NCBI GenBank assembly: GCA_019683615.1
Contig: JADGIC010000005.1
Location: 1-36,764, forward strand
From: Alicyclobacillaceae bacterium
GTDB lineage: Bacteria > Bacillota > Bacilli > Alicyclobacillales > Alicyclobacillaceae
Direction of reading: 5' to 3'
DNA: 36,764 nt
The notes beneath the pieces were generated by a model that worked only from the letters and a program-made list of their open reading frames with translations, was not told the DNA's origin and did not search any database. Of the stretch, positions 1-36,764 are shown one piece after another. Made by a program: the position numbers and the translations under genes. Position 1 is the first letter of the stretch. The number at the start of each line of letters is the position of its first letter.

Positions 1-1432
<1,432 letters not shown>

Positions 1433-1699
1433 TCAGTCTGTTTCCACCGAAGCGGCCGACTCCCACAGTTGTTCTGCACGCCGCTTGAGAGTGAGAGACG
1501 ATATCGGCGAACAGTACACCATCCGGTCAGTGACCACAAAGGATCTCGGATCACCAGTTTCGACCATCTGAATCGCCTGGTTCCGACACGCCAACTCGAA
1601 CAGAGGGGCGGTGCTCCCGTTCGATTTTGCGCGAATGTCAAAGATCCCGATGATCTCCTTACAGTGGATCATGGTATCGCCGCCAATATGAATAAACAT
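1433..1699 (-). CDS. remB: DUF370 / RemB-like regulatory protein (YaaB)
   Basis: Small protein of 88 residues starting MFIHIGGDTMIHCKEIIGIFD, matching the YaaB/RemB branch of the DUF370 family (usual length 80-90). RemA, a relative, is a DNA-binding activator of matrix and osmoprotection genes; the role of RemB itself is less clear. The conserved middle segment RSFVVTDRMVYCSPISSLTLKRRA agrees with the family. A GTG directly after the recF stop (1708) would add three residues, but the ATG at 1699 matches the family N-terminus. The Shine-Dalgarno GGAGGAGGG lies in the last codons of recF, so translation is probably coupled. It sits between recF and gyrB as in other Bacilli. Confidence 0.9.
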   Translation of the reverse strand: MFIHIGGDTMIHCKEIIGIFDIRAKSNGSTAPLFELACRNQAIQMVETGDPRSFVVTDRMVYCSPISSLTLKRRAEQLWESAASVETD

Positions 1700-1708
1700 G
1701 AGAAACAC

Positions 1709-2839
1709 CTATCCCTCCTCCTGTATTATACCAGAACGAACGTGAAACAAACGGGCGCCCGCCGGCAGCCCGCACTGAAACGACCGCAGCGACGTGGTTG
1801 TGATGATGGTCTGCAGCTGTCGACTGATGTTCCACACCAGGTTGTGTTGGCGGCTGTCGTCCAACTCGGACAGCACATCGTCGAGCAGCAGCACCGGGTA
1901 CTCACCGATTTCCTCCCGGATGAACTCCAGTTCTGCGAGGCGCAGGGCCAAAGCTACGGACCGCTGCTGGCCTTGGCTGGCGAAGGTGTGCGCAGGGCGC
2001 CCGTTCAGGTACAGGGCGACGTCGTCGCGGTGTGGTCCGACGGTGGTGTGCCCAAACTGGCGGTCCCGCTGTCGCCGGTCCAAGAGCACTGTCCGAAACC
2101 GTTCGGCAAGGTAGGCGCGCAGTTCCGGCACCGGCAACTGCACCGCGTCAGGCGACAAACCGGGGATGGAACACGCGTACTCGACAGACAGCTGTTCCTC
2201 GCCCGTCGACAACGAAGCGTACACTTCGCCGGCGAGCACCTGCATGCGCAGCATGAACCGGAAGCGCCGGGACAGCAGGTCTGCTCCGTGCTCCACCATT
2301 TGCGCTTCAAACACGTCAACCGCCTGCCAATCGACCGGATCGCTCTTGAGCAACAGGTTTCGCTGGCGCAGGGCGCGCATGTACTGTCCGAGGTGAAACA
2401 GGTACATGCGCTCCGTTTGCGCGAGTTCCAGATCCACGAACCGGCGACGGGTTCCCGGTCCCCCTTTGACGAGAGCCAGGTCTTCCGGGGCAAACAGGAC
2501 CACTTGAAAATGGCCCACAAAATCGGTCATCTTTGCCACAGGTACGCCGGCGATGGCCGCTCTCTTCCCGGCTGGGCTGATGGCCAGGTGAAACGGCAGG
2601 TCCCGGTCCCGAAGCCTGACGGTGGCTTTCACCGTGCATTCAGCGTCGCCCCACGATATCAAATCCGTGTCACGGTGAGTTCGGTGAGATCGCCCAACCG
2701 CCAACACGTAAATGGCTTCCAGCGCATTCGTCTTGCCTTGCGCATTGTCACCCACTAACACGTTTACACCGGGTGCGAAGCGGATGTGGGCATCCCGGTA
2801 GTTGCGAAAGCGGTGAAGGTGAAGTTCTCGCACGAACAT
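1709..2839 (-). CDS. recF: DNA replication and repair protein RecF
   Basis: SMC-like ATPase that loads RecA at gapped DNA together with RecO and RecR. It is 376 residues from the ATG, close to the family's ~370. The start MFVRELHLHRFRNYRDAHI is typical. The Walker A motif GDNAQGKTN is at about residues 30-38, and the C-terminal LLLDDVLSELDD is the Walker B/D-loop region. A TTG at 2845 overlapping the yaaA stop is also possible, but the ATG better matches the family and sits at a good distance from AGGA. It follows yaaA with almost no gap and its end carries the remB ribosome-binding site, so the three genes are likely one operon. Confidence 0.96.
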   Translation of the reverse strand: MFVRELHLHRFRNYRDAHIRFAPGVNVLVGDNAQGKTNALEAIYVLAVGRSHRTHRDTDLISWGDAECTVKATVRLRDRDLPFHLAISPAGKRAAIAGVPVAKMTDFVGHFQVVLFAPEDLALVKGGPGTRRRFVDLELAQTERMYLFHLGQYMRALRQRNLLLKSDPVDWQAVDVFEAQMVEHGADLLSRRFRFMLRMQVLAGEVYASLSTGEEQLSVEYACSIPGLSPDAVQLPVPELRAYLAERFRTVLLDRRQRDRQFGHTTVGPHRDDVALYLNGRPAHTFASQGQQRSVALALRLAELEFIREEIGEYPVLLLDDVLSELDDSRQHNLVWNISRQLQTIITTTSLRSFQCGLPAGARLFHVRSGIIQEEG

Positions 2840-2841
2840 CG

Positions 2842-3054
2842 TCAAGCGTTCCTGATGACAAACGTTTCTCCGTGCACAGAGACCCGGTCTCCCGGGTACA
2901 GCTTGCGTCCGCGTCGCTGTTCCGGCACGCCGTTGACCTCCACGGCTCCGGAGGCGACGATGTGTTTCGCTTCTCCGCCGGTGCTGGCAATCTGCATTTT
3001 TTTCAAGAGTTGACCGAGCGTGATATACGGCGTTGCGATCTCGATTTCTCGCAT
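2842..3054 (-). CDS. yaaA: S4-domain RNA-binding protein YaaA
   Basis: Short S4-domain protein of 70 residues, MREIEIATPYITLGQLLKKM onward, with the family signature NGVPEQRRGRKLYPGD. In B. subtilis YaaA lies between dnaN and recF and has been linked to ribosome assembly. An upstream ATG at 3099 overlaps the dnaN stop. The ATG at 3054 is preferred because AGGGGGAAAAT directly precedes it and the protein then has family length. The stop overlaps the alternative recF TTG start. Confidence 0.9.
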   Translation of the reverse strand: MREIEIATPYITLGQLLKKMQIASTGGEAKHIVASGAVEVNGVPEQRRGRKLYPGDRVSVHGETFVIRNA

Positions 3055-3095
3055 ATTTTCCCCCTGCCCAGGCGGGTGGAGCGGCAGTTCCGGGA

Positions 3096-4235
3096 TCACC
3101 GGATCAAAACCGGCGAGATCAACTGCAGGTTGTCGTCGGTTTCCGCAGACGTGAGCACGAACGGTTGGTTGGGGCCGTTCAACCGCACGGCCACGACACC
3201 CGCAGGCAAAGCGCGCAACGCTTCCAGTACATACCGCGCGTTGAACGCAATCAACAGGTCGTCACCAGATTTGTGTTCAACGCCAACCTGCTCAGATACG
3301 TTTCCGACTTCCGGAGAACTGGAGGACACCACCAGGTCCTCCGCGCGGACCTCCAGTCTGACCATGTGATTTTCGCGATCCCGTGCAATCAGCGCTGCCC
3401 GGTCGATGGCGTCGTGCAAAAGCTCGCGCTGCACGCGAACCTCTGTGCGGTAACTCGGAGGAATCAGACGCTTCGTATCTGGGTACACGCCGTCAATCAA
3501 GCGTGTGTAAAACGAGGTATCGCCGACTTGGAACAGGCTGTGTGTATCCGTGAACTGCAAGGTCACGAGCTGTTCGCCGTCGGGCAGGATCTTGAGCAGT
3601 TCAAGCACGGACTTGCCGGGAAGAATCGCGCTTCGGGACGTCCACTCCGGTGTCTCCGAAGCGTCCTCTGCAGAGGCGACGCGAGTGGCCAAGCGCAGGC
3701 CGTCGGTTGCCGTGAGGCGGACGGCGGCCGCCTCGAACTCGAACAAAATGCCTGTCAACACGGGCCGCACCGGTAAATTGGAGGCAGCAAACGCCGTGCT
3801 GCGGATCAATTCCCCTAGCAGGCGGCTTGGCAATTGCACGGAGTGCGCCTGGCGAAACACCGGCAGTTGCGGAAATTCCGCCGCGTCGATGCCGTGCAGG
3901 TGAAATTCCGCGGAGCCAGAGCGAATCGTTGCCATGTAGTTGTTCTGAATGTCGACCGAAACCGTGTCTCCGGGAAGTTTGCGAATGACGTCTGTAAAGT
4001 AACGCGCCGGGAGGACGATGGAGCCAACTTCGAGAATCTCCAGGCCGTTTTCGTCATCGGCGTTGAGGACGTGTTGGATGCCGAGTTCCAAATCGTACGC
4101 AGTGGCAGTGAGGGACTGCGGGGTCAGCTCCAACAGGATTCCGGTGAGGACGGGTTTGGTGGTGCGGACGGCCACCGCTTTAGAAACCGTCTGAACGACG
4201 TCGGCAATCGCAGGCTGGCGGATTTGAAATCTCAT
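3096..4235 (-). CDS. dnaN: DNA polymerase III sliding clamp (beta subunit)
   Basis: The beta clamp encircles DNA and tethers replicative polymerase and repair factors. It is 379 residues, as usual for Firmicutes. It begins MRFQIRQPAIADVVQTVSKA, contains the early clamp motif VLTGILLELTPQSLTATAYDLELGI, and ends with the typical LISPVLIR. The three repeated clamp subdomains fit the length. A GGAGGG Shine-Dalgarno lies about 13 bases before the ATG. The 240 bp to dnaA is the second half of the origin and carries a possible dnaN promoter. It is the first gene of dnaN-yaaA-recF-remB-gyrB. Confidence 0.97.
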   Translation of the reverse strand: MRFQIRQPAIADVVQTVSKAVAVRTTKPVLTGILLELTPQSLTATAYDLELGIQHVLNADDENGLEILEVGSIVLPARYFTDVIRKLPGDTVSVDIQNNYMATIRSGSAEFHLHGIDAAEFPQLPVFRQAHSVQLPSRLLGELIRSTAFAASNLPVRPVLTGILFEFEAAAVRLTATDGLRLATRVASAEDASETPEWTSRSAILPGKSVLELLKILPDGEQLVTLQFTDTHSLFQVGDTSFYTRLIDGVYPDTKRLIPPSYRTEVRVQRELLHDAIDRAALIARDRENHMVRLEVRAEDLVVSSSSPEVGNVSEQVGVEHKSGDDLLIAFNARYVLEALRALPAGVVAVRLNGPNQPFVLTSAETDDNLQLISPVLIR

Positions 4236-4335
4236 GGATGCGCGTGTCCCTCCTGGCTGGATGGGGCCGTCCCGGGCACCGGTTGCGCCCGTCGCGGCGG
4301 TTGCAAGACTCGTCGCAAGTGTCTTGATGGAGGAG

Positions 4336-4401
4336 TAGGTGATATAAATATCTTTGTTCTTTAGTAGTCTTCATCATCAGGTCGGTGGATTCTGTGGATA
4401 A
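4336..4401. other. oriC part 2: DnaA box plus AT-rich unwinding region
   Basis: Between dnaA and dnaN, a perfect consensus DnaA box (TTATCCACA on the minus strand, 4393-4401) is followed on the same strand by a degenerate box (GAATCCACC), a short GC stretch and an AT-rich run of about 40 bases ending near 4336. In B. subtilis the unwinding element lies in the same place, next to a DnaA box. The run contains TGATGATGAAGACTACTA, which resembles DnaA-trio repeats only in part; on the expected strand only two trios are clear. Function as the unwinding site is inferred. Confidence 0.7.
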
Positions 4402-4410
4402 ATCACGCTC

Positions 4411-4440
4411 ATTGTATCACACCGCAGGTTCAGGCACGAA
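4411..4440 (-). promoter_or_regulatory. possible sigma-A promoter for dnaN
   Basis: On the minus strand a -10-like TACAAT (4411-4416) lies 18 bp from a poor -35, TTCGTG (4435-4440). The -10 is good and the -35 weak. It sits just upstream of the origin DnaA box at 4393-4401, so DnaA bound there could influence it. Confidence 0.35.
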
Positions 4441-4465
4441 CGAGCGATGTGGAAACACCTGTGCA

Positions 4466-4478
4466 TGACCAGTGGTCA
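4466..4478. repeat. perfect inverted repeat over the dnaA stop codon
   Basis: TGACCAGTGGTCA is a 6-bp inverted repeat around one central base and includes the dnaA TGA stop. There is no T-tract on either side, so it is not an obvious terminator. It could be a protein-binding site or chance. Confidence 0.3.
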
Positions 4479-5882
4479 AGTTAGCGTGCGAATCGCTTCG
4501 GTCAGCCGGCGGACTGTCAACTGCAGTTCGGTGTCTCGAGTGAGTTCCTTGGCAATTTTCTCGCAGGCGTGCAAAACAGTCGTGTGATCTCGGCCAAACG
4601 CCGCTCCGATGCGCGGCAATGACAGGTCGGTCAGCTCTCGCGCCAGGTACATCGCGAGCTGGCGCGGAAACGCCACGTCCTTGGTGCGTTTTTTGGCCTT
4701 CAGTTCTTCCACGCGCAGGCCGAAGTGCTCGCCGATCACTTTTTGGATCTGTTGAATCGTGATGGCTCGCGGACGCGCCGGCGAGATGATGTCTTTGAGC
4801 GCCTGTTGCGCCAGTTCCACGGTGATGTCCGCATTCACCAGGGAAGAGTAGGCGATCACGCGGATCAACGCGCCTTCCAGTTCACGGATGTTGGTGTCCA
4901 CTTGGTTCGCGATGTATTCAGCGACCTCGTCCGGGATCGATATGCCGTCAGCTTTGGCTTTGCGTTGGACAATCGCCACGCGGGTTTCGAAGTCAGGCGG
5001 TTGAATGTCCGTCAGAAGGCCCCATTCAAACCGGGACCGCAGCCGGTCTTCCAACGTCGGGATATCTCGCGGCGGGCGGTCGCTGGTGATGACAATTTGC
5101 TTGCCGGCTTCGTGAAGGGCGTTAAACGTGTGAAAGAACTCTTCTTGGGTTTGCTCCTTTTTTGCAATGAACTGGATGTCGTCGATGAGCAAGACGTCAA
5201 TGGAACGATAGCGGTTGCGAAAGTCGTCTGTGGTGTAGTCTCGGATGGCGGTGATGAATTCGTTCACAAACCGTTCGGTCGTGACGTATCCCACCCGCAG
5301 ATGCGGTCGCTGTTGGCGTACGCGGTGGCCGATGGCGTGCATCAGGTGGGTCTTTCCCAATCCGACTCCGCCGTAGATGAACAGCGGGTTGTACCGTTCA
5401 CCAGGCCTTTCGGCGACGGCCAAACAGGCAGCGTGCGTAAACCGGTTGCCTGCGCCAATGACGAAGGTTTCAAACGTGTAGCGGGCGATCAGCGTATCGG
5501 GCGCCATTTTAGCCTCGACGGATTGGGCGTCGGAATGGCTTGACAGCTGCGACGGCGCGCCTGGATGGGAAAATGTCTCCGGTGCGACTGTTTGTCGGCC
5601 GTGCTCCGGCGGGTCTGCTTCGAATTCGATGGTGAACGATTCCCCGGTCAGGTGTTGAAAAATGCCCTGCAGCGTCTCACTGTAATGCTGTCGCATCCAG
5701 TCGCGTACAAATTCACTGGGGACGCCAATGACGATAACACGTGAGTTGGGACTGTAGCGGACGACTCTGGTGTCCCGAAACCAGGTGTCAAATGTGCTTG
5801 GGTCCATCCGGTTGCGCATGATGCGCAGCGTGTCGGCCCACAACGGGTCAAAGGACGCGGTATCCGCGCGGGTCGTAATCAT
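4476..5882 (-). CDS. dnaA: Chromosomal replication initiator protein DnaA
   Basis: AAA+ ATPase that binds DnaA boxes and opens oriC. It is 468 residues from the ATG at 5882 (MITTRADTASFDPLWADTLR). Domain I spans about 1-85 and the linker 90-125. The Walker A motif GGVGLGKTH is at 171-179, the Walker B region VLLIDDIQFI follows, and the C-terminal DNA-binding domain contains GAAFGRDHTTVLHACEKI, the box-recognition signature. An in-frame ATG 31 codons upstream lacks a ribosome-binding site, while AGGAGG precedes the chosen ATG by 11 bases. Upstream DnaA boxes lie in the transcribed leader, which suggests the usual autoregulation. Confidence 0.98.
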   Translation of the reverse strand: MITTRADTASFDPLWADTLRIMRNRMDPSTFDTWFRDTRVVRYSPNSRVIVIGVPSEFVRDWMRQHYSETLQGIFQHLTGESFTIEFEADPPEHGRQTVAPETFSHPGAPSQLSSHSDAQSVEAKMAPDTLIARYTFETFVIGAGNRFTHAACLAVAERPGERYNPLFIYGGVGLGKTHLMHAIGHRVRQQRPHLRVGYVTTERFVNEFITAIRDYTTDDFRNRYRSIDVLLIDDIQFIAKKEQTQEEFFHTFNALHEAGKQIVITSDRPPRDIPTLEDRLRSRFEWGLLTDIQPPDFETRVAIVQRKAKADGISIPDEVAEYIANQVDTNIRELEGALIRVIAYSSLVNADITVELAQQALKDIISPARPRAITIQQIQKVIGEHFGLRVEELKAKKRTKDVAFPRQLAMYLARELTDLSLPRIGAAFGRDHTTVLHACEKIAKELTRDTELQLTVRRLTEAIRTLT

Positions 5883-5962
5883 ATGAGGGTTGACCTCCTG
5901 CGGTGAACGCGAATCAGTCGACACATGTCTCTCGCATTCGACACGAGAGCAACATGTGCACA

Positions 5963-6210
5963 TCGTTATCCACAATCTGTGGACAACGATGTGGATTCAC
6001 AATCGGAATCCACAGCCTTGCGCACATCATGGGTGCAGTCGTGAGAGAAGGATCACACAATGAGGTCACGGTAACCATCATCATAGCAGATGCCTGAAGC
6101 GTTCGCCAACAGTGATGCCGTCAGAAAGTCGGCGCAGACCCAGCGGACAGGCCTGTTGTACCCATGTCCACAAAGGCTGGATGGAGGGATTGTGGACAGG
6201 TGGACAAATA
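5963..6210. other. oriC part 1: DnaA-box cluster upstream of dnaA
   Basis: The dnaA-rpmH gap carries a perfect DnaA box TTATCCACA (5966-5974) facing TGTGGACAA (5978-5986, one mismatch). Next come TGTGGATTC (5990-5998) and GAATCCACA (6006-6014), which form a 9-bp inverted repeat with a 7-base spacer. Further boxes with one or two mismatches are ATGTCCACA (6164-6172), TGTGGACAG (6191-6199) and GGTGGACAA (6199-6207). Together with the box between dnaA and dnaN this makes a bipartite Bacillus-type origin. The stretch has no gene. Confidence 0.85.
6080..6109 (-). promoter_or_regulatory. likely sigma-A promoter for dnaA
   Basis: On the minus strand TTGGCG (6104-6109) and TATGAT (6080-6085) are 18 bp apart. 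The transcript would start near 6073, giving a leader of about 190 nt that crosses the DnaA-box cluster at 5966-6014. Binding there could repress dnaA. Confidence 0.55.
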
Positions 6211-6251
6211 TCGGATAACGAGCGCAGGGCCTGGAGGGCGCAGCTGTTTCT

Positions 6252-6281
6252 TTGACAACCGGCGAACCGGGGTGGTATAAT
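6252..6281 (+). promoter_or_regulatory. strong sigma-A promoter for rpmH
   Basis: Perfect TTGACA (6252-6257) and perfect TATAAT (6276-6281) separated by 18 bp, the best promoter match in the window. Transcription would start near 6288, about 33 nt before rpmH. Confidence 0.9.
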
Positions 6282-6320
6282 GCTGAGCGGTTTGTGCGAT
6301 TGGCAAAAGGGGGTGGCCTG

Positions 6321-6455
6321 GTGAAGCCGACCTATCAGCCGAATGTCCGGAAGCGAAAGAAGGTTCACGGGTTCCGCAAGCGCATGAGCACGAAATCGGG
6401 GCGCAAGGTACTCGCCGCCCGCCGCCGGAAAGGAAGAAAGGTGTTGTCAGCGTGA
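6321..6455 (+). CDS. rpmH: 50S ribosomal protein L34
   Basis: L34, a 44-residue basic protein of the large ribosomal subunit. From the GTG at 6321 it begins [20 protein letters not shown] and ends [11 protein letters not shown], nearly identical in pattern to other bacterial L34. Longer upstream frames overlap the promoter and are rejected. AAAGGGGGTG is the ribosome-binding site. A strong terminator starts at its stop codon, so most transcripts probably end before rnpA. Confidence 0.97.
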
Positions 6456-6478
6456 GGCCACAACGGTGGCCTTTTTTA
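6455..6478 (+). terminator. intrinsic terminator after rpmH
   Basis: Seven-bp stem AGGCCAC / GTGGCCT with an AACG loop, followed by six T residues. It begins at the last base of the rpmH stop codon and separates rpmH from rnpA. Confidence 0.88.
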
Positions 6479-6598
6479 TACGTTTATACGGACGTTAACA
6501 CGGATCAGACTCAGAATATGTCGGGACGATAGGACATTGAGGGCGAATTTTGAGGACAAGACGATGTCAGTCGATTGGACGCCAAGAGGGAGAGTACG

Positions 6599-6940
6599 TT
6601 GCTGCAAGCACAGCATCGTCTGCGCGAGAATCGCGATTTCCGGCGCGTCTTCCAGCGCGGCAAGTCGGTCGCCACAGGAAGACTGGTGATGTATTGGAGT
6701 GAGAACCGGCTGGGGACGTTCCGAGTTGGTTTCTCTATCAGCAAAAAAGTGGGTAATGCCGTCACGCGAAATCGGTTAAAACGGTTATTGCGGGAATGTT
6801 TTCGCCGGTACGGCGAGAAGTTGGCGCACGCGGGCGTGGACTTGGTGGTTATCGTCCGTCCGACCGCGTCAGGCATGACGTTTGCGGATGCGGAAGCGGA
6901 AGTGTTGTTGCTGCTGAAAAGGGCCAAGTTCGTGGTATGA
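6599..6940 (+). CDS. rnpA: Ribonuclease P protein component
   Basis: Protein subunit of RNase P, which with the catalytic RNA trims the 5' leader of precursor tRNAs. It is 113 residues, close to the usual ~116. The N-terminal HRLRENRDFRRVFQRGKSVA and the RNA-binding signature KKVGNAVTRNRLKRLLRE (about residues 50-67) identify it. TTG at 6599 is chosen because AGGGAG lies six bases upstream; the earlier TTG at 6575 would place that site inside the gene. No good promoter is seen between the rpmH terminator and rnpA; TTAACA and TATGTC 16 bp apart upstream are a weak candidate. Confidence 0.93.
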   Translation: MLQAQHRLRENRDFRRVFQRGKSVATGRLVMYWSENRLGTFRVGFSISKKVGNAVTRNRLKRLLRECFRRYGEKLAHAGVDLVVIVRPTASGMTFADAEAEVLLLLKRAKFVV

Positions 6941-6959
6941 TGGGTACGGGGGCCGGGAG

Positions 6960-7181
6960 ATGGCAAAATGGATCGTGGTGTTTGCGATTCGCCTCTATCA
7001 GCTGTTGATTTCTCCTCTTACCCCTGCGAGCTGCCGGTTTGTTCCCACCTGTTCGCAGTATTGCCTGGAGGCGGTCAGCCGGTTCGGCATCGCCCGGGGT
7101 GGTTGGTTGTGCGCCAAGAGGTTAGCGAAATGCGGGCCATGGCACAAAGGCGGGTTTGATCCTGTACCGTCCGAAAAGTAG
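6960..7181 (+). CDS. yidD: YidD-family membrane-protein insertion factor
   Basis: Small UPF0161/YidD protein of 73 residues. Family hallmarks are RLYQLLISPLTPASCRFVPTCSQY near residues 11-34 and the C-terminal GPWHKGGFDPVP. The family is membrane-associated and assists YidC-dependent insertion. It lies between rnpA and yidC, its usual place, with a GGGGG stretch about seven bases before the ATG. Confidence 0.94.
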   Translation: MAKWIVVFAIRLYQLLISPLTPASCRFVPTCSQYCLEAVSRFGIARGGWLCAKRLAKCGPWHKGGFDPVPSEK

Positions 7182-7195
7182 GAGGAGTCTCTCAG

Positions 7196-8137
7196 TTGAA
7201 CTCGCAAGAGAAGAGGAATCAATCGAAATGGCTTTGGGCCGCGGCCATGGCGGCCGTGTTTTCGCTGACTGGTTGTTCGATGTATCCCAGTCATCCGGGG
7301 ATGTGGCCGCAGGGTCCATGGGGGGACGTCCTGAAGTTCGTCTCCGGCATTATCGACTTTTTTGCTCGTCACCTGTGGGGTAACTACGGCATCGCGCTGC
7401 TGATTGTCACTGTACTGGTGCGGCTGTTGATCTTGCCCTTGATGGTGAAGCAGATCCGGTACTCGAAGGTCATTCAAGAGTTGCAGCCGCGGCTTCGGGA
7501 TATCCGGGAAAAGTATAAAGGTGACACGAGGAAGATCCAGGAAGAAACGATGAAGCTGTACCAGGAGACAGGTGTGAATCCGATGGCCGGATGTCTGCCG
7601 ATGCTGGTGCAGCTGCCGGTACTGTACGCGCTGTTTGGTGCGATTGAGGGCAACGTCGCACTGAATCACAGCACGTTTTTGTGGATCTTTCAACTCGGAG
7701 CGCGCGACCATTACTATATCTTGCCGGTCCTGGCGGCGGCCACGACGTACCTGTCTTCTCGCGTGATGATGACGGCCAACGACCCGCAGACCCGCATCAT
7801 GTTGTACATCATGCCTGTCACGGTGTTGTTAATCGGCAGCCGGTTTGCGTCAGGACTGGCTCTGTACTGGATTTACAGCAACCTGTTTACAGCCATCCAA
7901 TCGTATTTCATTCGCGTGCGGCCCGCTCAGGTAGCGGCTGCGGGTGCCGGGGGCAGGGCGGTGGCCGTGGGTGCCGCAGGAGAGGGACGAGCTGCGAAGT
8001 CCCGCCGGGCTGGTGACGCCAGCCCCGGCAGCGGGCAGGCGGGTGCTTCCGGGCCGGCGGCGAAGTCATCCGGGAAGGGCAACGCGGCGGTGAAGCCGAT
8101 GAAGAATTCTTCTTCGAAGAGGGGATCTTCGAAATGA
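7196..8137 (+). CDS. yidC: Membrane protein insertase YidC / SpoIIIJ (lipoprotein)
   Basis: Insertase that helps integrate membrane proteins. The B. subtilis orthologue SpoIIIJ is needed for forespore gene expression. The 313-residue protein has a lipoprotein signal with lipobox LTGC (lipid-modified Cys27) and about five membrane segments. The conserved core includes WGNYGIALLIVTVLVRLLILPL, GVNPMAGCLPMLVQLPVLYALF and ALYWIYSNLFTAIQSYF. The tail after about residue 245 is an Ala/Gly/Ser/Lys-rich low-complexity extension, so the protein is longer than SpoIIIJ (~261). TTG at 7196 follows AGGAGGAG. The stop overlaps the jag start by four bases. Confidence 0.96.
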   Translation: MNSQEKRNQSKWLWAAAMAAVFSLTGCSMYPSHPGMWPQGPWGDVLKFVSGIIDFFARHLWGNYGIALLIVTVLVRLLILPLMVKQIRYSKVIQELQPRLRDIREKYKGDTRKIQEETMKLYQETGVNPMAGCLPMLVQLPVLYALFGAIEGNVALNHSTFLWIFQLGARDHYYILPVLAAATTYLSSRVMMTANDPQTRIMLYIMPVTVLLIGSRFASGLALYWIYSNLFTAIQSYFIRVRPAQVAAAGAGGRAVAVGAAGEGRAAKSRRAGDASPGSGQAGASGPAAKSSGKGNAAVKPMKNSSSKRGSSK

Positions 8138-8805
8138 AACGCGTCATCGCAACGGGCAAGACCGTGGAGGACGCCGTCACGTCGGCGTTGGTCCGGCTCG
8201 GGGTGACTCGTTCGCAGGCCTCGGTACGGGTGATTCGGGAGCCCGTGAAAGGCCTTTTCGGGTTAATCGGCGGCCGGGATGCAGAGGTTGAGGTGACCGT
8301 TGTTCTCCCGCCGGAAGAGGCGGCGAAACAGTTTTTGGCGGAATTGCTTCGCCAGATGGGTCTCGATGCATCGGTGAAGCTTCATCCGGCGCCCTCGGAC
8401 AGCGGCGCCCATTTCGCGTTGGAGGTCGTGTGTGCGGAGTCGGCCTTGCCTTTCGTGATTGGCCGGCACGGCTCGACGTTGGACGCCTTGCAGTACCTGG
8501 TGAACGTGGTCGCCAACCGCGAGCGGGTACAAGAGGGGTACGTCCGGTTTATCGTCGACGCGGCAGACTACCGCAGGCGGCGCAGACAGGGTTTGTGCGA
8601 GTTGGCAGACCGGGCAGCCAGCCGGGCGGTCCGGACCCGCCGGTCGGTGTCTTTGCAGTCGATGCCGGCCGCTGACCGGAAGGTCATTCATACCTACCTG
8701 CAGCAGCGCTCGGATGTCACGACGACCAGTGAGGGCGTGGAGCCGAACCGCAAGGTGGTCATCGTGCCGGTTGTGGAACACCGCGATCGCGCGGGAGAGC
8801 GGTAG
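8134..8805 (+). CDS. jag: RNA-binding protein Jag (KhpB/EloR)
   Basis: RNA-binding protein normally encoded after spoIIIJ. In other Firmicutes KhpB/EloR influences cell elongation. The 223 residues comprise a Jag N-terminal domain (about 1-50, MKRVIATGKTVEDAV, PVKGLFGLIGGRDAEV), a type II KH domain (about 75-150, with FVIGRHGSTLDALQYLVN) and a C-terminal R3H domain (about 155-215, with MPAADRKVIHTYL). The N-terminal and KH domains are close, with little linker. The start ATGA overlaps yidC, so translation is coupled. Confidence 0.95.
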   Translation: MKRVIATGKTVEDAVTSALVRLGVTRSQASVRVIREPVKGLFGLIGGRDAEVEVTVVLPPEEAAKQFLAELLRQMGLDASVKLHPAPSDSGAHFALEVVCAESALPFVIGRHGSTLDALQYLVNVVANRERVQEGYVRFIVDAADYRRRRRQGLCELADRAASRAVRTRRSVSLQSMPAADRKVIHTYLQQRSDVTTTSEGVEPNRKVVIVPVVEHRDRAGER

Positions 8806-8850
8806 ACAGGTCAGTTGCAGGCGGAAGCGGTGCCAATCAACCATGGTGCA

Positions 8851-8881
8851 AAAAACCCTTCTCAGTGAGAAGGGTTTGTTG
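8851..8881 (+). terminator. intrinsic terminator after jag
   Basis: Eleven-bp perfect stem AAACCCTTCTC / GAGAAGGGTTT with a three-base AGT loop, then a T-rich tail (GTTGTT). It separates the rnpA-jag group from mnmE. The A-run before the stem means it could also work on the opposite strand. Confidence 0.82.
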
Positions 8882-8926
8882 TTCACCGGGCGGGGAAATT
8901 ACGCGTGATGCGAAGGAGTGCTGACA

Positions 8927-10315
8927 ATGTGGGCGCCGGACGACACGATTGCCGCGATTGCAACCGCGTTGGGTGAAGCCAGTGTGGGAATTGTGCGGGT
9001 AAGCGGACGTTCCGCTGCGGCAGTGGCGCGGCAAGTGTTCCGGAGGCCGGCGGGTGGCCCGTTCGCATGTGGGGCAAAGAGAGGCGTTCATTACGGGTTT
9101 GTGGTGGACCCTGAAAGCGGTGAGCGCATCGACGAAGGGTTGTTGCTGTGGATGCCGGGTCCGCGCAGTTACACAGCCGAGGACGTCGCGGAGTTGCAGG
9201 TGCATGGTGGCATTCGCGTGGTGGAACTGACGTTGGACGCGGTACTGCGGGCGGGGGCGCGCTTGGCGGAGCCGGGTGAGTTCACGAAGCGGGCGTTCCT
9301 GAACGGACGCATCGACTTGTCGCAGGCGGAAGGGGTCATCGACCTGATTCGAGCGAAGACAGATTTGGCGGTGCGGTCGGCTCTCAACCAGGTGGACGGC
9401 CATTTCAGCGGCGTCGTGCGGGAGATGCGGCAGGCGTTGCTCAAGTTGCAGGCCCATATTGAGGTCACAATTGACTATCCGGAACACGACGTGGAACAGG
9501 TGGCCGTCCGTCAGATTGTTGAGACCGGAGAAGCGTTGGTGCAGCAGCTTGACCGCTTGCTGGCGTCCGCGAAGTTCGGGCAAATCCTGCGCGAGGGGGT
9601 CACAGCGGCGATTGTCGGCCGCCCAAACGTCGGAAAGTCGTCGTTACTGAACCGCTTGTTGCGGCGGGATCGGGCGATTGTGACAGACATTCCCGGGACC
9701 ACGCGGGATGTCATTGAGGAGTACGCAAACGTGCAGGGCGTCCCGTTCCGGTTGGTGGACACGGCCGGGATTCGGGAGACAGATGACGTCGTGGAGCGAA
9801 TCGGCGTCGAGCGATCCCGTCAGGTGTTGGCGGAAGGTGGCCTGATATTGTTAGTCTTGAACGGCAGCGAGCCACTGTCCAGCAGCGACCTCCAGTTGCT
9901 GGCGGAAACCGAAGGGCGGTCGCGGATCGTGGTCGTGAACAAAGCGGATCTTGCTGCGGCTGTGAGCGACGGGGAGTTGGCGCGGTTGACTGGAGAATCG
10001 CGAGTGGTGCGGGTGTCGGCGTTGTCTGGCGAGGGACTGGCCGAGCTGGAGGCGGCCATGGTACGGTCTGTGGCCGGTGGCGAGATTGCAGCTGCAGATG
10101 CACAGTTCCTGACCAATGCTCGCCAGACGGAGCAACTCCGGGCGGCGAAGGCCGACTTGGAAGAGGCTGTGGCTGCGGCCCAGGCGGGGGCGACGCTCGA
10201 CCTGGTGGCGGTTTCCTTGCAGTCTGCGTACGCGGCGCTGGGGTCGGTGATTGGCGAAGACGTTGGCGAGGATCTGTTGGACGCCATCTTTTCGGAATTC
10301 TGCTTAGGCAAATAA
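8927..10315 (+). CDS. mnmE: tRNA modification GTPase MnmE
   Basis: GTPase that with MnmG makes the cmnm5 modification of wobble uridine in certain tRNAs. It is 462 residues. The N-terminal THF-binding domain precedes a G domain with G1 GRPNVGKSS (231-239), G2/G3 region [10 protein letters not shown] and DTAGI, and G4 NKAD. The protein ends in the catalytic CLGK motif. The ATG at 8927 is preceded by AAGGAG; a GTG at 8918 lies inside that site and is rejected. It lies eight bases upstream of the first possible mnmG start. Confidence 0.97.
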
Positions 10316-10343
10316 ACTTCAGTTGAAAAGGGGAGTGAAGGGG

Positions 10344-12245
10344 TTGGGCGGACCGGTGCGGTTTGTCGGCGGGGAGTACCAGGTGATTGTCATTGGCGCG
10401 GGCCATGCGGGCTGCGAAGCAGCGTTGGCAGCGGCACGGATGGGCTGCCGGACGCTCCTGGTGACCATCAGTCTGGACACGGTTGCGATGATGCCTTGCA
10501 ATCCGTCGATTGGCGGACCGGCAAAGGGCATCGTGGTTCGGGAGATTGAGGCGTTGGGCGGAGAAATGGCGCGCAACATCGACCGTACCTACATTCAGAT
10601 GCGGATGCTGAACACCGGCAAAGGGCCGGCCGTGCAGGCGCTGCGGGCACAAGCCGACAAGGCGTTGTACGGCTATACCATGAAGCAGACCCTGTTGCGC
10701 GAGCCGAACCTGCATCTGAAGCAAGGCATGGTCGAGGAGATCCTCGTCGCAAACGGGCGCGTGCGCGGGGTCGTGACGAAGTCAGGCGTGGCATACCATG
10801 CGCCGTCCGTGGTTTTGACGACCGGCACATACTTGCGCGGCCGCATTTTCATCGGCGACGTGTCGTACGAGGGTGGTCCGAACGGCCAAATGCCGGCTGT
10901 GAAGTTGACAGACAGCCTGCTCGACTTGGGATTCCAGTTGGTGCGGTTCAAGACCGGTACGCCGCCGCGCGTGAACTGCCACACAATCGACTTTGACAAG
11001 TTGGTGGCGCAACCAGGTGACCCAGAGCCGGAACACTTTTCGTTCGATCCTGACATTCCCCGGCGTGAACAGGTCCCTTGCTGGCTCACGTACACGAACG
11101 AGACGGCTCATTCCATCATTCTCGAGAACCTGCACCGCGCCCCAATGTACTCGGGGCAAATTCAGGGAACGGGGCCGCGGTATTGCCCGTCGATTGAGGA
11201 CAAAGTGGTGCGGTTTCGGGAGCGGCCAAACCATCAGATCTTTCTGGAGCCCGAGGGGAGAGACACGGCCGAGTGGTACGTGCAGGGGTTGTCGACCAGC
11301 CTTCCGGAGGATGTTCAGCTGCAGGTGCTGCATGCGATTCCAGGGTTGGAACGAGCGGAGATGATCCGCCCAGGGTATGCGATCGAATACGACGCGATTG
11401 TGCCGACGCAGCTGTGGCCAACGTTGGAGTCGAAAGTGGTTGAGGGCTTGTTCACGGCCGGCCAGATCAACGGGACCTCGGGGTATGAGGAAGCGGCCGG
11501 GCAGGGCATTATCGCCGGGATCAACGCCGCGCGCAAGGTGTTGGGCCAGCCGCCGGTGGTGCTGGCGCGATCGGACGCCTACATTGGTGTGATGATTGAC
11601 GACCTGGTGACAAAGGGCACGAATGAGCCATACCGGCTGCTCACATCAAGGGCCGAATTTCGCCTGTTGCTCCGGCACGACAACGCGGACCTGCGGTTGA
11701 TGGAGATTGGTTACCAGATAGGGCTGCTCCCAGGCTGGAAGTATGAAGCCATGGTCCGGAAACGGGAGGCAGTGGCCGCGGAGATGGACCGCCTGGCGCG
11801 GACTCGCGTCCGCCCAGAAGAGGCCAACCCGGTATTGGCGCGAATTGGGTCGCGGACGATTGACGAGCCGGTGCCATTGCAACACTTGTTGCGGCGACCG
11901 GAAGTGTCGTACGCAGACGTGGAGGAGATGGAGGGTACGCGCGGATTGGCCCGTGTTGGCCGGGATGTCGCGGAGCAGGTGGAGATTCAGACGAAATACC
12001 TCGGTTACATTCGGAAGCAGGAGATGGAAATCGAACGGATGCGTCGGTTGGAGGAAAAGCGCCTCCCTGACGAGGTGAATTACACTCAGATTCGCGGATT
12101 GTCGTCGGAAGCCAAGGAGAAGCTGAACAAGGTGCGCCCGACGACGATCGGGCAGGCTTCGCGCATTCCGGGTGTCACCCCGGCTGACATTTCGATTTTG
12201 CTCGTGTACTTGGAGCAGGTTCGGAGGCAGGCGGTGAATGGCTGA
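10344..12245 (+). CDS. mnmG: tRNA uridine-5-carboxymethylaminomethyl modification enzyme MnmG
   Basis: FAD-dependent partner of MnmE. It is 633 residues, near the usual 620-630. The dinucleotide-binding motif GAGHAG is at about residues 18-23. Other family marks are [14 protein letters not shown], the GTPPRV segment, and [13 protein letters not shown] near the FAD site. TTG at 10344 is chosen because AGGGGAG lies about eight bases upstream; GTG at 10335 and TTG at 10323 are alternatives with poorer spacing. Its end overlaps rsmG by eight bases, as expected in an mnmE-mnmG-rsmG operon. Confidence 0.96.
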
Positions 12246-12933
12246 CCGACCGGTGTGGACGGAGGCGGAGGAGGGTCTGTTTGAAAAGTATTACCAGCTG
12301 TTGCTCGAGTGGAACGAGCGGGTGAACTTGACGGCCATTGTCGAGCGGCAGGAGGTGTACGTCAAACACTTCTACGACAGCTTGTTAATTCGGGACCTGC
12401 CGGAGTGGCGGGCGGCGGTGGCGCGTCAGGGGCGCGTGGCCGACGTGGGGACAGGAGCAGGGTTTCCGGGCATTCCGTTGGCTATCGCCTTTCCGGGTGC
12501 ACGGTTTGTGTTGATGGACTCTCTGCAGAAGCGGTTGCGGTTTTTGCAGGCTGTCGTCGATACGCTGCGGTTGGCGAACGTCGAGTTGGTGCATGGTCGA
12601 GCTGAGGACTTGGCACATCAACCGGCGTTTCGGCACCAGTTTGACGTGGTGTTGGCTCGAGCAGTGGCAAAGCTGCCGACGTTGGTCGAGTTGTTGGCAG
12701 GTTTCGTAAAACCGGGACAGTTTGCGTTTGCCTACAAGGGACCGGAGGTGGAAGCGGAGATTGCCGGGGCCTGGCGTGCGCTGGCGGCGATGCGGATGAA
12801 ACTGGTCCGGGTGGACGCCCTCGAACTGCCGAAGGGGATGGGCAGCCGCCGTGTGGTTGTGCTGCGCCAGCTCGCGCCAGTTTCAAATGAGTATCCGCGG
12901 CGGGCCGGACTTCCGCAACGGCAGCCGCTCTAG
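12238..12933 (+). CDS. rsmG: 16S rRNA (guanine-N7) methyltransferase RsmG (GidB)
   Basis: SAM-dependent enzyme that methylates a conserved guanine (G527 in E. coli numbering) in 16S rRNA; its loss gives low-level streptomycin resistance in other bacteria. It is 231 residues. The SAM-binding motif [17 protein letters not shown] follows the typical N-terminal [13 protein letters not shown], and [11 protein letters not shown] is a second family motif. The ATG overlaps the end of mnmG. Confidence 0.95.
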
Positions 12934-13157
12934 GCGGTGGAGACGGACGGTGTCGGCATTTGGCGAACGAGCGGAACGTTTGTCAGCAAGCAGGGTTTTG
13001 CCCAAGGCTGTTGAAATGGAAGATCCGACAGCATCTTGGTCCGCGGTCCACGCGCGTTCACTCCCAGGGATGCGGGTTCACTCCGATGGGCGGCGAGCAA
13101 GGCGGATTCGGTGGCGGACGACGGGCTCCAGTTGATCTCGGTTTGAGGTGGGGCGCG
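12934..13157. other. intergenic stretch rsmG-noc, no feature found
   Basis: About 220 bp with no convincing gene, promoter or terminator. An open frame upstream of noc could extend it by 66 codons, but the extension has no family support and the noc ATG has its own GAGGTG site. Confidence 0.5.
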
Positions 13158-14012
13158 ATGAGAGAGACGTGGGGACGACTGCTGAGCATGAGCGCGAAAA
13201 ATCCGGCAGAGACCACGGCGGTGGTCGAAATCGCCGTCGATGAAATCGTGTCAAACCCGTTTCAGCCTCGTGCCATCTTTGATGAACAAAGTATTGCGGA
13301 ACTTGCCAACACGATTCGCACGCATGGTGTCATCCAGCCGATTGTCGTCCGCCGCCGGCAAGGCCATTACGAGTTGATTGCCGGTGAGCGCCGCTGGCGC
13401 GCGGTGAAATCACTGGGATGGCCGACAATTCCGGCCATCATCCGCGAAATGAACGATGCGCAAACGGCTTCTGCCGCCTTGATTGAAAACTTGCAGCGGG
13501 AAGGGTTGACGCCGATTGAGGAGGCGGTGGCCTACCAACAGCTGTTGGAGCTGCACGGCTTGACCCAAGAGAGTTTGGCGCAGAGGTTGGGCAAGGGGCA
13601 GTCGACCATCGCGAACAAACTACGCTTGCTCCACCTGCCGCAAGAGGTGCAGCAGGCTCTGTTGAAACGTGAAATCACGGAACGACACGCGCGCGCCTTG
13701 CTGGCTCTGCCGTCCGAGGAATTGCAGATTCAACTGCTTCGCGAGTGCATGCAGCGGGGCTGGAACGTGAAACAAATGGAGGAGCACGTCCAGGCGGCTT
13801 TGGCGAAGCTGCAGGCAAAGCCAAAGGCGAGGACGAGGCGCCGAGGGCTGCCAAAGGATGTGCGGATTGCGCTCAACACGGTGCGGCAATCGGTGGAGAT
13901 GATTGAGAGGACCGGGTTGGCGGTGGTGTGTGAAGAACGGGATGGACAGGATTATTACGAGTTTCACATCCGGATTCCGAAGCAGGCGGGCGCGAATACG
14001 ACCGACGGTTAA
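13158..14012 (+). CDS. noc: Nucleoid occlusion protein Noc (ParB family)
   Basis: ParB-like CTPase that binds specific chromosomal sites and blocks division over the nucleoid. It is 284 residues, the same as B. subtilis Noc (~283). ParB/Spo0J motifs are GERRWR (76-81) and ENLQRE (110-115), followed by a helix-turn-helix near 135-155. The N-terminal MRETWGRLLSMSAK can form the short amphipathic helix that binds membrane in Noc, unlike ParB's MSKRGLGRGL start. It lies between rsmG and parA as in Bacillus. Alternative: a second ParB, less likely given position and N-terminus. Confidence 0.92.
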   Translation: MRETWGRLLSMSAKNPAETTAVVEIAVDEIVSNPFQPRAIFDEQSIAELANTIRTHGVIQPIVVRRRQGHYELIAGERRWRAVKSLGWPTIPAIIREMNDAQTASAALIENLQREGLTPIEEAVAYQQLLELHGLTQESLAQRLGKGQSTIANKLRLLHLPQEVQQALLKREITERHARALLALPSEELQIQLLRECMQRGWNVKQMEEHVQAALAKLQAKPKARTRRRGLPKDVRIALNTVRQSVEMIERTGLAVVCEERDGQDYYEFHIRIPKQAGANTTDG

Positions 14013-14073
14013 TCAAGGTTTATGCCAGGGTGTGTTTGTTGGGATGCCTGTGGGGGCCTGCGGTTCAGGTTGG

Positions 14074-14111
14074 GAGGTAGACCATGCGGGGGACGCAGTC
14101 TACCTCTTTTT
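14074..14111 (+). terminator. intrinsic terminator after noc
   Basis: Nine-bp perfect stem GAGGTAGAC / GTCTACCTC with a 15-base loop that can pair further (TGCG/CGCA), followed by TTTTT. It ends noc transcription before parA. Confidence 0.82.
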
Positions 14112-14206
14112 GTGATTCCTATCGTCCACGTGTGAGCTTTTGAAGTACAATGGATCTGGTCAACCGAGCCGCCATGCGCGGAGCGAGTCGTAAGGAGGGC
14201 GCTGTA

Positions 14207-14974
14207 GTGTCGAGTGGCCGAATCATTGCCATCGCCAACCAGAAGGGCGGTGTCGGTAAAACAACCACTGCGGTGAACCTGGGTGCGTGCATGGCAAACC
14301 TGGGCAGGCGAGTGCTTCTCATCGATATCGATCCGCAAGGCAACACCACTTCCGGTATCGGGATCAATAAGGCGGATGTGAAATACTGTGTCTACGACGT
14401 CATTATCAACGACGTCGCCGTGGAAGAAGCGATTTTGCCCACCAGTGTGGAGAATTTATACCTGCTCCCAGCGACGATTCAATTGGCGGGCGCCGAAATC
14501 GAACTGGTTCCCACAATATCGCGGGAAATCCGCCTGCGCCGGGCTGTGCATCCGCTGCGGGCGAAGTACGACTACATTCTTGTCGACTGTCCTCCGTCAC
14601 TCGGCCTCTTAACGGTCAACGCCCTGACGGCCGCTGATTCCGTACTCATCCCCATCCAGTGCGAGTATTACGCATTGGAAGGGTTGAGCCAACTGTTAAA
14701 CACGATTCGTCTGGTTCAGAAGCATTTGAACACCACCCTTGAAGTGGAGGGTGTGTTGCTGACGATGTTGGATGCCCGGACCAACCTCGGCTTGCAGGTT
14801 ATTGAGGATGTGAAGAAGTTTTTCCGGGACAAGGTGTATCAGACGATTATTCCCCGGAATGTCCGTCTCAGCGAGGCACCCAGCCACGGCCGCCCGATTA
14901 TATTCTACGACCCAAAATCGAGGGGTGCCGAGACCTACATGGACTTGGCGAAGGAAGTGGTCGGCATTGAGTAA
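14207..14974 (+). CDS. parA: Chromosome partitioning ATPase ParA (Soj)
   Basis: Deviant Walker ATPase that works with ParB to segregate the origin and also modulates DnaA in B. subtilis. It is 255 residues. The deviant Walker A KGGVGKTT is at 13-20, with LLIDIDPQGN (A' motif) and ILVDCPPSLGLLTVNAL (Walker B). GTG at 14207 is used because AAGGAGG precedes it; an upstream ATG at 14150 has no site. A possible -10 TACAAT at 14146-14151 has no good -35. It overlaps parB by eight bases. Confidence 0.96.
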   Translation: MSSGRIIAIANQKGGVGKTTTAVNLGACMANLGRRVLLIDIDPQGNTTSGIGINKADVKYCVYDVIINDVAVEEAILPTSVENLYLLPATIQLAGAEIELVPTISREIRLRRAVHPLRAKYDYILVDCPPSLGLLTVNALTAADSVLIPIQCEYYALEGLSQLLNTIRLVQKHLNTTLEVEGVLLTMLDARTNLGLQVIEDVKKFFRDKVYQTIIPRNVRLSEAPSHGRPIIFYDPKSRGAETYMDLAKEVVGIE

Positions 14975-15842
14975 GCGCGGACTTGGCAGGGGTTTGGAGG
15001 CGATTTTCGCGGAGATGCAGGTAACGGAGACGGATGTGGTGACCTCGATTGATCTTCGCGACCTGCGCCCGAACCCGTATCAGCCGCGACGGTCGTTCGA
15101 CGAAGAAAAGTTGGAGGAACTGGCACAGTCCATTCAGGAGCACGGCATTATACAACCTCTCATTGTCCGCCGGAGCAGCGTGCGCGGGTACGACATCGTG
15201 GCAGGTGAACGCCGGTACCGGGCCGCTCAGCGGCTGGGAATGACGAGTGTTCCGGCGGTGGTCAGGAATTTCAGCGACGTGCAGTTGATGGAGATCGCGA
15301 TAATTGAGAATCTGCAGCGCGAGGACTTAAATGCGTTGGAGATTGCGGATGCGTACGCGAGCTTGATGGAGAAGTGTCACCTGACCCAGGAGGAGTTAGC
15401 GCGCCGCGTCGGCCAAAGCCGAAGTCACGTTGCGAACATGTTGCGTTTGCTTCACCTGCCGGAGAGGGTGAAGGAACTTGTTTCACGTGGAACATTGTCA
15501 ATGGGGCATGCCAGGGCACTGTTGGCCGTGGATGATCCAGTTCGGCAAGTCGAGCTAGCTGAACAGGTGGTCCGGGAGGATTTGAGCGTAAGGAAGCTGG
15601 AAGCTCTGATCTACCGGCCTAAAGGACAGCGTGCATCTGTTTCACGTGAAACACCTGCGAAACCCGAACAAGACGTCCGGTACCGCAGGTATGAAGACAT
15701 GTTCCGGGCTTACCTTGGGACCGCGGTTCACATCCGTGCCGGGAAGAAGCGCGGGAAGATTGAAATCGAGTATTTTTCGGCAGACGATCTCGAACGCATT
15801 GTGCAGTTGCTGATAGCTCACCTGCCACAGCCCGAGGTATAA
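14967..15842 (+). CDS. parB: Chromosome partitioning protein ParB (Spo0J)
   Basis: CTP-dependent clamp that loads at parS and spreads, recruiting SMC. It is 291 residues, MSKRGLGRGLEAIFAEM onward, the typical ParB start that stimulates ParA. The CTP-binding motifs are GERRYR (80-85) and ENLQRE (114-119), and the helix-turn-helix lies near 138-160. The C-terminal dimerisation domain ends DDLERIVQLLIAHL. TTG at 14967 overlaps the parA end and follows AAGGAAG. Two parS sites lie inside the gene. Confidence 0.96.
   Translation: MSKRGLGRGLEAIFAEMQVTETDVVTSIDLRDLRPNPYQPRRSFDEEKLEELAQSIQEHGIIQPLIVRRSSVRGYDIVAGERRYRAAQRLGMTSVPAVVRNFSDVQLMEIAIIENLQREDLNALEIADAYASLMEKCHLTQEELARRVGQSRSHVANMLRLLHLPERVKELVSRGTLSMGHARALLAVDDPVRQVELAEQVVREDLSVRKLEALIYRPKGQRASVSRETPAKPEQDVRYRRYEDMFRAYLGTAVHIRAGKKRGKIEIEYFSADDLERIVQLLIAHLPQPEV
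15479..15494 (+). promoter_or_regulatory. parS site (one mismatch)
   Basis: TGTTTCACGTGGAACA differs from the TGTTTCACGTGAAACA palindrome at one base. It sits in parB codons for V-S-R-G-T. Confidence 0.85.
15638..15653 (+). promoter_or_regulatory. parS site (perfect consensus)
   Basis: TGTTTCACGTGAAACA is a perfect 16-bp palindrome and a perfect ParB-binding consensus. It lies 159 bp from the first site, in the same codon phase, reading V-S-R-E-T. Confidence 0.95.
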
Positions 15843-15965
15843 CGGGCGCGGTCGAGAAAAATCTTCCACACTGAACCGGCGCCCGCTGTCCCATACTAAC
15901 CGGTGCTCACGACCGGCTGGCCGGCTGTTCCGGCGTCAGCAACATCTGACAGGAGAGGAATCCCC

Positions 15966-16502
15966 ATGCCGCAACTGACCTCGCCCCGCATCCTCGAACT
16001 GATCCTTGGCGTCGTGCTGCTGCTCAGCCTGATGGGCTGCGTCTTCGGGTTGACCGGGTTCACCAGCGCAGCGCGCACGGGTCGCCGTTTCCGCCGATGG
16101 AAGTCTGTGAATGCGAGTGCTGACCTCGAACAGGTGTATCAACAGACCATCGCACGGGTTCAGGTGCTGGCGGAAGAACTGGCACAAGTTCGCCAGGAGC
16201 TGGACCGCATCCGCACCACGCTGCAATCAAAGGTTTCAACACCTGAAGTCTTGCGCTTCAATGCCTTCCCCGAGATGGGTAGCGACCTGAGCTTTTCGTT
16301 GGCGCTGCTCGACGACCGCGGAGACGGGGTCGTCCTGTCCTCCATTTACGGGCGCGAAGAATCCCGAGTATTCGCCAAGCCGGTGCGCGGCGGACAATCC
16401 GATTACCCGCTGACCGATGAAGAGATCTATGTCATTCAAGGCGCCAGTCAACCGCCGGAAGGGGAGACGGTGCGCAGCAGGGCACGGCCGGTTCAAATGT
16501 GA
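15966..16502 (+). CDS. DUF4446 family membrane-anchored protein
   Basis: Protein of 178 residues with one N-terminal membrane segment (about residues 9-33), a coiled-coil-like stretch near 57-95 (LEQVYQQTIARVQVLAEELAQVRQELDRI), and a C-terminal domain with DLSFSLALLDDRGDGVVLSSIYGREESRVFAKPV, the hallmark of DUF4446. These proteins are common next to parB in Firmicutes; their role is unknown. ATG at 15966 follows AGGAGAGG. The C-terminal domain is probably cytoplasmic. Confidence 0.88.
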   Translation: MPQLTSPRILELILGVVLLLSLMGCVFGLTGFTSAARTGRRFRRWKSVNASADLEQVYQQTIARVQVLAEELAQVRQELDRIRTTLQSKVSTPEVLRFNAFPEMGSDLSFSLALLDDRGDGVVLSSIYGREESRVFAKPVRGGQSDYPLTDEEIYVIQGASQPPEGETVRSRARPVQM

Positions 16503-16578
16503 CTGCGGACCCGGCCGTATCCGCCGCCCGCGGGCGCGCTCGGCACAACCTTCTCCCTTCGCGGGCAGCGCAACAGCC

Positions 16579-17193
16579 TCAAACCGGCGCGGGCATCCTG
16601 CTCATCGTCCGCCGAATCTGTAACTTCCGCCAGCTTCGGCAAAACGCATCAACCACCACATCCGACATTCGCATCACGACACCCAGGCGGGTGTTTTGCA
16701 AAACAAAGTACTCCATGAAGCCACAGACGTTCACAACACCGGTCAGCGTGTAATCCCCAAACTCCGGGAGGGACTTCTTAACCCCAGCGCCAGGCCGAAG
16801 GGGGCCAGGCTCGATAATGATATGGCCGACGTGGTCAAACTTGCCTAGGCAGGCGTCGACCGCGAGGATGAACGGCGACGTTCCCCGTTTCCGTTGTATT
16901 TCTCCAAGGGTGACCGCCAGGTTGATGGCGTGAACCGGTTCGTTCAGCGTCCCGTAGACTTCCAGCCCGGACAGACCGCTGGCCACGAGTCGGGAGCCGA
17001 TAATGGGCCCAAACGCATCCCCTGTGGACCGGTCGGTGCCAACGCAGACGACAACCACGGGCCGTTCCACAGCCTGCTCAAAGACGGCGTCCAATGCGGC
17101 CGAAATCCGCTCTGCTGCCGACTGATCGTCAAACGGAACGCGAGCAGTCACAGCCGGTCGCACTGCGCTCGAGAGCACACTTTCGTCAGACAC
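16579..17193 (-). CDS. yyaC: Spore protease YyaC (DUF1256)
   Basis: Sporulation protein of 204 residues in the YyaC family, which resembles germination protease and hydrogenase-maturation proteases. The signature CVGTDRSTGDAFGPIIG is near residues 50-66, followed by LEVYGTLNEPVHAINL and ILAVDACLG. In B. subtilis yyaC also lies next to parB and is expressed in the forespore. GTG at 17193 follows GGGAGG. It is the only minus-strand gene in this stretch. I could not find a convincing sporulation sigma-factor promoter. Confidence 0.92.
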   Translation of the reverse strand: MSDESVLSSAVRPAVTARVPFDDQSAAERISAALDAVFEQAVERPVVVVCVGTDRSTGDAFGPIIGSRLVASGLSGLEVYGTLNEPVHAINLAVTLGEIQRKRGTSPFILAVDACLGKFDHVGHIIIEPGPLRPGAGVKKSLPEFGDYTLTGVVNVCGFMEYFVLQNTRLGVVMRMSDVVVDAFCRSWRKLQIRRTMSRMPAPV

Positions 17194-17298
17194 CACAAAT
17201 CCTCCCACCACCGGAATATTCCCAGTATACGTAGGCGTACGTTCAACTATACCTGTCTAACCATTCGCTCGACCGGAGTAGAAAGGGGGCGCGCAGGT

Positions 17299-17883
17299 GT
17301 GCTGGATTTACTGCTTATCCTGGAGGTGGCGTGGTGCTCTCGCTGGCTGCGGGCCTCAGGGCCACGCGAGGCGCTGATCCGAAGTGGAGCCATTCTGGCT
17401 TCCGGGTTCGCGGGTGCGAACCTGTCAGACTGGATGGCGCGGGTGTTGGTTCCTCCGGCCGTACCCGTGCTGCGCTGGGTCGAAGCCCGGGTCTCGCTTG
17501 ACGCGGGTGCCATCCCGGCTTTGGCTGCGTTCGTCCCGCCAGAAACCGCTGCGTGGACGGATACGGTACAGGTGCAGTGGATTGCCTATCACGTGACACA
17601 GACACTTCTGTTCGCAGGGATCACAGCTGGCGTGATAGCGTTTTTTGCAGTGATGAACCGGCTTTCCGACGCCCTCTGGGATCCGGTGTCCACCGCCACC
17701 CGACGTCTGGACGGATGGATTGCGCCGGCTGCGGCGCTGCTGTCGTCCGTGTACCTGGCGCTGCTGACGGCGACCGTGTTTGCGCAGCTCGCTTGGCTGC
17801 GCCCGTTCGCGTGGGTGATTGGAGAGGCGCGGAAGTCGGTTGCAGTGCATGTCGCCGGTTGGCTGGTCCACTGCACTCTGTGA
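17299..17883 (+). CDS. CvpA-like integral membrane protein
   Basis: Hydrophobic protein of 194 residues with about four membrane segments: near 2-15, 24-50, 107-128 and 140-167. The start MLDLLLILEVAWCSRWLRAS and overall plan resemble the CvpA/colicin V production family, but the usual RG/KG pattern after the first segment is not clear, so the call is tentative. GTG at 17299 follows AGGGGG. It lies between yyaC (divergent) and mscS. Confidence 0.55.
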   Translation: MLDLLLILEVAWCSRWLRASGPREALIRSGAILASGFAGANLSDWMARVLVPPAVPVLRWVEARVSLDAGAIPALAAFVPPETAAWTDTVQVQWIAYHVTQTLLFAGITAGVIAFFAVMNRLSDALWDPVSTATRRLDGWIAPAAALLSSVYLALLTATVFAQLAWLRPFAWVIGEARKSVAVHVAGWLVHCTL

Positions 17884-18012
17884 CACCACACCCGCTGAGC
17901 CCTGCCACCAGGTTGCGGGACGGCGGTTCGTGCAGGATTTTCGCTGTGATATAGTAAGGGGCAGACACCGCTCGGCACGCCCAGGTTGGCGGAGGCAGGA
18001 GGAAGTCGGCAG

Positions 18013-18897
18013 TTGAATACATTATGGCAGCATTTGCATCACGAACTGGACAAACGGCGGCCGTCAATCGACGACCTTTTGAACGCCTTCGGGGTCATTC
18101 TGGAAATTCTCCTGTTCTACCTGTGCGCGCGCGTGGCGATTCGGATCTGTTGCAAGGCGATTCAACGCCTGATGCGGTCCAGCGCGGTCCGCTTTGATAC
18201 GCGGCGGAGGGACACGCTTGAATCGCTCTTGGACAACGCAGCGCGGTATGTGATCTACTTCATCTTCATTTTGGCCTCGTTGCGGACTCTGGGAGTTCAC
18301 ATCGCGGCACTGTTGGCTGGAGCGGGGATTGCCGGTGTCGCTCTGGGGTTTGGCGCACAAAGCTTGATTCGGGACGTGTTGACCGGGTTTTTCATCCTGT
18401 TTGAAGACCAATACGGTGTCGGTGATCTCGTCAAAATCAACGGGTTTACGGGTACGGTCGTGCACATCGGCTTGCGCACGACGAGAGTAAAGGCGTGGAC
18501 TGGCGAAATCGAAATCATTCCCAACGGGCAAGTGCAACAGGTGACCAATTATTCCAAGGCCAATTCCACAGCCATCGTGGATGTCGGCGTGGACAGCCGG
18601 ACAGACCTCGACCGTGCCCTGCAGATCATGCGCCAGGTGCTCGAAGAGCTGAAGTCGGAACGGGATGACGTGGTGGGCGACGTACAGGTGTTGGGCGTAC
18701 AAGCGTTGACTGGGCCAGAGATCCGCCTGCGGGTTGCCGTCGAATGTCTGCCGTCTGCCCATTTTGCGGTCGAGCGGATCGCCCGCTATCGCATTAAGGA
18801 ACGGTTTGATCGCGAAGGCATCGGGTTGGCAGGGGCGGCTGCGCCCGCGACGCCGGGTGGCGAGGCCTCCGGCAAAGCAGGGAGGGCGGAGGTCTGA
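18013..18897 (+). CDS. Small-conductance mechanosensitive channel (MscS family)
   Basis: Pore protein that opens under membrane tension to release solutes in osmotic downshock. It is 294 residues with membrane segments near 27-45 and 75-95. The pore helix is LLAGAGIAGVALGFGAQSLIRDVLTGFFILFEDQYGVGD, the family signature, and is followed by the beta domain (VHIGLRTTRVKAWTGEIEIIPNG). TTG at 18013 follows AGGAGGAAG. DUF951 starts two bases after its stop, so they are probably co-transcribed. A -10-like TATAGT at 17949-17954 is a weak promoter candidate. Confidence 0.93.
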   Translation: MNTLWQHLHHELDKRRPSIDDLLNAFGVILEILLFYLCARVAIRICCKAIQRLMRSSAVRFDTRRRDTLESLLDNAARYVIYFIFILASLRTLGVHIAALLAGAGIAGVALGFGAQSLIRDVLTGFFILFEDQYGVGDLVKINGFTGTVVHIGLRTTRVKAWTGEIEIIPNGQVQQVTNYSKANSTAIVDVGVDSRTDLDRALQIMRQVLEELKSERDDVVGDVQVLGVQALTGPEIRLRVAVECLPSAHFAVERIARYRIKERFDREGIGLAGAAAPATPGGEASGKAGRAEV

Positions 18898-18899
18898 CC

Positions 18900-19124
18900 A
18901 TGCAAACGACTTATCATCTGGGAGACATTGTGCGGCTGAAAAAACCGCATGCATGCGGAGGCAACGAGTGGCGGATCATCCGGTTGGGCATGGACATCCG
19001 GGTGAAGTGCCGCCGCTGTGAGCACAGCGTGTTAATTCCCCGGACCCGCTTTGACCGGTTGCTGAGGGCCGTTTTGGAATGTCAACACGAAGGGGAAACC
19101 GGCGGTGAGGGAACGGACGGCTGA
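18900..19124 (+). CDS. yyzM: DUF951 protein (YyzM-like)
   Basis: Small protein of 74 residues. The pattern HLGDIVRLKKPHACGGNEWRIIRLGMDIRVKCRRCEHSVLIPRTRFDR is typical of DUF951, which occurs upstream of ychF in many Firmicutes. Cys19 and the CRRC pair (37-40) could bind metal. The ATG directly follows the mscS stop. The gene contains a 14-bp palindrome CCGCATGCATGCGG (18945-18958). Function unknown. Confidence 0.88.
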   Translation: MQTTYHLGDIVRLKKPHACGGNEWRIIRLGMDIRVKCRRCEHSVLIPRTRFDRLLRAVLECQHEGETGGEGTDG

Positions 19125-19216
19125 CGGGGATGGGGTGTACAGCCTCGCCTGAGCAGCGCAACCGGCCGGAGGTCCCCACCCTCTTGCATGGAATGCGCAT
19201 GGATTGGTTCAGCCCT

Positions 19217-19417
19217 TCAAGAAGATGAGAACGATGACACGCTGTAGGTCGGAGCCCTCCGGCGGCTCTGGCGCGTGTCAGGCATTTCCCGCTCGCCCTC
19301 GCCAGCCACAACCTGATCTTTGCATTCCGGCTCGTGCCACCATGTGCGCATGGCCTTGCGCCCGACATCCTCACAATTGTGCCCGCTCGGGGCCGATCCC
19401 GCCAGTCCAATCAGCAT
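19217..19417 (-). CDS. doubtful small ORF, 66 aa
   Basis: Open frame beginning MLIGLAGSAPSGHNCEDVG, overlapping the end of the 39-codon ORF upstream by seven bases. It has two Cys residues and a Ser-rich tail. Its own ribosome-binding site is weak. No family is recognised. It may be chance in GC-rich DNA. Confidence 0.2.
   Translation of the reverse strand: MLIGLAGSAPSGHNCEDVGRKAMRTWWHEPECKDQVVAGEGEREMPDTRQSRRRAPTYSVSSFSSS
19235..19280. other. two-tier hairpin in the DUF951-ychF gap
   Basis: Outer stem TGACACG / CGTGTCA (19235-19241, 19274-19280) encloses an inner stem GAGCC / GGCTC (19252-19256, 19264-19268). There is no T-tract. It could be RNA structure, a weak end of the DUF951 transcript, or chance. 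Confidence 0.35.
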
Positions 19418-19530
19418 GCTCTGAGGCGCTCAGACGCCACAGTCCGCCGGGAATGCGGGTGAACCTCCGCGGCCAAACCCCTCGGGGCCAACTTACGGAC
19501 GCGAAGTCGCCGCATCAACCGTCTCAGCAT
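19411..19530 (-). CDS. possible small arginine-rich protein, 39 aa
   Basis: Minus-strand frame MLRRLMRRLRVRKLAPRGLA with about ten Arg residues, preceded by a strong GGAGG nine bases before the ATG. No family is recognised and no promoter is clear. It lies in the gene-free gap before ychF. The good ribosome-binding site is the main support. Confidence 0.3.
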   Translation of the reverse strand: MLRRLMRRLRVRKLAPRGLAAEVHPHSRRTVASERLRAC

Positions 19531-19591
19531 GCGAATCCACCTCCTCGCGTTTTTTAGTTTGCCATAAATTCAGCGGATTATCTATACGTTG

Positions 19592-19620
19592 TTGTCCAGC
19601 GCCTGTTGTTCTCCTATAAT
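19592..19620 (+). promoter_or_regulatory. sigma-A promoter for ychF
   Basis: TTGTCC (19592-19597) and perfect TATAAT (19615-19620) with 17 bp between. Transcription would start near 19627. Confidence 0.75.
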
Positions 19621-19629
19621 GAGGTTCGC

Positions 19630-19652
19630 GAAAACGGGCCAGCCCCGTTTTC
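19630..19652 (+). other. hairpin at the very 5' end of the ychF transcript
   Basis: Nine-bp stem GAAAACGGG / CCCGTTTTC with a five-base loop, starting about three bases from the predicted transcript start. It has no T-tract, so a 5' stabiliser or regulatory stem is more likely than a terminator. Confidence 0.5.
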
Positions 19653-19703
19653 TGTTCGGGGTGGAACCCAGAGCGAATGAAGAATCCCGAAAGAAGGGTC
19701 GAC

Positions 19704-20804
19704 ATGCCACTACAGGCCGGGATTGTTGGATTGCCGAACGTCGGAAAATCGACATTGTTCAACGCCATTACACGGGCTGGTGCAGAGGCGGCCAACTATC
19801 CGTTTTGTACGATTGATCCTAACGTGGGAGTGGTTGAAGTCCCCGATGCTCGGTTGCAGGGGCTGGCAGCCGTCGTGCACCCGAAACGGATTGTACCCAC
19901 CACCTTCGAATTCGTCGACATCGCCGGCCTGGTCGCTGGAGCCAGCCGCGGTGAAGGCCTGGGCAATCAGTTCCTTGCGCACATCCGCGAAGTTGACGCG
20001 ATTGTCCACGTGGTGCGGTGCTTCGCGGACCCCAACGTCACGCATGTCTCCGGCACGGTGGATCCGGTGCGGGACATGGAGACCGTGCAATTGGAGTTGA
20101 TCCTCGCAGATTTAGACACCGTCCAACGCCGGCTTGAGAAGGCCCGAAAGAATATGAAGTCCGGCGACAAGCGCTTCGCCTTGGAGGCTGAAGCGGTGGA
20201 CCGGCTGAGGGCAGCGTTGGAGGCCGGCAAGCCAGCTCGCGCCGTGGAGTTGTCGGACGAGGAACGAGCGCTGCTGAGGGACTTGCACCTGTTGACGTCC
20301 AAGCCGGTGTTGTACGCCGCCAATGTTGGCGAACAAGAGTTGGCTTCAGCCGACGGTGATCCGCTGGTCGGCGCTGTGCGTGCCAAAGCGGCTCAGGAAG
20401 GCGCTGAAGTGGTTGTCATCAGCGCCCAATTGGAGGCCGAAATCGCTGAGCTGGACGGTGAGGAACGTCAGGAATTCCTCGACGGCCTGGGCCTGCAGGA
20501 ATCCGGGCTGGATCGTCTGATTCGCTCCTCGTACAAGCTGCTCGGCCTGATCACGTTCTTCACAGCCGGGGAGCCGGAGGTGCGCGCCTGGACAATCCGC
20601 CAGGGGACAAAAGCCCCGCAAGCGGCGGGTGTCATCCACTCGGATTTCGAGCGCGGGTTTATCAGGGCGGAGGTTGTGCACTATGACGACCTCGTCGCCG
20701 CCGGGTCTTACGCAGCCGCGCGCGAGGCAGGCAAGGTCCGGCTCGAAGGCAAGGATTACGTGGTTCAAGACGGGGACGTGATGCACTTTCGGTTCAATGT
20801 TTAG
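19704..20804 (+). CDS. ychF: Redox-regulated ATPase YchF (Obg family)
   Basis: Obg-related P-loop protein that prefers ATP and associates with ribosomes. It is 366 residues, the same as B. subtilis YyaF. The G1 motif GLPNVGKST is at 9-17, with VDIAGLVAGASRGEGLGNQFL, a coiled-coil arm, and a C-terminal TGS domain (IRQGTKAPQAAGVIHSDFERGFIRAEV). ATG at 19704 follows AAGAAGGG; an upstream ATG at 19677 has no site. The gene has its own promoter. Confidence 0.96.
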   Translation: MPLQAGIVGLPNVGKSTLFNAITRAGAEAANYPFCTIDPNVGVVEVPDARLQGLAAVVHPKRIVPTTFEFVDIAGLVAGASRGEGLGNQFLAHIREVDAIVHVVRCFADPNVTHVSGTVDPVRDMETVQLELILADLDTVQRRLEKARKNMKSGDKRFALEAEAVDRLRAALEAGKPARAVELSDEERALLRDLHLLTSKPVLYAANVGEQELASADGDPLVGAVRAKAAQEGAEVVVISAQLEAEIAELDGEERQEFLDGLGLQESGLDRLIRSSYKLLGLITFFTAGEPEVRAWTIRQGTKAPQAAGVIHSDFERGFIRAEVVHYDDLVAAGSYAAAREAGKVRLEGKDYVVQDGDVMHFRFNV

Positions 20805-20819
20805 GCAATCCACGGATGC

Positions 20820-20848
20820 TTGTCGCTTCGCTCACTCTGTGGTATCAT
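20820..20848 (+). promoter_or_regulatory. sigma-A promoter for rpsF operon
   Basis: TTGTCG (20820-20825) and TATCAT (20843-20848) with 17 bp spacing, leaving a leader of about 110 nt before rpsF. Confidence 0.6.
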
Positions 20849-20871
20849 TCCCACTTGACGTATTTTTATCA

Positions 20872-20939
20872 GCCGTCGCAGTCGGCCCACCGGAGACCAG
20901 CGTGACGGCACCATCCTTGCTCTGCATTCCGTGCAGGGC
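20872..20939 (+). promoter_or_regulatory. structured rpsF leader, possible S6:S18 autoregulatory element
   Basis: The leader can form stem GCCGTC / GACGGC (20872-20877, 20904-20909) and an 8-bp hairpin GCTCTGCA / TGCAGGGC with loop TTCCG (20919-20939), just before the AGGAGG of rpsF. CCG triplets lie in both loops. A leader bound by the S6:S18 pair with a conserved CCG is known upstream of rpsF in many bacteria; assignment here is by position and general resemblance only. Confidence 0.4.
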
Positions 20940-20965
20940 CGCAGTCCAAAAGGAGGTGTGAGGAA

Positions 20966-21253
20966 GTGCGCCAGTACGAGACCATGTACATCCTGAAGCC
21001 TGATTTGGAATCGGAACAGACAAGCGAACTGGTCGCGAAATTCCAATCCCTCGTGACGCAGAACGGCGGGGAGGTCACCCATCTTCAAGAACTGGGCAAG
21101 CGCCGCATGGCGTATGAGATTGACCACTACCGCGAAGGGTACTACGTTCTGATGCAGTTCACGAGCGACACGAATTTCACGCGCGAGCTGGAGCGCGTAC
21201 TGCGAATCGACGACAACGTGCTGCGCTACCTGACCGTCCGCTTGGGTGAATAA
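20966..21253 (+). CDS. rpsF: 30S ribosomal protein S6
   Basis: S6 binds S18 on the small subunit platform. It is 95 residues, MRQYETMYILKPDLESEQT, with the family segment GKRRMAYEIDHYREGYYVLMQF. The GTG start at 20966 follows AGGAGG. First gene of rpsF-ssb-rpsR. Confidence 0.97.
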   Translation: MRQYETMYILKPDLESEQTSELVAKFQSLVTQNGGEVTHLQELGKRRMAYEIDHYREGYYVLMQFTSDTNFTRELERVLRIDDNVLRYLTVRLGE

Positions 21254-21274
21254 GCTCCCTTGGGAGGGGTTGTC

Positions 21275-21754
21275 GTGTTAAACCGGGTGGTGTTGATTGG
21301 ACGGCTGACGCAGGACCCTGAGTTGCGCTACACCAATTCGGGTACGCCAGTGGCATCCTTCACGCTTGCGGTTGACCGCGTGCGCACCAGTCAGTCCGGG
21401 GAACGGGAAACCGACTTTATCCCGATTGTCGTGTGGCAAAAGCAGGCTGAGCTGTGTTCGCAGTACTTGCACAAAGGCCGGCTTGCGGCGGTGGACGGCC
21501 GCCTGCAGATTCGCACGTACGAAAACCGCGACGGGCAACGCGTGCGGGTTGCCGAAGTTGTTGCGGAGAACGTTCGGTTCTTGGACCGCAGTGACGGGAG
21601 CGCAGCTGCAGCCGGCGGGCCTGCTGCAGCCGGCGGCGCAGGACCGGCCCGGAGTTCCCGCGCAGAGCCAGAGCCAGCCGCCCGGTATGACGACGACCCA
21701 TTTGCGGACGACGGTCAGATGATTGACATTGCGGACGACGATTTACCGTTCTGA
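21275..21754 (+). CDS. ssb: Single-stranded DNA-binding protein
   Basis: Coats single-stranded DNA in replication and recombination and recruits partners through its tail. It is 159 residues: OB fold about 1-105 ([33 protein letters not shown]), an Ala/Gly-rich linker made partly of a repeated unit, and the conserved acidic tip DDDLPF. GTG at 21275 follows GGGAGGGG; the upstream TTG at 21260 lies over that site and is rejected. Confidence 0.96.
21606..21636 (+). repeat. short direct repeat in the ssb linker
   Basis: CTGCAGCCGGCGG occurs twice (21606-21618, 21624-21636) with an 18-bp period, encoding a repeated AAAGG-type unit. It is a possible slippage site that would change linker length without a frameshift. 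Confidence 0.6.
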
Positions 21755-21846
21755 TTACAATGACAGCGGCCGCAACCGGTGCGGTGGAGACCGGTTTGGC
21801 CGGTCCAGCCAGCGGGCGCGTGCGGTTGGAACAAGGGGGGTTGAAG

Positions 21847-22077
21847 ATGCCACGGAAAGGCCGGGGCGGCAAGCGCCGCAAGGTGTGTCAATTCTGCGTC
21901 GACAAAATCGAACAGGCGGACTACAAGGATATTGGCCGCCTGCAAAAGTTTCTGACAGACCGAGGGAAAATCATCCCGCGGCGAATCTCAGGCAATTGTG
22001 CACGGCACCAACGGCAGGTAACCGTTGCTATCAAAAGAGCCCGCCAGGTGGCGCTGTTGCCGTATACCACGGAGTGA
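21847..22077 (+). CDS. rpsR: 30S ribosomal protein S18 (zinc-ligand type)
   Basis: S18, 76 residues, partner of S6. The core [25 protein letters not shown] and [14 protein letters not shown] are conserved. Cys14, Cys17, Cys51 and His54 (CQFC and CARH) form a likely zinc site, which B. subtilis S18 lacks. ATG at 21847 follows AAGGGGGG; the longer frame from 21760 has no family support. Confidence 0.96.
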
Positions 22078-22094
22078 ATGGACGGTGGAACCAG

Positions 22095-22122
22095 GGAGCG
22101 AGGGACGTTCGTCTCTCGCTCC
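22095..22122 (+). terminator. hairpin after rpsR, weak terminator candidate
   Basis: Stem GGAGCGAG / CTCGCTCC with an inner GACG / CGTC continuation, beginning 18 bases after the rpsR stop. The tail TTCGTCC is not a T-tract, so it may be partial termination or an RNA end. Confidence 0.4.
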
Positions 22123-22253
22123 TTCGTCCATCTGAAGGATTGGACGGACTGAAGGAGATCGGAAGGAGCCCGTGGAAATAGGGAGTGACACGTCGAAGCC
22201 GGCAACACGGAGGCGACAACCTGTCCAAGACCACTGGGAGGAGGGCGTCGGTT

Positions 22254-22559
22254 GTGCCGAATTCAGATCCCCACGCGCAGATCGCCCGCAAAATCCATTC
22301 CATCGAAGTTGCGAAAATCGGACTCGTGGAGCAGATCGCCGATGTCTTTCGGGGGATCCAAAGCGGGAACGAACGCGATTTGGCGCAGTCCCTCGGGGAG
22401 CTGATTGCCCTGGCGTACTACCTGGGCTGGCAGATGGACGTTCCCCTGCAAGCCATTGAACAAGAGGCTCGCAACAGCCTGCCGAAGGCGCTCAGCCGCG
22501 ATTCCGCCGACCCTGCAGACATTGAGTTCATCCAGCGCTACCTGCAATCCAAGAGGTGA
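22254..22559 (+). CDS. MazG-like family protein
   Basis: All-helical protein of 101 residues. The segment IARKIHSIEVAKIGLVEQIADVFRGIQSGNERDLAQSLGELIALAYYLGWQM matches the short MazG-like family (Pfam MazG-like) that follows rpsR in several Firmicutes. True MazG enzymes hydrolyse nucleoside triphosphates, but the EExxE metal ligands of MazG are not clear here, so activity is uncertain. GTG at 22254 follows GGAGGG. Confidence 0.7.
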   Translation: MPNSDPHAQIARKIHSIEVAKIGLVEQIADVFRGIQSGNERDLAQSLGELIALAYYLGWQMDVPLQAIEQEARNSLPKALSRDSADPADIEFIQRYLQSKR

Positions 22560-22563
22560 AGCC

Positions 22564-23451
22564 ATGCAACCGGACAGCCGTCGCCAGCGGCGGATGGTGG
22601 CACGGACTGCGCTTGTGGGGGTGATCCTGCTTTGTGCGGTACCCTTTACAGCCCCGTTTGCGGCATGGGTGTTGCCGGCGCCGATGATGGCGGTCACAAC
22701 CCGGGAGCGGTGGCCAGCTGCCGTTGCGGCCTGCACCGCCCTGCTGGTCGGCGGGTTTGGTTGGAATGCACTGATCTTCGCGCTGGCCGCCTGGTTTGTC
22801 GGATGGGTGGCAGGTGATGCGATACGCCGCAAGGAATCGTTGTATGTCCCGTTGATTGCTGGCGCTCTCACGTTCATCATGTTGGAATTGGTCCAATTGG
22901 CATTCATCCAGGCACACGGATTGGACATCGGACAGCAGATCACCCGCTGGGTGTCCCGGATGTGGTCAGACTGGGCCCACGCACTGGACGGGTTGGATGC
23001 ACAGCGAACCTCTGACGCGCTGGCGGCCAGAATTCGCCTGATGTTGCCCGCTTCGCTGTGCATCATTGCAGTTATCCTGTCGGCGCTGAACCTGACGGCT
23101 GGCAGGCTGCTGCTCGGCCGCATTGGCGAAGGTGCGCCGTCCCTGTTGGCAGGCTGGCGGCTCCCCATGGAAGTAGCCGCCGTCTACATGCTGTCACTCC
23201 CGTTGCTTTGGTTCCGCTCGTTCGAAACCACATCGGTTTGGTGGCAATGCGTCAACACGATTGCGGTCGTCGCCGGCTTTCTCATCGCCATCCAAGGCAT
23301 GTCGTGCGTGTGGCGGCGGATAAAGCCGGAACACTGGCGATGGGCGTGGTTGGTCCTGATTGCCGGAATCGTTCCACTGATTCCTTACGGGGCCAACCTC
23401 TACGTGTTGTTGGGCCTCGTTGACATGCTGTCGGGCCTGCGCAGGCAATGA
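22564..23451 (+). CDS. yybS: DUF2232 membrane protein (YybS-like)
   Basis: Integral membrane protein of 295 residues with about seven to eight hydrophobic segments (for instance near 12-40, 48-80, 94-115, 160-185, 200-220, 225-245, 260-290). It matches YybS by position between rpsR and rplI and by size and topology; in B. subtilis yybS lies there too. Function unknown. The ATG follows AAGAGGTG and starts four bases after the previous stop. Confidence 0.75.
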
Positions 23452-23464
23452 GGAGGGAAGCGAG

Positions 23465-23911
23465 ATGAAAGTCATCCTGTTGGCTGACGTCAAAGGACAG
23501 GGGAAGCAAGGGGAAATCAAGGAGGTTTCGGAAGGCTACGCCCGCAACTTCCTATTTCCCCGGAAACTGGCGGTCGAGGCGACGCCGGCCAATTTGCAGC
23601 AGTTGCAGGCGCAAAAGGAAGCCCGCGCCCGCAAAGAGGCGCAGGAGTTGGAGGCAGCGAAACAGCTGGCCGCCCGGCTCGAGGGACGGCAACTGGTGAT
23701 TCCCGCGCACGCCGGCGAAGGCGGAAAGTTGTTCGGTGCGATCACGGCTAAACACATTGCGGATGCTTTGGCGGATGCCGGGTTTGCCATCGACAAGCGG
23801 AAGATCCAGTTGCCCGAACCCATCAAAACGGTGGGCGGCTACCGAGTCCCGGTCAAACTGCACGCGGACGTCACGGTCACCATTCAGGTCATGGTGGAGG
23901 CCGGGTCCTGA
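23465..23911 (+). CDS. rplI: 50S ribosomal protein L9
   Basis: L9, 148 residues, with an N-terminal domain [36 protein letters not shown], a long connecting helix (about 41-75) and a C-terminal domain with [18 protein letters not shown] at 23465 follows GAGGAGGG. The helicase gene starts three bases after its stop. Confidence 0.97.
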
Positions 23912-23913
23912 AC

Positions 23914-25278
23914 ATGGCTGCCGATGCTTCTGTGCTGTCCGAAGCATTTCGGTTGCCTCCGCAGCATATTGAAGCCGAACAGGCAGTGCTCGGCGGCATG
24001 TTGATTTCCGCGGACGCGGCCGCGGAGGCGGCGGAGTGGCTGGAACCCGACGACTTTTACAGTTCCGCGCACCAACTGATCTTTCAAGCCATGGTGGAAC
24101 TGTACGAGCAAGGCCGCCCCATCGATGTGGTCACCACCACCGCGGCCCTGCAGGAGCGGGAGGGTGCTCTGGAGCGTGCTGGAGGCGTCGACTACCTCGT
24201 CAAGTTGGCCGAGGCGATGCCAACGGCGCTGCACACGGAGCATTACGCCGCGATTGTGCGGGAAAAGGCGTTGCTGCGCCGGATTATCGCGGTGGCGAAC
24301 GAGATTGCGGCGGATTGTTTTCGCCAGGACCGGTCCGCAGGGGACGTCCTGGCCGATGCCGAACGTAAGATTCTCGAGCTGTCGGAACACCGGAAAGCCC
24401 GCGATTTTGTTCACATCAGCGAAGTGCTGGGCAGCACGTTCGAGCGGATCGAACAACTGTACGGCAGCGACGGACACATCACCGGCGTGCCAACCGGGTA
24501 CAGCGAGCTGGACCGGATGACGAGCGGGCTGCAAAAGTCGGACTTGATCATCGTCGCAGCAAGGCCGTCGGTCGGCAAAACTGCGTTTGCCCTAAACATC
24601 GCGCAAAACGTCGCTGTACGGGCTGGACTGCCGGTGGCCATCTTCAGCTTGGAGATGTCCCGGGATCAGCTGGTTCAGCGGATGCTGTGCGCCGAAGGGT
24701 ACATTGACGGGCACAAGCTGCGGACCGGCGCCTTGGACGATGACGACTGGCCGAAGCTGTCAATGGCCGTCAGCGCTCTCGGCAATGCGCCGATTTACAT
24801 CGACGATACCCCTGGGATCACGGTCTCCGAAATGCGCAGCAAGCTGCGCAGGTTGAAATCCCGCGCAGGTCTGGCGTTTGTCGTCATTGACTACTTGCAG
24901 CTCATCCACGGCCGCCGCTCCGCGAACGAAAACCGCCAGCAGGAGATATCCGAGATCTCCCGCATGCTGAAGCAACTGGCGCGCGAGCTGGACGTGCCGG
25001 TGTTGGCTTTGGCGCAGCTGAGCCGCTCGGTGGAGCAGCGGCAAGACAAGCGGCCGATGCTGTCAGACATTCGCGAGTCCGGCAGCATCGAGCAGGATGC
25101 GGACATCGTGGCGTTTCTATACCGGGAGGACTACTACAATCCGGAGACGGAGCGCAAGAACATCGTTGAGGTGCTGATCGCCAAGCAACGCAACGGGCCG
25201 ACGGGCAAGGTGGAACTGGTGTTTCTCAAGAACTACAACAAATTTGTCAACCTGGAAAAGGTGCACGCGCCCGCATGA
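23914..25278 (+). CDS. dnaB: Replicative DNA helicase DnaB (DnaC in B. subtilis)
   Basis: Hexameric helicase of the replication fork. It is 454 residues: an N-terminal primase-interacting domain (about 1-150, PPQHIEAEQAVLGGMLIS) and a RecA-like domain with Walker A ARPSVGKT (216-223), FSLEMSRDQLVQRMLC and FVVIDYLQLI. No intein interrupts the motor domain. The start follows rplI closely; its stop overlaps the next gene by four bases. Confidence 0.97.
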   Translation: MAADASVLSEAFRLPPQHIEAEQAVLGGMLISADAAAEAAEWLEPDDFYSSAHQLIFQAMVELYEQGRPIDVVTTTAALQEREGALERAGGVDYLVKLAEAMPTALHTEHYAAIVREKALLRRIIAVANEIAADCFRQDRSAGDVLADAERKILELSEHRKARDFVHISEVLGSTFERIEQLYGSDGHITGVPTGYSELDRMTSGLQKSDLIIVAARPSVGKTAFALNIAQNVAVRAGLPVAIFSLEMSRDQLVQRMLCAEGYIDGHKLRTGALDDDDWPKLSMAVSALGNAPIYIDDTPGITVSEMRSKLRRLKSRAGLAFVVIDYLQLIHGRRSANENRQQEISEISRMLKQLARELDVPVLALAQLSRSVEQRQDKRPMLSDIRESGSIEQDADIVAFLYREDYYNPETERKNIVEVLIAKQRNGPTGKVELVFLKNYNKFVNLEKVHAPA

Positions 25279-25712
25279 TGGAACTGGATCGTCCCCACGG
25301 CACACGCCGCCGCCATCAGGAGGCCCTCAGCCGGGCGCGGCGCCGACGGCGCAAGCGCCGGCGCGCCAGACTGCGCCGGGTGCGGGTGCTGCGCGCTCTT
25401 CGCACGGCTCGCTTCTGGGTGCGAGCCGGCATTGCTCTCACGTCGTTGGCGTGTGTGGCCTTCTGGTCGAAATTTGCGTTCGTTTACGACATTCCGGGAT
25501 ACGCAGCGCAGGGCCGCCTGACAGGGATCAGCGCCTACGTCACTGTAAAACCTTGGTGGTTCGGCCCGCCGGTGTTCAATCTGAAGGCGTATGGCACGCT
25601 GCCCGGCGACCGGTTTTCCACCACCAACCCGTACGCGGTGATGGTGGCCAAGCTGGGGCGGTACGACGCCGTGGTCTTGGAGCCCCGGTTTGTGTGGGTG
25701 AAGCCGCGTTGA
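25275..25712 (+). CDS. unrecognised basic single-pass membrane protein
   Basis: Protein of 145 residues that I do not recognise. It has a very basic N-terminus (about 10-45, [16 protein letters not shown]), one membrane segment (about 48-66, FWVRAGIALTSLACVAFW) and a C-terminal part of about 80 residues, probably outside, rich in aromatic and Pro/Gly residues (YVTVKPWWFGPPVFNLKAYG). It starts on the ATGA overlapping the dnaB stop, so it is translationally coupled to the helicase. It occupies part of the place where B. subtilis has purA. Confidence 0.7.
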   Translation: MMELDRPHGTRRRHQEALSRARRRRRKRRRARLRRVRVLRALRTARFWVRAGIALTSLACVAFWSKFAFVYDIPGYAAQGRLTGISAYVTVKPWWFGPPVFNLKAYGTLPGDRFSTTNPYAVMVAKLGRYDAVVLEPRFVWVKPR

Positions 25713-25726
25713 CAGGCGCCGGCTGC

Positions 25727-26095
25727 TCAGGTATAGCCGCCGCAGTCTTTGATCAGCCGGACCACGTCCTCCACCAAATGCTCCGGACATACCACGGTCA
25801 ACAGCCAATTGCGCCCGGTCACATTGTCCTCGCCGTCGCTCATGCCGCTTGCGGACGGGTCGGCCGCCAACAGCACGCCGGCATCGCGGCTGTCCGGTGT
25901 GTGCGACAAGGTGATTGACGCGAGGCCCGGAAACTGGCCGCTGATAATGAAGGCGTGCCGTTCCGGCGGTTCACCACCGTACGCGTGAAGCTCGTCGACC
26001 TGCGCTACGGGGATTCCCAGTGCGCGGATTTGCTCTGCGGCGCGAGAGGCGTCTGCCTCGCTGTGAAAGGACGCCAGGACGGTTCGCTCTTGCAA
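25727..26095 (-). CDS. unrecognised conserved-looking small protein
   Basis: Protein of 122 residues, MQERTVLASFHSEADASRAAEQIRALGIPVAQVDELHAYG onward. The N-terminal third looks like a beta-alpha unit of the ferredoxin-like kind found in YflT/general stress proteins, and the C-terminal LLTVVCPEHLVEDVVRLIKDCGG reads like a second one, so a small two-unit alpha/beta fold is possible. No membrane segment. TTG at 26095 follows a clear GGAGG. It is convergent with the upstream gene (14-bp gap) and divergent from walR. Function not known. Confidence 0.65.
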   Translation of the reverse strand: MQERTVLASFHSEADASRAAEQIRALGIPVAQVDELHAYGGEPPERHAFIISGQFPGLASITLSHTPDSRDAGVLLAADPSASGMSDGEDNVTGRNWLLTVVCPEHLVEDVVRLIKDCGGYT

Positions 26096-26207
26096 CCGAA
26101 CCACCTCCGCAAGATGGTGAGTGCAGCCGCCGAAACCGGTGTGCATCGGTAGTGTGATCTTTGCGTCGGCCCGGCATACTTGCGCGGGCTTCGAGGAGGT
26201 GCCACAC

Positions 26208-26900
26208 GTGGAACGGATCTTGGTGGTGGAGGACGAAGAACCGATTGCGGACATTCTCCGCTTTGCGCTGGAACGTGAAGGGTACGCTGTCGACACCGTC
26301 TGGGACGGGGCCGAGGCGCTACAGATGGTCCGGGCACACCCGCCCGATCTGATCCTGCTCGACCTGATGCTGCCCGAGAAAAACGGCTTTGACGTGTGTC
26401 GGGAAATCCGCGAGTTCAGCACCGTTCCCATCATCATTCTCACGGCCCGCGAGTCAGAAGTGGACAAGGTGTTGGGTTTGGAACTGGGTGCCGACGATTA
26501 CGTCACGAAACCGTTCAGCATGCGGGAGTTGTTGGCGCGGGTGAAAGCGAATCTCCGCCGGCGGGCGCTCGATACACGCACGGATGCCGCAGACGGCGGC
26601 CATCGCCTGCATCTCAGGGATATCGTCATTGACCTCGACCGCTACGAAGTGACCAAGCGGGATCAGGTGGTACCCCTCACGCACCGGGAATTTGAACTGC
26701 TGGCGTACCTGGCGTCGCGTCCGGGACAGGTGTTCACCCGCGAGGACCTCTTGTCAGAGGTGTGGGGCGCCGACTACGCGGGCGATGACCGAACGGTCGA
26801 CGTCACCATCCGCCGGTTGCGGGAAAAGGTGGAGGACGATCCGAGCCGCCCCACGTACGTGTTGACCAAGCGCGGCGTGGGGTATTATGTCAGCCGCTAG
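26208..26900 (+). CDS. walR: Two-component response regulator WalR (YycF)
   Basis: Essential regulator of cell-wall metabolism genes in low-GC Gram-positive bacteria. It is 230 residues: receiver domain with phosphorylated Asp52 (ILLDLMLPEKNG) and Lys in DYVTKPFS, then an OmpR-type winged helix ending RRLREKVEDDPSRPTYVLTKRGVGYYVSR. GTG at 26208 follows GAGGAGGTG. It heads the walRKHIJ-htrA operon. I could not find a clear promoter in the 112 bp upstream. Confidence 0.96.
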   Translation: MERILVVEDEEPIADILRFALEREGYAVDTVWDGAEALQMVRAHPPDLILLDLMLPEKNGFDVCREIREFSTVPIIILTARESEVDKVLGLELGADDYVTKPFSMRELLARVKANLRRRALDTRTDAADGGHRLHLRDIVIDLDRYEVTKRDQVVPLTHREFELLAYLASRPGQVFTREDLLSEVWGADYAGDDRTVDVTIRRLREKVEDDPSRPTYVLTKRGVGYYVSR

Positions 26901-26916
26901 CGTGGGGGCGACCGCG

Positions 26917-28353
26917 ATGCGAAGTATTCGCGCCAAGCTGGTGCTAGTGCAAATGCTGCTGATCCTCTTCGCGCTGGAATTGATGGGGGCGTACTTCGTG
27001 CGGACCCTCTCCGCCTCGTTGATTCGCAGCGAGACGGACGCTGTGCTCAACCAGGCCCAACTGATGGCTGCGATGGCGGCTCCCATGCTCGAAGGCGGCC
27101 GGTCACCCGGCGGCAATCCCTTCCGCCCGTTGGCCGCGTCGTTTCCGGAACTGATGAGTGGGTCGGTCTACCTTTTGAACGCGCACGGCCTAGTCGTGGA
27201 CACGTCGGCGGGCAACGCGTTGATCGGCCAGACGCGAGTCGATTCCGTCGTGACACAGGCGATGGTGAACCGCCGACGGACGTTTGTGATCCGCTACGAC
27301 CCACTGAACCGTGCGCACCTGTTGGCAGTCGCCGTTCCGGTGTGGAACGGGCGCGTCATGGCGGGCGTGCTCGAATACGTGGTGCCGATTGAGCGAACGT
27401 ACCAGACCGTGGCGCAGGTCACGCGAATTTTCGAGACGGCAGGCCTGGCCGTACTCGGGTTGACCGCTGTCCTCGGCGTCGTGTTGTCCCGCACCATCAC
27501 GCGGCCGGTGTTGGAGGTCATCGGCCAGGCCCGCACGATGGCGGCAGGGGACTATTCGCGCCGGGTGGCGGTGCTCGGCAACGACGAGTTTGGGGTTCTC
27601 GCCCAAGCCATCAACGACCTCACGGAGCGCCTGGAACGGACCGAAGCGGAACAGGACCAGCTCGACCGCGCGCGGCGCGAGTTTGTCGCTAACGTCTCGC
27701 ATGAACTGCGCACGCCGCTGACCAGCATCAAATCGTACGTTGAAGCCCTGCTTGAGGAAGAGACGGATGCGGATACGAGGCGGCGGTTCTTGGCGGTCAT
27801 CGCCCGCGAAGCTGACCGCATGGCGCGATTGACCCGGGACCTGCTGCTTTTGTCCGGCCTCGACGAGGGGCGCATTCGGCGCGAGTCGGACATCGAAGTG
27901 GCCTCCTGGCTGCGCGAAGCGGTCGAGCGGTTCGCTCTGCAGGCACACGACGCCGGCCTCGACCTGCAGCTCCGCTGTGATACGCGCGGGGTGATCCGGG
28001 GCAACCGCGACATGCTCGACAGGGTCATGGACAACCTGATTGGCAACGCGATCGCCTACACCTCTCCCGGCGGCCGCGTGCTGGTGTCAGCTTCGAGCAA
28101 CGGGTATCACGTGCAAGTCCGCGTCGCCGATACGGGTATCGGCATTCCGGAAGCAGACCTGCCGCACGTGTTCGAACGGTTTTACCGGGTGGACAAGGCG
28201 CGTTCCCGGCGTCGCGGCGGAAGCGGCCTGGGATTGGCGCTGGCGAAGCAGATCACGGAACTGCACGGGGGGCAGATCTCCATTCAGAGCCGAGTCAATG
28301 AAGGGACCACCGTGACCGTGCGCTTGCCTTTGCGCCAAGGGGTGATACCGTGA
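26917..28353 (+). CDS. walK: Sensor histidine kinase WalK (YycG), short form
   Basis: Membrane sensor that phosphorylates WalR. It is 478 residues, against about 610 in B. subtilis. First membrane segment about 8-30, an extracellular sensor domain about 31-170, second segment about 173-191, HAMP about 192-245, then the H-box with His262 (FVANVSHELRTPLTS) and a kinase domain with N (DNLIGNAIAYT), G1 (VADTGIGIP) and GSGLGLALAK. The H-box follows HAMP almost directly, so the cytoplasmic PAS domain of typical WalK is missing. ATG at 26917 is preferred; ATG at 26887 overlapping walR is an alternative. Confidence 0.92.
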   Translation: MRSIRAKLVLVQMLLILFALELMGAYFVRTLSASLIRSETDAVLNQAQLMAAMAAPMLEGGRSPGGNPFRPLAASFPELMSGSVYLLNAHGLVVDTSAGNALIGQTRVDSVVTQAMVNRRRTFVIRYDPLNRAHLLAVAVPVWNGRVMAGVLEYVVPIERTYQTVAQVTRIFETAGLAVLGLTAVLGVVLSRTITRPVLEVIGQARTMAAGDYSRRVAVLGNDEFGVLAQAINDLTERLERTEAEQDQLDRARREFVANVSHELRTPLTSIKSYVEALLEEETDADTRRRFLAVIAREADRMARLTRDLLLLSGLDEGRIRRESDIEVASWLREAVERFALQAHDAGLDLQLRCDTRGVIRGNRDMLDRVMDNLIGNAIAYTSPGGRVLVSASSNGYHVQVRVADTGIGIPEADLPHVFERFYRVDKARSRRRGGSGLGLALAKQITELHGGQISIQSRVNEGTTVTVRLPLRQGVIP

Positions 28354-29663
28354 CTCGCTCGCGCGTCAAGTCGGCGTTGTTGGCTCTGCTCGTGTTGTTG
28401 AGTCTGGTTCTCAGCGACCTGCTGTGGAACGGCATTTGGGAGAACAACGGGGAAGTTGGCTTGGGTGATGCGTCGCCAGGTGCCTTGGCTGCGCATCCGG
28501 CCTACAGCGAGGTAACGGCACCCTGTCAGTTGCTGTTTTTCTTGGCGAAACCGGACCGGTACGCCGTGGCGCTGCCGGCGACAGCCCCCTACGGCCAGTG
28601 GCTGCAGCGGCTTCAGGAGGTCCAAATCAGCGGGTTGCACGTCAGTCCGGAGGGCCCGCCGGAGCCCGTTGACGCCGCAGCCGAGTTCGACTTCGGGGCA
28701 GAACTGGACCGCAGTGCGCTGGAACAGTGGTTACCAGGGTTGCGTGCGTACGGTTTTGGCGTCCGCGGCCGGCGAATCCGCCTGTGGTGTTCACCAGGTG
28801 CCGCCTTAGCAAGCTTAACGGTGGAGGCGCAAGGGGTTCGCTACAGTGCAAACACCAACCTGCCGGCCGCGCGGCTGCGATCCTGGGTGCAAAAGGTGCC
28901 GGGCCTCGGCCAGTGGGAGCCCCTGCCAGGAGTCGCTGTCGGCGCCGCCAGCACAGCCAGCCTCGTACCGGCACGCGGATTGCTGGTTAACCGCGAGGAA
29001 TGGGCGACGGTTCTGCCGCCGCGCACCTCGTTGGTACACTCGTTCTTCGTCAACCCGTCCGTGTTGACGACCATTCGACAGACGGCACAGACGTATGTGT
29101 GGACGGACGGAAGCCGGCTGGTCTGGTGGAATAACGCTGACGGACGCCTCACTTACGAAGACCCGAACGTCCCTGCCAGCGGCCCGCCCAGGCAAGGGAA
29201 TCCGCTGACCGCTGTGCTGTTCATCGAAGATCACGGCGGCGGGCCGGCGAATTTGCGTGCCTACCAACCGGAGACTGACTGGTCGACGTTTGAAGAAGGC
29301 CTGTGGAGGTTCCGTCCTTCTGTCGACGGACTGCCCGTGGTTGACGGCTCTCAAGACTACGTGGTGCAGATTCAGGGCGGGCAGGTTGTCGAATTCCGCA
29401 GGCCGCTGCGGGAGTTTGCGCGCCGCCTCAGCGTCACGAGGGTGCGCGTGTTGGGAGCCGCTGCGCTGCGGGCTCGCTTGTCGGCGTTGTTGCCGTCGAC
29501 ACCCGTGCGTTCGTTGCAAGTGCAACTGGGCTATGCGGTCGCCGAACAAGCCGGCGAGCAGGTCGCGTTGGAGCCGGTGTACGCGGTCCAAGAAGACGGT
29601 CTCAACGTGTTGCTGTTAGACGCGGTCACCGGCCGGCCACTGCGGGAGGCTGGCTCCCCATGA
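28350..29663 (+). CDS. walH: WalK accessory protein WalH (YycH)
   Basis: YycH family protein, 437 residues, with one N-terminal membrane segment (about 7-24) and a large extracellular part. In B. subtilis YycH and YycI bind WalK in the membrane and restrain it. Sequence conservation is low, as usual for the family; the call rests on topology, length (~450) and the walK-walH-walI order. GTG overlaps the walK stop by four bases. Confidence 0.82.
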   Translation: MTRSRVKSALLALLVLLSLVLSDLLWNGIWENNGEVGLGDASPGALAAHPAYSEVTAPCQLLFFLAKPDRYAVALPATAPYGQWLQRLQEVQISGLHVSPEGPPEPVDAAAEFDFGAELDRSALEQWLPGLRAYGFGVRGRRIRLWCSPGAALASLTVEAQGVRYSANTNLPAARLRSWVQKVPGLGQWEPLPGVAVGAASTASLVPARGLLVNREEWATVLPPRTSLVHSFFVNPSVLTTIRQTAQTYVWTDGSRLVWWNNADGRLTYEDPNVPASGPPRQGNPLTAVLFIEDHGGGPANLRAYQPETDWSTFEEGLWRFRPSVDGLPVVDGSQDYVVQIQGGQVVEFRRPLREFARRLSVTRVRVLGAAALRARLSALLPSTPVRSLQVQLGYAVAEQAGEQVALEPVYAVQEDGLNVLLLDAVTGRPLREAGSP

Positions 29664-30493
29664 ACTGGGAAACGGCGAAGACTTGGCTGATTGGCATGTT
29701 TCTCATCCTTGACGCGCTTTTGGGATGGCAGCTGCTGCAGAGCCGGCGCGAGATGATGGGGTATGCAGAGTCGTACGCCGACCGGTTGGCGAACACAAAG
29801 ACGCTGCTGGCGGAAAGCGGATTCATCCTCAAGGCGGCGGTGCCGTCCGGCCACCCGGACATGCCTTCCTTGCACGGCCGGTGGGCACGGCCAGCTATGG
29901 CCGATCTCGCCCGGTGCGCTTTTCCCGGCGCCAAACGCCCTGCCGTCTCCGCGGCGGGCATGGTCAGCACGCCGGACGGGATTCTCCGCCTGTCTGGCCC
30001 AGGCCAGTGGACGGTGGCGTATGCGCGCCCCCCGCAGTTGGGGACAGACGTGTCGTCCGTTGCCTCGTACATCTGGCGCGCCGCCGATTACGCGCCAGAC
30101 CCGGCGGGCGGCGACGCCGGGGACGTCGTCATGTTTCAACGCTACCACGGCTATCCCGTGTTCGATGCACAAGTGGATCTGCAGATCAAGCAGCGAAGGC
30201 TGCAAAGCTACACGCAAACCGCCGTCGTCGACATGGTGCTTGCAGGGGACCCGAAGCCGGTGATCCCGGCGTTGCAAGCGTTGGCGAACCTGGCCGGGGC
30301 CGTGGACAGGTTGAACCCGAACCCTGATAATGAAATTGTGCGGGTCGACCTCGGATACGCGAGGAAAGTGTCGGTTGCGGCTGGCACGAACGCAGACACG
30401 TCCGACTACTGGTTTCCCGTTTGGCGGGTCGCCACGACTTTCGGAGACTACTATATCAACGCGTTTTCCGGTGAGGTTGAAGCCACACCGTGA
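29660..30493 (+). CDS. walI: WalK accessory protein WalI (YycI)
   Basis: YycI-like protein of 277 residues with an N-terminal membrane helix (MNWETAKTWLIGMFLILDALLGWQL) and an extracellular domain containing GYPVFDAQVDLQIKQRRLQSYTQT and a C-terminal YWFPVWRVATTFGDYYINAFSGEVE. It partners WalH. The ATG overlaps the walH stop by four bases. It ends just before walJ. Confidence 0.85.
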   Translation: MNWETAKTWLIGMFLILDALLGWQLLQSRREMMGYAESYADRLANTKTLLAESGFILKAAVPSGHPDMPSLHGRWARPAMADLARCAFPGAKRPAVSAAGMVSTPDGILRLSGPGQWTVAYARPPQLGTDVSSVASYIWRAADYAPDPAGGDAGDVVMFQRYHGYPVFDAQVDLQIKQRRLQSYTQTAVVDMVLAGDPKPVIPALQALANLAGAVDRLNPNPDNEIVRVDLGYARKVSVAAGTNADTSDYWFPVWRVATTFGDYYINAFSGEVEATP

Positions 30494-30531
30494 GCGGCGT
30501 GCCGCCAAGCCGTCGGAAAGGGAGGTCCGGG

Positions 30532-31344
30532 ATGGTGCGGTTCAGCGTTCTGGCCAGCGGCAGCAGCGGCAATGCGGTGTTTGTCCAGGCGGGATCGACC
30601 CGGTTGTTAATTGACGCCGGGATCAGCGGACGCCAGTTGGATGCCCGTTTGCGGCAGGCGGCAGGCATCGGCTTGAGCGACGTCGATGCCATCTTCGTCA
30701 CGCATGAACATGTCGATCACGTCCGCGGCCTGGAACAGGTCTTGAAACGCACCCGCGCCGACGCGCCGGTGTATTTGACGGACGGCACACAGGCAGGATT
30801 GGGCCCGGGCTGCCGGGATTTGCTGCAGCCACGGGCACGGCGGATCCGGCACGGCGTCCCCGTGCTGGTCGGGGATCTGACGGTCACCCCGGTGTCCGTC
30901 TCGCACGACGCGGAGGAACCGGTCGCCCTGCGGTTGGACGGGGTCGCGGCGAGTCTGGGCATTCTCACCGACACCGGATATGTCAGCGACGCAGTTTTGT
31001 CCGTGATGGCCGGATGCCGGGCGTACATATGGGAGAGCAATCACGACGTCGACATGCTCCGGACCGGCCCGTATCCCTGGAACGTAAAGCGGCGCATCCT
31101 CGGCGACAAAGGCCACTTGTCCAACGCCGACTCTGCATCCGCCTTGGCGGAGGTGACGGCTCTCACTTCTGGGCAGGTCGACGTGTACTTGGCTCATCTC
31201 AGCGCGGAAAACAACCGCCCGGCGCTCGCCTTGGCGGCTGCGGAGCAGATGATTGGCGAGCGAGGTGAGGCGCACCGGCGACGAGTCAAACTGCACGTCG
31301 CGGGGCCCGATGCGCCAACACCGCTGCACACCCTGTCCTCTTGA
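30532..31344 (+). CDS. walJ: Metallo-beta-lactamase-fold hydrolase WalJ (YycJ)
   Basis: Cytoplasmic metal-dependent exonuclease family member of 270 residues; YycJ of B. subtilis has 5'-3' exonuclease activity and a link to replication and division control. The metal motif HEHVDH (58-63) follows SGSSGNA (10-16) and LLIDAG; later ESNHDVDML and AHLSAENN carry further ligands. ATG at 30532 follows GGGAGG; an earlier GTG at 30490 has no site. Confidence 0.93.
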   Translation: MVRFSVLASGSSGNAVFVQAGSTRLLIDAGISGRQLDARLRQAAGIGLSDVDAIFVTHEHVDHVRGLEQVLKRTRADAPVYLTDGTQAGLGPGCRDLLQPRARRIRHGVPVLVGDLTVTPVSVSHDAEEPVALRLDGVAASLGILTDTGYVSDAVLSVMAGCRAYIWESNHDVDMLRTGPYPWNVKRRILGDKGHLSNADSASALAEVTALTSGQVDVYLAHLSAENNRPALALAAAEQMIGERGEAHRRRVKLHVAGPDAPTPLHTLSS

Positions 31345-31426
31345 CGCTGGTATAGTGCCGGAACGGGCGGGACAGACTGAGTCTGGACGCCCGGCTGGCG
31401 GGCCGGTACAGGGGACGGTGAGACCG

Positions 31427-32752
<1,326 letters not shown>

Positions 32753-32761
32753 CGTTTTCCG

Positions 32762-32782
32762 GGGTCCGGGGATGACGGACCC
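32762..32782 (+). other. hairpin between htrA and rlmH
   Basis: Seven-bp stem GGGTCCG / CGGACCC with a seven-base loop, ten bases after the htrA stop. No T-tract follows, so it is not a standard terminator. Confidence 0.4.
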
Positions 32783-32815
32783 AGGGTCTGGGGCAGGCGA
32801 AAGCCGGGGGTATCC

Positions 32816-33295
32816 ATGCGCTGGATGGTGATTGGTGTCGGCCGGGTTCGCGAACGCTTCTGGCAAGAAGCGCTCGCAGAGTACGCCAAGCGGCTGTCGC
32901 GGTATGTGGATTTGGAACTGGTGGAGGTCGATGACGAGCGCCTGCCGGACAACCTGTCGGCTGCACAGGTCCGGCAAGCCCGTCAAGCTGAAGCCCGCCG
33001 TGTGGAGCGATGGCTCCGGGAACGCGACGGGCTCGTGGCGTTGGACGCCAAGGGCACGATGATGTCGTCTGAACAGTGGAGCCAGACCTGCCAAGCCTTG
33101 CAAGGAAAAGGTTACGGCAGATTGGTGTTCGTCGTCGGCGGGTCGGCCGGGCTGGACGACTCGTTGATCCAGCGCGCCGACGTTTGCTGGAGCTTCGGTC
33201 CGATCACGCTGCCTCACGCCTTGGCCCGCGTCGTGCTGTTGGAGCAGTTGTACCGGGGGATCCGGATTGCCCGCGGGGAGCCATACCATAAATGA
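32816..33295 (+). CDS. rlmH: 23S rRNA pseudouridine-1915 N3-methyltransferase RlmH
   Basis: SPOUT methyltransferase that modifies pseudouridine 1915 in 23S rRNA using SAM. It is 159 residues with the trefoil-knot motifs LVFVVGGSAGLDDSL and the C-terminal ITLPHALARVVLLEQLYRGIRIARGEPYHK. ATG follows GGGGG. It ends the wal operon region and converges with the next gene. Confidence 0.96.
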   Translation: MRWMVIGVGRVRERFWQEALAEYAKRLSRYVDLELVEVDDERLPDNLSAAQVRQARQAEARRVERWLRERDGLVALDAKGTMMSSEQWSQTCQALQGKGYGRLVFVVGGSAGLDDSLIQRADVCWSFGPITLPHALARVVLLEQLYRGIRIARGEPYHK

Positions 33296-33329
33296 CAAGA
33301 CTGCCTGCTGACCGTACATCATTTTCGCT

Positions 33330-34190
33330 TCAGGATTCGGAGGGGCTTGAATGGGGGCGCGGCGAAACGCCCTGGCGCCGGTCCGCGGCCGGGAGCACGA
33401 CCCGGATCCGCGTGCCGCCTGCCGGTCGGCTGCTGACGCTGACACTGGCGCCGATGTCGCGGGCGCGGCTGTGCATAATGTCCAGGCCGTAGTGGCGATC
33501 CGCTACGGGTGTCTCGGGGATGCCGGCGCCGTCATCCTCAATCGTGAACTCCCAGCCGTTTCGACCGGCGGGCTGCAGCGACACCCACAGGTGCTTGGCG
33601 CCGGCGTGCTTTTGCACGTTGGTCACGGCTTCCTGGAAAATGCCGAACAGCTGGACTTGCTCCGCCGGCGTCATCGCCGGCGGGGAGGGGGGAAACGACA
33701 CCTGCCACCGCAAGCTCCCGTCCGGCAAGTGGGCGCGCAGGTACGAACGGATTCTGTCCTCTAGGTGGATGCCGTCGGTTTCGCCGGCCCGCAGGTTGAA
33801 GATGGCTTGGCGGATGTTGTCGTCCATTTCCCGCAGCGACTGCAACACATCGGCCAACTTGTCGTGCAAGGCGCGGTTTCCTGTTTGCTCAGTCAACTTC
33901 AGGGCAGACTGCAGTTGCACGCCGGCGAAAAACATCGTTTGCGCGATTTGATCATGCAAAACTCTGGCCAGCCGCTCGCGTTCTTCCAGAATGGCGCGCG
34001 ACGCTCGTTCCCGGTGAAGTTCCAGTTGTGTGCGGGCGGCTTCTTGGAACCAGCGGCGGGAAACCAGGGCAATGACCGCGGCGTCAATCACGGGAGTCAG
34101 CCAGTTGCCGACGCTCATCGGCAGCCAGTGGATCAACACCGTGTGGCGCAACTCCTCAAATCCCGCGATGACCAAGGCGGGCACAAGCAA
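33330..34190 (-). CDS. LiaS/DegS-type sensor histidine kinase
   Basis: Histidine kinase of the HisKA_3 class. Numbering from the TTG at 34190 gives 286 residues: a membrane segment near 31-45 (and probably one before it), then the H-box ERERLARVLHDQIAQTMFFAGVQLQ with His79, and a HATPase domain with EAVTNVQKHA and DDGAGIP. It divides from the response regulator at 34372, its likely partner. The perfect GGAGGTGATC (34219-34228 region) lies about 33 bases before that TTG. It is ideally placed for an in-frame ACG at 34214 that would add T-RRRRWLL, a good membrane-protein start. Confidence 0.86.
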   Translation of the reverse strand: MLVPALVIAGFEELRHTVLIHWLPMSVGNWLTPVIDAAVIALVSRRWFQEAARTQLELHRERASRAILEERERLARVLHDQIAQTMFFAGVQLQSALKLTEQTGNRALHDKLADVLQSLREMDDNIRQAIFNLRAGETDGIHLEDRIRSYLRAHLPDGSLRWQVSFPPSPPAMTPAEQVQLFGIFQEAVTNVQKHAGAKHLWVSLQPAGRNGWEFTIEDDGAGIPETPVADRHYGLDIMHSRARDIGASVSVSSRPAGGTRIRVVLPAADRRQGVSPRPHSSPSES

Positions 34191-34371
34191 CAGGAGCCAT
34201 CTGCGGCGGCGCGTGGCTGATCACCTCCGGGCCGGTTGGACATGGCTCGCGCCGACACAGCCCTGTTTGGGCAGGTGCGCGTGCAGGTGCTACGACCATG
34301 ATAGCGCTTTGCATGCGAATTCGGTATGTTTTGGATGGGACTCGCATTGAACACTGCCGGGGTGGTGGCGG
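34191..34371. other. divergent intergenic region, kinase / response regulator
   Basis: About 180 bp. It holds the strong ribosome-binding site of the kinase gene near its left end (34219-34228 region) and presumably promoters both ways, but none has a convincing -35 and -10 pair. A minus-strand TATCAT lies near 34300. Confidence 0.4.
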
Positions 34372-35028
34372 ATGTCGTCGTACCGGGTGGTCGTCGCTGA
34401 CGACAGCGAGCGGGCGCGGCAAGCCGTGCGCCTGATTCTCGAAGGTGCCGCCGATTTCACCGTGGTGGGCGAAGCGGCCAGCGGGCCGGAGGCGGTCCGG
34501 TTGGCGCGTGAGTTGCAGCCAGACCTGGTGTTGATGGACATCCACATGCCAGGCTTTGACGGGTTGGAGGCGACGCGCACCATCAAACGGGACATGCCGC
34601 AGGTGCGTATCGTCATTCTCAGCGTGTCAGACACCGCGGCTGACTTATTCGAGGCGATTCGCTGCGGGGCTCAGGGGTATTTGGTGAAAAGCCTGCAGCC
34701 GTCCGACTGGATCTCCTACCTGCGCGGAGTGATGGACGACAGGGCGGCTGTGCCGGCTGACGTCGCTGCTCGTTTGGTCGCCGAGTTCAAATCGCAGCCC
34801 GCACCGGCGGCAGGTGGCAGTGCGCCGGTCGCCGCCGTGGCCAAGCTGACGCCGCGCGAGCGCGACATCCTGCGCCTAGTGGGGGCAGGGCTGAGCAACC
34901 GGGAGATTGGCCAGCGGCTGTTCATCTCGGAAAACACTGTGAAGAACCATCTCAAGCACATCATGGCCAAACTCCAGCTGCAGAACCGCGTGCAGTTGGC
35001 CGCTCGCGCCAGGGACGTGTTGGGTTGA
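34372..35028 (+). CDS. NarL/FixJ-type response regulator
   Basis: Response regulator of 218 residues with receiver Asp56 (LVLMDIHMPGFDG), Lys in GYLVKSLQP, and a LuxR helix-turn-helix LTPRERDILRLVGAGLSNREIGQRLFISENTVKNHLKHIMAKL (about 156-198). Probably phosphorylated by the divergent HisKA_3 kinase. The signal is unknown; LiaR and DegU-like regulators belong to this family. The ATG follows GGGGTGG. Confidence 0.9.
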   Translation: MSSYRVVVADDSERARQAVRLILEGAADFTVVGEAASGPEAVRLARELQPDLVLMDIHMPGFDGLEATRTIKRDMPQVRIVILSVSDTAADLFEAIRCGAQGYLVKSLQPSDWISYLRGVMDDRAAVPADVAARLVAEFKSQPAPAAGGSAPVAAVAKLTPRERDILRLVGAGLSNREIGQRLFISENTVKNHLKHIMAKLQLQNRVQLAARARDVLG

Positions 35029-35245
35029 ACGGGGTTTGCGGGCGAACCGGGGTGGTGGCTGTGTCTCGGCGGACCGTGAGCCGTTGGCCCGCCCTGCCGT
35101 CACCATTCCGACACATATTTGCCCCTGCATGTTCACAAAAATAGCCCAATCGGGTCAGTTTGGCTGCATTCGTGCCCGTCTACCATGGGAAGCGAAGACC
35201 ACCGGACGCCTCGTCCCGGTGCATGCTCGCGGGGGGTTCTGGCTC
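35029..35245. other. intergenic stretch before copCD, no clear feature
   Basis: About 215 bp. Short inverted repeats such as GGCGG / CCGCC lack T-tracts; no clear promoter or gene is seen. Confidence 0.4.
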
Positions 35246-36764
35246 GTGGATGGGAAGAGGGTTGGCACTCCGGGTCGGCCCATGCCGCTGGCACGTAGCC
35301 GCAGGCGCCGGTGGGCAGGAATGGCGGCTCTCGTCTGGGCGCTGCTGGCGGCCCTGCTGGTCGCCACCCCGCTGGCCTCTGCGCATGCGTACATTGTGAA
35401 GTCTGACCCTGCGCCCAACCAGCGGCTTTCAGATCCACCCAGGGAGGTGCGGATCTGGTTCGACGAGCCCGTGCAGTTGGTGATGGGCTCCCTGCAGGTG
35501 CGGGATGAATCGGGCAGGCTGGTCAACCAGGGCGCGGCCCGCACGGATGCGCACGACCCCAAGCTTGTCGAGTGCGCCCTTCGGCGCAATCTGCCGCCCG
35601 GGCTGTACAGCATCCGCTGGCGGGTGATTTCCGCGGACGGCCACCCCGTGCAAGGGGTGATCCCGTTTTCCGTCGGAGTCGCCGGCGCGCAGACAGGTGG
35701 TGCCCAGAAGACGTCTCAGCCGTACACGGCCGGATACCGCCCTGGTCCGGGGATGCTTCTGACGCGCTGGTTGCAGTATCTCAGCGCGATGGTGTACACC
35801 GGCGCGCTGTGGTTCGGGCGTTACGTGTTGGCGGCATCTCTGCGGTCGTCGGACGGCGTGAACCGGCGGTTGAACCGCTTGCTTTGGACGGCGTGGGCCG
35901 GCTTGACGGCCGGCACGTTGCTCAGCTTGCCTGTGCAAGCGTCGGTGGACACCGGCACAAGCGGCACGGCGGCGATGCGCTGGCCCGTTATCCGGACGGT
36001 CGTTGGTCACACCGCGTCCGGTGCCGTCTGGATGACGGAGATGGCGATTCTGCTGTGTCTTTTCGCCGAGCAGTGTGTGCTGGTGCGGGCGCAGCGGCGG
36101 CGGCTCCGCGACGCGGCGTGGGCGGCAAAGTGGTTTTGGCCCGCCGCGGCGCTGGCCTGGGGCTGGCTGCTGGCAAAAAGTTTCAATAGTCACGCGGCGG
36201 CCGGCAGCGGCGCCGGGATCGCCGTGCCGATGGACGTGATCCACCTGACTGCTGGCAGTATCTGGGTTGGCAGCTTAGCAGGCATGGTGTGTGTCGCGCG
36301 CGCGAGGCGGGATGAACCAGCGGTGGCCGCCGGATTCGCCGAGACCCTGCGCCGCTTTGGCCCGTGGGGCATGAGCAGCGTGTTCGCCCTGGTAGTCACA
36401 GGGTACTATGCCGCGACGGCAAACATACCAACCCGGTATGCGTGGACACACACGCTGTACGGCCGCACGCTGCTGGTGAAGCTGGCGGTGTTTGCAGGGA
36501 TGTTTGCGCTGGCGGCATACCACTGGGTGAGTGTCCGCCGGCGGCGCTCCCGCCTGCGCAGGCTGAGGCTCGGCGTGACAGTGGCAGCGGAATGGCTGTT
36601 GGGCGCAGCCGTGCTCGGGATCACGTCCGTTCTGACCAACCTCCCGACCGCCATGTCGGCACCCGGTCCCGTGGATCAGACGCTCGCGACATCTGGCGTG
36701 CAGGCCACGTTGTTGGTCACGCCCAACGCAGTGGGAACGAACCGCTTTCAGGTTACCCTGCGAG
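35246..36764 (+). CDS. CopC-CopD fusion copper protein (3' end cut by window edge)
   Basis: Export-signal protein with a copper-binding CopC domain followed by a CopD membrane domain; about 506 codons are present. After the basic segment RSRRRRW and a hydrophobic core, cleavage after ASA would leave an N-terminal His (HAYIVKSDPAPNQRL), which with ISADGHPVQG provides the usual copper-site ligands. The CopD part begins near GYRPGPGMLLTRWLQYLSAMVYTGAL and has several membrane segments. GTG at 35246 follows GGGGGG at nine bases; ATG at 35282 is an alternative start. Proteins of this plan (YcnJ-type) take part in copper uptake or handling. Confidence 0.88.
   Translation, partial: MDGKRVGTPGRPMPLARSRRRRWAGMAALVWALLAALLVATPLASAHAYIVKSDPAPNQRLSDPPREVRIWFDEPVQLVMGSLQVRDESGRLVNQGAARTDAHDPKLVECALRRNLPPGLYSIRWRVISADGHPVQGVIPFSVGVAGAQTGGAQKTSQPYTAGYRPGPGMLLTRWLQYLSAMVYTGALWFGRYVLAASLRSSDGVNRRLNRLLWTAWAGLTAGTLLSLPVQASVDTGTSGTAAMRWPVIRTVVGHTASGAVWMTEMAILLCLFAEQCVLVRAQRRRLRDAAWAAKWFWPAAALAWGWLLAKSFNSHAAAGSGAGIAVPMDVIHLTAGSIWVGSLAGMVCVARARRDEPAVAAGFAETLRRFGPWGMSSVFALVVTGYYAATANIPTRYAWTHTLYGRTLLVKLAVFAGMFALAAYHWVSVRRRRSRLRRLRLGVTVAAEWLLGAAVLGITSVLTNLPTAMSAPGPVDQTLATSGVQATLLVTPNAVGTNRFQVTLR

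Follow-up and report, generated by a model that had tools for sequence, protein, structure and literature searches.

The wal gene cluster and its sensor kinase

The window, by which we mean the whole stretch of 36,764 nucleotides analysed here, belongs to a draft genome of the family Alicyclobacillaceae (224 contigs with a total of 2.41 Mb; completeness 85.6%), which is the single genome sampled from its genus. Around the gene walK, the order of genes is dnaB-walR-walK-walH-walI-walJ-htrA-rlmH. In Gram-positive bacteria, WalK is an essential sensor kinase of the cell wall; most Firmicutes cannot live without the WalRK system, and it is attractive as a target for antibiotics. The reading frame at 26917-28353 (+) is unbroken and translates to 478 residues; an alternative in-frame ATG at 26887, upstream of this start, would give a product of 488 residues. 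The sequence of the window is free of N letters. The features of the locus are the following:

23914-25278, + strand: DnaB replicative helicase, upstream neighbour (Pfam DnaB_C 385.5 bits, DnaB 117.9 bits)
26121-26900, + strand: WalR response regulator (NCBIfam resp_reg_YycF 340.5 bits, cut-off 340; Pfam Response_reg and Trans_reg_C)
26917-28353, + strand: WalK, 478 aa, without cytoplasmic PAS domain (Pfam domains; family WalK clade 100/100)
26938-26994, + strand: WalK transmembrane segment TM1, residues 8-26 (hydropathy scan)
27166-27369, + strand: WalK probable extracellular Cache domain, residues 84-151 (Pfam Cache_WalK 18.0 bits, below its cut-off of 27)
27427-27483, + strand: WalK transmembrane segment TM2, residues 171-189 (hydropathy scan)
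27481-27636, + strand: WalK HAMP domain, residues 189-240 (Pfam HAMP 52.0 bits)
27637-27669, + strand: WalK junction, residues 241-251, site of the PAS domain in relatives (alignments)
27670-27870, + strand: WalK HisKA/DHp domain, residues 252-318 (Pfam HisKA 73.7 bits)
27700-27702, + strand: WalK phospho-acceptor His262 (invariant in alignment A1)
28003-28335, + strand: WalK HATPase_c domain, residues 363-473 (Pfam 111.6 bits)
28350-29663, + strand: WalH (YycH) (Pfam YycH 35.0 bits, cut-off 27)
29660-30493, + strand: WalI (YycI) (Pfam YycI 57.4 bits, cut-off 29.7)
30490-31344, + strand: WalJ-type metallo-beta-lactamase-fold protein (Pfam Lactamase_B_2 77.2 bits)
31253-32752, + strand: HtrA-type serine protease (Pfam Trypsin_2 and PDZ_2; HtrA models)
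32816-33295, + strand: RlmH, a SPOUT methyltransferase (Pfam SPOUT_MTase 163.2 bits)

The Pfam scan detected no PAS family in the kinase at E ≤ 1, with filters that discard most matches beyond E of about 0.1. As a control, PAS (PF00989) and PAS_4 were each matched in 19 of 29 WalK rows at E ≤ 0.1, three of these rows being PAS-less. Pfam thus overlooks some of the real PAS domains of WalK, which makes length the firmer evidence. The matches of HAMP and HisKA are separated by 11 residues and His262 is 22 residues past the end of the HAMP match; consequently there is no room for a PAS domain, the size of which is about 100 residues. In agreement with the original prediction, the kinase lacks the cytoplasmic PAS domain and consists of 478 residues with His262 as phospho-acceptor, as unbroken translation and HisKA match concur. 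The proposed closeness of HAMP and HisKA was likewise found, whereas the end of HAMP, placed at about residue 245, is at residue 240 according to Pfam. For the extracellular part, a structure predicted with AlphaFold contains Cache-like strands within residues 83-157, and Cache_WalK was matched at E ≤ 0.1 in all 29 rows of alignment A1.

The operon partners that had been expected (WalH, WalI, a WalJ-type protein and HtrA) are all present and in order, as judged from Pfam and the HtrA models. The score of WalR is only 0.5 bits above the equivalog cut-off; in its ORF, the receiver domain begins at residue 33 and the listed start codon is GTG, and the real start is probably located downstream. 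Both WalH and WalI possess a single N-terminal transmembrane segment (residues 8-26 in either case, hydropathy scan). The name WalJ was assigned by gene position. The TTG listed as start of htrA overlaps walJ, and here the real start is probably later. Three further frames accompany the cluster. A 145-aa ORF at 25275-25712 (+), in the interval between dnaB and walR, has a very basic N-terminus with a likely membrane segment and gave no match in Pfam or NCBIfam. On the opposite strand, a 246-aa ORF at 25727-26467 (-) is antisense to and overlaps the start of the walR ORF; it has a sub-threshold SPOR match only, and its listed start is probably too early. Downstream of rlmH, a HisKA_3-type histidine kinase is encoded on the opposite strand at 33330-34190 (-).

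Descent of the kinase and comparison with relatives

The model HK_WalK (NF033092) scored the window kinase with 416.1 bits, which is under its cut-off of 725 bits. None of the 59 genomes sampled from the order attains this cut-off, which therefore does not discriminate here. Judged by descent and operon, the protein is a WalK of variant architecture; the cytoplasmic PAS domain belongs to the usual architecture of WalK and was not used as a criterion of descent. In a tree of 66 rows, for which the PAS and junction columns were left out, the protein is placed inside the WalK clade of the Alicyclobacillaceae (support 100/100), and this family groups with its sister family at 97/94. The alignment shows that H262, E263, T266, N377, D405 and G407 are conserved.

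Both halves of the protein are related to WalK of the family to a similar degree: the best identity is 139/234 for residues 1-235 and 140/219 for residues 259-478. Since kinases with HAMP followed by HisKA and no PAS domain are common, the protein could have acquired its kinase half, or the stretch from HAMP to DHp, from such an unrelated enzyme by recombination. Both halves are about equally near to the family WalKs, the residues just past the join included, and we regard such a domain swap as extremely improbable.

Four named records (A. kakegawensis, A. shizuokensis, A. mali and A. hesperidum) have all 25-mers in common with a locus from the genomes of this family, which identifies it as Alicyclobacillaceae, class Bacilli; orders and genera in our counts follow the classification of the search tool. 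Among the other Alicyclobacillaceae genomes sampled, all 40 encode a WalK with a PAS-sized segment. In 37 of them, the gene has a frame of 584-661 aa that matches HK_WalK over almost its full profile length; in three genomes where a contig end cuts the gene (G001, G012, G056), the segment was judged by alignment. In this sample, the loss is therefore restricted to one lineage, and a short WalK shared throughout the family, as considered in the original prediction, is excluded. From the other families of Alicyclobacillales, 18 genomes were inspected; 15 of these possess a full-length WalK and three (G029, G057, G058) gave paralogue-level matches only. The distance from the conserved HAMP asparagine to the phospho-histidine is 29 residues in the window kinase versus 128-151 residues in 23 of 23 aligned relatives, and the net difference at the junction amounts to 99-122 residues. 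The residues following the join can be aligned without gaps to the helix that follows the PAS domain in the relatives.

The loss of the PAS domain could also be a consequence of decay of the kinase or of its replacement by another WalK-like kinase. The terminal branch of the window WalK is longish (0.55 versus a median of 0.28 over all rows of the tree), which could signal relaxed constraint, and two longer WalK-like kinases are encoded elsewhere in the genome (on contigs C219 and C21). On the other hand, the frame is open, the catalytic columns are conserved and the operon is complete. Moreover, the paralogues on C219 and C21 group separately from the WalK rows, with long branches of their own, and HK_WalK was matched two or three times (E ≤ 1e-95) in 38 of the 40 remaining genomes of the family. 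Second kinases are thus usual beside a PAS-bearing WalK, which makes the two paralogues unlikely replacements; we consider decay or replacement very unlikely.

Spacing of the join and a second WalK without PAS domain

In the window kinase, the HAMP asparagine is N233 and its distance to H262 is the above-mentioned 29 residues. We compared this value with a sample of 82 kinase ORFs from 80 loci. The HAMP motif searched for is present in 34 ORFs, and 48 could not be measured by means of this motif. Four of the 34 are PAS-bearing WalKs of Alicyclobacillus (L031-L034) with a spacing of 132. The remaining 30, kinases with a short linker between HAMP and HisKA, have a spacing of 22 (22 rows), 29 (7 rows) or 36 (1 row); all three values equal 1 modulo 7, i.e. 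they are whole heptads apart. Some of these rows are near-copies and all were retrieved with the window protein, so that they do not represent 30 independent cases; in this set, the spacing of the window kinase differs from the commonest one. A heptad hydrophobicity score computed for the linker was uninformative. According to a review (PMC6798134), discrete linker lengths have been described for a class of sensor kinases, and the activity of an engineered sensor kinase depends on linker length by heptads.

A census of the class was based on the Cache_WalK domain. Among the matches listed, 132 of 151 genomes contain one at E ≤ 1e-4. The best match has E ≤ 3.1e-12 in 118 genomes, and 116 of these 118 best matches are in frames of at least 587 aa, again among the matches listed; the two short frames belong to G063 (540 aa) and G086 (526 aa). 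The 14 genomes outside this length count are eight Alicyclobacillaceae and G074, G082, G090, G114, G128 and G190. In G074, the best Cache_WalK match among those listed is in a 476-aa frame (G074:C2); the genome also has an HK_WalK match at 7.9e-202, and the short frame was taken for a second kinase. Weak Cache_WalK matches in short frames, each beside a full-length WalK or a WalK-like match, were noticed in several genomes, for example in G152:C18, G068:C13 and G153:C1 (at about 2.2 Mb). The window kinase itself is below the threshold of the census and likewise absent from the HK_WalK matches at E ≤ 1e-95; hence, other divergent short WalKs could have been missed.

In nine genomes, no match of WalR was found at E ≤ 1e-85: G078, G097, G112 and G126, which belong to one family of Bacilli, and G072, G141, G029, G057 and G058. 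Their WalK matches are weak or missing among those listed. Both G078 and G097 consist of a single contig and are 99% complete; G057 and G058 are 60-65% complete. The nine genomes may lack WalRK or may encode a strongly diverged form of it.

G063 (97% complete) and G086 (100% complete) were found by way of genomes with weak best HK_WalK matches; they are the only two sampled genomes of their order, which is not the order of the window. Like the window, both encode WalR, a PAS-less WalK, WalH and WalI in an operon (loci L213 and L212). WalR scores above its cut-off and is followed by a WalK of 499 and 510 aa, respectively, which comprises Cache_WalK (58.8 and 60.0 bits), HAMP, HisKA and HATPase_c, and no PAS domain. 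Their HAMP asparagine is 22 residues from the histidine, not 29, and the join is a different one: part of the linker between HAMP and PAS is retained and the kinase is entered at EFVANVSHELRTP, whereas the join of the window kinase retains the helix following the PAS domain. On the tree, the PAS-less trait requires two changes. Uniting the three PAS-less rows in a single clade was rejected (AU test, p 0.00032). From this phylogenetic point of view, the losses in the window WalK and in the WalK of G063 and G086 are independent events.

These data also allow us to judge whether the short gene is an assembly or binning artefact, i.e. whether the gene of the organism has full length and its PAS-coding part is merely missing from the contig. 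The draft state of the genome, its isolated position as sole sampled member of the genus and the presence of the segment in every other family genome sampled favour this explanation, and the original prediction had regarded full-length WalK in close relatives as a sign of an assembly deletion. Full-length relatives do exist, but all of those sampled belong to other genera. Furthermore, the join preserves both the reading frame and the phase of the coiled coil, which a random deletion is estimated to achieve about once in 21 cases (1/3 x 1/7), and the gapless match of the residues past the join to the relatives' post-PAS helix also speaks against an artefact. When the PAS segment of a relative was used as query, it was not found elsewhere in the window's own genome, in the 85.6% that is available; the best hit (E 0.0137) is part of another kinase (C21). 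Finally, a PAS-less WalK occurs in two other genomes of good quality. Taken together, we consider an artefact unlikely. It is highly probable that the protein is a real WalK orthologue from which the PAS domain disappeared when a net total of about 100 codons was deleted in frame from the region joining the HAMP output helix to the DHp helix.

Signal transfer and the role of the PAS domain

The AlphaFold model of the window WalK (monomer, 19 sequences, mean pLDDT 82, pTM 0.47) shows one continuous helix spanning residues 224-279, from HAMP through the junction and His262, with a pLDDT of about 75-80 near the junction. The top-ranked PDB match of the model is the WalK-YycH model 9a5d_A, with a TM-score of only 0.44. 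The deletion would have left a spacing of 29 residues between N233 and H262 and would thus have retained the coiled-coil phase of HAMP-to-kinase fusions. In the arrangement suggested by the model, the HAMP output helix would feed directly into DHp in the manner of CpxA. CpxA and other HAMP-DHp kinases likewise carry DHp directly after HAMP, and CpxA chains can be aligned by sequence to residues 220-472 of the window WalK; CpxA is not known to be a WalK by descent. Kinase output would then be set by signals of the extracellular Cache domain and by contacts with WalH and WalI in the membrane, without an input from a cytoplasmic PAS domain.

The sequence features described above suggest that the short WalK is active as a kinase and that WalH and WalI still act on it. 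With WalR, WalH, WalI, the WalJ-type protein, HtrA and RlmH in place, continued control by WalH and WalI can fairly be inferred. For B. subtilis, two reports state that WalK needs its extracellular domain in order to respond when wall hydrolysis changes, and that WalH and WalI exert their action by way of the membrane complex (PMC7299342, PMC8534201). The window still encodes these parts. In PMC7299342, the PAS domain is proposed as no more than a possible sensor of a signal from the cytoplasm. A role of this domain in septal localisation of B. subtilis WalK is mentioned in PMC6624279. In S. pneumoniae, removal of PAS reportedly lowered the autokinase activity and lowered the phosphatase activity more, as cited from Gutu 2010 in PMC3582566; the loss of the domain may thus not be neutral. 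Functions that depend on PAS, such as septal targeting and the balance of kinase and phosphatase, may have been lost in the window WalK or may be carried by other parts.

The original prediction had additionally pointed to zinc binding by the PAS domain. In S. aureus WalK, the zinc ligands are His271, Asp274, His364 and Glu368; among the WalKs aligned in that study, the full set is confined to staphylococci and enterococci, and B. subtilis 168 has a tyrosine at position 271 (Monk et al., PMC6624279). In our set, these positions were located from the spacing of motifs and not from a structure. All 23 Alicyclobacillaceae WalKs carry an arginine at the position of His364, a histidine at position 271 occurs in three of them (L012, L016, L023), and the full ligand set in none. 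This finding indicates that there was no zinc site of the S. aureus type to lose, so that the zinc-binding PAS domain is not the relevant comparison and a loss of zinc sensing along with PAS was rejected. Among 20 WalKs from other families of the class, seven possess all four ligand letters (L222, L225, L226, L233, L234, L237, L238); they belong to seven different families, which may include staphylococci or enterococci. Judging by these letters, the zinc site may be spread more widely than PMC6624279 proposed.

With the canonical WalK (YycG) of B. subtilis and S. aureus, the window kinase shares the operon, a probable Cache domain, two transmembrane segments, HAMP, HisKA, HATPase, WalH and WalI; it differs by the missing cytoplasmic PAS domain and is about 100 residues shorter than the WalKs of its family. 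Streptococcal VicK is comparable in having the WalK kinase core and lacking one sensor domain, and it represents the reverse loss: the extracellular domain is gone and the cytoplasmic PAS domain was kept (PMC3734008 and PMC3582566). Thus, one variant is already in print, namely WalK of streptococci and Lactococcus without extracellular domain, and a published survey lists a cytoplasmic PAS domain for WalK of all species examined. A search covering top-ranked titles and the openings of abstracts did not turn up any WalK described as lacking the cytoplasmic PAS domain. As far as can be told, the kinase is a known one and its PAS-less architecture appears to be a new variant.

On the whole, we think it rather likely that WalK can do without the cytoplasmic PAS domain and that Bacilli have lost it on at least two occasions, in each case through a deletion that kept the heptads of the HAMP-DHp helix whole, which would make these genomes a natural PAS-deletion experiment showing which joins work. 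That the PAS-less WalKs keep WalH and WalI would indicate the parts of the system that are able to work without PAS. The finding is modest by itself. What makes the role of the PAS domain testable is that a second case arose independently and that the spacing follows a rule which can be measured; the natural joins may serve as ready designs for deleting the domain cleanly in a laboratory strain.
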